From NCBI RefSeq assembly GCF_002162355.1, contig NZ_CP021434.1, forward strand, positions 2,642,501 through 2,706,500: a DNA stretch of 64,000 bases. Direction: 5' to 3'. The notes beneath the pieces are model-generated. The model saw nothing but the letters and a program-made list of their open reading frames with translations. It was not told the DNA's origin and made no database searches. How positions within the stretch are numbered: the stretch's first letter is position 1; every line of letters begins with the position of its first letter. A program made the translations under genes and the position numbers. Positions 1-64,000 of this stretch are shown here, in pieces. This stretch comes from Tumebacillus avium. GTDB lineage: Bacteria > Bacillota > Bacilli > Tumebacillales > Tumebacillaceae.

Positions 1-2
1 AC

Positions 3-956
3 TTACAAATATCAAAATACCGCTTTACCCTTGCAGCAGGAGAGAAAGGGCTCGAACTACCACCTTTCAAGTCTTCTGCTTTCCGGGGCGGATTCGGTCA
101 CGTTTTTAAGGACTTAACGTGCGCTTTTCCGGGGAAAAATTGTGCTGAGTGCTCGATACAGGATTCGTGCCCTTATATCTATGTGTTTGAAACCCAGCCA
201 CCTACGAATTCAAAAGTGTCTCCGAAGTTCGAAAGTGTTCCTCGGCCGTATGTCATTTGCACAGAGTTTGATGGGAAGCGATTTTATAAACCAAATGAGA
301 CGGTTGACTTTGAGTTGCTAATCTTCGGCGATGCCTTTTCGTACGTCCCATTTTTTATTCATTCCTTCGAGGTGCTGGGTAAAAAAGGAATTGGGAAAGA
401 ACGCAAACCTTACTCCTTGCATCGGGTGGAAGTAATCGATCTGTCTAACGGAACTTCCTACCTCGTATATGAAGGCACACAGAAACAGATCCGTCACCGT
501 GAAGTCATCTTCACAGGCAAAGAATTACTGTCTCGTGCAGAAAAGATCAAGGAGACCGCAGTCACAGTAACGTTCGATACACCTTTAAGAATGAAATATC
601 AAGGGAACTACACCGCAGATCCTCAGTTTCATCTCCTGATTCGAAATGCTCTGCGAAGAGTGACCAGCCTCTTGTATTTCCATCATGGTGGCCAAGAAAT
701 ATCGCTCGATGTTCCTGAGTTGATCAGGAAGGCGGAACAGGTTCAACTGGTCAAATCAACAGCTCGTTGGGTGGATTGGGAACGGTATTCTGCACGACAG
801 GATACAAAAATGAGCTTTGGCGGGATAATGGGAGAGGCAACGTACGAAGGGGAACTCTCCGAATTTGTTCCTTGGTTGCTGGCAGCTGAAGCGTTGGGAA
901 TCGGCAAACAAACAGTCTTTGGCTTAGGCAGAATGCGACTCATTTGGGGCAAATAA
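3..956 (+). CDS. cas6: CRISPR pre-crRNA processing endoribonuclease Cas6 (5' end outside window)
   Basis: Cas6 cuts the CRISPR precursor transcript inside each repeat to give crRNAs with an 8-nt 5' handle. The reading frame is open from the first complete codon at position 3, so the start lies upstream of the window. The N-terminal part visible before the first internal ATG (183) carries the family's FRGGFGHVFKDL segment and a cysteine cluster of the C-x7-C-x2-C-x5-C type. The C-terminus has the glycine-rich RAMP loop (GIGKQTVFGLGRMRL). It is the first visible gene of the CRISPR locus and is separated from cas10 by its own terminator, so it is probably transcribed separately. Using the internal ATG at 183 would delete the conserved N-terminal part. 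Confidence 0.88.
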   Translation, partial: LQISKYRFTLAAGEKGLELPPFKSSAFRGGFGHVFKDLTCAFPGKNCAECSIQDSCPYIYVFETQPPTNSKVSPKFESVPRPYVICTEFDGKRFYKPNETVDFELLIFGDAFSYVPFFIHSFEVLGKKGIGKERKPYSLHRVEVIDLSNGTSYLVYEGTQKQIRHREVIFTGKELLSRAEKIKETAVTVTFDTPLRMKYQGNYTADPQFHLLIRNALRRVTSLLYFHHGGQEISLDVPELIRKAEQVQLVKSTARWVDWERYSARQDTKMSFGGIMGEATYEGELSEFVPWLLAAEALGIGKQTVFGLGRMRLIWGK

Positions 957-970
957 CAAAAATGATCACG

Positions 971-1007
971 AACCACCGAAAACAAAAAAAGTTTTTGGTG
1001 GTTTTTT
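971..1007 (+). terminator. Rho-independent terminator after cas6
   Basis: A 13-bp stem (971-983 with 991-1003, one G-U pair) and a 7-base A-rich loop run into TTTTTT. It ends the cas6 transcript ahead of cas10. Confidence 0.85.
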
Positions 1008-1144
1008 CGTCTGTAAAAGGTTTCCTCTATTTAAACAACAAAATAGATATGATAGCATTAGTTAGAACATAGTTTTGTTTGGGCTTTATGATTCGTCAGT
1101 GTAATTCAACAACGTAGGTTTATATATGATAAGGAGCGATCTCA

Positions 1145-3286
1145 TTGAGTGTAATTGACTGGCGCAGTTGGTTACGTGACCCGTTTCAAAAAATAGAAAA
1201 GCGGCAGTGCCGTGAGAAAGATTACCTTTGGCGGGACCCGGTTACCGGGGTACAGTTTGCGATGGAGAATAAAGACTACGATCAACTGCTTGACCGTGCT
1301 GAGAAGCAATTACAAGGCATGACACCTGAAGATGCCTATCGAGCGTGGACGACAACGGTGTTTCCATTCGGGCAGGTCAGTGATGATCTTCTCGCATTTC
1401 ATGTTCCGTATCCAGCTCCACAATCCTATCGGGAAAGTTCAAACGGACAAAACATAGAAACGCGAAACAGACTTGCGGATTTCGTCCTCCTCAGAACCGG
1501 GCTGTACTACGCCCTGTTTCACCCTGACGAGGACGAATGGAGCAATCTACGAGGTCAGCTGTTGCAAGTCAAGCCTGCGATGGGCGAGTTGCAGAATCGG
1601 GTGGACGCAATCGATCGGTTTCTCTTAACCGGGCAGGTCTCGGCAGAGTGGCAAGATCGCAAGTTCGCAATTGTCAAAGCAGGCGCAGTCAAGATCAAGC
1701 AATATCTTCTGGAATCGAATAAAATCCAAGAGATTCGAGGAGCCAGTCGTTTGCTTGAGGAGATCAGCCGTGAATATGTGCCGCAGTTTTTACGGGAAGC
1801 GGTGACTCCTGAGTCGGTCGTCTATAGCGGCGGCGGGAATATCTTGCTCCTTGTGCCTGAAGAGCAAGGCAAACGAGTGGCCGAGCGTATTGAAAACATG
1901 TACCGCGAGATGACAGGAAGCGCTCAAGCGGTTGCTTTTCCAGCGACCGTCACTTGGGGGGACATTGACACTTCCAACTTTGCTTCCACGCTTTCTTGGA
2001 TCGAGCAGAAGAAGACCGAGCGACAGATGGCGATGGGAACGAACTTTGCTGCTGCGGTCAATGTTCAAGACAAGGAGCGCCCGTACGAGCCAACCGATCT
2101 GCATACGTATCTCGAATCCGTACAGAAGGCGGAGCAAGACACCGCGTTCCTTTTGCTTCAGAACAAAGCAATTTGTATCTCTTGCCGTTTACGTGAAGCG
2201 GATACATATATCAAACGAAACGGCGTTCAAGCACTCTGCACCGCTTGTTTTCAAAAGGTGCAGATGGGCAACTCGCAGGAGGAAGAGCGCTTTTTGCGTG
2301 AGATGATTGACGTGTCTCAGCAATATCGCCCAACGCTTAAAGCGCCGAATCTACAAGTCCCTAAAGACTTGGACGACATTGCCGGGGCAAAGGGGCAAAT
2401 TGCGGTTGTATACGGGGATGGAAACAACATGGGCAAGGTCGTGGAGCGACTGGACAGCCTGACCCAATTTCGTTATTTCTCCGTGCTCTTTGACCAAGTG
2501 ACGAGGTTGGCAACGTATACAACGGTCGTCGAATGCAACACAAAATGTGAAGTCATTGCGGTCGGCGGCGATGATGTCTTGTTGATTCTGCCAGCTACCT
2601 ATGCGCTTCGAGCGGCGCGGATCATCGGGGAGAAATTTGACCAAGCATTGGACACCTATGAGGAGCAGGAAGGGATGACCATCTCCTTTGGGATCTCTAT
2701 CGGGGCGGCTGCGACTCCTTTTGCCATTCTATTCCGCACTGCGTCTGATCTGCTGACTTCTGCGAAACAGGTGAAAAAGCAAAACAAAAGCACATGGCGC
2801 GGAGGTAGTCTGGATTTTCAAGTTGTGCGTAACGCATCACTTGGAGAAGGGATTCAAGAGGAGAGAAAATTGCTGTTTCAGAAACGTTCGCAAGACCGTT
2901 ATCAAAACCCCATACTGGTGCACCAATTGATGCGTCCGTACTCCTTCACGCAATCGCGAATGATGGAAGCGTGGATCAAAGAACTGCAAAAAACAAACGG
3001 GTCGCGCAGCATTCTCTATCACATGCGGGATGTCGTGCAGAATCTGTCAGTGGAAGAGTCAAAGCTGCACTACTATTACTACATGCTGACAAACCGCGAA
3101 TCCAATGAACAACGACAAAAGGTGCATCAGTGGATCGAAACGCACCCCATTGAGGGATTCCAAAATGACCTGCTTTATTACAAGAAGCAGGATGATCATG
3201 TTGAGGCGGTGCAGCTCTACAGCCCTTGGCACGATCTGGTGGAGCTATGGTCTGTCGTAGAAGGAGGGGATGAGCGTGAAGCCTAA
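1145..3286 (+). CDS. cas10: Cas10, type III CRISPR large subunit with cyclase motif, no HD domain
   Basis: Cas10 is the large subunit of type III effector complexes. On target RNA binding its palm domain makes cyclic oligoadenylate. The start is TTG at 1145, eight bases after AAGGAG (1131-1136). The protein has 713 aa. A degenerate first palm is seen near residues 225-260 (YSGGGNILLLVPEE). A zinc-finger-like CISC...CTAC cluster follows near 343-369. The second palm has GDGNNMG near 425 and the catalytic GGDD at residues 474-477. I find no N-terminal HD nuclease motif, so DNA cleavage by Cas10 is not expected. It heads a tightly packed operon running to 10105. The CARF ribonuclease gene in the same operon is the natural receiver of its product. 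Confidence 0.93.
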   Translation: MSVIDWRSWLRDPFQKIEKRQCREKDYLWRDPVTGVQFAMENKDYDQLLDRAEKQLQGMTPEDAYRAWTTTVFPFGQVSDDLLAFHVPYPAPQSYRESSNGQNIETRNRLADFVLLRTGLYYALFHPDEDEWSNLRGQLLQVKPAMGELQNRVDAIDRFLLTGQVSAEWQDRKFAIVKAGAVKIKQYLLESNKIQEIRGASRLLEEISREYVPQFLREAVTPESVVYSGGGNILLLVPEEQGKRVAERIENMYREMTGSAQAVAFPATVTWGDIDTSNFASTLSWIEQKKTERQMAMGTNFAAAVNVQDKERPYEPTDLHTYLESVQKAEQDTAFLLLQNKAICISCRLREADTYIKRNGVQALCTACFQKVQMGNSQEEERFLREMIDVSQQYRPTLKAPNLQVPKDLDDIAGAKGQIAVVYGDGNNMGKVVERLDSLTQFRYFSVLFDQVTRLATYTTVVECNTKCEVIAVGGDDVLLILPATYALRAARIIGEKFDQALDTYEEQEGMTISFGISIGAAATPFAILFRTASDLLTSAKQVKKQNKSTWRGGSLDFQVVRNASLGEGIQEERKLLFQKRSQDRYQNPILVHQLMRPYSFTQSRMMEAWIKELQKTNGSRSILYHMRDVVQNLSVEESKLHYYYYMLTNRESNEQRQKVHQWIETHPIEGFQNDLLYYKKQDDHVEAVQLYSPWHDLVELWSVVEGGDEREA

Positions 3287-3968
3287 AATTCCGATCATTT
3301 GCCATTATCGCATCAACTTCGAGTCGGCTTGGCTGGTGCGCGGAACTTCGAATCAGCAGGGGGGCGTGGATGCAGGCTACCTGACCGACTTTTTGGGCCG
3401 GCCCTATCTGCCTGGCTCCACAATGAAAGGGAAAATCCGCGACTCCTTCAACCGTCTGCTCTCGATCCGGCCGGAATGGGCAATGTATCGACAGTTCCTG
3501 TTTGGCAGTGCGGGTCAAAACACGGGACAAGTCTATTTTCATGACGGACTGCTCGATATGGAACAGATCGATACTGCAGAACTGTCGGAAATCTACACGC
3601 GCGTCTCGATGGATCGGTACCGCAAAACGGTTAAGGACACGGCTGTCATCACGGAGAAAACAGTAAAACCATTTCTTCCGTTGGCGGGTACGATCGAGAC
3701 GTATGTTCAGGAGGAGGAGTTGGAGGGGATCGGCCTGATCTTGCTCCTATGTCTTTTGGACATCAAGTCGATCGGCTCTGGCGCCTCGATTGGCAGAGGC
3801 AGAGTTACGATGCGCTATGGTGCCCCATCCGATCAAGCCAACGCCGCAGAAGAAACGAGTTATTGCTGGCTGGAGACGAAGCAAAACGATGAGCCGATAA
3901 CCTGGAGTTTGCACCAGGTGGAATCGCTCATTCAGAAAGAGACGGAAAGGCAGGTACGCGAGAGATGA
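3276..3968 (+). CDS. Cas7-group RAMP protein (Csm3-like)
   Basis: A backbone subunit of the type III effector that coats the crRNA. The protein of about 230 aa has the RAMP signature FLGRPYLPGSTMKGKIRDSF near residues 37-56 and a glycine-rich stretch (SIGSGASIGRGRV) near 165-177. Aspartates just upstream of the signature (GGVDAGYLTD) lie where Csm3 carries its target-RNA-cleaving Asp, so this subunit may be catalytic (inference). I prefer GTG 3276, eight bases after AAGGAGG (3261-3267). The in-frame ATG at 3270 lies too close to that site. The gene starts inside the end of cas10, and its TGA overlaps the next ATG (ATGA at 3965), a sign of translational coupling. Confidence 0.82.
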   Translation: MKPKIPIICHYRINFESAWLVRGTSNQQGGVDAGYLTDFLGRPYLPGSTMKGKIRDSFNRLLSIRPEWAMYRQFLFGSAGQNTGQVYFHDGLLDMEQIDTAELSEIYTRVSMDRYRKTVKDTAVITEKTVKPFLPLAGTIETYVQEEELEGIGLILLLCLLDIKSIGSGASIGRGRVTMRYGAPSDQANAAEETSYCWLETKQNDEPITWSLHQVESLIQKETERQVRER

Positions 3969-5139
3969 TTCGCTACAAAATCACCTTAACTCCGCTCTCT
4001 CCCTTTTTGATCGGCGGTCATCAAGTGCTGGATAACCATTATGAAACGCTGGACTACATACCTGCTCCTAACCTACAAGCGGCGATTGCCAGACGCATCT
4101 TGGAATCGCATGGCGGTTATGACGTGCAGCAACAAGCGAGAGACGGTCAAAAGCGGTACTTCATCGACCCCGATCTGATCGGAGTCGAGGGGTGTGAAGA
4201 AAAGTGGATTCCTTGGTTTCAACATTTCTCCCAACTGCGTTTCACAGATGCAACGCCGTTTGGGGCAGAACACTTCACTGCTTCTACATTTGGGTGCAAG
4301 TTGGATCGGGAGCATGAGGAGACCGATTTTTTAGTCGCCTTTTATGTGACCCGACATCACAGAAAAGGCAGGCTTAACATGGCCTGTTCATGCGGGGAGC
4401 GCTTGGAGCGAAGAAGCGGTTGGAAATGGCCGCAGGGGACACGGATGTTTAAACGAACGGTCACTCGTGTCGCGCTGGATGATCGTCGACATGTCAGTGC
4501 GGATGGACAGTTGTTCAGTTTGCAGATCGGGGAGCCTTATGCGGATGCAGAGCGAACCCCTTTGCTGTTCGTCGGGTACCTTTTGGTACCGGAGTCGGTG
4601 GAGAAAGAGATGAACTTCTCGATTCATGATGAGGTGGTGCGGATCGGGAAGCACATTACAGTAGGTCTTGGGAAGATGAATTTAGAGGTGGAGCGAGTGG
4701 AAACGGACGCCTTTCCCGAGGCGAGAATTGCGAGATGGCAGACGCTGTCGGGCGATACATCCGTTCCTTTGCTGATCAATGGCACACTTCCCTTGGCGGT
4801 TGCTCCCATTGAGGGGAGGAATATGACGATATCGACTCGTACTGCGAGGCATACGCAGAGTGGCTGAAGAAGTCGGCGAATGCACCGGCTGATCTTCGCG
4901 TTACTTTTGCCTATACCCAGCAAACGATGCGCAGAAACTTTCAAAATGGCGCGATGATACGGCAGGAGCAATTGACGCGATATCTGCTGCCCGGCTCTCT
5001 AGTGGTCGTGGATGCGCAGAATCGCAATACGTTGCAGCAGTGGTTGGAGCAGATCCACGCCCAAGGTATTCATGTTGCGCCGCATACCAGCACGATTACT
5101 CTTGCACCTGATTTTTGTCTTGGAGGAGGTTCTGTATGA
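3965..5139 (+). CDS. csx10: Csx10-like Cas5-group RAMP protein, reading frame broken by a -1 frameshift near 4813
   Basis: A probable crRNA 5'-handle-binding (Cas5-type) subunit of a III-D-like complex. Frame one runs from ATG 3965 to a stop at 4865-4867 (300 aa). It has the RAMP start ITLTPLSPFLIGG, the C-x-C-G segment CSCGERLERRSG and a late IGKHITVGLGKM loop. Its last 17 residues look non-native. A second frame, open from 4813 to 5139, continues with sensible protein (EEYDDIDSYCEAYAEWLKK...) and ends in a stop overlapping the next gene's ATG. Joining the frames at the G-run 4813-4816 by a -1 shift gives about 391 aa, near the usual Csx10 size. Causes could be a one-base deletion, a sequencing error or programmed slippage. 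Confidence 0.75.
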
Positions 5140-5639
5140 TCGGACAGAATTCGATTGAAATGGAGAAGGCTGTGAAAAGTTCTTCTGATTTTTTGCTGCT
5201 GCAATTGGAGGGGCTGAAGGAGCATTTGGACATCCTGATTCGGGATCGGGCCATTGGCAAAAGCCAAGTGCAGAACCTATTGCGAGCCGCCCAGACGGCG
5301 TCTGGAATTCCGGAGCTTAAGCTGTTCGTTCAATACCAGATGGGACGGGATGAGAAACGCACCGGATGGGCGAAGGAGTATAAACATAAAAAGTTCGGCG
5401 AGCGCATGATTTCTGTTTTGAGCAGCATCGAAGAGCGAGCAAAGACGTTGGCTCATGAAGAAGTGGGAATCGACTCGCAAACAGCAGTTGGGCTGAAACT
5501 CGCAGAACGATTTTTTGTGTATTTGCAGTGGCATTTCACCTATGTGGAATCTACCCAAAAGAAACAACAGAGACCTGAAAATGATGCAGGCAAACGCCCG
5601 CCCTATTCCAAGAGTCAGAATCGGGGTGAGCGGAGATGA
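5136..5639 (+). CDS. Type III small subunit, Cas11/Csm2-like
   Basis: A probable small helical subunit lining the target RNA in the effector filament. The start is ATG 5136, which overlaps the stop of the shifted csx10 frame (ATGA) and follows GGAGGAGGT (5122-5130). An in-frame start at 5115 lacks a ribosome site. The protein has 167 aa, is rich in Lys, Glu and Leu and predicted all-helical, with a charged, low-complexity C-terminal tail (KKQQRPENDAGKRPPYSKSQ). It contains GWAKEYKHKKFGERMISVL, of the style seen in Csm2-like proteins. The assignment rests on size, composition and operon position, not on a diagnostic motif. Confidence 0.65.
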   Translation: MIGQNSIEMEKAVKSSSDFLLLQLEGLKEHLDILIRDRAIGKSQVQNLLRAAQTASGIPELKLFVQYQMGRDEKRTGWAKEYKHKKFGERMISVLSSIEERAKTLAHEEVGIDSQTAVGLKLAERFFVYLQWHFTYVESTQKKQQRPENDAGKRPPYSKSQNRGERR

Positions 5640-6445
5640 GTCAGTTCCATCTTTTCCATAACGAACTAACGGTCCGCGGTGAACTGCGTCTTGAGACGCC
5701 TTTGCACATCGGGGCAGGCAATAACGGGTTGTTTGGGATCGGGAACGAAGTCGTGAAACGTGCGAACGGCGCGCCTTATATTCCGGGTTCATCGCTTAAA
5801 GGGACGCTGCGCTCGCTGTTGGAGCGATTGGCAGGTGTTGGGCAATTGCCGAAAGCTGAGAACGGCAAGTCGGTTTGTATCTCGACAGACTGGAAGCACT
5901 TTTGTCTGGCTGATTCCAAGCCGGATGCAATTAAGGACAGCGATGCTCGCAGGGGGCGATCTGCAGAAGTTGCTCAAATTGTCAGTGACAACTCCTGCGT
6001 GTTGTGCCACATCTTCGGCAATACGATGATGGCGGGGAAGGTGCAGTTTTTTGACTGTGAAGTGCGTGCCGACTCTTGGACCGGTCGCTATGATCACCGT
6101 GACGGCGTAGGCATCGACCGAGATACTGGAACCGCTAAGAATGGCGTGAAATATGATTTTGAGGCTGTACCGGCGGGAACTGCTTTTGAGTTATCGATTC
6201 GGGCTTTGAACTTGTCTGAGGTGGAAAAGGTCTGGTTGCTGGTCGGGCTGGAACTCCTGCGTCGTGGCGAAGTTACGCTTGGCGGCAAGGCTGCACGGGG
6301 GTTAGGAAAAGTCCAAGGGGTGAACTGGACGATCCTTGAACGCAATCAGGATAATTTCTTTGCCGCATTGCTGAAGAAAGAGGAGAGCGAAGTTTCTTTT
6401 GAGACGTATACCGAACAACTCTTTGCTCCTCTGATGGAGGTGTAG
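5636..6445 (+). CDS. Cas7-group RAMP protein (Csm3-like)
   Basis: A second backbone-type RAMP subunit, 269 aa. It shows the ferredoxin-like RAMP start RGELRLETPLHIGAGNNG, the signature GAPYIPGSSLKGTLRSLLER near residues 43-62, a CVLCHIFGNTMMAGKV segment near 121-136 and the C-terminal glycine-rich GGKAARGLGKV near 221-231. The region before the signature reads GIGNEVVKRANG, with no aspartate at the place where Csm3 has its catalytic Asp, so this copy may be structural only (inference). ATG 5636 overlaps the preceding TGA. Confidence 0.85.
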   Translation: MSQFHLFHNELTVRGELRLETPLHIGAGNNGLFGIGNEVVKRANGAPYIPGSSLKGTLRSLLERLAGVGQLPKAENGKSVCISTDWKHFCLADSKPDAIKDSDARRGRSAEVAQIVSDNSCVLCHIFGNTMMAGKVQFFDCEVRADSWTGRYDHRDGVGIDRDTGTAKNGVKYDFEAVPAGTAFELSIRALNLSEVEKVWLLVGLELLRRGEVTLGGKAARGLGKVQGVNWTILERNQDNFFAALLKKEESEVSFETYTEQLFAPLMEV

Positions 6446-6446
6446 C

Positions 6447-7265
6447 ATGTTTAAAGAACTTCGAAACGAAGCGGTGTTTCAATTCCACTTGAAAACGGAT
6501 GCTCCCTTTGTCATCAAAAGCGGGTCGGAAGATATCTTGGACCCGACATTGCCGGACAGCCAGTTATTGCGTTCCTATCGCAACGGAAAGATGGAAGCAG
6601 TGATCCCAGGGTCGAGCTTGAAAGGCGTATTTCGCTCGCGAGCGGAGCAGCTTTTGAAGACGCTTGGTCATCATACAGATACATTTCGTTTTGTAAGACG
6701 GAATGGCGGTACTGCCAGAGAACTCTATGACAATTCCGATCTTGCTCAGCAACTGTTTGGCTCTACCGTCATTAAGTCAAGAATTTTGTTTCAAGATGCG
6801 TTCCCCGTTGAAGGTACTGAGGTTGTTACTGGTTTGCGTCATGGGGTGGGCATTCACCGCGTCACAGGCGGCGCAGCGGGCGGAGTTAAGTTTGACACAG
6901 AAGTGGTCGAGGAAGCTGTTTTTCAAGCCGAGATACGGCTCGTGAATTACGAACTGTGGCAATTGGCTTTGGTTGCGTGGCTCATTCAAGACTTGCACGA
7001 AGGATTCATTAAGATCGGTTCGATGACGACGCGAGGATTTGGGCGATTCGAGGTCGATAGTCTAAACTTGAACGTCCGTGACTATCGCTCGCAAGTCGAG
7101 CGCCTGACCGGGTTTCAGGAGTCTGATACGATCGGCAGTCCTTTGCATTGGAAGCGCATGTTGTTACGCAAGGAGATTCAATTCACTTCGCTGCAAGAGC
7201 TGATCGGGGAGAATGGCCTCTTGCTGAATGTGCCATTTCCTAAACCGAAGGAGATTCAGCGATGA
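6447..7265 (+). CDS. Cas7-group RAMP protein (Csm3-like)
   Basis: A third backbone-type RAMP subunit, 272 aa, following GGAGGTG. Motifs in order are FHLKTDAPFVIKSGSEDILD near 12-31, the signature AVIPGSSLKGVFRSRAEQLL near 50-69, DLAQQLFGSTVIKSRILFQD near 94-113, and the glycine-rich MTTRGFGRFEV near 193-203. Several aspartates (EDILDPTLPD) precede the signature, so RNA-cleaving ability is possible. Its stop overlaps the start of the next RAMP gene (7262). Confidence 0.85.
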   Translation: MFKELRNEAVFQFHLKTDAPFVIKSGSEDILDPTLPDSQLLRSYRNGKMEAVIPGSSLKGVFRSRAEQLLKTLGHHTDTFRFVRRNGGTARELYDNSDLAQQLFGSTVIKSRILFQDAFPVEGTEVVTGLRHGVGIHRVTGGAAGGVKFDTEVVEEAVFQAEIRLVNYELWQLALVAWLIQDLHEGFIKIGSMTTRGFGRFEVDSLNLNVRDYRSQVERLTGFQESDTIGSPLHWKRMLLRKEIQFTSLQELIGENGLLLNVPFPKPKEIQR

Positions 7266-8257
7266 AGAAACCGAAACCGTATGGTTTTGTACCGTTTAAT
7301 GATCGGGTGGAGCGTGAGCAGATCGTAGGGCGAGAAGAGTTGAGAGCTGATCGCTGCCACGGAAAACTTTCGATTGTGATTACAGCGCTCACGCCGCTCT
7401 TAGTTGCTACAGGCAGGCTAGAGCGTGTGGGTGACAAACTCGTCAAAGGGTTGACGATGCGTAACGGGGTACCAGTGATTGCCGGCAGTACCTTAAAGGG
7501 GATGAGCCGGGCCCATGCGGAAGCCATGAGTTACTCTTGTAACTTGTACGGACGGGTTAATTATGGGAAGTTGGCCGAAGTCAACAAATACCCCTGTAAT
7601 GATCAGGTGAAGATCCCCAGCAATGTGCGCGCCTGTGTTGCTTGCAGAGTCTATGGTTATACGATGAAGCAAAAGCAGAACGTGGCGAAAGGCTTGGTCG
7701 ATTTTACTGACTTTGCACTTGAAGGGGAAGTCGGGCAATTTGTAACTGTCTCGAAGATTCCTTCGCTTTACGCACCCTTACGAGATGCCAAGGCACTTCA
7801 TTATTATCAGAACGATGAAGACTACCTGCAGAAGAAAATGTACCGACATGGGAAGCCGCAGACGCATACAGGCGCTGAGTATCAAGTGGTCGAGGCGGGA
7901 GCTGTCTTTTCGGGCGATCTCACCTTTCAAAATCTGACGCGGGACGAACTTGCCTTGCTGGTACTTTCCCTGGGGGCTGCGCAAGGGGAGAGAAAATTTC
8001 AATGTAAGCTTGGCTACGCGAAGCCGGCTTTTTTCGGAAGTGTTCAGATTGAGGTGAAGGAAGTCGTTCCCTATGCACGGCCCTTTTTGTCAAATGTTCG
8101 CTCTTTCTCGAAAGAAGATCTGTTCAGTTGGGCAGAGAGCTACGGCCAGGACGAATTTTTACGAGAGCAAATCCGCAGAGTTGTCGACCATTACCAGTAC
8201 GACCGTGATAAGCATAATGAATGGAATCGCGACCGGACTGGGATGAAGTCTTACTAG
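7262..8257 (+). CDS. RAMP protein resembling the TIGR03986 family of type III-D loci
   Basis: A 331-aa RAMP protein. The N-terminus KPKPYGFVPFNDRVERE resembles the PYNFVPL-type start of the TIGR03986 family, which is found with III-D systems. The RAMP signature is GVPVIAGSTLKGMSRAHAEA near residues 71-90. A cysteine-rich segment (NVRACVACRVYGYTMKQK) lies near 121-138. The late glycine-rich loop is less clear (QCKLGYAKPAFFGSV). It probably forms one end of the Cas7 filament. The ATG overlaps the previous stop. Family assignment is from memory of the N-terminal pattern and operon type. Confidence 0.78.
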   Translation: MKKPKPYGFVPFNDRVEREQIVGREELRADRCHGKLSIVITALTPLLVATGRLERVGDKLVKGLTMRNGVPVIAGSTLKGMSRAHAEAMSYSCNLYGRVNYGKLAEVNKYPCNDQVKIPSNVRACVACRVYGYTMKQKQNVAKGLVDFTDFALEGEVGQFVTVSKIPSLYAPLRDAKALHYYQNDEDYLQKKMYRHGKPQTHTGAEYQVVEAGAVFSGDLTFQNLTRDELALLVLSLGAAQGERKFQCKLGYAKPAFFGSVQIEVKEVVPYARPFLSNVRSFSKEDLFSWAESYGQDEFLREQIRRVVDHYQYDRDKHNEWNRDRTGMKSY

Positions 8258-8267
8258 GGGGGAGTCC

Positions 8268-8627
8268 ATGTCTACATCGCAGGTTTCCAAACAGCGCAAA
8301 GCGGAGTTGGTCGACTATGTTGAGCAGATGTTGAACCGGTCGAATACCCTCCAATCAGCATCCAATCCAAGCAACAAGATCACCCGTTCGGTTTGGGATC
8401 ATATCACCCAACTTTTGCGAATTGTCGAAACGAGTTTTTCAGAAGAGACGGATCGGAAGAAGCAGTTCAACCAGTGGATTCATGACCTGCCGAGCCGTGC
8501 AAAAGACATTAAAGTGAATGCAGCCGATCTAAAGAAAGTCCAAACGTTTTTGTTACATCCGAAATTCCAGTCTTTCGGCACAGACGAGATGAGGTATGTT
8601 CTCGGTTGGTTGCAAAGGCTTTCGTAA
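8268..8627 (+). CDS. Small uncharacterised protein of the type III operon
   Basis: A 119-aa protein starting at ATG 8268 behind GGGGGGAG. It is predicted mostly helical and basic (QRKAELVDYVEQML, SVWDHITQLLRIVE, LKKVQTFLLHPKFQ). I recognise no family. Its place between the last RAMP gene and the CARF gene, in the same tight operon, suggests a second small (Cas11-type) subunit or an accessory factor such as Csx19. This is inference from context only. Confidence 0.6.
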   Translation: MSTSQVSKQRKAELVDYVEQMLNRSNTLQSASNPSNKITRSVWDHITQLLRIVETSFSEETDRKKQFNQWIHDLPSRAKDIKVNAADLKKVQTFLLHPKFQSFGTDEMRYVLGWLQRLS

Positions 8628-8644
8628 GAGGGAGGGAAGTTGGT

Positions 8645-10105
8645 ATGTCGGAGGTAATTCTGATTGCAACTGTCGGGAGGTCTCGCCAACCGATTGTAAT
8701 AGCACACCAGAAACACAAGCCGAAGTTCACCTTATTTGTGGCATCCAAGGAGAACAACAATCAGCCAGGCAGTCGCTTTAGTTTGGAACAAAAAGGTGCA
8801 CCAAGAGGGAAAGGTGATCCGCCGAAAGACACTCTTGCAATCGTTGGACAGTATTTGCTTCGCAAACGATCCAAGGAAACTGGGGAAAATCCGCACGATA
8901 GTGAGTTAGTCGCAGTCAGTAAGTACTTGTCTGAAGTGACGGGAAAGGATGAACCTTCGATCCTCGACCAATTGCAGATTAACGAGGGTCAATATGAGAT
9001 CATCGAGTTGGAGCACCCGGACAGCATCTCGGAAGCATATAAGAAGATCAGTGAACAAGTGACCCTCTTGCAAACTGCGCATCCTCATGCCACAATCATC
9101 ATCGATATTACAGGTGGTACAAAATCAATGAGTGCTGCAGGAGCAATGGTTGCCAGTGATCTGAACCTTGAAGTTTCGGTTGTGACGGGGGTGCGCACCA
9201 ATCTGGAGAAGGTAGATGCCCTAAGTGAAGCGCGTCTTCAAAATTATGGCGTTATCGAACTGAGCAGAGACATTAAACGTATCCAAGAGCGTTTCGCTTG
9301 TCGAGATTATCCGGCTGCTGTTGAACTTTGTAGCGAAGTGTTACGAGATGCAGACCGTAAGAGCTCACGTGAGGTTGAAGAGATGCAGTTGATTCCCAAT
9401 TTGGAGAAACTGCAGAAGTTCGCCAACGCGTTCAAGGAATGGGACGAATTCGAGCATGACAAAGCGGTCGATTTGTTACAAATCATCGGTCGGGATGCGG
9501 TTGAATGGAAGATTTTTGGTGAAAAGGTTGCGACGGCGAAGCGCTTGATGCAGGGGTATTATCAGGACAGGACGCGAGCTGTTGAGAAGAAGGTTGGTTT
9601 CGAAGTTGTTTATGACCTGTTCTTCAATGCTGTTCGAAGAGGCGAGCAGCAGAAGTTTGATGACGCTGTAGCCAGACTATATCGAACATTAGAAGTGTTG
9701 GAACAGGTGTTACTGATCAACCGGCATGGCATCAGGACAAAGTACGTCTTCGTGTCAGAACTTGAAGGGAAGGTTTCATCAGACCTTAAGGGAGTATTGG
9801 GCAAGAAGTGCGATGAAAACGGTGTGTTTGAATCTGCATTGCAAGACTCGTTCACGATCTTGCAAGAGTTGGATGTGGAACTGAGGTCTTTTATTGAAGC
9901 GAGAATGAAAACAATGTGCAACTTGCTGGGGGATCGAAACAACTCGATTCTCGCTCACGGGTTTACTCGTGTGGAAGGGCAGGCGTTTCAAAAGTTTCAG
10001 AAGTTCGTCTACGAGTACCTCACAGGCATCGATGAACTGGTGGGGAACAAACGTGGATTAAAATATTATGAGAATGCTCAATTCCCAAGGGAAATTACAT
10101 TGTGA
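8645..10105 (+). CDS. CARF-HEPN ribonuclease of type III signalling (TIGR02710-like, Csm6/Csx1 group)
   Basis: A predicted ancillary RNase switched on by cyclic oligoadenylate from Cas10. The start is ATG 8645, after AGGGAGGG; an upstream in-frame start has no ribosome site. The product has 486 aa. The N-terminal CARF fold shows ILIATVGRSRQPI near residues 5-17 and the ligand-loop motif IDITGGTKSMSAAGAMVAS near 155-173. A helical linker follows. The C-terminal domain carries R431-N-x5-H438 (RNNSILAH), fitting the HEPN R-x4-6-H active site. It is the last gene of the effector operon, followed by a hairpin. Collateral RNA cleavage is inferred from the family. Confidence 0.83.
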   Translation: MSEVILIATVGRSRQPIVIAHQKHKPKFTLFVASKENNNQPGSRFSLEQKGAPRGKGDPPKDTLAIVGQYLLRKRSKETGENPHDSELVAVSKYLSEVTGKDEPSILDQLQINEGQYEIIELEHPDSISEAYKKISEQVTLLQTAHPHATIIIDITGGTKSMSAAGAMVASDLNLEVSVVTGVRTNLEKVDALSEARLQNYGVIELSRDIKRIQERFACRDYPAAVELCSEVLRDADRKSSREVEEMQLIPNLEKLQKFANAFKEWDEFEHDKAVDLLQIIGRDAVEWKIFGEKVATAKRLMQGYYQDRTRAVEKKVGFEVVYDLFFNAVRRGEQQKFDDAVARLYRTLEVLEQVLLINRHGIRTKYVFVSELEGKVSSDLKGVLGKKCDENGVFESALQDSFTILQELDVELRSFIEARMKTMCNLLGDRNNSILAHGFTRVEGQAFQKFQKFVYEYLTGIDELVGNKRGLKYYENAQFPREITL

Positions 10106-10124
10106 GCATCGGGCAAGTGTGAGA

Positions 10125-10154
10125 AAAGGTCATGACAGATACGTCATGGCCTTT
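10125..10154 (+). terminator. Hairpin at the end of the cas effector operon
   Basis: A 12-bp stem (10125-10136 with 10143-10154, one imperfect pair) with loop AGATAC. The T-tract is short and broken, so termination may be partial. Confidence 0.6.
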
Positions 10155-10187
10155 CAATGTTGGACGAAATGTTTACCAAAATAATTC

Positions 10188-10197
10188 TTCATATGAA
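10188..10197. promoter_or_regulatory. Palindrome upstream of the HTH-TPR gene, possible operator
   Basis: TTCATATGAA is a perfect 10-bp palindrome with partly matching flanks, about 80 bases before the TTG start of the regulator and downstream of the cas operon hairpin. It could be an autoregulatory site. Short palindromes of this kind also arise by chance in A+T-rich DNA. Confidence 0.3.
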
Positions 10198-10275
10198 TAA
10201 ATCATTCGGGAAGTTTGCTATCTAATGAAATAGTAATATGCTATCATAACAATTAACAACAAGGAGGCGAAGTGG

Positions 10276-11592
10276 TTGAGTGATGTTAGAACAGAGACGT
10301 TAGGGGAGAAAATTAGACGGCTCCGACTGGAAAAAGGCATGAGTCAAGGTGACCTGGCAGATGGCTTTGTAACCGTATCGATGATCAGTCAACTTGAACG
10401 CGGCAAGAATACAGCCTCTGTAGAGTTGATGCATCATATAGCACGAAAACTTCAGGTGCAGCTACACGAATTGGTCCGTAATGAAGTGGATCAGATGGAG
10501 TTGTACAATCGCCACAAACTAGCGAAAATATATCTGGATCTTCGTCAGCCTGACCAAGCGGAACCGTTGTTGACGTACTTAAGAGAGCGGTCTGAGATTT
10601 CGCATGCGGACCTGCTTGAAGTGATGATCGATCTCGCAGAATGCATGACCCAGCAAGGGCGATACGAGGAATCCATTCAATTGGTGGCGCCGGTTGTATC
10701 TGATTTGGAAAATAAACTTTATGACGATGTACACGTCTTGGCTAAATTTCGGAAGCAGATGGGCAATGCGTTCTTTTTGAAGAACGACTTTACACAGGCG
10801 TATTACAACTACCAGAAGGCTTATGATCTGGTGGAGCGGTTTACCGAGTATGATCAGCTAGCCGCGTATATCTCATTTAACTTGGGTCATACATTACGAA
10901 AGTTGGGGCAGCATCAACTGGCAGGGTTCGTTCTGGAGCGGGCTCAGAGGTATTTTCAAAATAATCAAGATGTTCGCCGAGTCGCCGACACGCTGTTTGC
11001 CAACGGTCAGGTATACTATGAGGCGAAGGATCAGAAGCGGGCTGCTGAGATGTTTCAACAGGCGCATGTGTTGTATACAGGACTGAATATGATTTCATGG
11101 GCGGTCAAGGTTCAGCACAATGTAGCAGCAATGCTTGCGTTAAAAGAGGATAAAGATGCTGCAATCGAAGAATTGAGGAAATGCGCGGATTTTTATCAGA
11201 GGGAAAATGATTACGCAAACTATCTGCTCGTTTTAGCAAAGATGGCCGACATGTATCTTGCTTCAAACCTTGAGCAAGCGGAGCAATGCCTGAGACTTGC
11301 GGACGAAGTAGTCCGTATTCATTCGTTGGAACATACGGAAGAATGCGCGGCATTTTTCCGGGTGTACGCAAGGCATCATCTTGCTTGCCAACGGTTTGCG
11401 GAAAGTGTTCGCTATGCAGTCGATTCAGCAACTCGCTATGCTAAAATGGGAATTGTTGTTGAACAAGTTGATTCATTAGAAATTGCAGTAGATGCTTATC
11501 GTGGATTGGGTGCATTCGAGACGGCATTAGCAGTCGAGAGGGAGCGGAATGTATTGCTCGGGAAATTGTATCGGAGGGAGGTGGCGAGATGA
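10276..11592 (+). CDS. HTH (XRE)-TPR transcription regulator, RRNPP quorum-sensing type
   Basis: The 438-aa protein has an N-terminal XRE helix-turn-helix (about residues 8-62, with MSQGDLADGFVTVSMISQLE). It is followed by a tetratricopeptide-repeat array to the C-terminus (for example ANGQVYYEAKDQKRAAEMFQ). This is the layout of RRNPP regulators such as PlcR and NprR, whose TPR domain binds a re-imported signalling peptide. The start is TTG 10276, eight bases after AAGGAGG (10261-10267). Its TGA overlaps the ATG of a tiny gene for a Phr-like pre-peptide, the usual arrangement of a receptor with its own signal. It lies between the type III effector operon and the CRISPR leader. The target genes are unknown; control of the CRISPR locus is a hypothesis. 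Confidence 0.85.
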   Translation: MSDVRTETLGEKIRRLRLEKGMSQGDLADGFVTVSMISQLERGKNTASVELMHHIARKLQVQLHELVRNEVDQMELYNRHKLAKIYLDLRQPDQAEPLLTYLRERSEISHADLLEVMIDLAECMTQQGRYEESIQLVAPVVSDLENKLYDDVHVLAKFRKQMGNAFFLKNDFTQAYYNYQKAYDLVERFTEYDQLAAYISFNLGHTLRKLGQHQLAGFVLERAQRYFQNNQDVRRVADTLFANGQVYYEAKDQKRAAEMFQQAHVLYTGLNMISWAVKVQHNVAAMLALKEDKDAAIEELRKCADFYQRENDYANYLLVLAKMADMYLASNLEQAEQCLRLADEVVRIHSLEHTEECAAFFRVYARHHLACQRFAESVRYAVDSATRYAKMGIVVEQVDSLEIAVDAYRGLGAFETALAVERERNVLLGKLYRREVAR

Positions 11593-11723
11593 AACGATTG
11601 GTTTTGTTTGCACTGGTGTTGGGATGTTTCATTACCGGCTCGGTCGTGACTGCGGACGTGAAGAACAGCGCGGAAACTCTGCCGGGACCGGGGCCAATGG
11701 TCTCTGTTCATGAAACGTTGTAG
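11589..11723 (+). CDS. Putative secreted signalling pre-peptide (Phr-like)
   Basis: A 44-codon gene whose ATG overlaps the stop of the HTH-TPR gene (ATGA, 11589-11592). The product has a basic start (MKR), a hydrophobic core (LVLFALVLGCFITGSVV) and a short polar tail (TADVKNSAETLPGPGPMVSV, then HETL). Size and build match Bacillus Phr and NprX precursors, which are exported, trimmed to a few C-terminal residues and re-imported by Opp. No other role suits so short a coupled frame. The mature peptide cannot be read from the sequence, but the C-terminal residues are the likely source. A good terminator follows directly. It is too short for routine gene callers and easily missed. Confidence 0.68.
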   Translation: MKRLVLFALVLGCFITGSVVTADVKNSAETLPGPGPMVSVHETL

Positions 11724-11727
11724 TGCA

Positions 11728-11763
11728 AAAACCGCCTGTCTCGTCTAACGAGTAGGCGGTTTT
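11728..11763 (+). terminator. Terminator after the HTH-TPR/peptide pair
   Basis: AAAACCGCCT (11728-11737) pairs with AGGCGGTTTT (11754-11763), with a further CTCG/CGAG pairing inside the loop. It separates the regulator transcript from the CRISPR leader. Confidence 0.82.
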
Positions 11764-12024
11764 AGTTAATAGCGTTTAGTCGATGAAACATGATCGAGTG
11801 CTTTTCGTTGCATTGATGAGGAAAGGCACAAAGGGTTCATTGTAACCCAAATAGGGATATCGTATACTGAACTTGGAAAAACTAGAGGTATTATAGGGTT
11901 GTTTCGAGGATGGAGCCCATTTCGGTGCAAAAAGTCGATCCTCGAAAAAATTGCGATCTGCGATGTGTTCTATAGTTGACAGAAACCGCATGAATACTAC
12001 GTTTTAGGCCGATCTCCAAGGTCG
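11764..12024 (+). promoter_or_regulatory. CRISPR leader with probable array promoter
   Basis: A gene-free stretch of about 260 bases at the well-conserved end of the array. A plausible promoter is TTGACA (11976-11981), a 16-base spacer, then TACGTT (11998-12003), just ahead of the first repeat. It contains the short hairpin TTTCGAGGAT...ATCCTCGAAA around 11909-11947. Transcription rightward would put the ACTGAAAG repeat end at the 5' handle of each crRNA, as expected. Confidence 0.65.
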
Positions 12025-13914
12025 GTCACATTGAGAGACCCGAGTAGAAGGGGACTGAAAGAAAAGTACATCATCAGCATCTCTATTAGTGATGACTAGT
12101 CACATTGAGAGACCCGAGTAGAAGGGGACTGAAAGTCCTTAGAATAGGTCGGAAGCATCGAAATACTCAGTGTCACATTGAGAGACCCGAGTAGAAGGGG
12201 ACTGAAAGTCGCTGATACCTACTTTGTCGGTCATTATGACTTACAAGTCACATTGAGAGACCCGAGTAGAAGGGGACTGAAAGTCTCTACGGCTCTACGC
12301 ACATCGTCTGAGGACAGAGGGTCACATTGAGAGACCCGAGTAGAAGGGGACTGAAAGCTGCTTTTCATGATCGTATCAGAACTGCTTCACTCTCGTCACA
12401 TTGAGAGACCCGAGTAGAAGGGGACTGAAAGAACGATCCGCAACCATCGGCGGAGCCTTCACCATGAAGTCACATTGAGAGACCCGAGTAGAAGGGGACT
12501 GAAAGTGTAAATCGTCGCGGATGAAGACGATCGCAGGTGTTTCGGTCACATTGAGAGACCCGAGTAGAAGGGGACTGAAAGAGTCATTGCCCTGGCGGAT
12601 GTTGTCAAAGCTCCGAATGTCAGATTGAGAGACCCGAGTAGAAGGGGACTGAAAGATCCTGAGCCGGGCGGACGGTGACAAGCTGATCATTGTCACATTG
12701 AGAGACCCGAGTAGAAGGGGACTGAAAGAACGAAATGTTGGGTTCATCCGATGAACACGCGGCTGTCACATTGAGAGACCCGAGTAGAAGGGGACTGAAA
12801 GAGCTTTTCAAAAAATGGCATCTTTACTGGTACACTTGTCACATTGAGAGACCCGAGTAGAAGGGGACTGAAAGGTGGTCATGCCGTCACTTCCTCTCCG
12901 TATTCGAACAGCGTCACATTGAGAGACCCGAGTAGAAGGGGACTGAAAGGTACTCGTCTTGATAGACAACAACGGAGACTATGAAGTCACATTGAGAGAC
13001 CCGAGTAGAAGGGGACTGAAAGAACGGGCTTGATCGGCTTGACGGTTGTGTCGCCGATCTTGTCACATTGAGAGACCCGAGTAGAAGGGGACTGAAAGTG
13101 GGTTGCCTCGAAATGGCTATGCAAATCGCTGAGGAGTCACATTGAGAGACCCGAGTAGAAGGGGACTGAAAGCGACGGCAGCCTTTACAGATTCGTGTGC
13201 AAGATTCAGTCACATTGAGAGACCCGAGTAGAAGGGGACTGAAAGCGCGGAAGCTGCTACTTCTTGCATGCCGGACTGCACTTGTCACATTGAGAGACCC
13301 GAGTAGAAGGGGACTGAAAGTGGAGGACTTTAATCCCGCTGGTCGCGTTGCTTGCAAGTCACATTGAGAGACCCGAGTAGAAGGGGACTGAAAGGGGCGC
13401 GGAGCCCTTCCGGTGCGGTGACTTCGGGTCCGTCACATTGAGAGACCCGAGTAGAAGGGGACTGAAAGTGTTTCTCGATCCACATTTTATTGAGTTCTGC
13501 CGCGAAGTCACATTGAGAGACCCGAGTAGAAGGGGACTGAAAGAGGAGTCGTTGAGCATATGCACCGGCATATTGAATAGTCACATTGAGAGACCCGAGT
13601 AGAAGGGGACTGAAAGACGATGTATGAGTGGAAGTCATATGCCTTAGACCTCGTCACATTGAGAGACCCGAGTAGAAGGGGACTGAAAGGATCAGTCATG
13701 GTCAACACCGCCGATCAGCCCAAGTTTGTCACATTGAGAGACCCGAGTAGAAGGGGACTGAAAGAGCCAATGAAAAGCCTGGTCTGGGTATTGCGTGAAC
13801 AGTCACATTGAGAGACCCAAGTAGAAGGGAACTGAAAGGGCGCACGCGGGTTACCGGCAAGGCCAAATACTCCTGCAATCACATTGAGAGACCCGAGTAC
13901 AAGGGGGCTGCAAG
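12025..13914 (+). CRISPR. CRISPR array, 26 repeats of 37 bp, 25 spacers of 36-39 bp
   Basis: The repeat begins GTCACATTGAGAGACCCGAG and ends TAGAAGGGGACTGAAAG (37 bp). Repeat starts: 12025, 12099, 12172, 12247, 12321, 12395, 12469, 12545, 12619, 12692, 12765, 12838, 12913, 12986, 13062, 13136, 13209, 13284, 13358, 13432, 13507, 13580, 13653, 13728, 13802, 13878. All are identical except one C-to-G change at base 5 of the repeat at 12619 and decayed copies at 13802 (two changes) and 13878 (several). Decay at the right end places the leader on the left, so crRNAs are made from the plus strand with an ACUGAAAG handle, typical of type III. No spacer repeats another by eye. Confidence 0.98.
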
Positions 13915-13963
13915 ATCAGTTTCCGCCACAATTTGTTTATATCAACATAAAAAACACCCCACA

Positions 13964-13995
13964 CCCTATCCCGCCTTGCGGAATAGGGCTTTTTT
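13964..13995 (+). terminator. Terminator after the CRISPR array
   Basis: CCCTAT...ATAGGG hairpin with an inner GC-rich part, followed by CTTTTTT. It ends the array transcript before the RHS gene. Confidence 0.75.
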
Positions 13996-14088
13996 GCCTG
14001 CTTTGGTTTTAATTCATATCTTAATCTTTCTGTTTACATAATGTATAGTTCATCAAGTATGATCTCATATCTTGTGAGGAGGATCTGC

Positions 14089-17000
14089 TTGAATCCATTT
14101 ACTTCCAAGCGGTATTTGCCGCTGCGTAAGCTATTGTCTTTCGTACTCATCTTTGCTTTAATCTTCACTCTGATCCCAAGCAGCTCCACCGAGGCGGCCA
14201 AAGCGGCCAAGCCGAAGAAACAGGAGCTGACCGATCAGCGCACTGAGACGACCAAGCTGTTTGACAACGGCGACGGCACGTTCTCGAAACAGATCTACCC
14301 GACCCCGGTGCACCACAAAAAAGGGGACCAGTGGGTCGACATCTCCGCAAAGTTGATCGGCGCGTCCGATGCCAATTTTGTAACCACCGAAAACACGGAC
14401 ATCGGAGTCCGCTTCCTGACTCAAATGAAAAAAGGCGAGTATGCTGCCTTCGAAAACGGCCCGCACTCGCTGACTTACTCCTTCCTAGGCGCAGCAGGCG
14501 TCACGGCAAAAGACGTCCCGGCTGTCTATGAAGACAACCGCATCTTTTACAAGGACGTGCTGCCGGGGATCGACCTGCGCAACATCGCCTTGGACTCCTC
14601 TGTCAAAGAAGACCTGATCCTCAACCGCTACAGCGGTGTTTCGACTTTTCTTTTCCACATCAACACCCAACTCGACGCGAAACTCGCGGACAACGGCGAA
14701 GTGATTTTTGCCGACAAGAACGGCACGGCTGTTTTCACCTTGCCGAAACCGTTTATGACCGACTCGAACATCGATGAGAAATCGGGCGACGCACAGCGCT
14801 CCGACAACGTCTCGTTCCAATTGGAAAAGCAGGGTAACGGCTGGCTGCTCAAGCTCGTCGCCGACCCGAACTGGCTCCAAGACTCGGCGCGCGTCTATCC
14901 GGTCTACATCGACCCGACGACCGCCAAAGCCACGCAAGGCAATGACGCGTACGTCTCTTCGCAGTGGCCGACGACCAACTACAACGGCGACTGGGACAGC
15001 ACGTACGGTTTTTACGGGCTGAAGACCGGCTACTATCCGGGCGCGGGCGAGAACTTCTCCTATGTCAAAATGCTCGTCCCGACTTCGCCCGACCTGCGCA
15101 ACTATACGATCGAATCGGCCACGCTGAATCTCTACACCGGCCATTCGTACTCCACGACCGCAACCGGCGTCTGGGCGGATACTGTATCGGCCAACTGGGC
15201 CCCGGAAACGATCACCTGGAACAACAAGCCGGCGTCGACGGCACTGACTTCGACGACCACCGTCAAAGGGCAGTGGGCTTCGTTTAACGTGACCACGGTA
15301 ATCCGCAACATGGTCAGCAACAACTTGACCAACAACTACGGCTTCAAACTGCATACCAACGGCAACAACGAAACCTATTGGAAAAAATTCTATGCGATCG
15401 AAAACCAATCGAACAAACCGTATCTGAACATCACTTATACCACCAAAACGCCAAGCGCTCCGACCGCCACCGCGTATGCGAACTGGACGGGCAGCGAATC
15501 GAGCTTCCTCGATCTGAAATGGGAGCCGGTGCCGGGCGCGACCGGCTATAAAGTCTGGATCTTTAACGGCAAAGACTACGAAGCGTTTGACGTGAAAAAC
15601 GTCACAGCCTGGTCGACACACAACCAGGACATCTGGCCGACCGAAGCGGAAATCGCCGGCGGCCGCTACCTCCTGCACCATGATGCAAACGGTGCGGAAT
15701 TGGCAAAAGACCCGCGCCAAGTCTACACAAACTCCGGCGGCAGCACCACATGGGGCTACTACGGCGATTCCACCCGCTACTATGTCCGCGTCTCCGCGTA
15801 CAGCTCGTACGGCGAGTCGCCGATGTCGGCCGGTACCTCCTTGACCATGCCGGAGCGCGCCGAGGATCTCGGCCACGAAGAATTTTGGCCGTATGCAGCG
15901 GTGCCGGGCGGGGACATCAACACGGCAACCGGCAACCTGATCCTGAGCGGCGAAGGCTTCAGCCTGCCAGGCCTCGGTCCGGATGTGGACATGAACCGCA
16001 CCTACAACTCCCGCTCGCCGGAGGACGGCGCGTTTGGCTTCGGCTGGACGTTCCCGTACGAGATGCGCCTCTCGACCGACGCGAGCGGCGATGTCATCTT
16101 CAAGGACGCGGACGGCACCACCCACCTCTTTAAGAAAAACACGGACGGCTCTTTCCAGCGTCCGCTGGGCGTCTATCTCGATCTCGTCAAAGACGCCGGA
16201 TATTCGCTGACCAACCGCGATCAGGTCAAATTCACGTTTGACGCCGGCGGCAAGTTGACGAAGATTCAAGATGACAACAACAACGCGCTGACGCTGGCCT
16301 ACAACGCGGCCAGCCAATTGGTGTCGCTGACCGACGCCACCGTGCGCGTTACGCAGATCACCTACGATGCGGCTAGCGGCAACATTGCGTCCGTAACCGA
16401 TCCGGCGAACCGCGTGTGGCGTTATGCGTACGACGGCGCCAACCTGAAAACGGTCACCAACCCGAAAGGCTATGTGACCGAGTTCACCTACACGGACAAC
16501 AAATTGACCGCAACCAAGGCCTATGATCCGGCGAACTCGGCCGATCTGCCGACCTTGTACGCGTTTACGTATGACGCAGACGGCCGTCTGACCGCAGTCC
16601 AAGACCCGGGCAGCCAGATGACCACCATCGCGTATGACCCGGCGAACCAAAAGACGACCGTCACGAACAACAAAGGCGTCTCCGCCGTCTACACCTACAA
16701 CGTGTCGGGCAACCCGGAGTCGGAAGTGACCGACTCGGCCGGACTGAAGCTGACTTCGACCTACAAGTACGACCACAACAACCTGACCGAAGTCAAAGAC
16801 CCGAACACCAACCAGTTGCAAACATCCACGGGCACCGCGCAGCAGCCGAACAAGTCGTTTACGTTTGACGCGAACGGCAACATGCTGACGGCAACCGATG
16901 TAATCAAAGGGAAGGAGACGTACACCTACAACAAAAACAACGACGTCGTCTCCTTTACCGACCGCAAAGGCAACAAGTACACCAACACTTTTGACGGCAA

Positions 17001-20000
17001 AAATCTCACCTCGACGACCAACCCGGCCAAAGTGTCGGAAGGCAAGCTGTACGATGCTTCCGGGAACGGGAACATCGTCGCTTCGACCGAAAAGATGGGC
17101 ATGGCGGAGAACCTGTTTGCCAACTCCGGCCTGGAAGAGACCGTCCCGGACCTGAGCCAAAACTACGTCAAACTGACCGGCAACAACAACGGCACCATCG
17201 GTTTTGAGACAAAACCGGCCCTGACCGGCAGCGCAATCAAAGTTGTCTCCACGCCGGTCGACTCCGGCTGGGGCTACATCGCCGCCACCAAAGAGATTGC
17301 GGTGCAGCCGAACACGACGTATCTGCTGAAAGGCAAGATCAAGACGTCGAACGTCACCAACGGCGGCGCGTTCTTGAACGTCTATCAGATGGATGCCAAC
17401 GGCGCAGGCACCGCAGGCTACACCGACAGCCGCGCGACCCGCGTTTCGGGCTCGACCGACTGGGTCGACCAGCAGGTGCAAGTGACGACCAGCGCGACGA
17501 CAACCAAGCTGCGCGTCTATCTGGAGCTGGAGCACTCCGGCATTCTGACCAGCGGCACGGCGTGGTTTGACACGATGCACCTGATCAATGTGACCAGCGG
17601 CACCGCGCCTGCGAACTGGACGAAAACCACGCTGAACGACAACGGCATCGTGTCCTCGACCGGGGACGCAGCACGCCAAGGCTATCAGGCGGTCAAACTG
17701 ATGCCGAAGTCTGCCAGCTCGAATTTTGGTTATGTAGCGGCGACCCAAGATGTCGCGGTCAAACCGAACACGACCTATACGCTCAGCGGTCTGATCAAAA
17801 CGGACAATCTGACCGGGGCCAACGCCTTCCTCAACACGATGCAATTGAAGGCGGACGGGATGGCCACGGCCAATCCGTATGCGGACAACCGCTACAGCCA
17901 ACTGAACGGCACGCAGGACTGGACGGAGCGCCAACTGTCGTTTACGACGTCTGCCGATGCGGTGAAAGTGCGGGTCTTCCTCGAAGTTGACCACTCGACG
18001 ACTGCAACGTCCGGCGCGGCGTATTTTGACAATCTGCAGCTCGAACCAAGCGCCGTATCGACCCGCTTCAATCCGCTGCAAAACACTTCGTTTGAAGGCG
18101 GCATCACCGACTGGGCGAACTACTCCGCAGGCCAGATCGACAGCGCCGAGTCGTTTGACGGCACGAAATCGTTGAAATTTGTGCGCAGTTCGACGACGGC
18201 CGCGTACGGAATGGTCATGCAGCGCATCCCGCTCAACCAGACCACGGCGGCGCCGGTCACCATCTCCGGCATGAGCAAAGCGGAAAACGTGAACAACGCC
18301 GTGGAAAAAGGCCAGAGCAAAGACTACTCGATCTGGATCGACGCCGGGCACGGCGATGACACGTACACGGTTGGCCAGGCGATGTTCTCGCTGGGCACGC
18401 ACGACTGGCAGCGTTCAGCCGTCACGCTGAATCCGAACCGTCCGATCAAATATCTGAACGTCTACCTGCTGTTCCGCAACAACAATGCGGGCACGGTGTG
18501 GTTTGACAACATTCGCGTGCAGGAAGGCAGCGCGATCACCACGTATGGCTACGATGCGAAAGGCAACTACGTCACGAAGCTGACCAATCCGAGCGGCCAA
18601 GTGACGCAGTCGTCGTATGACCTCGCAGGCAACTTGGCGCAGCAGACCGATTCGGGCGGGCTGACCCGCACGTTTGGCTACGATGAACTCAATCGTCCGC
18701 TGACCACCACGATTGACGACGCGAACATTCGACTGGCGAACACGTACGACAAGCAAGGCAACGTGATCGAGAAAAAGCTGACCAGCGCGGATGGCAGCAC
18801 GGTGTACAACAAGATCTCCTACTCGTTTAACGCAGCGGGGCAGACCACCTCGGCGACCGACCCGCTGGGGAACACCGTCGCGTACGAGTATGACACGACC
18901 GGCAACCTGACCAAGATCCTCAATCCGACCGGAAACACGCATGAACAGCTGTACGATGCGGCCGGCCGGGTGACCGAGGTCAAATTTAACGGCGTGCCGT
19001 ATTTCCGCCATACGTATGATGCGAACTCGAACAACACCAAGACGGAGAACCTGCTCCTGGGCGAAACGAAGACGCGCACGTATGACAAAGCGAACCGCCT
19101 GACCGCGCTGAACGGCCCGGAAGGCACGCTGTCCTATCGCTATGACGCCAACGACAACACCACGTCGCGCACGATTGTAAATGGCGGCAAGTCGTATGCG
19201 CTGAACTACACCTACAACAACCTGGACCAGAACACGCTGGTGCAGGATGCGATGACCAGCCGCACCTACCGTTTTGACTATGACGAGATGGGCAAGCCCC
19301 GCTCGCTGATCAACGGCAACGGTGTGGGCACGATGATCGCGTATGACGACAATCAGCAGATTGAGTCGCTTTTGATCGGCAAATCGGGCGGAGTCTCGAT
19401 CGGGCAGTTCCGCTATGAGTATGATGAGAACGGCAACCGCACGAAAATCATCGACGGCAGCGGCAAGCAAGTCACCGCGTACACGTATGACAAGCTGAAC
19501 CAGCTGACGTCGGAAATTGACCGCGTCACCGGCAACAAGATCGAATACACGTACGATGCGGTCGGCAACCGTCAGCGCAAAGTCGTGACCAACACCGCAG
19601 GAACGGTGCTTTCCACGACGAACTACAGCCATAACGCGATGAACCAGCTGACCGCTGTGAACGGCCAGCCCCTGAATTATGACAAAATTGGTTCTCTGCT
19701 TGAAGACGGGGAAAAACTGTATACGTGGGATGCATCCGGCCGCTTGAGCAAACTGGTGAACAAGACGGACGGTAGCGCGGCGCAGTATTTCTATGACGAA
19801 GAAGGCCGCCGCATTCGCACGGTGAAGGCCGGCGTTGAAACCAACTACGTTTACAAAGGCCAGCAGGTGCAGTACGAAACGAATGCGGCCGGCGCGATCA
19901 CCCGCTACTACACGTACAGCGCCAACGGGCAGCTGCTCAGCACGACCAAGGTGGAAGGCGCTGTCTACACGACCTACTATTACCACTTGAACGAACGCGG

Positions 20001-20841
20001 CGACGTCATCGCAGTCACGGATGACAGCAACAACTATGTCGCACAGTACACGTACGATGCGTGGGGCAACATCGTGGCGCAAAGCGGCTCTTTTGCGGAC
20101 GAGAACCCGTATCGCTACGGCAGTTACCGCTATGATGTCGAGAGCGGACTGTATTACCTGACCGCTCGCTATTACAACCCGCAATACGGCACGTTCCTGT
20201 CGCTCGACCCGCAGGCGGGCGAGATGACCGATCCGCTGACGCACAACGGGTATCTCTATGGCGCGAACAACCCGGTGTCGTTTATCGACCCGGACGGGGA
20301 GTTCTTCTTCCTCGCCGTCTTTGCCATCCCGGCCATTGTTGAAGCGGTGGCGGCGATGATCTATTTCACTGCGCTGACCGCTGCGGTGATCTGGACGGCG
20401 ACCAACCCGGTCAAAGTCCCGACCCTGCACAGCTCGTCGACCGATGCGACCGCATCCGGGTCACAGACGGGAGGCTCCGCGAAAGCCAAGGAGCGCGTCC
20501 AGAACAAGCCGGCCCACGGGCCGAAACCGCTGCCCGGCACGAAGAATCTGCCGCGCGTAGAGGTTCCGACCAAAGGCTGGCAGGATGTTGGCGATATGGA
20601 CACGCATCTGGAGCAGGAAGGCCTGACCCAATCGGGCGAAGTGGAAGAGACCGGCGATATGTTTAAAGAGAAAGTGCTCAACCCGGACGGCACCGTCTGG
20701 GGCGAGATTCACTACAACCAGCCTCATTATGATCCAGAAACGGGCGAACCGACCGGCAAATACTACCCGGATCACATGCAGCGCTACAAGCCAAGCAAAC
20801 CGGGCAGTTTCGGGAAAGGGCATCGCTATTGGAATGACTAA
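14089..20841 (+). CDS. Giant secreted RHS/YD-repeat protein, probable polymorphic toxin or wall-associated protein
   Basis: I place the start at TTG 14089, six bases after GAGGAGG (14076-14082), giving about 2250 aa. An upstream in-frame ATG at 14041 would add a tail before the signal peptide. A signal sequence (LLSFVLIFALIFTLIPSSS) is followed by a DNRLRE-type beta domain (about 280-420), an FnIII-like stretch, and the DUF6531 entry (PGGDINTATGNLILSGEGFS). Many YD repeats come next, then three galactose-binding-like modules (about 1010-1500) and more YD repeats. The RHS core ends in RYYNPQYGTFLSLDP and ANNPVSFIDPDGE. The last 170 residues hold a hydrophobic segment, a linker and a tip I do not recognise (ending KGHRYWND). 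In the family the tip is a toxin released from a YD-repeat shell. The activity here is unknown. Confidence 0.88.
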   Translation: MNPFTSKRYLPLRKLLSFVLIFALIFTLIPSSSTEAAKAAKPKKQELTDQRTETTKLFDNGDGTFSKQIYPTPVHHKKGDQWVDISAKLIGASDANFVTTENTDIGVRFLTQMKKGEYAAFENGPHSLTYSFLGAAGVTAKDVPAVYEDNRIFYKDVLPGIDLRNIALDSSVKEDLILNRYSGVSTFLFHINTQLDAKLADNGEVIFADKNGTAVFTLPKPFMTDSNIDEKSGDAQRSDNVSFQLEKQGNGWLLKLVADPNWLQDSARVYPVYIDPTTAKATQGNDAYVSSQWPTTNYNGDWDSTYGFYGLKTGYYPGAGENFSYVKMLVPTSPDLRNYTIESATLNLYTGHSYSTTATGVWADTVSANWAPETITWNNKPASTALTSTTTVKGQWASFNVTTVIRNMVSNNLTNNYGFKLHTNGNNETYWKKFYAIENQSNKPYLNITYTTKTPSAPTATAYANWTGSESSFLDLKWEPVPGATGYKVWIFNGKDYEAFDVKNVTAWSTHNQDIWPTEAEIAGGRYLLHHDANGAELAKDPRQVYTNSGGSTTWGYYGDSTRYYVRVSAYSSYGESPMSAGTSLTMPERAEDLGHEEFWPYAAVPGGDINTATGNLILSGEGFSLPGLGPDVDMNRTYNSRSPEDGAFGFGWTFPYEMRLSTDASGDVIFKDADGTTHLFKKNTDGSFQRPLGVYLDLVKDAGYSLTNRDQVKFTFDAGGKLTKIQDDNNNALTLAYNAASQLVSLTDATVRVTQITYDAASGNIASVTDPANRVWRYAYDGANLKTVTNPKGYVTEFTYTDNKLTATKAYDPANSADLPTLYAFTYDADGRLTAVQDPGSQMTTIAYDPANQKTTVTNNKGVSAVYTYNVSGNPESEVTDSAGLKLTSTYKYDHNNLTEVKDPNTNQLQTSTGTAQQPNKSFTFDANGNMLTATDVIKGKETYTYNKNNDVVSFTDRKGNKYTNTFDGKNLTSTTNPAKVSEGKLYDASGNGNIVASTEKMGMAENLFANSGLEETVPDLSQNYVKLTGNNNGTIGFETKPALTGSAIKVVSTPVDSGWGYIAATKEIAVQPNTTYLLKGKIKTSNVTNGGAFLNVYQMDANGAGTAGYTDSRATRVSGSTDWVDQQVQVTTSATTTKLRVYLELEHSGILTSGTAWFDTMHLINVTSGTAPANWTKTTLNDNGIVSSTGDAARQGYQAVKLMPKSASSNFGYVAATQDVAVKPNTTYTLSGLIKTDNLTGANAFLNTMQLKADGMATANPYADNRYSQLNGTQDWTERQLSFTTSADAVKVRVFLEVDHSTTATSGAAYFDNLQLEPSAVSTRFNPLQNTSFEGGITDWANYSAGQIDSAESFDGTKSLKFVRSSTTAAYGMVMQRIPLNQTTAAPVTISGMSKAENVNNAVEKGQSKDYSIWIDAGHGDDTYTVGQAMFSLGTHDWQRSAVTLNPNRPIKYLNVYLLFRNNNAGTVWFDNIRVQEGSAITTYGYDAKGNYVTKLTNPSGQVTQSSYDLAGNLAQQTDSGGLTRTFGYDELNRPLTTTIDDANIRLANTYDKQGNVIEKKLTSADGSTVYNKISYSFNAAGQTTSATDPLGNTVAYEYDTTGNLTKILNPTGNTHEQLYDAAGRVTEVKFNGVPYFRHTYDANSNNTKTENLLLGETKTRTYDKANRLTALNGPEGTLSYRYDANDNTTSRTIVNGGKSYALNYTYNNLDQNTLVQDAMTSRTYRFDYDEMGKPRSLINGNGVGTMIAYDDNQQIESLLIGKSGGVSIGQFRYEYDENGNRTKIIDGSGKQVTAYTYDKLNQLTSEIDRVTGNKIEYTYDAVGNRQRKVVTNTAGTVLSTTNYSHNAMNQLTAVNGQPLNYDKIGSLLEDGEKLYTWDASGRLSKLVNKTDGSAAQYFYDEEGRRIRTVKAGVETNYVYKGQQVQYETNAAGAITRYYTYSANGQLLSTTKVEGAVYTTYYYHLNERGDVIAVTDDSNNYVAQYTYDAWGNIVAQSGSFADENPYRYGSYRYDVESGLYYLTARYYNPQYGTFLSLDPQAGEMTDPLTHNGYLYGANNPVSFIDPDGEFFFLAVFAIPAIVEAVAAMIYFTALTAAVIWTATNPVKVPTLHSSSTDATASGSQTGGSAKAKERVQNKPAHGPKPLPGTKNLPRVEVPTKGWQDVGDMDTHLEQEGLTQSGEVEETGDMFKEKVLNPDGTVWGEIHYNQPHYDPETGEPTGKYYPDHMQRYKPSKPGSFGKGHRYWND

Positions 20842-20860
20842 TTGGTAGAGAACGTAATTC

Positions 20861-20894
20861 GGGAACTCCTTGAAGCATTGCTTCAAGGGTTCCC
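20861..20894 (+). other. Strong hairpin between the RHS gene and the next gene
   Basis: GGGAACTCCTTGAAGC (20861-20876) pairs with GCTTCAAGGGTTCCC (20880-20894), leaving one bulged base. There is no T-tract, so it may stabilise or attenuate the RHS message rather than end it. Confidence 0.6.
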
Positions 20895-20923
20895 CCTACA
20901 TAGAGCGGACGGAGGGCGAAACG

Positions 20924-22255
20924 ATGCATGTGCATGAAAGTGCTTCGCGCTTGATGATCGAGCATTTTGATGAGACGACAGAAGGGCAGGCGCTTGATGT
21001 TTATGAGCTGTTCCTGCGCGGGAACAGGATCGTGCTGTTCGGATATTTGGCGCAGAATCGCAGGCAGCCGGATGCGCAAACGCTGTTCACCAGCGAGGCG
21101 TGGCCGGAAGGATTCGAGTTCCTGCGCGGCGGCCCGGTCAGTTGGTTGGCAGCACGGACGCGGGAGGAGATTCGCAGGCTGCTTCATTTTTGCGGCTATC
21201 TGTCCTTTTGCGCAGTCGTGCCTGCAGATGGCAAAAGTCTTGCGGATGCCGTCTATTTTTTGCATGGGTTTGAAACGGTAGACGGGAGCAACCTGCGGAT
21301 CGAAGAGCGAGGGGCAGGGAAGTTGCAAACGGAGATCGTGCCTGCTTTGGAGCGGATGGAAGGTGTCGGGTTTCCTTCCAGGTGGCGAGAACGCTGGCGT
21401 CCGCAGACGATGACGGTGCACACGCGGAAAGTGGCAGACCTTGGCGCAGTGTTGCAGGGGCAGCGGTTGCTTGGCGTGTCGGCAGGGTTGCGAGGGGAGT
21501 TATACGCTGCGGCAGAAGACGGTGCCGGGACTCGGTTGTATCGGATCGAGGGCGGGCAAGTGACCTCTGCTGTTTCCGTGGAGACGGAGGATACTCCGGC
21601 ACACGTGCAGCCTTTTGGCGAAGCGGGCTGGTTGACGGCAACCGGCGGCGCAGAAGCGGAAGACGAGCAAAATGCCCAAGTGTGGGCGGCAGACGGCACG
21701 GAGCGAAGCGCCTTTCATACGGGCGGCGACATCGTGCACCTGCAGTCGGTGGGCGATGAGGTGTGGATCTCCTACAGCGAGGAGGGCGAAATCGACGACG
21801 ATCCGCTTCGTGCGGGCGGCGTCGTGTGTTTTGACGGCGACGGACAGGTGCAGTTCCGCTTCAACGAGATCGCGGCGGAGCAGGGATTTCTGCCTAGCAT
21901 CGAGTGCCTCGTCCTGAACGTGTCCGCGCCGGGAGAAGCATGGATCTATTCCCGACCCGGTTTTGCGCTGGTGCATGTGCAGGGGAATCGGACGGCTCAG
22001 GTTTATCAACATGCACCTTGTTCGAGTCCCGATTTTCCGGCAGCCTATGCGACCGCGTTTGCCGTGCAAGAGGATCAAGTGCTTTTTGTGGGAGAGGGTG
22101 ATGTGTATCTGATCTCGCTGACCACAAACGAAGTGTGGCAAGGCAGTGTCGGGATTCCGTTTGTCGAAGCGTTTGCGAGAGGAACGTACCTTTTTTTGCG
22201 AACGGCTGCGCATGAGATTTATCAACTAACACAAGAAACCCCCATCAATTCCTGA
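20924..22255 (+). CDS. Uncharacterised protein with beta-propeller-like C-terminal part
   Basis: A 443-aa protein from ATG 20924, seven bases after GGAGGG. It has no signal peptide or membrane segment, so it is probably cytoplasmic. Residues 1-150 are helical/mixed (for example ALDVYELFLRGNRIVLFGYL). Residues 160-440 alternate beta-rich blades (LYAAAEDGAGTRLYRIEGG, DEVWISYSEEGEI, GGVVCFDGDGQVQF), suggesting a propeller. I recognise no family. Its place directly after the RHS gene makes it a candidate immunity protein, but it is larger than most immunity proteins and may be unrelated. Confidence 0.6.
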   Translation: MHVHESASRLMIEHFDETTEGQALDVYELFLRGNRIVLFGYLAQNRRQPDAQTLFTSEAWPEGFEFLRGGPVSWLAARTREEIRRLLHFCGYLSFCAVVPADGKSLADAVYFLHGFETVDGSNLRIEERGAGKLQTEIVPALERMEGVGFPSRWRERWRPQTMTVHTRKVADLGAVLQGQRLLGVSAGLRGELYAAAEDGAGTRLYRIEGGQVTSAVSVETEDTPAHVQPFGEAGWLTATGGAEAEDEQNAQVWAADGTERSAFHTGGDIVHLQSVGDEVWISYSEEGEIDDDPLRAGGVVCFDGDGQVQFRFNEIAAEQGFLPSIECLVLNVSAPGEAWIYSRPGFALVHVQGNRTAQVYQHAPCSSPDFPAAYATAFAVQEDQVLFVGEGDVYLISLTTNEVWQGSVGIPFVEAFARGTYLFLRTAAHEIYQLTQETPINS

Positions 22256-22265
22256 TGGGGGTTTC
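22235..22265. terminator. Bidirectional terminator between convergent genes
   Basis: A perfect 13-bp stem, GAAACCCCCATCA with TGATGGGGGTTTC (22235-22247, 22253-22265), lies between the plus-strand gene end at 22255 and the minus-strand queC end at 22280. Confidence 0.88.
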
Positions 22266-22279
22266 CTGTTTTGGACTTC

Positions 22280-22978
22280 CTATTTCGCATCCCAATCCAC
22301 ATCAACCGCATACGGAATCGGGTCTTTCACGCCCGCTTCCTTAAACCCGCGGATACGCAGCGTGCACGACTCGCACTCGCCGCAAGATGGGTCGGTGCCG
22401 AAGTAACAGGAGTGGCTCAAATGCAGCGGAGCGCCTAACTCAGTACCGAGTTTAACAATCCCCGCCTTGGACAGCATTTGCAGCGGGGTCTCGATCTTGA
22501 TCGGGTGCCCCGTCACGCCTGCCGCTGTGCCTTTGTTGATCACTTCCTGGAAGGCCGCAATAAAGTCGGCACGGCAGTCCGGGTAGCCGGAGTAGTCGAG
22601 TGCATTTACGCCGATATACATCGCTTCTGCACCGATCGCTTCCGAGTAGGACAAGGCGATCGAGAGGAAGATGATGTTTCTCGCCGGGACATATGTCACC
22701 GGAATATCCGTCTCTTCGCCTGTTCGATGCTTCGGAATCTCTTTATCCGCATCGGTCAAGGCCGAACCGCGAATCAGCCCTTTGAGGTCGGCGATAAAGT
22801 GGCGATCTGACACGCCGTAGAACTCGGCAACCTTCTTCGCCGACTCCAGCTCAATCGCCGCTTTCTGCCCGTAGTGGAACGACAACGGGTACAGCTCATA
22901 CCCGGCCGCCTTCGCCGCCGCCATGCAGGTGGTGGAGTCGAGGCCGCCGGAGAGGATGATGACCGCTTTTTTGCTCAT
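22280..22978 (-). CDS. queC: 7-cyano-7-deazaguanine synthase QueC
   Basis: QueC converts 7-carboxy-7-deazaguanine to preQ0 with ATP and ammonia, on the path to queuosine in tRNA. The 232-aa product starts at ATG 22976-22978 behind GAGGAG. The N-terminal PP-loop is AVIILSGGLDSTTCMAAA (about residues 5-22). The zinc-binding cysteines lie in the C-terminal SCYFGTDPSCGECESCTLR. It is the last gene of the minus-strand queD-queE-queC operon, four bases after queE. Confidence 0.96.
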   Translation of the reverse strand: MSKKAVIILSGGLDSTTCMAAAKAAGYELYPLSFHYGQKAAIELESAKKVAEFYGVSDRHFIADLKGLIRGSALTDADKEIPKHRTGEETDIPVTYVPARNIIFLSIALSYSEAIGAEAMYIGVNALDYSGYPDCRADFIAAFQEVINKGTAAGVTGHPIKIETPLQMLSKAGIVKLGTELGAPLHLSHSCYFGTDPSCGECESCTLRIRGFKEAGVKDPIPYAVDVDWDAK

Positions 22979-22982
22979 CGCA

Positions 22983-23639
22983 TTACACTCCTCGCTTGTC
23001 TGGGTCCCAGACGATCTTGTGCAGCTGCACTTGGAAGCGCGCATCGAGCTCGTCTTCCAGGATCCAGTTGACGAGATCCTCCAGCTCGATTTCGCGGAAT
23101 ACCGGGGAGAAGATCAGCTGGTAGCCGTCTTTCGGATGAATCCCCTGCTCGCGGATCAGCGCGGTGCACCACTCATAGTCTGCACGGCTGCCCACGACAA
23201 ATTTCACCTCGTCGCGCTCGGCCACGATGTGCTGCAGATTCGGCAGGTGCATCTTTTCACTCATCCCGGAGGACGGGACTTTCATATCGACGATAAAACG
23301 CTGCTTGGCATGCAGTTGGAACTTGGAGACGTCAATTGAGCCGTCCGTCTCAATCGACACTTCATAGCTTTCTTCAGCCAGCAGGTCCAGCAGGCGCTGC
23401 ATCTCGGCGCGGGGCTGGATCAGCGGTTCGCCGCCGGTCAGACAGACGCGCTTGCATTTCAAGGCGCGGATCTTGTCCATCACTTCGTCCGGGGTGATGA
23501 TGTCGCCTTCGAAGTAGGAATATTTCGTGTCGCAGTACGTGCAGCGCAGGTTGCAGCCGGTAAAGCGCACAAAGATCGTCGGCAGGCCTGCCGACGATGT
23601 TTCACCTTGAATGGAAAGGAACAGTTCATTCAGCCGCAT
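22983..23639 (-). CDS. queE: 7-carboxy-7-deazaguanine synthase QueE
   Basis: A radical-SAM enzyme that ring-contracts 6-carboxytetrahydropterin to 7-carboxy-7-deazaguanine. The product has 218 aa. The N-terminal LFLSIQGETSSAGLPTIFVR is typical of QueE, and the radical-SAM cluster is CNLRCTYC near residues 29-36 (C-x3-C-x2-C). The SAM-binding GGEP follows near 69-72. Its start overlaps the end of queD by 14 bases, which fits translational coupling. Confidence 0.96.
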   Translation of the reverse strand: MRLNELFLSIQGETSSAGLPTIFVRFTGCNLRCTYCDTKYSYFEGDIITPDEVMDKIRALKCKRVCLTGGEPLIQPRAEMQRLLDLLAEESYEVSIETDGSIDVSKFQLHAKQRFIVDMKVPSSGMSEKMHLPNLQHIVAERDEVKFVVGSRADYEWCTALIREQGIHPKDGYQLIFSPVFREIELEDLVNWILEDELDARFQVQLHKIVWDPDKRGV

Positions 23640-24045
23640 CGTAATCCTCCCGGGTCAGTTCCGCATATGCGGTCGGCGTTTCCCACAAGCGCAGGCGCAT
23701 CAGGCGGCACGGGGTGTCGTCGACAATCTTGCCCAAAAACGTGTCGATGATTTCGAAAAAGTGGAAGACCATGTTTTCGGCCGTCGTGTTGAACTCCATC
23801 AGGTCGTTCAGGAAACGGTGATCGTAAACGCCGATGATCTGCTCGTTGACGATCTTCTTGATGTCGCCAAAGTCGACGACGATGCCGCGATGGTCGGTGC
23901 GGCCTTTGATGGTGACTTCCAATTTATAAGTATGGCCGTGCAGGTTCGCGCACTTGCCAATATAATCATCCAAACGATGTGCCGAGTCGAACGTAAAGAT
24001 CTTAGTCACAGACACTTCTCGGTTGTGATAAGGTTGTTTCGTCAT
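23626..24045 (-). CDS. queD: 6-carboxy-5,6,7,8-tetrahydropterin synthase QueD
   Basis: QueD converts 7,8-dihydroneopterin triphosphate to 6-carboxytetrahydropterin, the first dedicated step to queuosine. The 139-aa product has the zinc ligands of the pterin synthase fold: FDSAHRLD near residue 22 and NLHGHTYKLEV near 34-44. The DHRFLN segment is also present. It is the first gene of queDEC. I saw no preQ1 riboswitch in the roughly 130 bases upstream. Confidence 0.95.
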   Translation of the reverse strand: MTKQPYHNREVSVTKIFTFDSAHRLDDYIGKCANLHGHTYKLEVTIKGRTDHRGIVVDFGDIKKIVNEQIIGVYDHRFLNDLMEFNTTAENMVFHFFEIIDTFLGKIVDDTPCRLMRLRLWETPTAYAELTREDYDAAE

Positions 24046-24268
24046 CGGGATATTCGTCTCCTCAGTCTAAATTAGATTCAACAACCACTATAACAAATAG
24101 CAGGCGGGTTCGTCACTGGAAAATCAGCTGTATCTGTAGTCTGCCTGAAACTTGTGGTTCTGAGCCGCGATTTTGATTCTTATACTAAACAGTACGGCAG
24201 AAGGATTGCATTCTCTGGCGATTTTGGTTCACAATAACGTAGGTAAGATTGAAAGTGGAGGGGAACCG
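24046..24268. other. Divergent intergenic region between queD and the recombinase-like gene
   Basis: Nothing definite is visible. A TATAGT on the minus strand near 24100 could be the -10 element of queDEC, but no clear -35 accompanies it. The motif order of a preQ1 aptamer is not present. Confidence 0.4.
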
Positions 24269-25138
24269 ATGGCAGGTACTGCTGAACACGAAGCACAGAT
24301 CCAGGCGTTCGGAAACTACCTGGAAGAGAAGAAAAAGTCGCCAGGAACGGTGCAAGGGGTAATGCTCGATCTGGGACAGTTTGCCGATTTCATGGCCAAA
24401 CGCGACAAGGCATTTGGGGAGCTCACCGAAGAGGATGTCAACGACTTCGGCAGCGAACTGCGGGACGGCGGCAAATCGGAGAAACTGATTCACCGCAAGT
24501 TCAAGGCGATCAAATCTTTTTACAAGTTCCTCGAAAACCAAGGACAGTCAGGCGATATGGATGTGACGATTTCGGAAAGCAAGTCGTACATCCTGTCTTT
24601 GCCGCGTCCGCTGACGATCGATGAGATGAAGCGGTTTATCATCGCCTGCGGCGACATCAAGCGCCGGGCGATCTTCACCACGATGTACGAAACCGGGCTG
24701 CGTCCGGACGAACTCGCCCGCCTGCAGCAGGACGACATCAACTGGGATGACCTGTTTTTGGTCGTCAAAAACAAAGAAGGGGAGCGCGACCGGCTGGTCT
24801 TTTTCTCCCGCAAGCTGAAAGATATGCTGAAAAAATACATCCGGGCCAGCAAGAGCAAGCTGCCCAACGTCTTTGTTGACGAAAAAGGCCCGATCCGCCA
24901 GGCGAAACTGCAGGTTTTGTTTGTCGAGACGGCCAAAGACGCCAAGATCGAAGGGCACATCGCCCTGCAGTCGCTGCGCCGCTCCTTGGCGGCACACATG
25001 ATCGAGCAGGGGATCGACATCGGCCATGTGGCGCAGATCCTCGGCCTGAAAAACACGAATTCGCTCGACGTGCTGGTGCCGGCCGGCGGAGTGCGGGCCA
25101 ACGACTATCAGAAGTTCATCAGCGCGTTAGATCTGTAA
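24269..25138 (+). CDS. Tyrosine-recombinase-fold protein with missing catalytic residues
   Basis: A 289-aa protein with the two domains of XerC/XerD-type recombinases: an N-terminal SAM-like core-binding domain (residues 1-95) and a C-terminal catalytic fold. The start is ATG 24269 after GGAGGGG; an upstream in-frame start has no ribosome site. The first catalytic Arg is present (R145 in YETGLRPDEL), and so are a Lys in KNKEGERDR and the second Arg (R237). However, Q234 stands where the H of HxxR belongs, L260 where the second His belongs, and L269 at the Tyr nucleophile position. Strand exchange is therefore unlikely. It may be a DNA-binding or regulatory relative. It is a single gene with its own terminator. 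Confidence 0.8.
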   Translation: MAGTAEHEAQIQAFGNYLEEKKKSPGTVQGVMLDLGQFADFMAKRDKAFGELTEEDVNDFGSELRDGGKSEKLIHRKFKAIKSFYKFLENQGQSGDMDVTISESKSYILSLPRPLTIDEMKRFIIACGDIKRRAIFTTMYETGLRPDELARLQQDDINWDDLFLVVKNKEGERDRLVFFSRKLKDMLKKYIRASKSKLPNVFVDEKGPIRQAKLQVLFVETAKDAKIEGHIALQSLRRSLAAHMIEQGIDIGHVAQILGLKNTNSLDVLVPAGGVRANDYQKFISALDL

Positions 25139-25166
25139 CCCATAGATGTCATCAAAATGTAATGCA

Positions 25167-25197
25167 AAGTCCGTCATCCTGACGGGCTTATTTTTTT
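25167..25197 (+). terminator. Terminator after the recombinase-like gene
   Basis: AAGTCCGTCA, loop TCC, TGACGGGCTT, then ATTTTTTT. Confidence 0.85.
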
Positions 25198-25325
25198 GGT
25201 GCTTTTCGAATATTTATAGTAATTTAGTCACAATTTCCAATGTAACTTTTTTGGACGCGTCGCGTCTAATATTCATAGAGAGAGAAGGATGCTAGACTAG
25301 AAGAGTAGAGAAAGGTGTGGTTAGA

Positions 25326-25619
25326 GTGTCTTTGGAAGTTTTTCAGTGGGTGACCTGCAGCGCATACATCTTTTTTGCACTCATGATCCTCGTTCGTTTC
25401 ACCTTTTACAAAAAAAGCTTCGACGCACGCGGCGCCGTCTATTTCTGGGGCAGCCTGTTGTTTCTGTCGCTGGTCGTGTCCGACCTGACGTCCAACCTGT
25501 TTTACCAGACTGAACTGCACGTCTGGCAGAACCTGCTCTTCGCCGCACTGACCGTGTGGACGATGTTTAAGGCTGTGAAGAACCGCCGCTTGGTTGGCGG
25601 GATGGCTGTCGAGTCATAA
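25326..25619 (+). CDS. Small predicted membrane protein
   Basis: A 97-aa protein from GTG 25326, ten bases after AAAGG. The alternative GTG at 25317 is too close to that site. Two to three hydrophobic segments are visible (VTCSAYIFFALMILVRFTF, WGSLLFLSLVVSDLTSNLF, LLFAALTVWTMFKAV) with a basic C-terminus (KNRRLVGG). It is unrecognised and monocistronic, with its own terminator. Confidence 0.65.
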   Translation: MSLEVFQWVTCSAYIFFALMILVRFTFYKKSFDARGAVYFWGSLLFLSLVVSDLTSNLFYQTELHVWQNLLFAALTVWTMFKAVKNRRLVGGMAVES

Positions 25620-25635
25620 GAAACGAGTCATAATA

Positions 25636-25668
25636 AAAAGGGAGTGGCCCCAGGCCGCTCCCTTTCTG
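25636..25668. terminator. Bidirectional terminator between small membrane gene and tcdA
   Basis: AAAGGGAGTGGCC pairs with GGCCGCTCCCTTT across a three-base loop, between two convergent genes. Confidence 0.82.
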
Positions 25669-25670
25669 TT

Positions 25671-26432
25671 TTACATCTTGTATTCGATGCCCACCATATC
25701 GCGCACGACGACCGAAGCCAGAATCAGGCCGGCCACCGACGGGACGAAGGAGATCGACGCGGGCGGATTTTTCGCTTTGCGCGGCGCTTCGCCTTCTTTG
25801 ACATGTTCGGGGACGATCGCTTCGGTAACATCGATGCGGGGCTTGGCCGGCTGTTCGAGCGAGCAGACGACTTTGACGCCTTTGTAGATGCCGTGGTCTT
25901 TCAGCTTGCGGCGGATGATCTTGGCGATCGGGTCGACTTTGGTCTTGGAGATGTCCATGACGCGGAACATCGTCGGGTCGACTTTGTTCGCTGCGCCCAT
26001 CGACGCGACGATCGGAATGCCGCGCTTGTGGCACTCGACGATCAGCAGGATTTTCGCCGAGATCGTGTCGATCGCGTCAACGACGAAGTCGGGGTTGTAT
26101 TTGAAGATCTCGTCTTTCGTTTCTTCCAAATAGAACATGCGCAGCGGAATCACTTCGATGTCCGGCGCGATCTCATGCACGCGCTTCATCATCACGTCGA
26201 CTTTTTCCTGACCGATGGTCGAAGTCAGCGCCGGAATCTGGCGGTTGATGTTGGTGACGTCCACTTCGTCTTTGTCGACCAGCACGAGGCGTCCGACGCC
26301 TGCGCGGGCCAATGCTTCAACGGTGAACGATCCGACGCCGCCCATCCCGAGTACAACGACGGTGCTGCCTTGCAGTTTTTCAACGCCCTCAGGGCCGATG
26401 ACAAGTTCAGTTCGAGAATGCCGAGTAAGCAT
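25671..26432 (-). CDS. tcdA: tRNA threonylcarbamoyladenosine dehydratase TcdA (ThiF/E1 fold)
   Basis: TcdA uses ATP to cyclise the t6A base at position 37 of ANN-decoding tRNAs. The 253-aa product starts at ATG 26430-26432, behind AAAGGAG; upstream in-frame codons are not supported. The nucleotide-binding motif VVVLGMGGVGSFTVEALARA is near residues 25-44. The adenylation site is DKDEVDVTNINRQI near 53-66. The DAIDTISAKI segment and the family's C-terminal SISFVPSVAGLILASVVVRD are both present. Monocistronic. A generic ThiF/MoeB relative is less likely because of the C-terminal pattern. Confidence 0.9.
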   Translation of the reverse strand: MLTRHSRTELVIGPEGVEKLQGSTVVVLGMGGVGSFTVEALARAGVGRLVLVDKDEVDVTNINRQIPALTSTIGQEKVDVMMKRVHEIAPDIEVIPLRMFYLEETKDEIFKYNPDFVVDAIDTISAKILLIVECHKRGIPIVASMGAANKVDPTMFRVMDISKTKVDPIAKIIRRKLKDHGIYKGVKVVCSLEQPAKPRIDVTEAIVPEHVKEGEAPRKAKNPPASISFVPSVAGLILASVVVRDMVGIEYKM

Positions 26433-26665
26433 AATCACAGAAACTCCTTTAGGTTGTATTATCCAAGTTAGAATCCCCCGAAATAATAACATAATTCCAT
26501 CGGAAATGGTACAAATGGTACAAATGCGCATCTGACAATCGAATTGCATTTCTGACAAATGATATTTATTTTTCCTGTTTATATTTATTTTATTTAGCAG
26601 AAGGAAATCTGCACCATGAGTGGAATATTTTTCAGTGTAAAAGTAGATATTTCGGAGGGATAAGG
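26433..26665. other. Divergent A+T-rich intergenic region
   Basis: It holds a short direct repeat (ATGGTACAA twice, around 26505-26524) and a small hairpin GCAGA...TCTGC (26598-26612). Neither can be assigned a role. No gene was seen. Confidence 0.4.
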
Positions 26666-27244
26666 GTGAATAAATTTACGAAACTGATGTGTGCAACGGC
26701 GACCGTTCTGTTTTTGGCCGGCTGCAGCGTTCCGACCGCGACAACAACTCCGGCAACTGATCAGAACGATGCTCCGGCCACCGCTGCTGCCGATCAGGAA
26801 AAACCGGCTGCGGTAGAGTGGAACAAAAAAGAGATTGATGTGGTGGACAACGGGAATATCCCGGTTGCTGTCGATGTGTTAAAAGGAGCGGGCGACATCA
26901 AGGCGCAAGCAACCACACCTGCGGCAGGAGAGGTATTTAAAGCGCCGTGGAACCATTATGGCAAAGTCGTAAAACTTACCGGGGCGGTTGCGATCGTTCA
27001 GGAATATCCGCCGGAAAGCGATATTGCAGCCGCGTTGGAAAGCGACAGCGTGAGCGAAATGGTCCTCATTGCCGAAGACGGCACCCTTATTGATTTCATC
27101 GCATCCACTTCGAGCGGCGACGTACAGGTTGGAAGCACCGTTGCTGTATACGGCTATCCGGTTGGACATGTGACAGTTGATAATAAATTAGGCGGTCAGA
27201 CGGAACAGTTGGCGATCGTCGGAAACGCGTTTGATATCCAATAA
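26666..27244 (+). CDS. Secreted lipoprotein with OB-fold-like domain
   Basis: A 192-aa product from GTG 26666, after GGAGGG. The lipobox is VLFLAGC (Cys about residue 20), followed by a Thr/Ala-rich linker. The second half is rich in beta strands (KVVKLTGAVAIVQEYPPE, EMVLIAEDGTLIDFIAS, VGSTVAVYGYPVGHVTV) and resembles the tRNA_anti-like OB folds found in exported proteins of Bacilli. The role is unknown. It has its own promoter region and terminator. Confidence 0.75.
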   Translation: MNKFTKLMCATATVLFLAGCSVPTATTTPATDQNDAPATAAADQEKPAAVEWNKKEIDVVDNGNIPVAVDVLKGAGDIKAQATTPAAGEVFKAPWNHYGKVVKLTGAVAIVQEYPPESDIAAALESDSVSEMVLIAEDGTLIDFIASTSSGDVQVGSTVAVYGYPVGHVTVDNKLGGQTEQLAIVGNAFDIQ

Positions 27245-27255
27245 GAGATCGAAGA

Positions 27256-27283
27256 AAAGACCCCGCAAGCGGGGTCTTTGTCG
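27256..27283 (+). terminator. Terminator after the lipoprotein gene
   Basis: A perfect 11-bp stem, AAAGACCCCGC with GCGGGGTCTTT, across a two-base loop. Confidence 0.83.
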
Positions 27284-27323
27284 TATACTGGACTCAAATC
27301 ACTTTAGGAAATGAGGGAAAGTC

Positions 27324-27803
27324 TTGTTCTCTGCCAGCAGCTACTCCGGTACTCGTGAAGAAAATTATGAAGTGGTGATTCGTCAGTTCGAAGCGTTGAT
27401 CGACGGCGAAAGCGATCTGATCGCCAACCTTGCCAATGCTTCCGCTTTGCTGAATCAGTTTTTGGACACGATCAACTGGGTTGGTTTTTACCTGATGAAG
27501 GAAGGGGAACTTGTCCTCGGGCCGTTCCAGGGCCTGCCCGCCTGCGTGCGCATACCGGTCGGCAAAGGCGTCTGCGGCACCGCTGCCGAGCACCGCGAAA
27601 CGATGCTCGTCGCCAACGTGCATGAATTCCCCGGCCATATCGCCTGCGATGCGGCATCGCAATCGGAGATCGTGGTGCCAATCGTTGCAGACGGCAACCT
27701 GCTTGGGGTCCTCGACATCGACAGCCCGGTGTTGAACCGCTTCGATGAACTGGATCAAAAGTATCTGGAACAGTTTGTGGCGGCGCTTGTTCGCCACCTC
27801 TAG
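27324..27803 (+). CDS. msrC: Free methionine-(R)-sulfoxide reductase (GAF domain, fRMsr)
   Basis: Reduces free L-methionine-(R)-sulfoxide with thioredoxin. The 159-aa single GAF domain has the family blocks NWVGFYL, LGPFQGLPACVRIPVGKGVC, HEFPGHIACDAASQSEIVVP and GVLDIDSP. The three conserved redox cysteines are in PACVRI, GVCGTA and HIACDAA. The start is TTG 27324 after GAGGGA. It is a single gene between two terminators. Confidence 0.93.
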   Translation: MFSASSYSGTREENYEVVIRQFEALIDGESDLIANLANASALLNQFLDTINWVGFYLMKEGELVLGPFQGLPACVRIPVGKGVCGTAAEHRETMLVANVHEFPGHIACDAASQSEIVVPIVADGNLLGVLDIDSPVLNRFDELDQKYLEQFVAALVRHL

Positions 27804-27823
27804 ATCAAGCTCTGAAAACCTGT

Positions 27824-27869
27824 CAAAACAGGAGGATCTGCTGGGCGGAACCTCCTGTTTTGTTTTTTT
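27824..27869 (+). terminator. Terminator after msrC
   Basis: CAAAACAGGAGG pairs with CCTCCTGTTTTG (27824-27835, 27851-27862), followed by TTTTTTT. Confidence 0.85.
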
Positions 27870-27980
27870 ATGACTGCTTATTGTGTTAGGGTCTGGTTTG
27901 GGTGTATTCTTGTAGACGGGTATCTATGATCTATTATTTTTTGATATATATTTTGTAACGATATGATGGAGGAATCAGAG

Positions 27981-28697
27981 ATGAATCTTACGGAACGTTA
28001 CCGGCAGATCGAGTCGGTCACGAAGTATAGCAACTACTATCTCGGCCGCTGCTATACGTGGTTGTCGACACCGATTACCGAACTTGCGGCGCGCATGGGG
28101 ATGCACCCGAATGCCATGACTTTGATTTCGCTGGTGCTGGGCCTTGCCGCTTGCGGCCTGTTTCTGGTCGGCGACCGCACGTTCCTGGTGATCGGTGCCG
28201 TGGTTTTGTACCTGTCCTACGTGCTGGACTGGTGTGACGGCCAGCTCGCGCGCTTCACGGGCAAGATGAGCCCGTTTGGCGGCTGGCTGGACCAGATGTG
28301 CGACCGGATCAAAGAGTTTGCCTTCGTCTCAACGCTGGCGGTTGGCGCGTTCAAGCTGTACGGCGATGTGACGGTGTTTTACTGGGCGATGGGCTCCCTG
28401 TTTGTGCTGTTCCTGCTCGAGTACTACGGGCAGATGAACCGGGCGATCCCGGAATCCCAAGCTGCGCAGGAAACGGCTGCTGCGGTGGCTCCGGCCTCGC
28501 CGCAGATGGGCCGCCCGACCGATGGCCGCAAAAAGATCGTCATCGACTTCTCGATCGACGAGCAATACGCGGTCGTCTGCCTGCTGATCGTGCTGGCAGG
28601 CGCCAAAGGAACCTTGATCGGCGTCACGCTGATCGGGCTGTTGTTTGCTGTCTACAAACCGCTGCTAGCTTGGCTTCGCTATTTTAGAACGAATTGA
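27981..28697 (+). CDS. CDP-alcohol phosphatidyltransferase family membrane enzyme
   Basis: The family joins an alcohol to a CDP-activated group in the membrane. The 238-aa product has the full active-site motif D-x2-DG-x2-AR-x8-G-x3-D-x3-D (DWCDGQLARFTGKMSPFGGW, then LDQMCD; about residues 83-108). There are about five to six membrane segments and an unusual soluble insert near 160-190 (Ala/Pro-rich, then GRKKIVIDF). The start is ATG 27981, eight bases after GGAGG. It is the first gene of a cluster with a cytidylyltransferase-AEP transaminase fusion and another nucleotidyltransferase. I infer head-group transfer from CDP-aminoethylphosphonate or a similar activated amino alcohol. Confidence 0.85.
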   Translation: MNLTERYRQIESVTKYSNYYLGRCYTWLSTPITELAARMGMHPNAMTLISLVLGLAACGLFLVGDRTFLVIGAVVLYLSYVLDWCDGQLARFTGKMSPFGGWLDQMCDRIKEFAFVSTLAVGAFKLYGDVTVFYWAMGSLFVLFLLEYYGQMNRAIPESQAAQETAAAVAPASPQMGRPTDGRKKIVIDFSIDEQYAVVCLLIVLAGAKGTLIGVTLIGLLFAVYKPLLAWLRYFRTN

Positions 28698-28708
28698 GGG
28701 ATTCTGGC

Positions 28709-30538
28709 ATGAAAGCCGTCATCTTAGCTGCCGGAGCCGGTGAACGTCTGGCTCCGATTACACAAACGTTGCCGAAAGCGCTGTTGCCCATCGGTTCGGA
28801 AAGCATCCTTTCCCGTCAGATTCGCCAATTGGCGGAACACGGCGTGCAAGATGTCTATGTTGTCATCGGTTATGAAGGCGAAGCGATCCGCCAGCATCTG
28901 GCGGCGTCCAACCCGCCCTGCGCGGTGTACCTGATCGAGAACCCGGTTTACAAAACCACCTCGACCGCGTATTCCACACTGCTCGCCGAAGAATTTGTCA
29001 GCGGCGAGCCGTTCTATCTGCTCGACGGCGATGTCGTGGCCGACGGCTATGTATACGAAAAAATGGCCGCGCTCGACGGCAACGTTCTGCTCTATCAGGA
29101 AAAATCGATCTCTTCGCCGGAAGAGATGAAAGTGTCGCAGCAAGGCGATGTGGTCTACCTGAGCAAGACGATCGAAGACGAAGCGGCGCTCGGCGAGTTT
29201 GTTGGCCTGGCCCGCGTGTCCGGTGAGGCGAGCACGGCGTTTTTTGCTGCTCTGAAAAAGGCTGCGCAAGACGTGTACTACGAAGTGGCGTTGAATGAGA
29301 TCGCTTCCGAGTTCCCGTTTGCGCTGGAAACGCTGGCGGAAGGCTCGTGGATCGAGATCGACTTTGTCACCGACTACCTGCAGGCGGTGCGCATCTTTAC
29401 CGAGCAGCGCGACGTGGTCACCCCGCTGATCTCCGAGCAGGTGCTGCTCTGCCCGGGTCCGGTCATGGTCTCGAAAAAAGTAAAATCGGCGCTTCTGCAC
29501 GCGGACATCGGACACCGCGAAACGGAATTTATCGAGATCCTCACCCGTTGCCGCGCCAAGCTGAACCAGGCGTACGGCGTGACCGGCAAGGACTACACCA
29601 ACGTGATCATCACCGGCTCCGGCACCTCGGCGAACGAAGCGCTGCTCTCTTCCTACGGTCCGGGCAAAAAGCTGCTCATCCTCTCCAACGGCGAGTTCGG
29701 CAACCGCCTGATCGACCTGGCGCGCTGCCATGAGCTCGACTACACGGCGCTGGAGTTTGGCTGGGCGAACAAGATCGACCTCGGCCAAGTCGAAGAGATG
29801 GTCGCGACCGGCGCATACGACGCGCTGATGGTCGTGCATCACGAAACGTCTTGCGGCATGCTCAACCCGATCAACGAGATCGGCGCGATCATGAAAAAGC
29901 ACAACGTCGACTTCCTTGTCGATGCGGTCTCTTCGATCGGCGCGGAAGCTCTGTCGGTGGAAGCGGCGAACATCACCTTCTGCACCGCATCGGCGAACAA
30001 AGCTTTGGCCTCGCTGCCTGGCCTCGCGTTCGTCTGCGGCAAAAAGACGGCGTTCCAGGCGCTGAAAGGGCAGAAGGCGCGCACGCGCTACCTCGACCTG
30101 TACAAGCACTACGAGTACGAAGCGGTGTCCTTCCAGACCCCGAACACGCCGGCTGTATCCTTGTTCTACGCGCTGGAAGTGGCGCTCGATGAACTGCTGC
30201 AGGATACGGTGGCGGCACGGATGAAACACTACGGCTATCTGGCGAGCCTCGTGCGCAACCGCCTGAAGAAGCTCGGCCTGTCGTTTGTGATCGACGAAGC
30301 GGAGATGTCCCGCGTTTTGACCACCGTGTATTACCCGGAAGGCATCGACGTGGAAGCGTTCCACGACTGGGTGAAGCAACACAACTATGTCATCTACCGC
30401 GGCAAAGGCCCGTTCCTCGGCAAGGCGTTCCAGATTGCCAACATCGGCCATGTCCGCGAAGAGCATGTGCTGGCGTTCCTCGACATGATGGAGCGCGGCT
30501 TTAAAATGACAGCAACCACAGCCTCTGTAACCCAGTAA
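28709..30538 (+). CDS. Fusion of a PntC/LicC-like cytidylyltransferase and 2-aminoethylphosphonate-pyruvate transaminase
   Basis: A 609-aa, two-domain protein from ATG 28709 after GAGGG. Residues 1-235 are a nucleotidyltransferase with AAGAGERLAPITQTLPKALL. Residues 243-600 are a class V PLP aminotransferase of PhnW type: CPGPVMVSKKV, IGHRETEF, TGSGTSANEALLSS, VDAVSSIGAE, and Schiff-base Lys near K431 in ASANKALASLPGLAFV. Such fusions are known in phosphonate head-group pathways: the transaminase makes 2-aminoethylphosphonate from phosphonoacetaldehyde and the other domain makes CMP-AEP. PEP mutase and phosphonopyruvate decarboxylase are not in the window, so the route is inferred. Confidence 0.88.
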   Translation: MKAVILAAGAGERLAPITQTLPKALLPIGSESILSRQIRQLAEHGVQDVYVVIGYEGEAIRQHLAASNPPCAVYLIENPVYKTTSTAYSTLLAEEFVSGEPFYLLDGDVVADGYVYEKMAALDGNVLLYQEKSISSPEEMKVSQQGDVVYLSKTIEDEAALGEFVGLARVSGEASTAFFAALKKAAQDVYYEVALNEIASEFPFALETLAEGSWIEIDFVTDYLQAVRIFTEQRDVVTPLISEQVLLCPGPVMVSKKVKSALLHADIGHRETEFIEILTRCRAKLNQAYGVTGKDYTNVIITGSGTSANEALLSSYGPGKKLLILSNGEFGNRLIDLARCHELDYTALEFGWANKIDLGQVEEMVATGAYDALMVVHHETSCGMLNPINEIGAIMKKHNVDFLVDAVSSIGAEALSVEAANITFCTASANKALASLPGLAFVCGKKTAFQALKGQKARTRYLDLYKHYEYEAVSFQTPNTPAVSLFYALEVALDELLQDTVAARMKHYGYLASLVRNRLKKLGLSFVIDEAEMSRVLTTVYYPEGIDVEAFHDWVKQHNYVIYRGKGPFLGKAFQIANIGHVREEHVLAFLDMMERGFKMTATTASVTQ

Positions 30539-30550
30539 GGAGTGTAGAAG

Positions 30551-31273
30551 ATGAGATTGGTAATTCTTGTAGCAGGTGTCGGGTCGCGTTTGCGCCCGCT
30601 GACCGATGATCGTCCGAAATGCCTCGTGGAGATCGGCGGACAGACGATCCTCGACCGTTTTCTTCAACAGGCGGTGGAAACAAACGCCTTCCAAGAGGTG
30701 GTGCTCATCACCGGCTATCGTCAGCCGCAGATTGAAGCTGCCGTAAACGAGTGGCAAAAGACGCATGATCTGCCGGTGCGTCTCGCGCACAACGAGCGCT
30801 ACGATGAGACGAACAACGGCTACAGCTTGCTGTGCGCCAAAGACTACCTGTTGGACGGCTTTGTGCTGACCGACGGCGACCTGCTGCTCGAAGACGGCAT
30901 CCTGCGCCGCGTGGCCGGCTCGGCCGAATCGCACCTCGCAGTCGACATGCAGATGAAGCTGGACGAAGAGGCGATGAAGTTTGTGCTCGACGAGAACGGC
31001 TACGTCACCGAATTGTCCAAGGAGATCTCGGTGGAGCGCGGACTTGGCGAGTCGATCGGCCTGTGCAAGATCAACGCGGAAGACGCGCCGGGTGTGATCG
31101 GCCATCTCGCCAAGCTGGTTGAACAGGGCGAGGAAAACGAATACTATGAACGTGCTTTCCAAGAGCTGATCCGCGAAAGCTGGAAATTGAAAGTCGTCGA
31201 TGTCGGCGACTTGCGCTGGGTCGAAGTGGACGACAACAACGACATGGCGCGCGCGGAGCAGATTTTCGGATAA
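30551..31273 (+). CDS. Sugar/choline-type nucleotidyltransferase
   Basis: A 240-aa protein, ATG 30551 after AAGGAG. The NTP-binding signature is VAGVGSRLRPLTDDRPKCLV near residues 7-26. The substrate-side metal site is in LTDGDLLLEDG near 99-109, and a VEVDDNNDMARAE end matches LicC-like and MobA-like-fold enzymes. It follows the fusion gene by 12 bases and probably activates a second head group or sugar in the same pathway. The substrate cannot be read from the sequence. Confidence 0.82.
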   Translation: MRLVILVAGVGSRLRPLTDDRPKCLVEIGGQTILDRFLQQAVETNAFQEVVLITGYRQPQIEAAVNEWQKTHDLPVRLAHNERYDETNNGYSLLCAKDYLLDGFVLTDGDLLLEDGILRRVAGSAESHLAVDMQMKLDEEAMKFVLDENGYVTELSKEISVERGLGESIGLCKINAEDAPGVIGHLAKLVEQGEENEYYERAFQELIRESWKLKVVDVGDLRWVEVDDNNDMARAEQIFG

Positions 31274-31300
31274 AATCTCCGCAAAGTGAGGGGCTCGTGC

Positions 31301-31855
31301 ATGGGACGGTATTTTCTCGGACTGGAAGTGCCTAAGGAAACGTGCGGCGCGATGCTGCTGAAGGTGGAGGAGCGGTTAGAGCCGAGCCTCGACGTGAAAA
31401 AGTGGTATCGCCCGGAGCAGTTTCACATCACGACTCATTTTCTCGGCGATCTGGACGCAGGGCAGGTGCAGCGGGTGATCGAGCTGGTCACACCGCACAC
31501 GGCCGTGCAGCAGCCGTTTCGCCTGCGCATCGACCATGCGGGCTGGTTCCCGCGCGCGAAGGTCGTCTGGTGCGGCGTCACCGGCGACATAGGGCCGCTG
31601 CAAGACTTGTATGCGGTGCTGGCAGAGCCTTTGAACACGCTGGGCGCCGGGCGGTTTGCCCACGACCAGTTTCGCCCGCACATCACGCTGGGCCGCCTGC
31701 GCTCCGCCGATCCGAAATGGCAGCCGCCTCAGGTGGCCGACCTGCTGGAAGGTGCGGAGTGGGAAGTTAGCGCGCTGCACCTGTACGAATCGGTGTCGGC
31801 CGGTGCCCAAGGCCCGGATTATCCGGCGCGGCATACGTTTCAGTTTCAAGTATAA
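31301..31855 (+). CDS. thpR: RNA 2',3'-cyclic phosphodiesterase ThpR (2H phosphoesterase)
   Basis: A 184-aa 2H-fold protein with both H-x-T/S motifs: HITTHFLGDL near residue 46 and HITLGRLR near 126. The N-terminus GRYFLGLEVP is typical of LigT/ThpR proteins. The family opens 2',3'-cyclic phosphates on RNA. ATG 31301 lies seven bases after TGAGGGG. It is the last gene before a strong convergent terminator, so it may be cotranscribed with the head-group genes without sharing their function. Confidence 0.88.
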   Translation: MGRYFLGLEVPKETCGAMLLKVEERLEPSLDVKKWYRPEQFHITTHFLGDLDAGQVQRVIELVTPHTAVQQPFRLRIDHAGWFPRAKVVWCGVTGDIGPLQDLYAVLAEPLNTLGAGRFAHDQFRPHITLGRLRSADPKWQPPQVADLLEGAEWEVSALHLYESVSAGAQGPDYPARHTFQFQV

Positions 31856-31856
31856 A

Positions 31857-31887
31857 AAAGGCTGGGAGCTTAGCTCCCAGCCTTTTT
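31857..31887. terminator. Bidirectional terminator between thpR and the metallo-hydrolase gene
   Basis: AAAGGCTGGGAGCT, one-base loop T, AGCTCCCAGCCTTTTT. The minus-strand gene's stop codon lies inside the stem. Confidence 0.87.
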
Positions 31888-32832
31888 GTTATGTTCTTTT
31901 TCCAACACGTACAACATGCCTTTGGCATTCAGATCAATATCGAACTCAATGCCGCCCAGCTCCTGCACGATGTGGCCTTCCTTCGCCAGATCGGCGCGGA
32001 TGTAGTCGCGGATCGCTTCGGCGAGTACCTGGTAGTCCATTCCGGGCTGGAACAGATCACGGGACAGGCGGTCGAAGTCGGCCACCGTCTTGCGCGTGCG
32101 CTCAAACGCCACAGAGGCCGGCGCAGTCGGTCCGAAATGGGTGTGGAAAATGCGGTCGACATCGGGCAACGGCTCCAGCTTGGCGACCGAGTTCATCACC
32201 GCATCGCGGTCAAAATCGGTCGGGGACGTCGACGGATAGATGCACTCGAAGTCCCATCCGGTCAGCCGCGTCACATACCGCACGCCAACCGTGTCGCCGG
32301 AGAAGATCGCCCGGGCGGCCGGATCGTGGATCGAAAAGTGATGCTTGGCATGACCTGGCGTGTCATAAAAGGTGAGCAGGTGCCCGTTACCGAGATCGAG
32401 TTGCTCGCCTTCATCGCGGATCAGCACCCGCTCCGCCGGAACGGGCAGGATCTCCCCGTACAGGCGGGCGAGTTCATCTGCGCCATAGACCGCCTTGGCG
32501 CCTTCGATCAGCCGGGACGGGTCGATCAGATGCCGTCCCGCGCGCGGATGTGCGACCACCGTCGCGTTGGGAAACTGGGGCAGGATGTAGCCGACGCCTC
32601 CGGAATGGTCGAGGTGGATGTGCGTGACGATCACGTAGTCCACCTGCTCCGGCGTTACGCCAAGCTCTTGGAGTCCGGCCAGAATGTACGGGGCCGACAG
32701 AGACGACCCCGTCTCGATAATTGCGAGCTTCTCCCCGCGCACCACATAGCACGCCGAGCGCCCGGGCTCGCCTTGTTCCATCAGGTCGATCAGCGAAACG
32801 TCGTGACCGAGATCCTGTACAAATACTTGCAT
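31870..32832 (-). CDS. Metallo-beta-lactamase-fold hydrolase
   Basis: A 320-aa protein with the metal-binding THIHLDHSGG near residues 72-81, a further His in DTPGHAKHHFS, the bridging Asp in FSGDTVGVRY and a late His in HTHFGP. The substrate is unknown; the longer C-terminal part (after residue 240) is helical. The start is ATG 32830-32832 behind AAGGAAGG; an upstream GTG is too close to that site. It follows the FtsW/RodA gene by 15 bases and is probably cotranscribed. Confidence 0.85.
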   Translation of the reverse strand: MQVFVQDLGHDVSLIDLMEQGEPGRSACYVVRGEKLAIIETGSSLSAPYILAGLQELGVTPEQVDYVIVTHIHLDHSGGVGYILPQFPNATVVAHPRAGRHLIDPSRLIEGAKAVYGADELARLYGEILPVPAERVLIRDEGEQLDLGNGHLLTFYDTPGHAKHHFSIHDPAARAIFSGDTVGVRYVTRLTGWDFECIYPSTSPTDFDRDAVMNSVAKLEPLPDVDRIFHTHFGPTAPASVAFERTRKTVADFDRLSRDLFQPGMDYQVLAEAIRDYIRADLAKEGHIVQELGGIEFDIDLNAKGMLYVLEKEHNKKAGS

Positions 32833-32847
32833 GTCGTACACCTTCCT

Positions 32848-34029
32848 TTACGCATCAAAACGCGTCGAGCGAAATGGAGCAACATTCGAGTCGGCACGCG
32901 TTTTTGGCGCATCATCTTTGACGGGAACCTGCGCAGTATACCGCGAGATGTTCAGCAGTATGCCCATCGAGAACATTTTGACCAGAAGCGAGGTCCCGCC
33001 ATACGAGATAAACGGCAGTGGAACACCGATGACCGGGAGCAGCCCGGAGACCGACCCGATGTTCAGAAACACCGCAAAGCCGATCAAAGTCGTCAGTCCA
33101 ATCGCCACCAAGGACGCAAAGCGGTTCGGCACGTGCATCGCAATGTAGATCCCGCGCCAGATCAGCACGGCGTACAAGACGAGCAGCACCAGGCCGCCGA
33201 TGAAGCCCCATTCCTCCGACAAAATCGCGAAGATAAAGTCGGTGTGCGGCTGCGGCAGGTAGGAAAACTTTTCGATCGAGTGCCCGAGGCCGCGTCCCGT
33301 CCAGCCGCCCGTCGCGATCGCGAACAGGGACTGCACGATCTGCAGGTTGTCGTCGGTGACGCCGCCTGCAAACGGGTTGAGATAGGTCGCGACGCGGTCG
33401 CCGCGGTAACTCATCAAGGCCAGCGGCACGAGCGCCACCAGACCGGCAAGGATCGTGTTGCGCACATACTTCCACGGGATGCCCGCCGCAAACATGATCA
33501 CAAACGGACAGAGCGCAAAGGTGACGGCGGTGTCCATATCCGGCTCCAGAATGATCAGCACGAAACCGATGCCGATCAGGATCATCGGCGGCCAGTACGA
33601 AGCCTTGGGATCTTGGATTCGATCCTGTTTCTTCGACAAGAGCGCGGCGATGTGGATGATGATCGCCAGCATCGCCAAGTCGGACGGCTGGAACTGCACC
33701 CCGAGGTCGACCCAGCGGTTCGCGCCTTCAACGTGAACGCCGACGACCGGCGCAAAGACCAGCGCCAGCAGAATGTACGACCCGAACAGCATCAGCTTCG
33801 ACAGTTTAAACCACCGCAAAAACGGCACGTTCATCGTAAACAGCATCATCAGGAGCCCAAGCAGGACCCATTGCAGCTGTTTGAAAAAATACTTGTCGGT
33901 GCTTTGCATGCCCGTCTCTTCGAGCGCCACCATCTGCGACGCGCTGTAAATGCAGATCAAACCAAACAATGCCAACAAAATGACCACAACGAACAGCACA
34001 AAATCAGGTCGATGCCTTTCTAACTTCAT
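32848..34029 (-). CDS. FtsW/RodA/SpoVE-family peptidoglycan glycosyltransferase
   Basis: A SEDS-family protein that polymerises lipid II with a partner class B PBP. The 393-aa product has about ten membrane segments. It carries family blocks GANRWVDLGVQFQPSDLAML near 110-129, ILEPDMDTAVTF near 166-177, YLPQPHTDFIFAILSEEWGF near 270-289 and PFISYGGTSLL near 347-357. The start is ATG 34027-34029, six bases after GGAGGA. Whether it serves division, elongation or sporulation is not clear from sequence. No adjacent PBP gene is present. Confidence 0.9.
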   Translation of the reverse strand: MKLERHRPDFVLFVVVILLALFGLICIYSASQMVALEETGMQSTDKYFFKQLQWVLLGLLMMLFTMNVPFLRWFKLSKLMLFGSYILLALVFAPVVGVHVEGANRWVDLGVQFQPSDLAMLAIIIHIAALLSKKQDRIQDPKASYWPPMILIGIGFVLIILEPDMDTAVTFALCPFVIMFAAGIPWKYVRNTILAGLVALVPLALMSYRGDRVATYLNPFAGGVTDDNLQIVQSLFAIATGGWTGRGLGHSIEKFSYLPQPHTDFIFAILSEEWGFIGGLVLLVLYAVLIWRGIYIAMHVPNRFASLVAIGLTTLIGFAVFLNIGSVSGLLPVIGVPLPFISYGGTSLLVKMFSMGILLNISRYTAQVPVKDDAPKTRADSNVAPFRSTRFDA

Positions 34030-34097
34030 GCGCTTCCTCCATAATTTGTACATCTCCTTACAACTTCGACATGAAATCTCGCAAACCTCTCTTTGAA

Positions 34098-34108
34098 TCT
34101 GTTATAAT
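34098..34108 (+). promoter_or_regulatory. Extended -10 promoter for the sensor kinase gene
   Basis: TG at 34100-34101, one base, then a perfect TATAAT (34103-34108), about 50 bases before the kinase start. The -35 region is poor, which is usual for extended -10 promoters. Confidence 0.6.
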
Positions 34109-34160
34109 ACTTTCTTGCAAGGAAATGAACAAGAAAGATTTCGAAGAGAGGGAGTCTTTC

Positions 34161-35771
34161 ATGAGAAGAGCATACAACCAATCGAATCGCTATGCCGAAG
34201 CGTGGGAACGTTCCAAAGCTTACGGCGTAGACCCAACCATGCTTCCGGAACAGACCCCGCTTGGGGCGCACGAACTGACGGCACGGATCTATAACAACCG
34301 GCAGCTGCTGGAAGCCGCGCTCCCGTTCGTCGATCAGCTGTACAGCACAGTCGAGAGCGAATGCATCGTCGCGATCTGCGACATCGACGGCTATCTGCTG
34401 GCCACGCGCGGCGAACGCCTGCCCGACAAACTGCTGCAGCATCACACCACCCCTGGTATGTGCTGGCATGAAAGCGTATACGGCGCCAATGCGATGGGCA
34501 CGGCGCTGGCTGAAGACCGCCCGGTACACATGGTCGGGGAACAGCATTTTAATCACGAACTGCACGGCATGTCCTGCGCCGCCGCACCGCTGCATGATCC
34601 GCACGGCAACCTTGTCGGCAGCCTCGCCATCGCCGCTTATAAAACGGAGCACAGCCCGTATATGCTCGGCACCGTCCTCTCGATCGGCCACGCGATCGAC
34701 AAGGCGATGATTTTAAAATCGGAGCACTACCGCACGCTGCTCCTGCAAGAGAAGATCGCCGAGACCTCAAACAACCTGATCATCGTCACCGGCGACGACG
34801 GCCAGATCGTCCACCTGAACGAAGCGGCCAAGAGTTTGCTTGTGCCAACGGGCGACGGCCCGGAGAGCCTGCAGGAGATGTTCTGCGAGAAAAGCGCTGC
34901 CCTCGTCGCGCTCAACGGCCGCAAAGCTTTGACCGATTTCGTGGAAGAAGTTAAAAAGCCGGGCACCAGCGAGATCCATCACATCTTCTGGGACGCGCAT
35001 TGGATCGAAGACGAAACGAACGCCGCTTCCACCTTGCTGCTTGTCGGCCGCGACATGACGAAATTCGTCCGCCTCGAACGCAGCAGCAAACAAGGGGAAC
35101 GCCTGTCTACGATGGGCAAGTTTGCCGCCCAGATCGCCCACGAAATCCGCAATCCGGTTGCGGTGATCAAATTGGCGATGCAATTAATGCTAAAGCAGGA
35201 AGAGTTTTCCGAAAAGTCGGAGAAAAAAGGAAAAATGATCCTGTCCGAGTTGCGCAGAATTGAAGATCTGGTCAACCACTTCTTAAATATCTCCAAGCCG
35301 CAAACCCCGACGTTTGAGCTGTGCAACATCGTGGAGACGCTGCGCGACACCTGCAACCTGATGCAGAACTCCTTTTTGCAAGGAAATCTGCAGTTGGTCG
35401 AACACTATGAGGAGATCGGGATGATCACCGCCGACTGCGACCAGCTGCAGCAGGTGTTTCTCAACCTGCTGAACAACGCGATCGACGCCACGCCAAGCGG
35501 CGGAACGATCAACGTGACGGTGCGCCGCGACGAAGCGGAGCCGCAGTTTGTGCAGATCGTCATCTCCGACACGGGGCAGGGGATTCCCGAAGACCGCCTT
35601 GCCGATGTCTTTGAGCCGTTTTACACGACGAAAAGCCGCGGCACCGGGCTTGGGCTGTCCAATGCCAAGTCGATCATCGAAGCGCACGGCGGCGACATGG
35701 AAGTGGAAAGCGCCGTCGACCACGGCACGGTCGTTTCGATTTGGCTCCCTTTTGAGCCAACAGTCTCTTAA
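34161..35771 (+). CDS. Orphan sensor histidine kinase with AcoR-type GAF domain and PAS domain
   Basis: A soluble kinase of 536 aa from ATG 34161, behind GAGGGAG. In order: an N-terminal GAF-like sensor (about 50-185; GMCWHESVYGANAMGTALAE and CAAAPLHDPHGNLVGSLAIA, the pattern of AcoR/DhaR activators) and a PAS-like region (195-315). HisKA follows with the phospho-His in AQIAHEIRNP (about residue 330), then HATPase_c with NLLNNAID, DTGQGIP and GTGLGLS. No membrane segment and no adjacent response regulator were found. This fits sporulation-type phosphorelay kinases, but the partner is unknown. Confidence 0.88.
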   Translation: MRRAYNQSNRYAEAWERSKAYGVDPTMLPEQTPLGAHELTARIYNNRQLLEAALPFVDQLYSTVESECIVAICDIDGYLLATRGERLPDKLLQHHTTPGMCWHESVYGANAMGTALAEDRPVHMVGEQHFNHELHGMSCAAAPLHDPHGNLVGSLAIAAYKTEHSPYMLGTVLSIGHAIDKAMILKSEHYRTLLLQEKIAETSNNLIIVTGDDGQIVHLNEAAKSLLVPTGDGPESLQEMFCEKSAALVALNGRKALTDFVEEVKKPGTSEIHHIFWDAHWIEDETNAASTLLLVGRDMTKFVRLERSSKQGERLSTMGKFAAQIAHEIRNPVAVIKLAMQLMLKQEEFSEKSEKKGKMILSELRRIEDLVNHFLNISKPQTPTFELCNIVETLRDTCNLMQNSFLQGNLQLVEHYEEIGMITADCDQLQQVFLNLLNNAIDATPSGGTINVTVRRDEAEPQFVQIVISDTGQGIPEDRLADVFEPFYTTKSRGTGLGLSNAKSIIEAHGGDMEVESAVDHGTVVSIWLPFEPTVS

Positions 35772-35828
35772 AAAATTGCAAGATTTTCGGTATACTGGTT
35801 CTACTACGCTCTGTTGGAGGCTATGTTC

Positions 35829-36218
35829 ATGACTGTTGAAATGTTCGATTTTAAATCTGCGCTCAAGCGCACCAAGCTCAACCCGGTTCAAAAGATGACC
35901 TTGTCCAATCGTTTCAAAGGCCGCGAGTTCCCGATGCCGACCGAGCAGGACAACGTTTACGAAGTCGCTTTCGGCGAAACGGTGATCAACATCCGCGCTG
36001 CTGAAAACGGCCTGGTTCCGGACGAGATGGATCTGATCGCTGACGTGCTGTCCCGCGCTCGCAAAAACGAGCAAAAGGCGATGATCGATATGCTGACCGT
36101 GATCCAAGTGTATCCGCTGGCGCAAGAGACTGCCGAGACCCTGATCAAAGAGTGGGGCGAAAACGGCGTCGAGTCCAAGCTGATCGCAGGCCCGGCTCTG
36201 GAGAGTGTGGCAAAGTAA
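35829..36218 (+). CDS. Conserved-looking hypothetical protein
   Basis: A 129-aa soluble protein from ATG 35829, eight bases after TTGGAGG; two nearer in-frame starts fit the ribosome site less well. A TATACT near 35791 may be its -10. Mixed alpha/beta (YEVAFGETVINIRAAENGL, then helical PDEMDLIADVLSRARKNEQK). No family recognised. It has its own terminator. Confidence 0.7.
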   Translation: MTVEMFDFKSALKRTKLNPVQKMTLSNRFKGREFPMPTEQDNVYEVAFGETVINIRAAENGLVPDEMDLIADVLSRARKNEQKAMIDMLTVIQVYPLAQETAETLIKEWGENGVESKLIAGPALESVAK

Positions 36219-36234
36219 AAAGTGGGAACGCTAA

Positions 36235-36268
36235 AAAAGCATGCAGAAACTCTGCATGCTTTTTCTCT
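36235..36268 (+). terminator. Terminator after the 129-aa gene
   Basis: AAAAAGCATGCAGA pairs with TCTGCATGCTTTTT across a three-base loop. Confidence 0.86.
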
Positions 36269-36305
36269 TGCGCTTTTGCTTGTTTACTTGAAAGGAGGAG
36301 CCGGA

Positions 36306-36401
36306 ATGCGCCAGTTTACATGGGTCATCGTTCTCTCCGTCGTGTCTGTCCTCGTGATCTACTTGGCCGGCGTCTGGTTCGACACGCTGATTCCCGAGTG
36401 A
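36306..36401 (+). CDS. Very small single-pass membrane protein
   Basis: A 31-codon frame from ATG 36306, preceded at seven bases by an excellent ribosome site, AAAGGAGGA. The product is a single hydrophobic helix (WVIVLSVVSVLVIYLAGVWF) with a short polar end. It overlaps the 3' end of the convergent transporter gene by 43 bases and sits right after a terminator. No promoter is evident. The ribosome site and composition are the only evidence. Confidence 0.45.
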   Translation: MRQFTWVIVLSVVSVLVIYLAGVWFDTLIPE

Positions 36402-37597
36402 GCGCGGACTTTCGATGTGCGCCCTGCCGCCTGGCGAATCCCCAGCGAGCAGACGACGCCGATCAAGGTCAAAGTGAGCCAGGGCAGCCAAGGCAAGCCG
36501 GTTTTGGCGGCAAGATCGAGCAGGAAGCCGCCAAACGTGTTGCCAAATGAACCGCCGATCGCCAGCGACAGGCCGGAGAATCCGAAGTAGGACGCGACAA
36601 GCGCTTTCTCGGCGATCTCCGTCGTGAACACTTGAAACGTCGGGTTGACGATCAACTGGCCCAGCGCGATCCCGGTGGTGACGATCACCAGCGTCCAGAG
36701 GTTGACGTCAAACATCAGCGGGGCAAATCCCAGCCCGTTGATCAACACGCCAAAGGCGATGATCTGCAGTTGAGACCAGTTGCGCTTGCCAAGCCAGCGC
36801 GAAATCGGCAGCTGCAGGAAGATGACTTGCAGTGAGACGAGGGTGAACAGCCAGAAGACGAGGCTGCTTTGCCCGTTGGCTTTGGCGATATAAGGGATGG
36901 TCATATAGAGCTGCTGAAACAGCATGTTCAGGCCCATCATCCAGAACAGGAGCCAGAGGAAGGTGCGGTTCTGCACGATGGTGCGCACGTTTTTCAACAG
37001 GCTCTGCCGGGCCTGCGTTTCCGGCTTCAGCTTCGGTACGAGAAAATACGAGATCAGTCCTAAGATCAAAAACATCAAGGCGGATACATAGCTTACCACT
37101 TCAAATCGGAAGCCGATCAACAGCACCCCTGCGACCGGGCCGAGGGTCATCCCGGCATTGCCGATGATGTTGCGCCAGTCGAACAGCTCTTTGCGCTTTT
37201 CCGGCGCGGAGAGGGCGACAAACGCCGCCTGATTGGCCGGGAAGATCAGCGCGCCGCCGGCGCCTGCGAACAGCGAGGCGAGCAGGATGCCAGGCACCGT
37301 ATCGAGCAGCCCGAACAAAGCAAAGCCGAGCGCCCGAAGCAGCGATCCGAGCAGCATCATCTCCCGGTAGCCAAAGCGGTCGGCGAGATATCCGCCAAAC
37401 AGCATCGAGCTTTGCTGCGCCAGAATCCGCGAACCAAGCATCGTGCCGGCGACCGTGGCCGTCAAACCCAAATTATCCGTGAAATGTGTGCCCAGCAGTG
37501 GTACGATCATAAAGAAGCCTAAATTTGAGAAAAAAATGGTGAGTTGCAACGCCCAGATCGGCGTTGACCAGTGAGGGAGACTCTCCGATAGTTTCAT
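36359..37597 (-). CDS. Major facilitator superfamily transporter (drug efflux type)
   Basis: A 412-aa, 12-helix MFS protein. The loop 2-3 signature GGYLADRFGYREMMLLGS lies near residues 68-85. The motif-C-like segment GNAGMTLGPVAGVLL near 142-156 suggests a DHA1-type multidrug antiporter. I start at ATG 37595-37597; the ribosome site GAAGGAG is a little far (about 12 bases). An upstream GTG in frame lies before that site. Monocistronic. The substrate is unknown. Confidence 0.87.
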   Translation of the reverse strand: MKLSESLPHWSTPIWALQLTIFFSNLGFFMIVPLLGTHFTDNLGLTATVAGTMLGSRILAQQSSMLFGGYLADRFGYREMMLLGSLLRALGFALFGLLDTVPGILLASLFAGAGGALIFPANQAAFVALSAPEKRKELFDWRNIIGNAGMTLGPVAGVLLIGFRFEVVSYVSALMFLILGLISYFLVPKLKPETQARQSLLKNVRTIVQNRTFLWLLFWMMGLNMLFQQLYMTIPYIAKANGQSSLVFWLFTLVSLQVIFLQLPISRWLGKRNWSQLQIIAFGVLINGLGFAPLMFDVNLWTLVIVTTGIALGQLIVNPTFQVFTTEIAEKALVASYFGFSGLSLAIGGSFGNTFGGFLLDLAAKTGLPWLPWLTLTLIGVVCSLGIRQAAGRTSKVRAHSGISVSNQTPAK

Positions 37598-37692
37598 AAG
37601 AACGTCCCAACTCCTTCGAGCCACGAAAGTTTAGGTACACTATAACACAGAATCGCCTGTTGGTAAGCAGTTCTTTTGGGGATGGGGTGAAG

Positions 37693-38328
37693 ATGATCGA
37701 TCATGGGATGCTTCACGTGCTTGAGCACTACGGATATTTCGGGTTGTTTGGGCTGCTGGTGCTGGGCATCGTCGGCCTGCCGCTGCCGGATGAGACGCTT
37801 TTGACCTTCACGGGCTATCTGATTTCGCAAGGGCACATGCAGTTCGCCGGGGCGCTCACCGCCGCCTTTTTGGGCAGCGGTGTGGGGATCACCTTGTCCT
37901 ATCTGCTCGGGCGGGTGCTTGGCAAAAAAGTGGTGGCGCGATTTGGCCGCTTTTTGCATTTGACGGAAGAGAGACTGCTTCGTGTGGAACACTATATGGA
38001 ACGTTACGGGGGCCTTGCCCTGTTTTTTGGATACTTTGTGCCGGGGCTGCGACATCTGACCGCCTTGTCTGCCGGGTTTGGCCAGATGAAGTTTCGCATT
38101 TTCGCGCCGTTCGCCTATTTGGGGGCATTGTTTTGGACGGTGACGTTTTTGCTGCTCGGGCAGTTGTTCAGCGACCAGTTGCACCGGTTGGAAGAGGTGC
38201 TGTATCCGTATCGTTTCTGGATACTGGCCGTGGTTGTCGTCTCGTTTGTGACGCCACTGGTCTGGCGGATGGTCGGCCGCCGCCGGGGACATGCAGAAGG
38301 GAACAACACTAGGGAACTGGAGGAGTGA
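37693..38328 (+). CDS. DedA-family membrane protein
   Basis: A 211-aa membrane protein of the DedA (VTT/SNARE-associated) family, linked to polyprenyl or aminophospholipid flipping. Visible family parts are GLPLPDETLLTFTGYLISQG near 35-54, GSGVGITLSYLLGRVLGKKV near 66-85, and the re-entrant-loop arginine motif FFGYFVPGLRHLTALSAGFG near 112-131. The start is ATG 37693. It is followed within six bases by the DUF1802-like gene, so probably an operon. Confidence 0.88.
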   Translation: MIDHGMLHVLEHYGYFGLFGLLVLGIVGLPLPDETLLTFTGYLISQGHMQFAGALTAAFLGSGVGITLSYLLGRVLGKKVVARFGRFLHLTEERLLRVEHYMERYGGLALFFGYFVPGLRHLTALSAGFGQMKFRIFAPFAYLGALFWTVTFLLLGQLFSDQLHRLEEVLYPYRFWILAVVVVSFVTPLVWRMVGRRRGHAEGNNTRELEE

Positions 38329-38334
38329 TGGTGG

Positions 38335-38970
38335 ATGGGTATCGGATTTCGCACGTTTTCCATGGAACTGCACAGCCCGCATTTGCCGATTAAAGAGGTG
38401 GCTTTAAAGGAATGGGCGGTCTGCATCGACGCGATCGCCAAGGGGGAGCAGCTCGTGTTGATCCGCAAAGGCGGGATCACGGAAGAAACGCGGGAGTTCC
38501 GTTTGGAGGAGACTTCGTTTTACCTCTACCCGACCTATGAGCACCAAAAGTCGCAGCTGATCAAGCCGCAGTATCAGGAGCGGGTGGAAGCGACGATGCA
38601 AGGCATCACCGTGCCGCCAAAGGAAGTGGTGATCACTCATGCCGCGCATGTCGTTGACGACTTCACGCTGAATTCGGAGGGAGATCTGAAAAAGCTTGAC
38701 CCGTTCCATATCATGACACATAATTATGCCGCTGAACGCTTGCAATGGAGAAACGACAAGCCGCTGCATATCCTGACCATACGGGCCTATCAACTGACAG
38801 AGCCCAAGACGATCCAGGTGCAAGAGGAGTACACGGGGTGCAAATCGTGGATCACGCTGCAAGCTCCGGTCACCGATACCGATCTCGTGCCGGTGATTGC
38901 GGATGAAGCGTTTGCGGCCCGGCGCCAGTTGATTTTTGACGCGCTGGAGATCAGCGAACACAAGAAGTAG
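38335..38970 (+). CDS. DUF1802-family protein
   Basis: A 211-aa protein with the blocks ALKEWAVCIDAIAKGEQLVL near 23-42, RKGGITEETREF near 44-55, and FYLYPTYEHQKSQLIKPQYQ near 62-81, which I recognise as the DUF1802 pattern. The function is unknown. ATG 38335 lies nine bases after GGAGGAG. It is sandwiched between dedA and a glycerophosphodiesterase gene in an apparent three-gene operon. Confidence 0.8.
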   Translation: MGIGFRTFSMELHSPHLPIKEVALKEWAVCIDAIAKGEQLVLIRKGGITEETREFRLEETSFYLYPTYEHQKSQLIKPQYQERVEATMQGITVPPKEVVITHAAHVVDDFTLNSEGDLKKLDPFHIMTHNYAAERLQWRNDKPLHILTIRAYQLTEPKTIQVQEEYTGCKSWITLQAPVTDTDLVPVIADEAFAARRQLIFDALEISEHKK

Positions 38971-38990
38971 GAGAGAGTTGGGGGAGAGGT

Positions 38991-39800
38991 ATGGGGGTCA
39001 AACCTTATTTGGACCTGCCGCGGCCGATGGTGCTTGCGCATCAGGGAGCGTCCGCCTATGCGCCGTCGAACACGATGGAGGCGTTTGCTCTCGCCGTGGA
39101 GATGGGCGCCGACGCGTTTGAGACGGACGTGCATATGACGCGGGACGGCCATGTGGTGGTCAGCCATGATGACACGGTCGACCGGCTGACAGACGGCAGC
39201 GGATTGATCAAATACAAGACGCTGGCCGAGCTGAAAGAGATCGATTTCGGGTACAAATTCACGCCGGACGGGGGCAAGACGTTTCCGTACCGGGGAAAAG
39301 GCGTGACGATCCCGACGCTTGAGGAAGTGTTGACGGCGTTTCCGACGATGCGCATCAACATGGACATCAAGCAGACCACACCGCCGATGGAGATGGCGCT
39401 GGTCGAAATCATCAAAAAATGCCGGGCGGAAGACCGCGTGCTGATCGCGTCGTTTCACAGCAGTACGATGAAACGGTTTCGCAAGTTGGCCTCCTCGCGC
39501 ATCGCGACGGGGGCGAATACGCGGGACATGGTGGAGTTTGTCTGCTACTGGCGCACCGGGCTGCACAAGTTTTACAAGCCGCCGGTCGATGCGTTTCAAG
39601 TGCCGGAGCAAGGCTACGGCCTGCGCGTGGTGACGCCAAAGATGCTGAAGATCGCGCACGAACACGGGGTGAAGGTGCACGTTTGGACGATCAACGAAGA
39701 GGCGGACATCCGCCGCCTGCTCGAATGGGGCGTCGACGGCATCTGCAGCGACTACCCCGACCGCGTGGTCAAAGTGATGCAGGAGATGGGGCTGCGGTAA
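38991..39800 (+). CDS. Glycerophosphodiester phosphodiesterase
   Basis: Hydrolyses glycerophosphodiesters to glycerol-3-phosphate and an alcohol. The 269-aa TIM-barrel has LAHQGASAYAPSNTMEAFAL near 15-34, the catalytic metal site ETDVHMTRDGHVVVSHDDTV near 44-63, and NMDIKQT near 124-130. A Gln replaces the Arg of the common HRG motif (HQGAS). There is no signal peptide, so it is cytoplasmic. It follows the DUF1802 gene by 20 bases. Confidence 0.88.
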   Translation: MGVKPYLDLPRPMVLAHQGASAYAPSNTMEAFALAVEMGADAFETDVHMTRDGHVVVSHDDTVDRLTDGSGLIKYKTLAELKEIDFGYKFTPDGGKTFPYRGKGVTIPTLEEVLTAFPTMRINMDIKQTTPPMEMALVEIIKKCRAEDRVLIASFHSSTMKRFRKLASSRIATGANTRDMVEFVCYWRTGLHKFYKPPVDAFQVPEQGYGLRVVTPKMLKIAHEHGVKVHVWTINEEADIRRLLEWGVDGICSDYPDRVVKVMQEMGLR

Positions 39801-39898
39801 AACTGCGCAGTCCTGTCTGCTGTAGGTATCCATTTCTTGCAGGTTCTGGCTGCGGTAAACCAGCGCAGTCCGTCTGCTGTAGTCTGTATCTCGCAGGT
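39787..39898 (+). repeat. Imperfect tandem duplication at the end of the glycerophosphodiesterase gene
   Basis: Two copies of about 53 bases, each starting GGCTGCGGTAAA, continuing through GCGCAGTCC and GTCTGCTGTAG and ending GCAGGT. The first includes the stop codon of the gene; the second lies in the spacer before plsY (39846-39898). The rest of the spacer to 40007 holds nothing else recognisable. Confidence 0.7.
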
Positions 39899-40007
39899 AT
39901 TATCAGGGCTGTTAGGCGTTAGATGTCAGCCTGTCTTAGCCATTCTGTTTCAAACCGCTCATTTTTTGCAATCTTGTACATAGTCTGTTTTGAGGTGATA
40001 ACCTTTG

Positions 40008-40712
40008 ATGATCGTATCGGTTTTGATCGCTCTCTTATTTGGTTATTTAGCAGGATCGACGCCGTTTGCTTATCTGTTCGGGCGGCGCAAAGGCGCGAAC
40101 GTATTTGAACAGGGCAGCGGCAACCCGGGCGCGACCAATACGCTGACCTTGTTCGGCAAGCGTGCGGCGGCTGTTGTGCTCCTGCTTGATGTGCTAAAAG
40201 GCTTCGTGCCGACGATGCTGACCTATCTGGTGACGGGCGATGAGACGCTCGCTTTCTGGACTGCCACCGGGGCGGTGCTTGGGCATGTGTTTTCCTTGTA
40301 CACCAAGTTTCGCGGCGGCAAAGCGCTGGCCACAGCCGGCGGCGCGCTGTTGTTCCTGCAACCGGTTCCGATATTGATCGTAGTCGCGAGCTATGTGATT
40401 TTTCTCTTGCTCATCCGTTATATCGTCATCGCGACCACCATCGTCATCGCCGGAGCACTCTTGGTCTTCCTGTTCACGCCGCAGGTGCTGTCGGAGCAGA
40501 TCGCCCTCTTTTTGATGGTGTCGGGCGTGCTGTACCGCCACCTGCCGAACTGGGAGCGCGTCTACCTGAAAAATGAGCCCAAGATCGGCCAGCCCGTCCA
40601 CGAAGTGACCCTCCAGCGCCTGACGCCGGAGAAGCAGGAATGGGTGAAGCTGTCCTACTGGATCACGATGATCATGATCCTGCTGGCGTTTGTCGTGTGG
40701 AAGCAGATGTAG
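40008..40712 (+). CDS. plsY: Acyl-phosphate:glycerol-3-phosphate acyltransferase PlsY
   Basis: Makes lysophosphatidate from acyl-phosphate and glycerol-3-phosphate in the membrane. The 234-aa product has the three PlsY loops: GSTPFAYLFGRRKGANVFEQ near 16-35 with GSGNPGATN, GHVFSLYTKFRGGKALATAG near 91-110, and a third region near 175-200 (YRHLPNWERV). It is longer than most PlsY (about 200 aa) because of a C-terminal extension ending in an extra membrane helix. ATG 40008 follows GAGGTGAT by eight bases. Confidence 0.88.
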   Translation: MIVSVLIALLFGYLAGSTPFAYLFGRRKGANVFEQGSGNPGATNTLTLFGKRAAAVVLLLDVLKGFVPTMLTYLVTGDETLAFWTATGAVLGHVFSLYTKFRGGKALATAGGALLFLQPVPILIVVASYVIFLLLIRYIVIATTIVIAGALLVFLFTPQVLSEQIALFLMVSGVLYRHLPNWERVYLKNEPKIGQPVHEVTLQRLTPEKQEWVKLSYWITMIMILLAFVVWKQM

Positions 40713-40750
40713 AAAAAGACCACCTGTTGCGAGTCGCAGGTGGTCTTTTT
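40713..40750. terminator. Bidirectional terminator between plsY and the anti-sigma-like gene
   Basis: A perfect 14-bp stem, AAAAAGACCACCTG with CAGGTGGTCTTTTT, across a ten-base loop. Confidence 0.88.
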
Positions 40751-40753
40751 GCG

Positions 40754-41929
40754 TCAGTTCAGTACAAAGTTGGAGATCATCCCGTCCGTGTGCAGCGTGG
40801 TGAGGGGTGTCCCGTCGAAATTGAAGACTTCGACCGTGTCTTTGGACATCACATACCAGCGGTTGCTGTCTTTGTCGTAGGAGAGGTTCATTGCGAGCTG
40901 CTGCGTCGGGAAACTGTTCACGAGGTCTCCGGTCACCGTGTCGAAGATCATGACGTATGTGTGATCCGCGCCTTTTGGCACTCCGATGAGTCCGAGTTTC
41001 TGCTGGTCGGGCACCGTTGCTTTGGGCCCGTAGGGGCTGATCATGAAAGGCTTGCCGATCGAATTCAGATCAAAGGTGCCGACCTTCTGCAGCGAGGGGA
41101 TTTCGAATTCTGCCACTTTGGATTCGGCACCGCCATTCAACAACATCAGAAGATTTTGTCCTGTGCTGAGCACATAGGTCATTCCCTCCTGCTGTTCATT
41201 GAGACCTCGGTATACGGGCTCACCTTCGAGCGGAACGATCAGCGTTTTGAGATTCGAATTCAGCATCCCTTGTTCGATAAATTGAAACTGTGCTTGATGA
41301 AACATCGTGTCGAAGACGGGGCCGTCTCGTTTGACCGACTTGAATAGTTTGGGTTCGCCGCCGTTTTCAACTTTGTAGATCAAGATTTTGTTTGGTTTGC
41401 TTACGGAAGTGATGTACACAGTGCTCCCTTGGAAAAAGACCGCGTCCGGCGCTTGATCCAAAGTCAGCGCCTGTTTGGCACCGCTTTTCGGATCGACAAC
41501 GAGGACCCTTTTTTCAATCGAGGTCCCAAAGCCGTTTAACGGGATCCAGAGCCTACCGTCTGGTGCTTCATAAATTTTCAGGGTCGGAGTGTCGCCGAGC
41601 TCAATCGTTTTCTTCGTTTCCATCGTCTCCGGGTCGGCGAGATGGAGCACATTTTTTTGATCCTGTATGACAGTATACGCGACCAGCCCGGTGTGGGCAT
41701 CTTGTACCAGATCTCCGCGCACGTCTGCAGGGGGGCTGAAGGTTGCTGTGAGTGCCAGCGTGATCAGCGCAGCAGCTGCGATCCCGCCGATCAGCCGATA
41801 ACGCGGCCGCTTTCGCGCCCGTGCCGCTTGTTGCAAACGCTGCTCCAACTGGCGGGCGAACTCGGCGCGGGGCTTGGCATGAGCGAGGCTTTGCAGGTCT
41901 TTCACGAGGTCTTCGTCATTCCGGTACAC
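40754..41929 (-). CDS. Membrane-anchored protein coupled to an ECF sigma factor (anti-sigma-like, propeller-like exterior)
   Basis: A 391-aa product. Residues 1-45 are cytoplasmic and charged (FARQLEQRLQQAARARKRPR). One membrane helix follows (LIGGIAAAALITLALTATF, about 46-64). The large exterior part has propeller-like blades (NVLHLADPETMETKKTIELG, YVMIFDTVTGDLVNSF). The GTG start at 41927-41929 lies within the end of the sigma gene, behind GAGGGAGGG, so the two are coupled. By position it probably holds the sigma factor inactive. No zinc-binding anti-sigma (ZAS) motif is present. Confidence 0.72.
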   Translation of the reverse strand: MYRNDEDLVKDLQSLAHAKPRAEFARQLEQRLQQAARARKRPRYRLIGGIAAAALITLALTATFSPPADVRGDLVQDAHTGLVAYTVIQDQKNVLHLADPETMETKKTIELGDTPTLKIYEAPDGRLWIPLNGFGTSIEKRVLVVDPKSGAKQALTLDQAPDAVFFQGSTVYITSVSKPNKILIYKVENGGEPKLFKSVKRDGPVFDTMFHQAQFQFIEQGMLNSNLKTLIVPLEGEPVYRGLNEQQEGMTYVLSTGQNLLMLLNGGAESKVAEFEIPSLQKVGTFDLNSIGKPFMISPYGPKATVPDQQKLGLIGVPKGADHTYVMIFDTVTGDLVNSFPTQQLAMNLSYDKDSNRWYVMSKDTVEVFNFDGTPLTTLHTDGMISNFVLN

Positions 41930-42440
41930 AGTGCAGCCCTCCCTCTGGCGTCACGCTGAGCGTTTGCTGCAGGAGCTTCAGCGCGCGGTGGTAGTCGACT
42001 TTCACTTTCGATTCCTTGCAGTCGAGGATCTCGGCCGTCTCTTTGATGCTCAGCTCTTTGATCGCCCGCAAAATGATCACCGAGCGGTACGCCGGCTTTA
42101 ACATGGTGATCGCCTGCATCAGCTCCTGGCGCTCCTCTTTGCCGGAGAGCAGCTCTTCAGGCAGTCCGTCTTGGGCCTGCAGGCGATTCAGCAGGCGATC
42201 CGGAAACCACGAGATGAGCCGCTTTTTGCGGTAGTGATCGAGGGCGATGTGCTTGGCGACCGACAAGATCCACGTTTTTAGCGTCGAGCGGTGGTCAAAC
42301 GTCCGCAGCGACTTGATCAGCCGCAAAAAAACTTCCTGCGTCAAATCCTCCGCATCGTTCTGATTGCCTGTGAAGTAGAGCAGAAAGTGGTAGACATCTT
42401 CAAAATGCAGCCGGTAGATCTCTTGAATCTCTTCTTCCAA
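41916..42440 (-). CDS. ECF-type RNA polymerase sigma factor
   Basis: A 174-aa sigma-70-family factor. Region 2 holds YHFLLYFTGNQNDAEDLTQE and VFLRLIKSLRTF with the -10-binding STLKTWILSVAKHIALDHYR. Region 4 is a helix-turn-helix near residues 115-165 (AYRSVIILRAIKELSIKETA, EILDCKESKVKVDYHRALKL). I start at TTG 42438-42440, behind AAGGAGGGG; upstream in-frame ATGs lack a ribosome site. It is cotranscribed with the membrane anti-sigma-like gene. Confidence 0.9.
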   Translation of the reverse strand: MEEEIQEIYRLHFEDVYHFLLYFTGNQNDAEDLTQEVFLRLIKSLRTFDHRSTLKTWILSVAKHIALDHYRKKRLISWFPDRLLNRLQAQDGLPEELLSGKEERQELMQAITMLKPAYRSVIILRAIKELSIKETAEILDCKESKVKVDYHRALKLLQQTLSVTPEGGLHCVPE

Positions 42441-42511
42441 CCGAGCCCCTCCTTCTCTTGCGTTTCTGCCAAGTAGTCGAAATTGCCAGAGCAAAAGTTA
42501 CAAGTCCGCAC

Positions 42512-42539
42512 AAAAAAAGCCAACTCATGACGAGCTGGC
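42512..42539 (-). terminator. Terminator of the minus-strand transporter gene (42525-43715)
   Basis: On the minus strand GCCAGCTC...GAGTTGGC is followed by TTTTTTT. The stem overlaps the last codons of the transporter. Confidence 0.78.
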
Positions 42540-43715
42540 CCGTTTCGGTAAGTAAGTTCCCGCCTTCCAGAAGAAGAACGACGCGAGCAGCATCGGGATC
42601 GGGAGCAGCGAGAAGGCGAACAGGAGCGACGTGTGGTCGGAGATCAGGCCGACCAGGTACGGGCTTGGGATGTCGCCGAGGAAGTGCATTACGAACATCG
42701 CTGCGGCCGCCGCCGTGTTCCAGATCGCTTTGTCGGTGACGTCAAACACCAGCGCCGTCGCCACGCCGACATGCCAGAGCATGAAGAACGCGGAGAGGAA
42801 GAAGGCGAGGAAGCTTTGCAGAAACAACCCCGCCCACAAGAAGATCGCCGAGAGTGCCATCGACACGACCAGCGTGTAGGCGCGCCCGCGACCTGTGCGC
42901 TTCAGCCACAGGTCGGCGATCCAGCCGCCCAAGGGAGCTCCGAGCAGGCCCGCGCCAACTTGCAGGCCGCCGGCGAGCAGGGTCGCTTTTTCCAATGAAT
43001 AGCCAAACGAACGCTCGAAGAAGGTCGGCACAAACAGCACAATCGCGCCAAAGGCAAAGGAGATGCCCGCATAGCCGAGGGCGGTGTACAGAAACGGCCG
43101 GTTCTTCGTGAACAGCCGGATCAGTTCGTCCCAGCCAAATGTGGCCCGGTTCTCCGTCGTCACTTGTTTCCGCAGCGGCAGTTTCCAGGCCAGATACGCG
43201 AGGATCAATCCCGGCACCCCAACGATGAAAAACGCCCACTGCCAGCCGAAATTCACGCCAAGCCAGCCGCCGAGCACCACGCCAAGCGCGCCGCCGATCG
43301 GCATCCCGAGGTTGAACAGCCCGAGGACTGCCGAGCGCTTGCGCTCCGGATAGGCGTTGGACAAGATCGTGCCCGCCGTTGAGACGTACGCCGCTTCGCC
43401 GATGCCGACCAGCGCGCGGAAGACGAACAGAGAAGCAAACGACCACGCCAGCGCCGACGAGACGGTCGCCACGCTCCAGACCGCGACGCCGATCGCTGCG
43501 ACCTTGTGTGGCAGCCAGCGGTCGGCCCACTTGCCAAACGGGATCGAGGTCAGCGAATAGGTGATCATAAAGGCCGAGCCGAGCAAACCTAATGCTGCGT
43601 CAGACAGCAGAAAATGCTCTTTTAATAACGGAAATACCCCGGACAGAATCTGCCGGTCTACATAGTTGATGATATTGATCGATAAGAACAAAATAAGCAA
43701 ACGTGTCGGATTCAT
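42525..43715 (-). CDS. Major facilitator superfamily transporter (spinster-like)
   Basis: A 396-aa, 12-helix MFS protein. NIINYVDRQILSGVFPLLKE near 14-33, GKWADRWLPHKVAAIG near 65-80 and FRALVGIGEAAYVSTAGTIL near 103-122 are the pattern of spinster-like/organic-anion MFS proteins. The start is ATG 43713-43715, after AAAGGAG. The substrate is unknown. The single gene sits between two terminators. Confidence 0.85.
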   Translation of the reverse strand: MNPTRLLILFLSINIINYVDRQILSGVFPLLKEHFLLSDAALGLLGSAFMITYSLTSIPFGKWADRWLPHKVAAIGVAVWSVATVSSALAWSFASLFVFRALVGIGEAAYVSTAGTILSNAYPERKRSAVLGLFNLGMPIGGALGVVLGGWLGVNFGWQWAFFIVGVPGLILAYLAWKLPLRKQVTTENRATFGWDELIRLFTKNRPFLYTALGYAGISFAFGAIVLFVPTFFERSFGYSLEKATLLAGGLQVGAGLLGAPLGGWIADLWLKRTGRGRAYTLVVSMALSAIFLWAGLFLQSFLAFFLSAFFMLWHVGVATALVFDVTDKAIWNTAAAAAMFVMHFLGDIPSPYLVGLISDHTSLLFAFSLLPIPMLLASFFFWKAGTYLPKRASSS

Positions 43716-43753
43716 AAGCCACTCCTTTCTTATCAATCAGCATATCATGTTTG

Positions 43754-43791
43754 AAAAAATTGGCACAGTCTCGTTTTAGGACGACTGTGCC
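43754..43791 (-). terminator. Terminator of the second minus-strand transporter gene (43801-45054)
   Basis: On the minus strand GGCACAGTC...GACTGTGCC is followed by AATTTTTT, just past the stop at 43801. Confidence 0.8.
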
Positions 43792-43800
43792 TTGTGGCTG

Positions 43801-45054
43801 CTAAGTTTTCTGCTTGGGGCGAAAGGGGCTGGGGTTGTTTTCCGTCCGTTCTTCCATCACCGGCGCCAAAGGCTTGGCCAGCGGCTGCCACAAGCGCAGC
43901 AGGTAATACGCCCCGCCAAGCAAGAGCCCCAGCGCCCCATAGAGCAGCCACGGCAGCGGCAGATAGTCGATCGCCACCGCCCGCTCCATCAGCTGGCCGC
44001 CTGCGATGTTCCCTATTGCCTCGCCTGCGCCAAAGACAAACGCCGCCACGCCAAAATAGCTCCCGATCTGCTCCGGCTTGGCCAGGTCGGCGACGATGGC
44101 GTCAGACGTCGGCATCACAAACATCTGCCCTAACGTGATCACGACCGCGCTTGCCACCAGATGCCAAAACGATGTCGACAACGCCACCGAGCCAAGCCCC
44201 GTGCCGATCAAAACGATACCTGCCGCCATCGTGCCCAGCGGGTGCAGGTACTTGGTGAAAAAGCGCGTCACCGTACCCTGTAACAAGATGACGAGCACGG
44301 CGGAGGCGGTGAAGATCAGGCCGATGTTGCGCGCGCTCTCGATCTGCGCGGCGCGCAGGGGCAGGGACAAGGCGAACTGCGTGAACAACGCCCAGACAAA
44401 GATCGTCACAAAGGAAAAGTACAAAAACGGCCGGTCGGTAAAAATCTGCCTGATGCCTTGCCGATCCACTTTTGGGCAGTCCTCCCCGATGCAGTCGCGC
44501 TCCAAGAGCAGCAGGTGCGAGACGGCCAACACAAAATAAACGACCGCCGCGCCGCCAAACAGCAGCGTGGAACTGCGCGTGTGCAAATACGTCCCGATCA
44601 GCGGCCCCATCGTCACGCCGATGTTCGCCGCCACCCCGCGATAGGAAAACGCGGTTGTCTTTGTGCCTTGCGACGCCAGCGCCGCAATTCCCGCTTTGGC
44701 GCCCGGCGCGTAGATGCCGCCGCCGACGCCGGCGACGAGATTGGTCAGGAACAGCGCGGGGAACGTTGCGCCCCAGATGAAGCCAAGCAGTCCGGCGCCG
44801 CGGATCAACAGGCCGCTGACCATCGTCAAGCGCCGCCCGAAGCGGTCCGACAAAAAGCCGCCGAGCAGACTGCCGGTCAAAAAGGCGATCGAGCCTGCGC
44901 CGAGCACCAGGCCGGTTGACCCCAGCGACAGCCCTTTTTCGGTGGAGAGGATGATGGCGAAAAACGGCAGGAGCATGTACGATCCGAGATGCGTAAACAA
45001 AATGCCGCCCAACAGCACATAGATGGCGCGTCCGAGCTTTGGCAGGATTGCCAT
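43801..45054 (-). CDS. Major facilitator superfamily transporter (DHA1-type)
   Basis: A 417-aa, 12-helix MFS protein. Signature GGFLSDRFGRRLTMVSGLLI lies near residues 64-83. A motif-C-like segment (GVAANIGVTMGPLIGTYL) near 139-156 marks a drug/proton antiporter. A small loop with Cys-Asp-Pro (DCIGEDCPKVDRQG) sits between the two six-helix halves. ATG 45052-45054 follows GGGGAGGTGA. The gene is divergent from ccdA. Confidence 0.87.
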   Translation of the reverse strand: MAILPKLGRAIYVLLGGILFTHLGSYMLLPFFAIILSTEKGLSLGSTGLVLGAGSIAFLTGSLLGGFLSDRFGRRLTMVSGLLIRGAGLLGFIWGATFPALFLTNLVAGVGGGIYAPGAKAGIAALASQGTKTTAFSYRGVAANIGVTMGPLIGTYLHTRSSTLLFGGAAVVYFVLAVSHLLLLERDCIGEDCPKVDRQGIRQIFTDRPFLYFSFVTIFVWALFTQFALSLPLRAAQIESARNIGLIFTASAVLVILLQGTVTRFFTKYLHPLGTMAAGIVLIGTGLGSVALSTSFWHLVASAVVITLGQMFVMPTSDAIVADLAKPEQIGSYFGVAAFVFGAGEAIGNIAGGQLMERAVAIDYLPLPWLLYGALGLLLGGAYYLLRLWQPLAKPLAPVMEERTENNPSPFRPKQKT

Positions 45055-45202
45055 GGTGGGATCACCTCCCCCTTACCTTGCCACAAGAGGAAACGGGGCA
45101 TGCGGGTTCGACACAAGAGTGTCGATTTTGTAAGGACGCTGACGTGCGTTTGCAGGTACAGGTGTTGTATGATAGAAGATGAACAAAAAGGAGGCGACGC
45201 GA

Positions 45203-45925
45203 GTGTTAGATGCGGCCAATCCGACGTTTATCGTGGCCTTTTTCGCGGGGCTGTTGTCGTTTGTGTCCCCGTGCTGTCTGCCGCTGTATCCGTCTTACTT
45301 AACTTACATCACAGGCGTTTCGTATCAGGAGATGTACGAGCACCGCGATCAAGGTGCTGTGCGCCGCCGGGCGCTGACCTATTCGTTATTTTTCGTCTTG
45401 GGCTTTTCGCTGATCTTCGTGGTGCTTGGCATGTCGGCGAGCACGATCGGCGCATTGTTTTCGAACTATGGAGATTTGATCCGCCAGATCGGCGGGATTT
45501 TGATCATCGTGATGGGGCTGTTCTTGGCTGGCTTTATCAAAATCGGCGCCTTGCTGTCGACCAAGCAGATGCAACTGAAATGGCGTCCTGCCGGCTACCT
45601 CGGCGCGGTGATCGTCGGCATTTCCTTTGCGGCGGGTTGGACCCCCTGCATCGGGCCGATCCTGGCGTCGGTGTTGCTGATCGCCGCGTCCAACCCGGTG
45701 AGCGGGATGAGCCTGATGCTGTTTTACTCGATCGGGTTTGCGATTCCGTTCCTGATCATGGCTTATACGCTGGGCTCGGTGCGCTGGCTGATGAAGTACG
45801 CAGACACGATCTCGAAGGTCGGCGGCATCGGCATGATCCTGATGGGCGTGCTGCTGCTCACCGATTCGCTGACCAAGATCACCACCTGGCTGATTCCGCT
45901 GTTTGGCGGATTCACCGGCTTCTAA
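45203..45925 (+). CDS. ccdA: CcdA-type thiol-disulfide electron transporter
   Basis: Carries reducing equivalents across the membrane to an exported thioredoxin. The 240-aa, six-helix protein has the first redox Cys in SFVSPCCLPLYPSYLTYI near 16-33 and the second in GWTPCIGPILASVL near 145-158. I use GTG 45203, eight bases after AAGGAGG; an in-frame ATG at 45179 precedes that site. The next gene encodes the likely partner, a TlpA/ResA thioredoxin. The pair often serves cytochrome c maturation. Confidence 0.93.
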   Translation: MLDAANPTFIVAFFAGLLSFVSPCCLPLYPSYLTYITGVSYQEMYEHRDQGAVRRRALTYSLFFVLGFSLIFVVLGMSASTIGALFSNYGDLIRQIGGILIIVMGLFLAGFIKIGALLSTKQMQLKWRPAGYLGAVIVGISFAAGWTPCIGPILASVLLIAASNPVSGMSLMLFYSIGFAIPFLIMAYTLGSVRWLMKYADTISKVGGIGMILMGVLLLTDSLTKITTWLIPLFGGFTGF

Positions 45926-45952
45926 AGAAGAAGTCCAAGGAGGAAGAGACCA

Positions 45953-46531
45953 TTGAATCGCACAACGAAACTGCTGCTCGGCGTTGCTGTCATCGGCGTG
46001 CTCGCCGGAGCGGCCTATCTGAGCAACATGGGCGGCACGCCAGTCAACGAAGCCAAGCCGGGCAGCAAGGCCGGGCAAAAAGATGTCGCCGAAATGCCGG
46101 TCGTCGGCTACCGCGCGCCGTCGTTCGAACTGCAGACGTTTGACGGCAAGACGGTCAAGCTCTCCGATCTGCAGGGCAAGCCGATCGTGCTGAACTTCTG
46201 GGCGTCGTGGTGCGGCCCGTGCCGCAATGAGATGCCCGATCTGGAACAGATGCACGTGAAGTATGGCGACCAAGTGCACTTTTTCGGCGTCAACCTGACA
46301 TCGCAGGACGATCTGGAGAATGCGAAAAAGTTCATGGGCGAGATGGGCGTGTCGTTCCCGAGCCTGATGGACACTGAGGAGAAGACCGCGCAGGACTACC
46401 GCACGATCTCGATCCCGATGACCTATGCGGTTGACCAAAACGGCATCATCAGCGAAGTGCACAAAGGCCAGATCAGCAAAGTCGTGATGGACGGCATGCT
46501 GCAGCGTCTCGTCGCAGGCGCCAAGCAGTAG
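45953..46531 (+). CDS. Membrane-anchored TlpA/ResA-like thioredoxin
   Basis: A 192-aa product with an N-terminal membrane anchor (LLLGVAVIGVLAGAAYLS) and an exported thioredoxin domain with WASWCGPCRNEMPDLEQ near 83-99 (CGPC redox pair), preceded by APSFELQTFDGKTVKLSDLQ. TTG 45953 lies eight bases after AAGGAGGA. It is probably reduced by the upstream CcdA and acts on apocytochrome c or other exported thiol proteins. Confidence 0.92.
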   Translation: MNRTTKLLLGVAVIGVLAGAAYLSNMGGTPVNEAKPGSKAGQKDVAEMPVVGYRAPSFELQTFDGKTVKLSDLQGKPIVLNFWASWCGPCRNEMPDLEQMHVKYGDQVHFFGVNLTSQDDLENAKKFMGEMGVSFPSLMDTEEKTAQDYRTISIPMTYAVDQNGIISEVHKGQISKVVMDGMLQRLVAGAKQ

Positions 46532-46542
46532 AGGCGGCCATT

Positions 46543-47226
46543 ATGTCGATTTTGCCGTTTGGCTGGCACATCGGGCCGATCGCGCTCGATGATTCCGGAC
46601 CGCTGGGCTTGCTGCTGGCGTTTGCTGTGTTTGTCTTTGTGATAAAACGGGAGTTCAACAAGCGGGGCGGCGACGGTGAAAAGCTGGTCGACGCGCTGTT
46701 CTGGATGGCGGCGGTGTGGGTGTTCACGCCGCGCCTGCTGTCTTTTGTCTACGCGCCGGCCGAGTCGTTCGCCCATCCGATCCTGACGCTGGTCAACGGG
46801 GAAGTGCCGTACGGCGGCGGGCTGGGCCTGGCGTTTGCAGTTTTGACAGGCGTTTGGTGGCAGCGCAAATACAAGTTTCGCCTGTGGGAAGCGGGCGACG
46901 CGGTCGCGAAGTCTTTCATATGGGGATTTGCGGTGTATGCCTTGTGCTACGCGGAAGCAGGCGTGCAGTCCGCCCTGCCATGGGCGGTCGAGCACGGGGA
47001 GAACACATATCACCCGTTAAATCTGTACCAGGCCGCGCTGGCGTTACTCATTTTGGCGTTGCGGCGGAGCGGGTATCTGTCGCTGGGCTTGCTCGGCGGC
47101 GGGCTTTTGCTGTTGTCGCTGCTGCAGGTGCATCCGTACACGCAGTTTGGCTTGGCGGCTGTGCAATGGTTGTGGCTGCTGCTCGTGGCGGCCGGATTCT
47201 TGAATATGCGGGAAAAGGCTGCCTGA
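46543..47226 (+). CDS. Polytopic membrane protein resembling prolipoprotein diacylglyceryl transferase (Lgt)
   Basis: A 227-aa protein with about seven membrane segments. VPYGGGLGLAF near 87-97 recalls the HGG region of Lgt, and YHPLNLYQAALALLIL near 158-173 recalls the late HPTQLYE block. The conserved Lgt arginine and histidine patterns are not clearly kept, so ordinary lipoprotein modification is doubtful. It follows the thioredoxin gene by 11 bases and likely belongs to the ccdA operon. Confidence 0.65.
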   Translation: MSILPFGWHIGPIALDDSGPLGLLLAFAVFVFVIKREFNKRGGDGEKLVDALFWMAAVWVFTPRLLSFVYAPAESFAHPILTLVNGEVPYGGGLGLAFAVLTGVWWQRKYKFRLWEAGDAVAKSFIWGFAVYALCYAEAGVQSALPWAVEHGENTYHPLNLYQAALALLILALRRSGYLSLGLLGGGLLLLSLLQVHPYTQFGLAAVQWLWLLLVAAGFLNMREKAA

Positions 47227-47238
47227 GGCAGCTTTTTT
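47213..47238 (+). terminator. Terminator overlapping the end of the Lgt-like gene
   Basis: GCTGCC, loop TGA, GGCAGC, then TTTTTT. The stop codon of the gene is the loop. Confidence 0.78.
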
Positions 47239-47254
47239 GTTAGGAGGAGACGGT

Positions 47255-47932
47255 GTGGCGGAGCGGATTTTGATCGCTGATGATGAGGCGGATATGCGGA
47301 CGCTGCTGAAGATCGCGCTGAAGAGCCAGGGCTATGAGGTGCTGGAAGCGGAAAACGGCGCGGCGGCGATCGACGCATTGCGGCGGGAAGCGGTCGATGT
47401 GCTGATTTTGGATCTGATGATGCCGGAGGTGGACGGCTGGGACGTACTGCAGGAGCTGCGCGGTGAGACGCCAACTTTGATTTTGTCAGCGCGGGGCGCG
47501 GTGGAAGACCGCGTGAAAGGGCTGAACCTCGGGGCGAGCGACTACCTGCTCAAGCCGTTCGACATGCGCGAGTTGATCGCACGCGTGCAGGCGCTGTTGC
47601 GCCGTCCCGTTGAAAATAACAAAAACCTGCTCCGCCGCGGCAGCCTCGTGCTCGACCGCACGTCAAAAGAGGTGCGGGTGGAAGACAATCTGCTGGACTT
47701 AACGCCGAAAGAATATGAGCTGCTGGAGTTTCTGGCGATGCACCCCGGCCAGGTGTTTTCCCGCGAGCAGTTGGTCGACCGGCTCTGGGGCTATGATTAC
47801 ATGGGCGACCTGCGGGCGGTCGACACGCACATCAAAAAAGTGCGGCTCAAACTGCGCGAGGCGGGCGGCGACGGCAACTGGGTCGCGACAGTCTGGGGCT
47901 TTGGCTATAAGTTCGAAGGAGCGACGTCATGA
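47255..47932 (+). CDS. OmpR-family response regulator
   Basis: A 225-aa regulator. The receiver domain has ILIADDEADMR near 5-15, the phospho-Asp in VLILDLMMPEVDGW (about residue 53) and the Lys in DYLLKPFD near 101. The C-terminal winged helix holds LDLTPKEYELLEFLAMHPGQ, VFSREQLVDRLWGYDY and VDTHIKKVRLKLRE. The start is GTG 47255, after GGAGGAGA. Its stop overlaps the ATG of the histidine kinase gene. Confidence 0.94.
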   Translation: MAERILIADDEADMRTLLKIALKSQGYEVLEAENGAAAIDALRREAVDVLILDLMMPEVDGWDVLQELRGETPTLILSARGAVEDRVKGLNLGASDYLLKPFDMRELIARVQALLRRPVENNKNLLRRGSLVLDRTSKEVRVEDNLLDLTPKEYELLEFLAMHPGQVFSREQLVDRLWGYDYMGDLRAVDTHIKKVRLKLREAGGDGNWVATVWGFGYKFEGATS

Positions 47933-49338
47933 ACATTCGGCGCAAAGTGGTCTTGATGCAGTTCGCCATCTTTCTGGCCGTGCTGATCCCGCTGACCTTG
48001 CTGGTTGATCAGCAGGTGCGGGAGCTGTACATGGATCATCTGGTCGACGAACTGAACGAGGAGAGCCAAAAGCTGAGCCATCTGCCCGACGATGACCGCC
48101 AGCACCATCTGCAGAGCATCATCGAGTCGCTCAGCGAAGTGTCGATCCGCGACTATCTGCTGCTCGATGAATCGGGGCAGGTGGTGATCTCCACGCTGTC
48201 AGCAGCGACCACGCAAGATCTGCTGCAGTGGGAGATGGTGCAGAGCGTCCTGCTCGGCGCGACAGGGAACAGCACGCAGGCTCCGTCGGGACAGGAGGAA
48301 CTGTTCTACTTCACCGCCCGGCCCATTCACGGGACAGAAGGGGAAATTCACGGCGCCCTGCTGATGTTTGCGTCGATGGAGCCGGTTAATGCTGCATTGG
48401 CGAAGTTTCGCGTGATGATCGCCACACTGGCCACAGGTGCACTGGTGCTGGCCGGCTGGCTGCTCTACACGATGGCCGGGCAGATGGTCGCGCCTATGAT
48501 CAAAATGAAAGACGTCACGCGACTGCTCGCCAATCGCAACTATCAGGCGCGGGTGGCGGAAAGCGGACAGGATGAGGTCGGGCAACTGGCGCAGTCGATC
48601 AATGAGCTGGCCAGCCGCCTGCAGCACCATGAGGAGCAGCAGCAGGAATTTTTGGCTGACGTCACACATGAGCTGCGCACGCCGCTGTCGTACATCCAAG
48701 GCTACAGCCAGGTCCTAGAAGAAAACTGGGTGCAAGATGAAGCGGAGCGCAAAAAGTACCTCGCTCTGATCGTCCGCGAATCGCAGCGTCTGCAGCGGCT
48801 GGTCAGCGAATTGACCGATCTGACCGGCGCGCAAGGGGAAGGCATGAAGGTGGTGCTCGTCCGTACCGATTTTCAAAAAGTGGTCCGGGAGACGACCGCC
48901 AAGATGCTGCCGGCCGCACAGGAAAAAGGTATCGAGCTGCGCATCGAGCGGGGGCAGCAAGGGCAGCTTTTTGTGATCGGCGATCCGGATCGTTTGGAGC
49001 AGGTGCTGCTCAATCTGCTGACCAACGCCATCCAGTACACGCCGCAAGGAGGCCGGGTGCTGGTGAAGTATGAGGCGAATGAGGATGATCTGCAGGTGCG
49101 TGTGCAGGATACGGGCATCGGCATCCCGGCGCGGAATTTGCCGCATGTGTTCGACCGCTTTTACCGGGTCGATAAGTCGCGCAACCGGGCGAAAGGCGGT
49201 ATGGGCTTGGGCTTGTCGATCGTGAAAGGGATTGTCGACCGGCATGGCGGCCAGATCTGGGTGGGGAGCGAAGAGGGCAAGGGCACGACGTTTTTCTTCA
49301 CCGTGCCCCTTGCTTCGACTCTTTCGCGTGTCGAATGA
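47929..49338 (+). CDS. Sensor histidine kinase, partner of the OmpR-family regulator
   Basis: A 469-aa membrane kinase. It has an N-terminal helix (MQFAIFLAVLIPLTLLV), an exterior sensor loop (about 30-160), and a second helix (MIATLATGALVLAGWLLYTM). HAMP follows (MVAPMIKMKDVTRLLANRNY), then HisKA with FLADVTHELRTPLSYIQGYS (about 240-259), and HATPase_c with LLTNAIQYTP, DTGIGIPARNLPHVFDRFYR and GGMGLGLSIV. The signal is unknown. The neighbouring genes suggest an envelope thiol or metal stress. Confidence 0.93.
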   Translation: MNIRRKVVLMQFAIFLAVLIPLTLLVDQQVRELYMDHLVDELNEESQKLSHLPDDDRQHHLQSIIESLSEVSIRDYLLLDESGQVVISTLSAATTQDLLQWEMVQSVLLGATGNSTQAPSGQEELFYFTARPIHGTEGEIHGALLMFASMEPVNAALAKFRVMIATLATGALVLAGWLLYTMAGQMVAPMIKMKDVTRLLANRNYQARVAESGQDEVGQLAQSINELASRLQHHEEQQQEFLADVTHELRTPLSYIQGYSQVLEENWVQDEAERKKYLALIVRESQRLQRLVSELTDLTGAQGEGMKVVLVRTDFQKVVRETTAKMLPAAQEKGIELRIERGQQGQLFVIGDPDRLEQVLLNLLTNAIQYTPQGGRVLVKYEANEDDLQVRVQDTGIGIPARNLPHVFDRFYRVDKSRNRAKGGMGLGLSIVKGIVDRHGGQIWVGSEEGKGTTFFFTVPLASTLSRVE

Positions 49339-49357
49339 AGAAGATTTCCGGGGAAAT

Positions 49358-49393
49358 AATGCCGAATCCGCGCAGGTGGATTCGGCATTTTTG
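49358..49393. terminator. Terminator after the two-component system
   Basis: A perfect 12-bp stem, AATGCCGAATCC with GGATTCGGCATT, then TTTT. It may also serve the convergent small gene. Confidence 0.83.
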
Positions 49394-49404
49394 TGTATCT
49401 GTCG

Positions 49405-49566
49405 TTATAAAAGGATATTCAGCGCAATGATGGCGACGGCGAAGTTGAACAGGATCTCCAGCCAGTTTTTCTTGGAATGATTGATCAGTTGAAACCCGAC
49501 ATACCCGCAGCGGGCGATGACAAGAATCAGGCAGAGTTGGATGATGATTTTGGGAATGACAAGCAT
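49405..49566 (-). CDS. Small membrane protein
   Basis: A 53-aa protein with two hydrophobic segments (IIIQLCLILVIARCGYVGF, LEILFNFAVAIIALNILL) around a basic SKKN loop. I start at ATG 49564-49566, behind GAAGGGGGTAA; a longer in-frame start lacks a ribosome site. It is divergent from the multicopper oxidase gene. Unrecognised. Confidence 0.6.
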   Translation of the reverse strand: MLVIPKIIIQLCLILVIARCGYVGFQLINHSKKNWLEILFNFAVAIIALNILL

Positions 49567-49703
49567 TTTGTTACCCCCTTCACCCTGAGAAATGTGCTTT
49601 ATGTATACGGTGTGGTGTAGAGGTGTATGACCGAATGTACACGATTTCAACACAATTGCCGGATATGCTAGGGGCAGAAGATCAGGGAAGTGGAGGAGTC
49701 ACG

Positions 49704-51260
49704 ATGAACAAAATGAGCAAAACGATCATGCTGTCCCTCTTCAGCGGGCTTGCGGTCATCGCCGCCGCCTACGGGGGCTATGATGTGTTGACGAAGCAGG
49801 CGAGCACCGAAGTGTTGCAGGGCGTGGAGAAACAGGATGCGCAAGGCGCGTATCAGGAATATGTGGTGGAAGCGCGTGAAGCGAAGTGGGAACTGAAAGC
49901 GGGGGAGAAGATCTCCGCCTGGACGTTCAACGGATCGGTGCCGGGATCGGAGCTGCGCGTGCAGGAAGGCGAGCGGGTGAAAGTGGTGTTGAAAAACACG
50001 CTGGAGCAGCCGGTCAGCATTCATTGGCACGGCTATCCGGTGCCAAACGCGATGGACGGGATTCCCGGCGTGACGCAAAATGCGGTGCAGCCGGGGGCGT
50101 CGTTTACGTATGAGTTTACGGCAACGGTGCCGGGGACGTACTGGTATCACTCGCATCAGGACAGCGCCACTCAGGTGGATCGCGGGCTGTACGGCGCTCT
50201 GGTCGTCGAGTCGAAGGAGCAGAAGGTGAAGTACGACCGCGAGTTCACGCTGCTGCTCGATGAGTGGTCGACGGAGATGCTTGGGGCTGAGCAGGAAGCG
50301 ACAGGTCACAGCGGACATGGAGGCGGGACCACTTCCGGGATGGATCACAGCGGGCACTCCGACACGTCCGCTCCGGCGCTGAGCCATGATGAAATGATGC
50401 AGCAGATGTACAACATTTTTACCGTCAACGGCAAAGCAGGCGGCGAGATCGAGCCGCTGCAGGTGAAGAAAGGCGAGAAGATCAAGCTCCGCCTGATCAA
50501 CGCCGGGTTCCAAACGCACCAGCTGAACCTGACCAACCAGACGTTCAAGATCACCCACCTCGATGGCCAGCCCTTGCAAAGCAGCCCGGACGTTAGCGGT
50601 GCCTTGCTGGCGATTGCGCCGGGCGAGCGCTATGACGTGGAGCTGACGGCCGGAGCGAATTTTGGCATCCTCTGCGCCAATGATTCGCCAGCCAAAGCGG
50701 ACATGGCGGTACATGTGGAGGTGGATGGCAACGACAGCCATGAGTATGCAGCACCTGCTGTCGAACTGTCGCCGCTCGATATCACCGCATACGGCAAAGC
50801 AGCGTCGGTCAACGCGAACGTGAAATATGATCTGGAGACAACCTTGCTCCTGAACAACAAAGTGGTGCACAAAGACGGCAAATCGCAGGAAGTCTACACG
50901 ATCAACGGCAACATTCATCCGGACATACCTCCGCTGCGTGTGAAAAAAGGGCAGGTCGTGAAAGTCGCGATGACCAACGAAGGCACCAGCGATCATCCGA
51001 TGCATTTGCACGGCCACTTTTTCCAAGTGCTCAGCAAAAACGGTCAGCCGCTGCAAGGGACGCCGCTTTTGAAGGATACGCTAAACGTGAAGCCGGGAGA
51101 GACGTATGAAGTGGCGTTTACCGCCGACAATGACGGCAACTGGATGTTCCACTGCCATGACTTGCACCATGCGGCGGCAGGCATGATGACCACGGTGGAA
51201 TATGACGGGTATCAGCCGGGCTTTGTGCCTGATCCGAAGGCGGGGAACCGTTCGGAATAG
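49704..51260 (+). CDS. Multicopper oxidase with His-rich linker
   Basis: An exported oxidase of about 518 aa from ATG 49704, after GGAGGAG. It has an N-terminal signal-anchor (TIMLSLFSGLAVIAAAYGGY). Copper sites in order: HWHG near residue 107, YWYHSHQD near 146, HPMHLHGHFF near 431 and HCHDLHHAAAGMM near 483, giving the type 1 and type 2/3 ligands. A Gly/His-rich insert (GHSGHGGGTTSGMDHSGHSD) near residue 195 may bind extra copper. Substrates could be Cu(I), Mn(II) or phenols. It sits next to metal-resistance genes. Confidence 0.92.
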   Translation: MNKMSKTIMLSLFSGLAVIAAAYGGYDVLTKQASTEVLQGVEKQDAQGAYQEYVVEAREAKWELKAGEKISAWTFNGSVPGSELRVQEGERVKVVLKNTLEQPVSIHWHGYPVPNAMDGIPGVTQNAVQPGASFTYEFTATVPGTYWYHSHQDSATQVDRGLYGALVVESKEQKVKYDREFTLLLDEWSTEMLGAEQEATGHSGHGGGTTSGMDHSGHSDTSAPALSHDEMMQQMYNIFTVNGKAGGEIEPLQVKKGEKIKLRLINAGFQTHQLNLTNQTFKITHLDGQPLQSSPDVSGALLAIAPGERYDVELTAGANFGILCANDSPAKADMAVHVEVDGNDSHEYAAPAVELSPLDITAYGKAASVNANVKYDLETTLLLNNKVVHKDGKSQEVYTINGNIHPDIPPLRVKKGQVVKVAMTNEGTSDHPMHLHGHFFQVLSKNGQPLQGTPLLKDTLNVKPGETYEVAFTADNDGNWMFHCHDLHHAAAGMMTTVEYDGYQPGFVPDPKAGNRSE

Positions 51261-51274
51261 CGTGCAGCAGGACA

Positions 51275-51314
51275 GCAAAAGACCAACGCCCGATGGAGAG
51301 CGTTGGTCTTTTGC
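51275..51314. terminator. Bidirectional terminator after the multicopper oxidase
   Basis: A perfect 15-bp stem, GCAAAAGACCAACGC with GCGTTGGTCTTTTGC, across a ten-base loop, between convergent genes. Confidence 0.86.
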
Positions 51315-51330
51315 TTGTGCAGAACCGGGA

Positions 51331-51618
51331 TTACCAGTAGTAGCCGTAGCCGCCGTACCACGGAGAGAGGGCAAACATTGTGGCAAACGGAAGGAACAGC
51401 AGCGGCCAGAACACTTCTTGCGCGTCGACTTGCCCGGCGCGGTCAGCAGTTTCCACGCGCAGCATGTTGCTTTCCGCCGAGACCTGTCCGCCCATGCGTT
51501 CAAGCCAGATGCCGTCACGGGTGACGTTGCGGACAACGCCGATGTGGCGGCCGTCGTGGCAGTGAGCGACAACCGTTTTGCCAAGGTAGCCGCGTGCGTG
51601 CTGATAAGACATTGCCAT
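51331..51618 (-). CDS. Small hypothetical protein
   Basis: A 95-aa protein from ATG 51616-51618, about ten bases after GGAGG (AAAGGAGGTTCC on the minus strand). The first half reads like a small beta-barrel RNA/ligand-binding fold (GYLGKTVVAHCHDGRHIGVV, RDGIWLERMGG). The end is hydrophobic and aromatic (PLLFLPFATMFALSPWYGGY). No family recognised. Confidence 0.62.
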   Translation of the reverse strand: MAMSYQHARGYLGKTVVAHCHDGRHIGVVRNVTRDGIWLERMGGQVSAESNMLRVETADRAGQVDAQEVFWPLLFLPFATMFALSPWYGGYGYYW

Positions 51619-51727
51619 GGAGCAGGAACCTCCTTTTTTGCGTTTACGACATCCTACGAAAATGGCGGCGTACAAGCGTTCCGCATCTGCTGATTTTTAA
51701 TCTAGGTTTGTAAAAATAGGCAAAGAA

Positions 51728-51756
51728 TTGACAGAAAAGGACGGGTACGATATCTT
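51728..51756 (+). promoter_or_regulatory. Sigma-A promoter of the metal-resistance operon
   Basis: A perfect TTGACA (51728-51733), a 17-base spacer and TATCTT (51751-51756). It drives the ArsR-family gene and probably the P-type ATPase and PCYCGC lipoprotein genes behind it. Confidence 0.75.
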
Positions 51757-51764
51757 AAGGGCAA

Positions 51765-51788
51765 ATATATGAACACTTGCTCACATAT
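51765..51788 (+). promoter_or_regulatory. Probable ArsR/SmtB-family operator
   Basis: An imperfect inverted repeat with core TGAACACTTGCTCA (51770-51783) and mirror flanks ATAT on both sides. It matches the 12-2-12 style of ArsR/SmtB operators. It lies at the expected transcription start, where bound repressor would block initiation until metal releases it. Confidence 0.62.
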
Positions 51789-51824
51789 CATCATATACTG
51801 GGTGGACAAAGGAGGGATTCTCGC

Positions 51825-52184
51825 GTGGAAGCCAAGATGGATACGACTTGCTGTAATGTGATCCACGGGGATACCGTGGACAAGGTAAAGTCGGCCGAGC
51901 TGCCGGAGGAACAGGTGGCGGAGCTGGCGACGATTTTTCAGGCGTTAGGGGATGCGACCCGCGTGCGGATCATCCATGCGCTGGTGCAGTCGGAGATGTG
52001 CGTCTGTGACCTGGCTGCCGTGCTTGGCATGACCCAGTCGGCGATCTCCCACCAACTGCGCACCTTGCGCAACCTGCGCATCATCAAGCGCAGAAAAGAA
52101 GGCCGCGTGGCCTACTACAGCATCGATGACCACCACATCCTGACGCTCTTCAAGACCGGTCTCGAACACGTCTCACATAGATAG
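51825..52184 (+). CDS. ArsR/SmtB-family metal-sensing repressor (CadC-like)
   Basis: A 119-aa winged-helix repressor. The start is GTG 51825, eight bases after GGAGGG. The metal site typical of CadC is complete in outline: N-terminal cysteines (DTTCCNVIH) plus the CVC motif in SEMCVCDLAAVLGM near residue 62-75. The recognition helix is MTQSAISHQLRTLRNL. The C-terminal helix has the D/H pattern of an alpha-5 zinc site (DDHHILTLFKTGLEHVSH). It probably senses Cd, Pb or Zn and represses itself and the ATPase gene 24 bases downstream. Confidence 0.9.
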   Translation: MEAKMDTTCCNVIHGDTVDKVKSAELPEEQVAELATIFQALGDATRVRIIHALVQSEMCVCDLAAVLGMTQSAISHQLRTLRNLRIIKRRKEGRVAYYSIDDHHILTLFKTGLEHVSHR

Positions 52185-52208
52185 CCACGCTGAGAGGAGG
52201 AGACACAT

Positions 52209-54719
52209 ATGCCGGACAAACACGGGGAAGATGTTAAGAAAGGGCATTCGAGCGAACACGAACATGCAAGCGAGAAGGATCATGCAAATGAACACGGTCA
52301 TGCACACGAACATGGTCATGCACACGAACATGGTCATGCACACGAACATGGTCATGCACACGAACACGGTCATGCACACGAACATGATCATGCACACGAA
52401 CATGGTCACTCGCACGACCACGACCAACTCGGTGCTGACGAACTGATTTTGCTCTCGGACAGCGCTTCAAGCTGCTGCTCCTCTGAGAGTTCTGCCTGCT
52501 GCGCCGCCGACTCCGGATTCGAAGAGTTGACAATGCTCTCCGACACACCGCAAGACGAACCGGCCCAGAGCGGCTTGGAACCGGGCGAAGCGCGCTCCGT
52601 CTTTCGGGTGGACGGCATGGACTGCGGGGAATGCGCGCGCACGGTGCAGCGCGTAATGAACAAGCTGGACGGCGTCCGCGAAGTGGCGGTCAGCTTCAAC
52701 ACGACCAAGATGACCGTCGTCCACACCGCCCCGCTCGACAGCATCCAAAAGACGGTCAGCGATGTCGGCTACCGCGCCACCGTTCTCGACACCACCCTGC
52801 AAGACCCTGATCTCCCAGTCCACGACGGCGACGTAACACAGCCTTCTTACTGGGAACGCAACAAACGCGCCATCCTCACCGCCGTCTCCGGCCTGTTCCT
52901 CGGCGCAGGCCTCGTCACAGAATACGCCGGCTGGTCAGAATCGGCCGCGATCCTTTTGTATACCATCGCCATCCTCAGCGGCGGGTTCTACGCAGCCCGG
53001 GCCGGATATTATGCCTTGAAATCTTTTACGCTCGACATGAACTTCCTGATGACCGTCGCCGCGATCGGAGCGGCTGCGATCGGCGAATGGTCGGAAGGCG
53101 CCACCGTCGTCTTTCTCTTCTCCGTCGGCAACTGGCTGCAGGCCAGTACCATGGAGCGCACACGCCGCTCGATCCGCTCGCTGATCGGCTTCGCACCGAA
53201 AGAAGCGCTGGTCAGACGAAACGGCGCTGAACTCACCGTCCCCGTCGACTCTCTGCAGATCGGCGACCTGATCCTCGTCCGCCCCGGCGAACGCATCCCG
53301 ATGGACGGACAAGTGGAAGCGGGCACGTCCACCGTCAACCAGGCGCCCGTCACCGGCGAGTCCATTCCTGTGCTGAAACAGCAGGGAGACGAAGTATTCG
53401 CAGGCACGCTCAACGAAACGGGCGGTTTGGAAGTGATTGTGACCAAAAAAGTCGAAGATTCCACCCTCAACCGCATGATATACTTGGTGGAAGAAGCACA
53501 AGAACAGAAAGCGCCGTCGCAGCAATTTGTCGACCGCTTTGCGACCTACTACACACCCATCGTCGTGCTGCTCGCCATCCTGATCGCAGTGTTGCCTCCG
53601 CTGTTTACCGGCGACCCCTTCAGCGAATGGATCTACCGTGCACTCGCCTTGCTCGTCATCGCCTGCCCGTGCGCCCTCGTCATCTCCACGCCTGTCGCCA
53701 TCGTCGCCGCCATCGGCAATGCGGCCAAACAAGGCGTGCTGATCAAAGGCGGCGCGTTCCTCGAACTGATGGGGCGGATTCGCGCCATCGCGTTCGATAA
53801 GACAGGCACGCTGACCCAAGGCAAGCCGGTCGTCGTCTTCGTCGAACCGTTCGACGGCATCTACAAAGAGCGCCTGCTCACCCTCGCCGCTTCCATCGAA
53901 GCGCGCTCCGAGCATCCTTTGGCCCGCGCCATCACCCGGCTCAGCGAGGAGAAAGGCATCCGCCACCTCCCCGTGCAAGAGTTCCAGGCGGTCGCCGGCA
54001 AAGGTGCGCAAGGCCGTCTCGAAGGCAGCCTGTACCGCATTGGCAAGCCGTCTTGGATGCAGGAGCTCGGCTACGAAGGTACGGAGAAGCTCAAGACCGT
54101 CCTGTCTGTGCAACACGAACAGGGCCGCACCGTGATGCTGATCGCCGATGAGCGCCGCGTGATCGGCCTGATCGCCGTCGCCGATACGGTGCGCGAAGAC
54201 AGTGAAAACACGATCGCCAGACTAAAACAAGCGGGCATTGCATATACAGTGATGTTGACCGGAGACCACGCCCGCATCGCCAAGTCGATCGCCAACCAAG
54301 TTGGCATCGGCGAGTACCACGGCGACTTGCTCCCCGAGCAAAAGCTCGCACGCATCACCGAACTCAAACAGCATCACCGCCTGGTTGCCATGGTTGGTGA
54401 TGGCATCAACGACTCGCCAGCCCTTGCGGCGTCCGACATCGGAATCGCCATGGGCGGTGCAGGAACCGATATCGCACTGGAGACAGCAGACATCGTGCTC
54501 ATGTCGGATGACATCGGCAAACTGCCGTTTACCGTCCGGCTCAGCCGTAAAGCACTGGGCATCATCAAGCAAAACATCTGGTTCTCACTGCTCGTCAAGC
54601 TTGCGTTCCTGCTGCTGACCATCGCCGGCCTGTCCAACCTCTGGATGGCGGTGTTCGCAGACACAGGAGCAGCGCTGCTCGTCATCTTAAACGGCATGAG
54701 ACTCATCAAACAACGATAA
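52209..54719 (+). CDS. cadA: P1B-type heavy-metal ATPase (CadA/ZntA-like) with long His-rich N-terminus
   Basis: Exports Zn, Cd or Pb using ATP. The 836-aa product has a His-rich tail (about 10-75) from an 18-bp tandem repeat and then a Cys cluster (SSCCSSESSACC). An HMA domain with GMDCGEC follows near 135-141. The membrane core has eight helices expected for the family, with the CPC motif in IACPCALVISTPVAIVAAIG near 484-503. The phospho-Asp is in DKTGTLTQG near 530, the HP locus in SEHPLARA and the hinge in GDGINDSPALA. CPC plus these loops points to subgroup P1B-2. It lies 24 bases behind the ArsR gene. Confidence 0.94.
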   Translation: MPDKHGEDVKKGHSSEHEHASEKDHANEHGHAHEHGHAHEHGHAHEHGHAHEHGHAHEHDHAHEHGHSHDHDQLGADELILLSDSASSCCSSESSACCAADSGFEELTMLSDTPQDEPAQSGLEPGEARSVFRVDGMDCGECARTVQRVMNKLDGVREVAVSFNTTKMTVVHTAPLDSIQKTVSDVGYRATVLDTTLQDPDLPVHDGDVTQPSYWERNKRAILTAVSGLFLGAGLVTEYAGWSESAAILLYTIAILSGGFYAARAGYYALKSFTLDMNFLMTVAAIGAAAIGEWSEGATVVFLFSVGNWLQASTMERTRRSIRSLIGFAPKEALVRRNGAELTVPVDSLQIGDLILVRPGERIPMDGQVEAGTSTVNQAPVTGESIPVLKQQGDEVFAGTLNETGGLEVIVTKKVEDSTLNRMIYLVEEAQEQKAPSQQFVDRFATYYTPIVVLLAILIAVLPPLFTGDPFSEWIYRALALLVIACPCALVISTPVAIVAAIGNAAKQGVLIKGGAFLELMGRIRAIAFDKTGTLTQGKPVVVFVEPFDGIYKERLLTLAASIEARSEHPLARAITRLSEEKGIRHLPVQEFQAVAGKGAQGRLEGSLYRIGKPSWMQELGYEGTEKLKTVLSVQHEQGRTVMLIADERRVIGLIAVADTVREDSENTIARLKQAGIAYTVMLTGDHARIAKSIANQVGIGEYHGDLLPEQKLARITELKQHHRLVAMVGDGINDSPALAASDIGIAMGGAGTDIALETADIVLMSDDIGKLPFTVRLSRKALGIIKQNIWFSLLVKLAFLLLTIAGLSNLWMAVFADTGAALLVILNGMRLIKQR
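52296..52421 (+). repeat. 18-bp tandem repeat coding the His-rich region
   Basis: Six near-identical copies of GGTCATGCACACGAACAT (52296-52403) and one diverged copy (52404-52421), coding repeated (G)HAHEH units. Such repeats can change number by slippage and so vary metal-binding capacity. Confidence 0.92.
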
Positions 54720-54749
54720 CCGAGATCAGAAAGGGAGGCAGCAACGAAC

Positions 54750-55343
54750 ATGAACAAGATGACCAAGATTGTATTTGCCGGCATGATGGTAATGACCATC
54801 GCGACTGGCTGCGGCACTTCTGACCAAGCCGCGACGACCGATGAACACGCGGGACACTCCGACCACGGCACGCAGGGCGGACCGGTCAAAGGCCAGCACC
54901 CGGCAGGTGCTCAAGCTGAAGCGTACAAGTCCCTGAAAGTCGGCGAATCGGTCAAATTGACCGCGATCGGCGACATCCAGGAAGTGACGGCAGGCGCTAA
55001 GTCCTACCCGCAGTTCCTGATCCAGAAAAACACCAAGATCAAACAGGCGTACGTGGCAGCTGTCGAAAACGTCGACGTGCTGAAAAACATGCCGTGCTAC
55101 TGCGGCTGCGGCGACCATGCCGGCCACAAGAGCAACGCCGAGTGCTTCGTCAAAGACGTTCGCGCCAACGGCGAAGTGGTCTGGGACGATCACGGCACCC
55201 GCTGCGATACCTGCATGAACATCGCGCTGGAGTCTGCTGAGCTGAAAAAAGAAGGCAAGACGGTCAAAGAAATCCGTGACATCATCGACGCGAAGTACAA
55301 AGAAGGCTACGCAAAACCGACGCCGACGCCGATGCCGTCCTAA
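54750..55343 (+). CDS. PCYCGC-motif lipoprotein
   Basis: A 197-aa exported protein with a lipobox-like MTIATGC (Cys about residue 21), a His-rich stretch (DEHAGHSDHGTQGG) and the family motif PCYCGCGDHAGHKSN near 114-128, followed by ECF and RCDTCMN cysteines. The family is associated with metal resistance loci of Bacillota. Its close position (30 bases) after the P-type ATPase gene supports a role in metal binding outside the cell. Confidence 0.87.
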   Translation: MNKMTKIVFAGMMVMTIATGCGTSDQAATTDEHAGHSDHGTQGGPVKGQHPAGAQAEAYKSLKVGESVKLTAIGDIQEVTAGAKSYPQFLIQKNTKIKQAYVAAVENVDVLKNMPCYCGCGDHAGHKSNAECFVKDVRANGEVVWDDHGTRCDTCMNIALESAELKKEGKTVKEIRDIIDAKYKEGYAKPTPTPMPS

Positions 55344-55357
55344 TTCAAACAAATACC

Positions 55358-55394
55358 AAGAGGCTGTTGAGATCTTCTCAACGGCCTCTTTTTC
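55358..55394 (+). terminator. Terminator of the metal-resistance operon
   Basis: AAGAGGC..TTGAGA pairs with TCTCAA..GCCTCTT, followed by TTTT. Confidence 0.82.
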
Positions 55395-55443
55395 ATGTTA
55401 GACTATAAATAATTTCAAAATAAATAAAAAGGTGGGTCACAAA

Positions 55444-56139
55444 ATGAAGAAAACTACAGGTCTCGCCGCATCTGCACTCCTGCTCGCAACGATCTGGACG
55501 GGCACTGCATCCGCTTATTCGCCGGGCAATGTGTATGTCTATCAACCGTTCCCGACGGCCGGAACTGCTGTCACCGCCGAGTATCACACCTACACGGAAG
55601 GGGCGTCCGGGCTCTATCCGACCGACATCAACAAAGGAGGCAACGAAGGCGGCACAGCTTTGGCGGTCGATCTCGTCGGACTGCCGGGCGGCTCCCAAGT
55701 GCATTTTAACGGGTACAACAACAACATCACCGCCTGCTCACAAAACGCGCTCAGCGGCAACCGCTATGTCGTCGACATCTGGGTCACCCCGCCCGGCAAA
55801 GCGAAAAAGTATCTCGGCTATCTCGTCATGCTGCACACGCAAAACAACAAGATCGGCTCGTGGACGGCGGTCGACAGCGACTGGAACGGGCGCGTGACCG
55901 AATGGACCTCCCAAGTCTGGAACGGACCGGACGGCACATACCTCTACAACGCTTCGGGCGGACTGTGCTGGACGGGCGACCATGTCCACATGTTTGCTTC
56001 CCGCGACTACAGCTTCGAGTCCTCTTATGGCACGTTTACCACCGCCGTTGATGAAGCGAAAAATCCGTTTGCCGGTTATGCCTACAACGTGACGTACGAT
56101 CAAGCTTTATATTATTTTGCGACCGACTGGGATAAATAG
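55444..56139 (+). CDS. Secreted hypothetical protein
   Basis: A 231-aa product with a clear signal peptide (GLAASALLLATIWTGTASA, cleavage near residue 25) from ATG 55444 after AAAGGTGGG. The mature part is beta-rich, with many Gly, Tyr and Trp (GGTALAVDLVGLPGGSQVHF, WTAVDSDWNGRVTEWTSQVW). It ends in a segment with CWTGDHVHMFASRDY. Two cysteines (in ITACSQ and GLCWTG) could form a disulfide. The HVH could bind a metal, but I recognise no family. Confidence 0.68.
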   Translation: MKKTTGLAASALLLATIWTGTASAYSPGNVYVYQPFPTAGTAVTAEYHTYTEGASGLYPTDINKGGNEGGTALAVDLVGLPGGSQVHFNGYNNNITACSQNALSGNRYVVDIWVTPPGKAKKYLGYLVMLHTQNNKIGSWTAVDSDWNGRVTEWTSQVWNGPDGTYLYNASGGLCWTGDHVHMFASRDYSFESSYGTFTTAVDEAKNPFAGYAYNVTYDQALYYFATDWDK

Positions 56140-56145
56140 GAAAGC

Positions 56146-56173
56146 AAAAGACACTCGGCAGAGTGTCTTTTTT
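56146..56173 (+). terminator. Terminator after the secreted protein gene
   Basis: AAAAGACACTC, loop GGCA, GAGTGTCTTTTTT. Confidence 0.85.
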
Positions 56174-56176
56174 GAC

Positions 56177-56206
56177 TTGTCTTTCGATTTCAATTGGCTG
56201 TATAGT
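56177..56206 (+). promoter_or_regulatory. Promoter of mtnE
   Basis: TTGTCT (56177-56182), an 18-base spacer and TATAGT (56201-56206), about 60 bases before mtnE. No S-box aptamer lies between this promoter and the gene. Confidence 0.55.
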
Positions 56207-56267
56207 ATTTACTTAGTGATTGCTATCGTTATTTTTTCTGAAATTTTTCTGAAAGGGGTCTTTACCC

Positions 56268-57434
56268 ATGAACATAAAATCGGCTGACCGTCTGCAAGGG
56301 CTGCCCACGCAGTTTTTCTCCACGATGGTGGCGAAAGTCAATTCCTACATCGCAGCAGGTCACGATGTGATCAACCTCGGACAAGGCAATCCGGATTTGC
56401 CGACGCCGCCGCATATCGTCGAATCGCTGCGCCATGAAGTGCTCGACCCGGTGACGCACAAATACCCGCCGTTCTCCGGCCTGTTCGAGCTGAAGCAGGC
56501 GATTGCCTCCTGGTACAAAAATGAGTTTGACGTCGACGTCGACCCGGCGACCGAAGTCGCGATCCTCTTCGGCGGCAAAACCGGCCTTGTCGAGATTTCG
56601 CAATGCCTGCTCAACCCGGGCGATGTCTGCCTTGTCCCGGACCCGGGCTACCCGGACTACTGGTCGGGCGTGGCGCTGTCCGGGGCGGAGATGACGATGA
56701 TGCCGCTGCTGCGCGACAACGCATTCCTGCCCGACTACAGCCAGATTCCGGCGGACAAGCTGGCCAAAGCCAAGCTGATGTTCCTCAACTACCCGAACAA
56801 CCCGACCTCGGCGACCGCTCCGAGCAGCTTCTACGAGGACACCGTCCGTTTTGCCGAACAGCACAACATCGTGGTGGCGTCCGACTTCGCGTACGGTGCG
56901 ATTGGCTTTGACGGGGAAAAACCGGTCTCGTTCCTGCAGACGCCCGGCGCGAAAGAAGTTGGCCTCGAATTCTACACCTTGTCCAAAACGTACAACATGG
57001 CAGGCTGGCGCGTCGGCTTTGCGCTTGGCAACAAAGACGTGGTTGGGCTGATCAACCTGATTCAAGACCACTACTACGTCTCCTTGCCTGCGTTCATCCA
57101 GCGCGCATCGGTCAAGGCGCTGACCTCGCCGCAAGACTGCGTGCATGATCTGGCTGCCACCTACGAGCGCCGCCGCGACGTGTTTGTCGGCGGTCTGCGC
57201 AAAGCCGGCTGGGACGTGTTGAACCCGAAAGGCTCCTTCTTTACGTGGGTGCCGGTACCGAAAGGCTTCACCTCGGTTGAATTCTCCAACACGCTGCTCG
57301 AGCAGGCGCACGTGATGGTAGCTCCTGGCGTTGGTTTTGGCCCCAGCGGGGAAGGGTATGTGCGCGTCGGCCTCCTGACCAGCGAAGAGCGTCTGCAGGA
57401 AGCGGTCGACCGGATGTGTAAGATTTCCATTTAA
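56268..57434 (+). CDS. mtnE: PLP-dependent aminotransferase of methionine salvage, MtnE-like
   Basis: Probably transaminates 2-oxo-4-methylthiobutanoate to methionine, the last step of methylthioadenosine recycling. The 388-aa fold-type I class I/II aminotransferase has LGQGNPDLPTPPHIVESLRH near 37-56, NYPNNPTSA near 169 and the PLP lysine in YTLSKTYNMAGWRVGFALGN near 236-255. Class I enzymes are hard to tell apart by sequence alone. The position just upstream of the S-box and mtnWXBD is the main reason for the name. It has its own promoter. Confidence 0.82.
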   Translation: MNIKSADRLQGLPTQFFSTMVAKVNSYIAAGHDVINLGQGNPDLPTPPHIVESLRHEVLDPVTHKYPPFSGLFELKQAIASWYKNEFDVDVDPATEVAILFGGKTGLVEISQCLLNPGDVCLVPDPGYPDYWSGVALSGAEMTMMPLLRDNAFLPDYSQIPADKLAKAKLMFLNYPNNPTSATAPSSFYEDTVRFAEQHNIVVASDFAYGAIGFDGEKPVSFLQTPGAKEVGLEFYTLSKTYNMAGWRVGFALGNKDVVGLINLIQDHYYVSLPAFIQRASVKALTSPQDCVHDLAATYERRRDVFVGGLRKAGWDVLNPKGSFFTWVPVPKGFTSVEFSNTLLEQAHVMVAPGVGFGPSGEGYVRVGLLTSEERLQEAVDRMCKISI

Positions 57435-57452
57435 AAACTTCTTGCAAAATCA

Positions 57453-57481
57453 TTGACACACACCCCTGCAGGTTGTAATAT
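57453..57481 (+). promoter_or_regulatory. Promoter of the mtnWXBD transcript
   Basis: TTGACA (57453-57458), a 17-base spacer and TAATAT (57476-57481), about 30 bases before the S-box aptamer. Confidence 0.83.
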
Positions 57482-57513
57482 CATCTTCAGAACTTTTCAC
57501 ACATATGAGACAA

Positions 57514-57678
57514 CTCTTATCCAGAGCAGGCGGAGGGACTGGCCCTACGATGCCCGGCAACCGGTTTTCATGAATCTATGATCACACGGTGCTAATTCCT
57601 ACAGGAAAACATCCTGAGAGATAAGAGGCTGACCGAGACATTCTGTCGCCTCTTTCTTTAAAAAGAAAGAGGCTTTTT
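57514..57678 (+). ncRNA. SAM-I (S-box) riboswitch with terminator
   Basis: The aptamer closes with CTCTTATC (57514-57521) and GATAAGAG (57620-57627). It has the S-box core AGAGCAGGCGGAGGGACTGG, GATGCCCGGCAACC and GGTGCTAATTCCTACAG in order. A terminator hairpin GCCTCTTTCTTT...AAAGAAAGAGGC (57648-57673) with TTTTT follows. The AAGAGGC of the closing helix can instead pair with GCCTCTT of the terminator, giving the antiterminator. High SAM therefore stops transcription into mtnW. Confidence 0.96.
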
Positions 57679-57714
57679 ATATTTTAAAACATTTAGCAAA
57701 GGAGTTTCTGCCCC

Positions 57715-58935
57715 GTGACTACACAAGAATTCGTTCATGTTACTTACCTGGCGCACGGCAAGCCGGGCACCGATTGGCAGAAGAAAGCACAAGGCATCGC
57801 AGTAGGTCTCACCGTCGGCTCCTGGACCGACCTTCCGGAAGCGCGCAAAGACGCGATGCAAAAACACCTCGGCCACGTGGTGTCCGCCGAAGAGATCGGG
57901 CAGGACGCACACGGCCTGAGCCAAACTTTGCTCACCGTCGCCTACCCGACGATCAACTTCACCCCGGACATCCCGGCCCTGCTCACCTCGGTGTTTGGCA
58001 AACTGTCGATGGACGGCAAAATCCGCCTCGTCGACATCGAATTGCCCCCGGCGTTCCAAAGCAAGTTCCCGGGCCCGAAATACGGCATCGACGGCATCCG
58101 CAAGCAGCTTGGCATCGAGAACCGCCCGCTGTTGATGAGCATTTTCAAATCGGTGATCGGCTACGACATCGACGCGCTGGCCGAAGCGTTTTACCAGCAA
58201 GCGCTTGGCGGCGTTGACTTGGTCAAAGATGACGAAATCTTCTTTGATGAAACGTATGCGCCGTTCGAAAAGCGCATCGAAGCGTGCCGTCTGGCGGCGG
58301 AGCGCGCGAAAGAGCAGACCGGCAAATTCACGCTCTACGCGGCCAACCTGACCGGTCCGGTCACCGAAATTTTTGACAAAGCGCGCCGTGCGGTCGATGC
58401 AGGCGCCAACGCCCTGCTCCTGAACGTGTTGACCTACGGCTATGACGTGCTGCACCGTCTGGCAGCCGATCCGAAGATCACCGTGCCGATCATGGCTCAT
58501 CCGGCGATGGCCGGCGCGATGTACCCGTCCGAACAGTACGGCATCGCAGCGCCGGTGCTACTCGGCAAGCTGATGCGCATCGCGGGTGCCGACTTCGTGC
58601 TCTACCCGTCGGCGTACGGTTCGGTGGCGATGGAGCGCGGCGAGACCTTGAAGATCGCCCAAGCGCTGCGTGCGGAACACAGCGGACTCAACCGCTCGTT
58701 CCCGGTGCCGTCGGCCGGCATCCATCCGGGTCTGGTCACCAAGCTGTACGATGACCTCGGCAACGACCAGATCATCAACGCAGGCGGCGGCGTGCACGGC
58801 CATCCGGGCGGTTCGGCAGCGGGCGGACGAGCGTTCGTCGCTGCGATCGACGCGGTGGTGGCAGGCAAGACGTTGACCGAAGCGGCAGAGCATGCACCGG
58901 AATTGAAAACAGCATTGGAGCTGTGGAATAAATAA
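57715..58935 (+). CDS. mtnW: 2,3-diketo-5-methylthiopentyl-1-phosphate enolase MtnW (RuBisCO-like protein)
   Basis: Tautomerises 2,3-diketo-5-methylthiopentyl-1-phosphate to its enol in methionine salvage. The 406-aa RuBisCO-fold product starts at GTG 57715, ten bases after AAAGGAG. It keeps the metal-site block GGVDLVKDDEIFFDETYAPF near 163-182 and the late phosphate-binding NAGGGVHGHPGGSAAGG near 356-372. RuBisCO proper is excluded by operon context and size. First gene after the S-box riboswitch. Confidence 0.94.
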   Translation: MTTQEFVHVTYLAHGKPGTDWQKKAQGIAVGLTVGSWTDLPEARKDAMQKHLGHVVSAEEIGQDAHGLSQTLLTVAYPTINFTPDIPALLTSVFGKLSMDGKIRLVDIELPPAFQSKFPGPKYGIDGIRKQLGIENRPLLMSIFKSVIGYDIDALAEAFYQQALGGVDLVKDDEIFFDETYAPFEKRIEACRLAAERAKEQTGKFTLYAANLTGPVTEIFDKARRAVDAGANALLLNVLTYGYDVLHRLAADPKITVPIMAHPAMAGAMYPSEQYGIAAPVLLGKLMRIAGADFVLYPSAYGSVAMERGETLKIAQALRAEHSGLNRSFPVPSAGIHPGLVTKLYDDLGNDQIINAGGGVHGHPGGSAAGGRAFVAAIDAVVAGKTLTEAAEHAPELKTALELWNK

Positions 58936-58962
58936 CTTTTTCGAAAAAGGAGTCAGGCAGCC

Positions 58963-59643
58963 ATGAGCAAACGCATCACGATCTTCTGTGACTTTGACGG
59001 CACGATTACAGAGCGCGATATGATCATCACGATCATGGAACAGTTCGGCGCTCCGGGGTGGGAGCAGATCAAGGATCAGATTCTTGGACAAGAGATCCCG
59101 ATCCAGACCGGCGTCGGCCAGCTGTTCGCCGGCATCTCTTCTGCTAAGCGGGACGACATCGTGGCCTTCGCACAGGAGGTCGCGGTGATCCGCGCAGGGT
59201 TTGCCGAGTTCCTTGAGTTTTGCCAAGAGCAAAACATCGACTTTTGGGTCACCAGCGGCGGGATCGACTTCTTCGTCCTCCCGCTGCTCGCCCCGTTTGG
59301 GATCGAAAACCCGATCTACTGCAACGCCAGTTATTTTGCAGGTGAGCAGATCGAGATCCTCTGGCCGAATGCGTGTGACGAGCACTGCACCAACGGCTGC
59401 GGGATGTGCAAGCCGTCGGTGATGCGCAAGTTCCCTGATGAGGAGATCATTAAGGTGGTCATCGGCGACTCGATCACCGACTTGCAGGCGGCGAAGCAGG
59501 CAGATTTCGTTTTGGCGAGATCGTTTTTGCTGAAGCAGTGCCAGGAGCTGGGGCTTCAACACGCTGAATTTGCGACGTTTTACGACTGCATCGCGGCACT
59601 GAAAACACTCATTAACGAACAAAAGGGGGAGGTTTTGTCATGA
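58963..59643 (+). CDS. mtnX: 2-hydroxy-3-keto-5-methylthiopentenyl-1-phosphate phosphatase MtnX
   Basis: A HAD-fold phosphatase giving the acireductone precursor. The 226-aa product has the nucleophile motif ITIFCDFDGTITERDMI near 4-20, motif II in FWVTSGGIDFFV near 92-103, and the acidic motif VVIGDSITDLQAAKQADFVL near 166-185. A CDEHCTNGCGMCKPS cysteine cluster near 138-152 resembles that of the Bacillus enzyme. The stop overlaps the mtnB start (ATGA). Confidence 0.94.
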   Translation: MSKRITIFCDFDGTITERDMIITIMEQFGAPGWEQIKDQILGQEIPIQTGVGQLFAGISSAKRDDIVAFAQEVAVIRAGFAEFLEFCQEQNIDFWVTSGGIDFFVLPLLAPFGIENPIYCNASYFAGEQIEILWPNACDEHCTNGCGMCKPSVMRKFPDEEIIKVVIGDSITDLQAAKQADFVLARSFLLKQCQELGLQHAEFATFYDCIAALKTLINEQKGEVLS

Positions 59644-60317
59644 GCCAAACATTCTTGCAGGAAGAGCGCTACCGCATCGCGGAGCAATTGGTCAACGTAT
59701 CCCAAAACTTTGCGAACAAAGGCTGGTTCCCGGCGACAAGCGGCAACTTGTCGGTCAAGCTGAGCCACGAGCCGCTGACGTTTGGCGTCACCGCAAGCGG
59801 CAAAGACAAAGAGTACCTCACCATCCACGACATTTTGTTCGTTGACGGGGATTCGAAAGCGCTGGAAGCGACGCAGCTGAAGCCGTCCGCCGAGACCTTG
59901 GTGCATGCGGAAGTGTACAAGCGCATTGGCGCGGAGGCAGGTTCGGTGCTGCATGTGCACACCATTTATAACAACCTGATCTCGGAGATTTTCGCCGAGC
60001 AGGGTTCGGTGGTCATCTCCGATATGGAGCTGATCAAAGGCCTGAACATCTGGGAAGAAGGCGCCACGATCGAAATCCCGATTGTGGAGAACTTCGCCGA
60101 CATCCCGAAGCTGGCCGACGAGATCGGCAAGCGCCTCGACCCGCGCGTGCCGGGCGTGCTGATCCGCAAACACGGCATCTACGCCTGGGGCGACAGCGTC
60201 GCGTCTGCGAAACGCCATGTGCAGGCGTTCGAGTTCATGTTTGAGTACCTGTTCAAGTACCTGCAGTTCCAGCGTTCCGCAGGAGAAGTGCCTGCAGCGG
60301 TTGGCAACTTGCGTTAA
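59640..60317 (+). CDS. mtnB: Methylthioribulose-1-phosphate dehydratase MtnB
   Basis: A class II aldolase/adducin-fold zinc enzyme that dehydrates methylthioribulose-1-phosphate, feeding the MtnW substrate. The 225-aa product has the zinc ligands in GSVLHVHTIYNNL near 101-113 (H-x-H) and a late His in IRKHGIYAWGDS near 177-188. WFPATSGNLSVKL near 29-41 holds the phosphate-binding part. Translationally coupled to mtnX. Confidence 0.94.
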   Translation: MSQTFLQEERYRIAEQLVNVSQNFANKGWFPATSGNLSVKLSHEPLTFGVTASGKDKEYLTIHDILFVDGDSKALEATQLKPSAETLVHAEVYKRIGAEAGSVLHVHTIYNNLISEIFAEQGSVVISDMELIKGLNIWEEGATIEIPIVENFADIPKLADEIGKRLDPRVPGVLIRKHGIYAWGDSVASAKRHVQAFEFMFEYLFKYLQFQRSAGEVPAAVGNLR

Positions 60318-60365
60318 ACTAGAAGCAGAGAACTTTTAGAGCACTTTTATCGAGGAGGAATCATC

Positions 60366-60902
60366 ATGCCGTCCATCCGTTTTGTTGAAACCAATGAGCG
60401 CATCGAAGGTCTGGAAGAAGTGTCCGCGTACCTCAACTCCCAAGGTATCGTCTATGAGCACTGGGATATCTCCAAGCTCCCGCAGAATCTGAAGGAAGAC
60501 TACCAAGTGACTCCGGAGCTGCAAGCAGCGATCTTGGACACCTTCCGCCCGGAGATCGATGCACTGTCTGAGAAGCGCGGTTACAAGTCTTCTGACATCG
60601 TCGTGCTGTCCGACCAGACCCCGAACCTGGAAGACCTGCTGACCAAGTTTAAAGATGAGCACCACCATACCGAAGACGAAGTCCGTTTCATCGTCGACGG
60701 TGAAGCGATCTTCACCCTGAAAGGCCCGAATGACGACACTTATTACGACGTGTTCCTGTACCCGGGCGACCTCATCTCGGTGCCGACCAATACGCGCCAC
60801 TGGTTTACTTTGACCGACCTGCGCAAGGTGAAGGCGATTCGTATTTTTGAATCGAAGGATGGTTGGGTAGCGGTTTATGATGAGAGTGAGTTGCAAAAGT
60901 AA
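60366..60902 (+). CDS. mtnD: Acireductone dioxygenase MtnD
   Basis: A cupin metal dioxygenase; with Fe(II) it yields 2-oxo-4-methylthiobutanoate and formate, with Ni(II) an off-pathway product. The 178-aa product has the metal motif DEHHHTEDEVRFIVDG near 97-112 (H-x-H-x4-E) and the second His in NTRHWFTL near 142-149. It closes the mtnWXBD operon. The 3' end is duplicated imperfectly at 61783-61805. mtnA and mtnK are not in the window. Confidence 0.95.
   Translation: MPSIRFVETNERIEGLEEVSAYLNSQGIVYEHWDISKLPQNLKEDYQVTPELQAAILDTFRPEIDALSEKRGYKSSDIVVLSDQTPNLEDLLTKFKDEHHHTEDEVRFIVDGEAIFTLKGPNDDTYYDVFLYPGDLISVPTNTRHWFTLTDLRKVKAIRIFESKDGWVAVYDESELQK
60862..60884 (+). repeat. Direct repeat, left copy (inside the mtnD 3' end)
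   Basis: GTTGGGTAGCGGTTTATGAT and GAG, in the mtnD coding end. It matches 61783-61805 at 20 of 23 positions. The two copies flank the TIR-like gene. Confidence 0.6.
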
Positions 60903-60917
60903 GATTAATAGTAAACA

Positions 60918-60948
60918 AAAAGCAGACAGTTTTCCTGTCTGCTTTTCT
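60918..60948 (+). terminator. Terminator after mtnD
   Basis: AAAAGCAGACAG pairs with CTGTCTGCTTTT across a five-base loop. Confidence 0.83.
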
Positions 60949-60993
60949 TTGAACAGCTTGAAAAAAATATTTGGCAGAAATGAGGTTGGAAAA

Positions 60994-61539
60994 TTGAACA
61001 AACCTGTTTTTTTAAGCTACCCTGTTCCTTTTACTCAAAAGCAAAAAAAATTCATCGAAAGAGTATGTGAGGAGTTGGAGGGTAAAGGGCTTCAACCGAG
61101 AACATTGGGAGTAACTGATTATGATATGGATGCTCCATTGACAGCAATTCGAAGGTTAATGGTGGAATCAAATGGACTTTTAACTATTGCATTTAGACGG
61201 GCATACATTCACGATGGGACAGGGAAGCCAAATTCCGATCTAGAAAACGTCCAATCCTATGACATTTCTGAGAAATGGTTGACAAGTCCTTATTGCCAAA
61301 TTGAACCTGCAATGGCCTTTCAAATCGGATTGCCTATTTTAATTTTTAGAGAGAAAGGTGTAATGGCTGATGGCATATTGGAGAAGGGGGTAATTGGTAC
61401 ATACCTTCCAGAGTTTGATCTCGATGATGATCTCGACATTTATTTTAAACAACAAGAGTGGAAACAACTTATGAGAAAGTGGGTGAAATTAGTCGATACT
61501 GTATATGAAAATAAGGGATGTCCACCAAAACTTTACTAG
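60994..61539 (+). CDS. TIR-like domain protein, possible defence effector
   Basis: A 181-aa protein from TTG 60994 (weak ribosome site TGAGG). The start PVFLSYPVPFTQKQKKFIER near 4-23 recalls the first strand and helix of TIR domains. LTAIRRLMVESNGLLTIAFR near 49-68 forms the second core. SPYCQIEPAMAFQIGLPILI near 98-117 places Glu104 where TIR NADases have their catalytic Glu (the WCxxE region). TIR proteins deplete NAD or make signalling nucleotides in anti-phage defence; that role here is inference. The base composition is visibly richer in A+T than the mtn operon, suggesting transfer. A 23-base imperfect copy of the mtnD tail lies on the far side. Confidence 0.6.
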   Translation: MNKPVFLSYPVPFTQKQKKFIERVCEELEGKGLQPRTLGVTDYDMDAPLTAIRRLMVESNGLLTIAFRRAYIHDGTGKPNSDLENVQSYDISEKWLTSPYCQIEPAMAFQIGLPILIFREKGVMADGILEKGVIGTYLPEFDLDDDLDIYFKQQEWKQLMRKWVKLVDTVYENKGCPPKLY

Positions 61540-61782
61540 CTGATTTATAACAAACTAAACGGGGAATGTTCAGTCCAATTTGACGAAAAAGTTAGTTCGT
61601 TGTGGGGACGTAATCTCCCAAAAAACGAGTAACTTTCATAAAGGTACAACCGGCTATTGCAATCGCGTTCAGTAAAAGTCATTGAAATTCATAATGTGGT
61701 GAGAGAGAATCGAGACTGTAAAGAACGATAAAAAGGCACAGTTATCATCCCGTAGAAAATCGTTTTTTCCCAATAAGAGACA

Positions 61783-61805
61783 GTTGAGTAGCGGTGTATG
61801 ATGGG
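61783..61805 (+). repeat. Direct repeat, right copy (mtnD tail relic)
   Basis: GTTGAGTAGCGGTGTATGAT and GGG repeat the mtnD 3' end, including its VAVYD codons. The frame is closed just upstream by TGA, so it is a relic and not a working gene end. Confidence 0.6.
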
Positions 61806-61835
61806 GTTTTAGTACATAACAAGGGGAAATTGGGG

Positions 61836-61864
61836 AACTCCTCACGAATTGTGAGGAGTTTTTA
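61836..61864 (+). terminator. Terminator-like hairpin in the accessory end
   Basis: A perfect 10-bp stem, AACTCCTCAC with GTGAGGAGTT, a five-base loop and TTTTA. It follows the mtnD-tail relic and may once have ended the mtn transcript. Confidence 0.7.
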
Positions 61865-61865
61865 T

Positions 61866-62740
61866 CTATCAGCTTCGACTTCGAGCGTTAGCAAGTTGAA
61901 GTAAAACCACTCTGTGATGTCGCAGTCATTCCCTGGGTGATGGTCAGGTAACTTTCGGCCTAGTTTTTGCTTGTCGGTATTACATTGGTATTGTATCCAG
62001 CTAGGTGGCGTGGTGTTGTTCGTGCTCACGTTAGAGGTCAATGGTTTGCTGGTGGTCGGCCTGCCAGAGAGAGAACGCCTTGAGGACGAGTTCATGCCAA
62101 TGGAAGGACTGGCATGGCGGGTCATCATTATATTTTGTCAGTATTGACAGATGAAAAGTATATTTTATTATCTAATCATGAAAAAAATTTATATTTTGTT
62201 CCAGTTGAGGGAGAGGGATGACATTTATGTTGATCTCCGTTACCTGTTTGCACGTAAGGGGACTGTGGGCTTTGCCGTTCTTCACGATGCATGCAGTACG
62301 CTCTGCCACCCAATCCAGACAGGCAAAGGGAGTGCTGTATTTTTCGACAGACCGGGAAGGGCTTTTTACTTATTGGACACTCTCCGCTTAGGGAAGCGAA
62401 AGCGATATGGGGGAATTTAGGGAAAAGATAATCATTTGAAATCAATGCAGATGAGCTTCAATACCATCGATATGAGGAGAGACTGTTCCTAGTTGGGAAG
62501 CAGCGATGAGAGCTCTTTACGAGAAATAAGAATCGGTAATGGTAATAGATTGAGCATGGAAAGTTGTGCAGATGGTAGTGAATGAGATACGATCTGTTTT
62601 GTCTTAGGATTTTGCTTGTATAGCGACTAATGATAAACTAAAGCTATCGAATAGTCATGCGCTCAAATCCCAAGGGATTGGAAAATCATAAGTGTATCTT
62701 GAAAATCAGTAATTAGTATAAATTTGGGGGTGGCTATATA
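61866..62740. other. Gene-poor accessory stretch, possible relics
   Basis: No convincing gene. Open frames on both strands (about 61862-62128 minus and 62151-62445 on either strand) lack ribosome sites and family signals. Fragments such as HWHELVLKAFSLWQADHQQ, seen on the minus strand near 62040-62110, read like decayed protein but cannot be placed. The stretch 62450-62740 shows only A+T-rich spacer. Confidence 0.4.
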
Positions 62741-64000
62741 ATGTGGCCTTTTAGTCAAGATGTTTACTCACTCGAAGATATTTATGGGATTGGAGAAGTA
62801 CCGCCAGAGGATTGTCCTACTTATATTGAAAGAAAGGCACACAAAAGTTTTGTTTATACTGTCCAACATGAAAAACAACATATTGTGGTGTACGGTGCAT
62901 CGCGGCAAGGTAAGTCTTGGTTAATTGAGAAGTATTGTCCTAATTTTATTAGAGTGGGTTGTGATGCGAAATTTACTCGTGAGAGTCTATTTAAAGCCAT
63001 GCTTCACGAATTAAATATTAAAGTGGGTAGTCTTCAAAGAGGGAAGAACTCGGAGAAAAATAATGAACTACAAATAAACGGTGCAATACAGTTGCAGTTA
63101 CCACTATTTGCAAAATCCGACTTAAAAGCCGGAGGCAAAGCTGCTATTAAAAAGGCAGAGAATGAGAGTTTCACTTATGTTAACATAGATTTGGAAAATC
63201 AAAGCGAGGTAATAACTGCTATAAGTGAAGTGATCGGTGATAAATTCATCGTACTAGAAAACTTCCATTATCTCGAACCGAGTGTTCAAAAAACTTTCGC
63301 TAGCTCTCTAAAAGAGTTTCTTTACTACCCGATTAGGGTAGTAATTGTTGGTGTATGGAAGGAAACGACAAAGCTTGTCTCCCTAGCAAGTGATTTAACC
63401 AACAGAGTTGAGCCAATTGACATTGGTGATTGGACTAAAGATGAACTACTTGAAATTGTATCTAATGGCGACAAAGCGTTAAACACATATACAGACAGTG
63501 CAATAATTGAGAAGTTTATTGAACATTCGGGGAGAAATGTCGGCATATTTAAATCTCTGATGAAAAACTACTGTAAATTGCACGGAGTATATCAATCACA
63601 AAAAAAGAAAACTATTTTAAGTGATCATAGCTTAGCAGATGAGGCTTTGGAAAAAAGTTATCAAGAAGTGGTCGTTCCTGCATTGGATAGACTCCATAAA
63701 TTGGCTAGGTCTAAGAAGTCTGGAGGAAAAGGGCTAAGATACTATATTGTAAAATCATTGCTTGAAATAATGACTGAAAGCGACATTGATAAATTGGTGG
63801 ATGGAATTCTAGTGAATCATGTAATTCAAAAAGTGCAATCTAACAAGGAAGTGAAATTTCAACAGCAAAATATCAAACAGGAACTTTTGATATTGCATAC
63901 ACGTGAGGAAACGGTAGCATCAGAAGGAACTGCCAGTACAAATTTTATACCTTTGTTCTATTTCGACCAAGGAAAAGATCGGGTTTTTATTGTGGAATCT
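62741..64000 (+). CDS. P-loop ATPase (AAA/STAND-like), 3' end outside window
   Basis: Open from ATG 62741 to the window edge (420 codons seen), behind GGGGGTGG (62724-62731). Walker A is GASRQGKS at residues 52-59, and a Walker-B-like strand with Glu173 lies in KFIVLENFHYL. A sensor-like strand (PIRVVIVGVWKETTKL) and a helical lid follow, the order of AAA/Orc-STAND ATPases that load or sense partners. After about residue 290 the chain is helical with basic patches (ARSKKSGGKGLRYY). The final visible part, FIPLFYFDQGKDRVFIV, begins another domain. A+T-rich like the TIR gene. It may be part of a defence island, but I do not recognise the system. Confidence 0.75.
   Translation, partial: MWPFSQDVYSLEDIYGIGEVPPEDCPTYIERKAHKSFVYTVQHEKQHIVVYGASRQGKSWLIEKYCPNFIRVGCDAKFTRESLFKAMLHELNIKVGSLQRGKNSEKNNELQINGAIQLQLPLFAKSDLKAGGKAAIKKAENESFTYVNIDLENQSEVITAISEVIGDKFIVLENFHYLEPSVQKTFASSLKEFLYYPIRVVIVGVWKETTKLVSLASDLTNRVEPIDIGDWTKDELLEIVSNGDKALNTYTDSAIIEKFIEHSGRNVGIFKSLMKNYCKLHGVYQSQKKKTILSDHSLADEALEKSYQEVVVPALDRLHKLARSKKSGGKGLRYYIVKSLLEIMTESDIDKLVDGILVNHVIQKVQSNKEVKFQQQNIKQELLILHTREETVASEGTASTNFIPLFYFDQGKDRVFIVES

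Follow-up and report, generated by a model that had tools for sequence, protein, structure and literature searches.

A CDP-alcohol transferase cassette of Tumebacillus avium carries a fusion whose transaminase domain forms a separate clade and occurs independently of pepM and ppd

Does a gene cluster that joins a cytidylyltransferase to an apparent AEP transaminase belong to phosphonate metabolism when pepM and ppd are missing beside it? The question arises at a three-gene locus of Tumebacillus avium, within the 64,000-nucleotide stretch of DNA analysed here (the window, 2642501-2706500 of the genome; feature coordinates below are window positions). A first-pass annotation had read the locus as a route to a phosphonolipid or phosphono-modified polymer. 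It had allowed that pepM and ppd might lie elsewhere, that the cell might import AEP, or that the fusion might act on other amino alcohols.

The three genes lie head to tail on the + strand, separated by gaps of 11 and 12 bases, and their reading frames and Pfam matches bear out the earlier description of an adjacent, co-directional set. The first (27981..28697; ATG 27981 with a ribosome-binding site, stop 28697) encodes a CDP-alcohol phosphotransferase of about 238 residues with about five TM-like segments (PF01066; CDP-OH_P_transf, E = 3.5e-13). The second is the fusion gene (28709..30538), 609 residues long when counted from ATG 28709, which has a ribosome-binding site; its stop is at 30538. 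It comprises a cytidylyltransferase domain (28709..29401; PF00483/PF12804; NTP_transferase, E = 1.9e-13) followed by a class V transaminase domain that we term Q-type (29435..30493; PF00266; Aminotran_5, E = 3.9e-23). The list of reading frames shows an upstream TTG at 28694, from which fusion residue numbers are counted. The third gene (30551..31273; ATG 30551 with a ribosome-binding site, stop 31273) encodes a second cytidylyltransferase, NT2, which is LicC/IPCT-like and has its motifs intact (NTP_transf_3, E = 4.8e-10). A structure predicted for the fusion from three sequences had a mean pLDDT of 46 and was set aside.

A gene for a LigT-type RNA 2',3'-cyclic phosphodiesterase (31286..31855, + strand; above the TIGR02258 cut-off) begins 12 bases downstream of NT2, and a terminator-like hairpin of 15 pairs spans 31855..31887 on the same strand. 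This gene adjoins the cassette in seven genomes of the family, and does not in two further families. It is probably co-transcribed with the cassette and is unlikely to have a role in it.

Profiling of related genomes found the cassette in nine genomes of the order. Gene order is the same in all nine, down to 54-59% protein identity, so the arrangement is not chance. The CDP-alcohol phosphotransferase superfamily motif, DxxDGxxAR(8-9)GxxxDxxxD, is present in every cassette; the form DxxDGxxAR(8)GxxxDxxxD is intact in the window and conserved in all nine and in Sulfitobacter. A tenth candidate genome (G094) was rejected: it carries the transaminase alone, in two overlapping frames, with neither cytidylyltransferase nor CDP-alcohol transferase, no pepM, and no Ppd match above 45.3 bits. 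It was left out of the cassette count and retained in the transaminase alignment. Scans of the class and phylum scored three candidates per genome. Viral contigs yielded no homologue, and no phage record covered 80% of the query. Among plasmids, the CDP-alcohol transferase alone returned 22 records, and the four neighbourhoods inspected held no cassette beyond that of Sulfitobacter.

Whole-genome profile searches placed no PepM or Ppd match inside the window, as the first-pass annotation had said. PepM-family matches fall at 0.59, 3.68 and 4.21 Mb, and Ppd-family matches at 1.86 and 4.23 Mb. PF13714 by itself was rejected as evidence of a PEP mutase, two of its three loci not being PEP mutases by TIGR02320. 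Far from the cassette, the genome does have a pepM (3676292-3677101), in which the EDKxxxxxNS motif is present, and, at another locus, a ppd-like gene split into a pair (4234606-4235605). These could supply a pathway to a phosphonolipid or polymer, with phosphonoacetaldehyde converted by the fusion to AEP and on to CMP-AEP; imported AEP would be the other source. Yet pepM barely attains its cut-off. The ppd-like pair falls short of both the Ppd and the sulfopyruvate decarboxylase cut-offs, with equal scores for the two.

The relatives decide the matter of distant genes. Six of the nine cassette genomes have neither pepM nor ppd, and the other three have both, unlinked to the cassette. The suggestion that the genes lie elsewhere therefore holds for the window's own genome and fails to explain the cassette. 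In other Bacillota, all five genuine, Treponema-type PntC-AEPT fusions checked lie beside pepM and ppd, against none of nine cassettes (Fisher p = 0.0005, for genomes that are not independent). The cassette is independent of pepM and ppd.

The transaminase domain differs from AEP transaminases in the residues expected to read the substrate. Its nearest curated family is PhnW/AepZ (1M32; TIGR03301), with which it shares the PLP lysine and an aspartate (Lys436 and Asp410 in the fusion). The label "AEP transaminase" needs correcting in that it names the nearest family only: the fusion scores 308.3 bits against a TIGR03301 cut-off of 360.8. All four Q-type members tested fall below this cut-off, and all nine AEP transaminases from phosphonate contexts lie above it. 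In a 35-row alignment, the arginine of AEP transaminases is replaced by glutamine in 12 of 12 Q-type rows (Gln580 in the window protein, codon 30431-30433). It is kept in the 23 others, which are chosen rather than random controls: Treponema-type fusions, two PDB rows, one pepM-linked AEP transaminase of the same order, five in-genome paralogues and selected plasmid matches. N314, E334, H346 and N484 are likewise exclusive to Q-type members, so that five active-region positions are changed from PhnW/AepZ in all of them. We take the arginine to be the substrate-binding Arg340 of PhnW; it falls at 339 by count along the 1M32 alignment, and a word search of open-licence literature found no PhnW paper giving Arg340. 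Import of AEP also seems unlikely, as the transaminase would then be superfluous and the domain is without the arginine of every AEP transaminase checked.

Phylogeny separates the two kinds of fusion on this domain. Q-type rows form one clade (support 100/99) in trees that excluded Fvincentii, a very long branch retained in the 35-row alignment. Grouping them with the Treponema-type fusions is rejected (p-AU 3.6e-59), and with it a single origin of both fusion types as judged by the transaminase domain. The tree of the cytidylyltransferase domain fails to separate it from PntC domains (p-AU 0.385) and does not decide for or against a single origin.

Several observations count against a non-phosphonate reading. 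The closest full-length solved relative of the fusion is an AEP enzyme, Treponema denticola Tde1415 (PntC-AEPT; 6PD1/6PD2; PMC6697681), which has the same order of cytidylyltransferase and class V transaminase. The alignment to 6PD1 is full-length (residues 7-596, E = 4.1e-72). The nearest curated families are AEP transaminases, the window's own genome has a pepM, and the cytidylyltransferase domain retains most PntC active residues. Equivalents of R15, K25, K153 and E196 of Tde-PntC are kept in all nine cassettes, with Asp for E104. PMC6697681 describes R15, K25 and K153 as catalytic and E104 and E196 as amine-binding, and gives LicC an Asp at the E104 position too. Set against this, the cassette transaminase belongs to another clade than Tde1415, has Gln for Arg and lacks a pepM/ppd link; unlike Tde1415, the fusion has a CDP-alcohol transferase and a second cytidylyltransferase as neighbours. 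We consider an AEP pathway unlikely, and the substrate of the cassette is probably not PepM-derived AEP. The comparative evidence lends no support to a phosphonolipid or phosphono-polymer as product, and the pepM/ppd independence, the Q-type residues and the Sulfitobacter operon described below favour amino alcohols other than AEP as substrates of the fusion. The first-pass interpretation is thus partly supported.

A less likely account still starts from the partners of the fusion. Here NT2 and the CDP-alcohol transferase would act on a polyol phosphate (inositol or glycerol phosphate), with the fusion transaminase serving a side branch or another reaction. The template is IPCT-DIPPS (inositol-1-phosphate cytidylyltransferase with CDP-inositol transferase; 4MND; Thermococcales model NF041135), in which enzymes of these two families are likewise paired. 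The transferase and NT2 match its two halves (NT2 at 71.9 bits, the transferase at 55), far below the cut-off of 580, although the model was built for a fused protein and is hence a weak test. A Sulfitobacter operon of unfused transaminase, CDP-alcohol transferase and cytidylyltransferase contains a pair that also matches both halves (76.5 and 37.9 bits); up to 15 kb from this operon, the annotation lists neither pepM nor ppd. On a Streptomyces plasmid, genes for a CDP-alcohol transferase, a cytidylyltransferase and glycerol-1-phosphate dehydrogenase follow one another. However, the cassette genes are separate and include an additional transaminase; the fusion is kept in all nine cassettes, and the Sulfitobacter operon has its transaminase too.

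A distant homologue hints at the amino alcohol. In one genome (G689), a lone Q-type transaminase, 38% identical and thus possibly of different substrate, lies between glutamate dehydrogenase and a glycerol kinase confirmed as such by 786 bits against a cut-off of 498. This neighbourhood is compatible with interconversion of serinol phosphate and DHAP using glutamate. DHAP transaminases that form serinol phosphate with glutamate as amino donor are described in PMC11800397 and PMC12096443 (Cj1437) and in PMC3222319 (the RtxA N-terminus). The Q-type domain is likened to them by proposed reaction and by the glutamate dehydrogenase beside the G689 homologue rather than by sequence. The DHAP link comes from this single locus of a single genome and from analogy. 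A Kennedy-type route from glycolaldehyde phosphate through phosphoethanolamine and CDP-ethanolamine to diacylglycerol, yielding phosphatidylethanolamine or a methyl derivative, would use the same kinds of enzyme and suit the phosphatidylmethylethanolamine that PMC11123200 and PMC8502169 report from Effusibacillus and the type strain of Tumebacillus, but it is improbable: the glycerol kinase points to a C3 polyol, and phosphatidylethanolamine has its normal route in the cassette genomes because phosphatidylserine decarboxylase is present in all nine.

Our leading proposal, which we hold at slightly less than an even chance, is a cassette for a non-phosphonate amino-alcohol head group, in which a Q-type transaminase, activation by CTP and transfer to a lipid or polymer would follow one another. 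We infer its enzyme activity, C3 substrate, CTP use, acceptor and step order as follows. The Q-type domain would aminate a small carbonyl compound bearing a phosphate; DHAP, which would give serinol phosphate, is the likeliest. The fused cytidylyltransferase would activate this product with CTP to CDP-serinol, and the membrane CDP-alcohol phosphotransferase would then attach the aminoalkyl phosphate to its acceptor, a lipid or polymer. NT2 may provide a second CDP-alcohol, or may work with the transferase itself, on the pattern of IPCT and DIPPS. Serinol phosphate in particular is a possible but doubtful substrate. The full scheme is more speculative again: a transaminase subfamily akin to the AEP transaminases but with a remade substrate pocket would feed a CDP-serinol pathway to a serinol-phosphate head group, such as phosphatidylserinol. 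Tumebacillaceae and related bacteria would share this pathway with a marine alphaproteobacterium, where its genes are separate. In a word search of open-licence literature, CDP-serinol and phosphatidylserinol were absent among the matches listed, and no paper combined CDP-alcohol phosphatidyltransferase, cytidylyltransferase and 2-aminoethylphosphonate.

Annotation pipelines would take this cassette for phosphonate metabolism, and the five-residue signature tells Q-type from AEP-type transaminases. If the non-phosphonate proposal is true, "AEP transaminase" and "phosphocholine cytidylyltransferase" annotations within such a cassette would not mark a phosphonate-making genome, and surveys that count such genomes would be inflated. 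Tumebacillaceae and their relatives may then carry a phospholipid or polymer head group that is possibly undescribed.

The cassette at window positions 27981-31273 comprises three co-directional genes: the first encodes a CDP-alcohol phosphotransferase, the next fuses a nucleotidyltransferase to a class V transaminase, and the last specifies another nucleotidyltransferase. Each is preceded by a ribosome-binding site, and intergenic gaps measure 11-12 bases. A LigT-type phosphodiesterase gene lies directly 3' of the cassette, followed by a terminator-like hairpin of 15 pairs. Among solved structures, the fusion's top match is the Treponema denticola cytidylyltransferase-transaminase PntC-AEPT (AEPT, 2-aminoethylphosphonate (AEP) transaminase), with an alignment spanning the whole protein. 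This full-length match and the layout of ORFs, domains and ribosome-binding sites bear out the anatomy proposed in the first-pass annotation, namely three adjacent co-directional genes including a fusion. Elsewhere in the window, minus-strand ORFs at 22280-24045, QueC by Pfam and QueE- and QueD-like by eye, form an ordinary queuosine precursor cluster.

That annotation had suggested a phosphonate product and offered, as one option, that the genes for PEP mutase (pepM) and phosphonopyruvate decarboxylase (ppd) lie elsewhere. A search of the T. avium genome (one contig, 5.25 Mb) located pepM and a ppd-like pair at two distant loci. The single PEP mutase, ~1.0 Mb from the window, scores 319.8 bits, barely above the curated cut-off of 319.55, and carries the EDKxxxxxNS motif of PEP mutases (PMC6697681). 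About 1.5 Mb from the window, two adjoining genes correspond one to each half of phosphonopyruvate decarboxylase and score about as well against the paired subunits of sulfopyruvate decarboxylase, with every score below cut-off.

Both loci have neighbourhoods shared by all three genomes of the genus. At the pepM locus (L005:8578-13725, at 3.68 Mb in T. avium; also L102 and L103), a dTMP-kinase-like gene is immediately downstream, and an uncharacterised nucleotidyltransferase (PF14907) and an MFS gene are divergent. One genome, G005, has a second pepM (L101:7345-8283, 52% identical) without these neighbours. At the other locus (L013:6058-12062, at 4.23 Mb; also L104 and L105), the ppd-like pair, two overlapping genes, precedes an isopentenyl-phosphate-kinase/FomA-like kinase, which scores above the IPPK cut-off, and dTMP-kinase-like and hydroxyisobutyrate-dehydrogenase-like genes. 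This locus may encode a phosphonate or sulfonate route of its own that includes kinase reactions. A further PEP_mutase-family gene of T. avium, not PepM, is split over two reading frames (L001, 594270-594979), possibly by a frameshift or sequencing error.

Across the order, the cassette occurs in 9 of 14 genomes, comprising all seven of the family and members of two further families. Three of the nine, all of the window's genus, contain a PEP mutase above cut-off, and the same three contain the ppd-like pair; profile searches of the remaining six, which include those taken as T. flagellatus GST4 and T. permanentifrigoris DSM 18773, found neither pepM nor ppd. The PepM search was adequately sensitive: above-cut-off PepM turned up in 8 of 19 genomes, and relatives scoring as low as 51 bits were still picked up. 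Other fusions in the phylum, 30-32% identical to the window protein, have pepM and ppd immediately upstream in five of five cases, versus none of the nine cassettes (p 0.0005, Fisher's test, on genomes that are not independent).

The transaminase active site was compared in an alignment of 35 proteins, 12 of the window's type and 23 others, with controls including AEPTs adjoining pepM, phnX or phnA/phnY. All 35 retain the PLP lysine and aspartate. The arginine of the FRI.NIG motif, which we take to be Arg340 of PhnW in position and role, is present in 23/23 others and replaced by Gln in 12/12 of the window's type (hereafter Q-type); N314, E334, H346 and N484 are exclusive to the latter. The TIGR03301 cut-off is passed by all nine phosphonate-context AEPTs tested (368.8-506.2 bits) and failed by all four Q-type proteins tested (284.6-317.2 bits). 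Q-type sequences group together in the tree (support 100/99), separate from all AEPTs. A clade uniting the two kinds of fused transaminase was rejected by a tree test; for the cytidylyltransferase domains, the tree does not distinguish a shared from a separate origin of the two kinds.

Neither gene content among relatives nor the active site thus supports the phosphonate reading. Of the explanations raised for the missing genes (location elsewhere, AEP import, other amino alcohols), we favour the last. The fusion resembles PntC-AEPT in domain architecture but differs in pepM/ppd linkage and in the descent, arginine and score of its transaminase; because it departs in these features, it should not be filed as PntC-AEPT.

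Q-type transaminases also occur unfused. One, on a Sulfitobacter sp. SK012 plasmid, shares 41.9% identity with the transaminase domain of the window fusion and 31% with the enzymes of Treponema and Salmonella. It heads an operon that continues with genes for a CDP-alcohol transferase and a cytidylyltransferase, and no annotated pepM or ppd lies within 15 kb on that plasmid. Another, a lone gene in genome G689 of the phylum scan, is flanked by a true glycerol kinase and glutamate dehydrogenase, at a locus that also encodes Ugp-like permeases and a regulator of the DeoR type. A third, in G094 (L075:9671-10839, 57-66% identity), stands alone in two overlapping frames and is perhaps a decaying remnant.

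We propose that the transaminase would most likely aminate DHAP, a C3 carbonyl phosphate, giving serinol phosphate, which the fused cytidylyltransferase domain would activate to CDP-serinol and the CDP-alcohol transferase would pass to a lipid or polymer acceptor. Enzymes that transaminate DHAP have been described (PMC3222319, section 4; PMC11800397; PMC12096443). The fused domain looks active: PntC residues R15, K25, K153 and E196 are kept, and E104 is Asp, in 9/9. Motifs are intact in the CDP-alcohol transferase (9/9) and the second cytidylyltransferase (8/8 examined); the presence of two such nucleotidyl-transferring enzymes suggests either that two different alcohols are activated or that the pair divide the work. 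On a Streptomyces sp. BHT-5-2 plasmid (L085:7656-11896), consecutive genes for a CDP-alcohol transferase, a cytidylyltransferase, a glycerol-1-phosphate-dehydrogenase-like protein and a second CDP-alcohol transferase form a possible CDP-glycerol polymer cluster, which would parallel the cassette with DHAP reduced rather than aminated.

Phosphatidylserine decarboxylase is present in all nine cassette genomes, which argues that the cassette product is not simply phosphatidylethanolamine (PE). Published lipid descriptions of the Tumebacillus type strain and Effusibacillus give phosphatidylmethylethanolamine, a spot that might be the cassette product.
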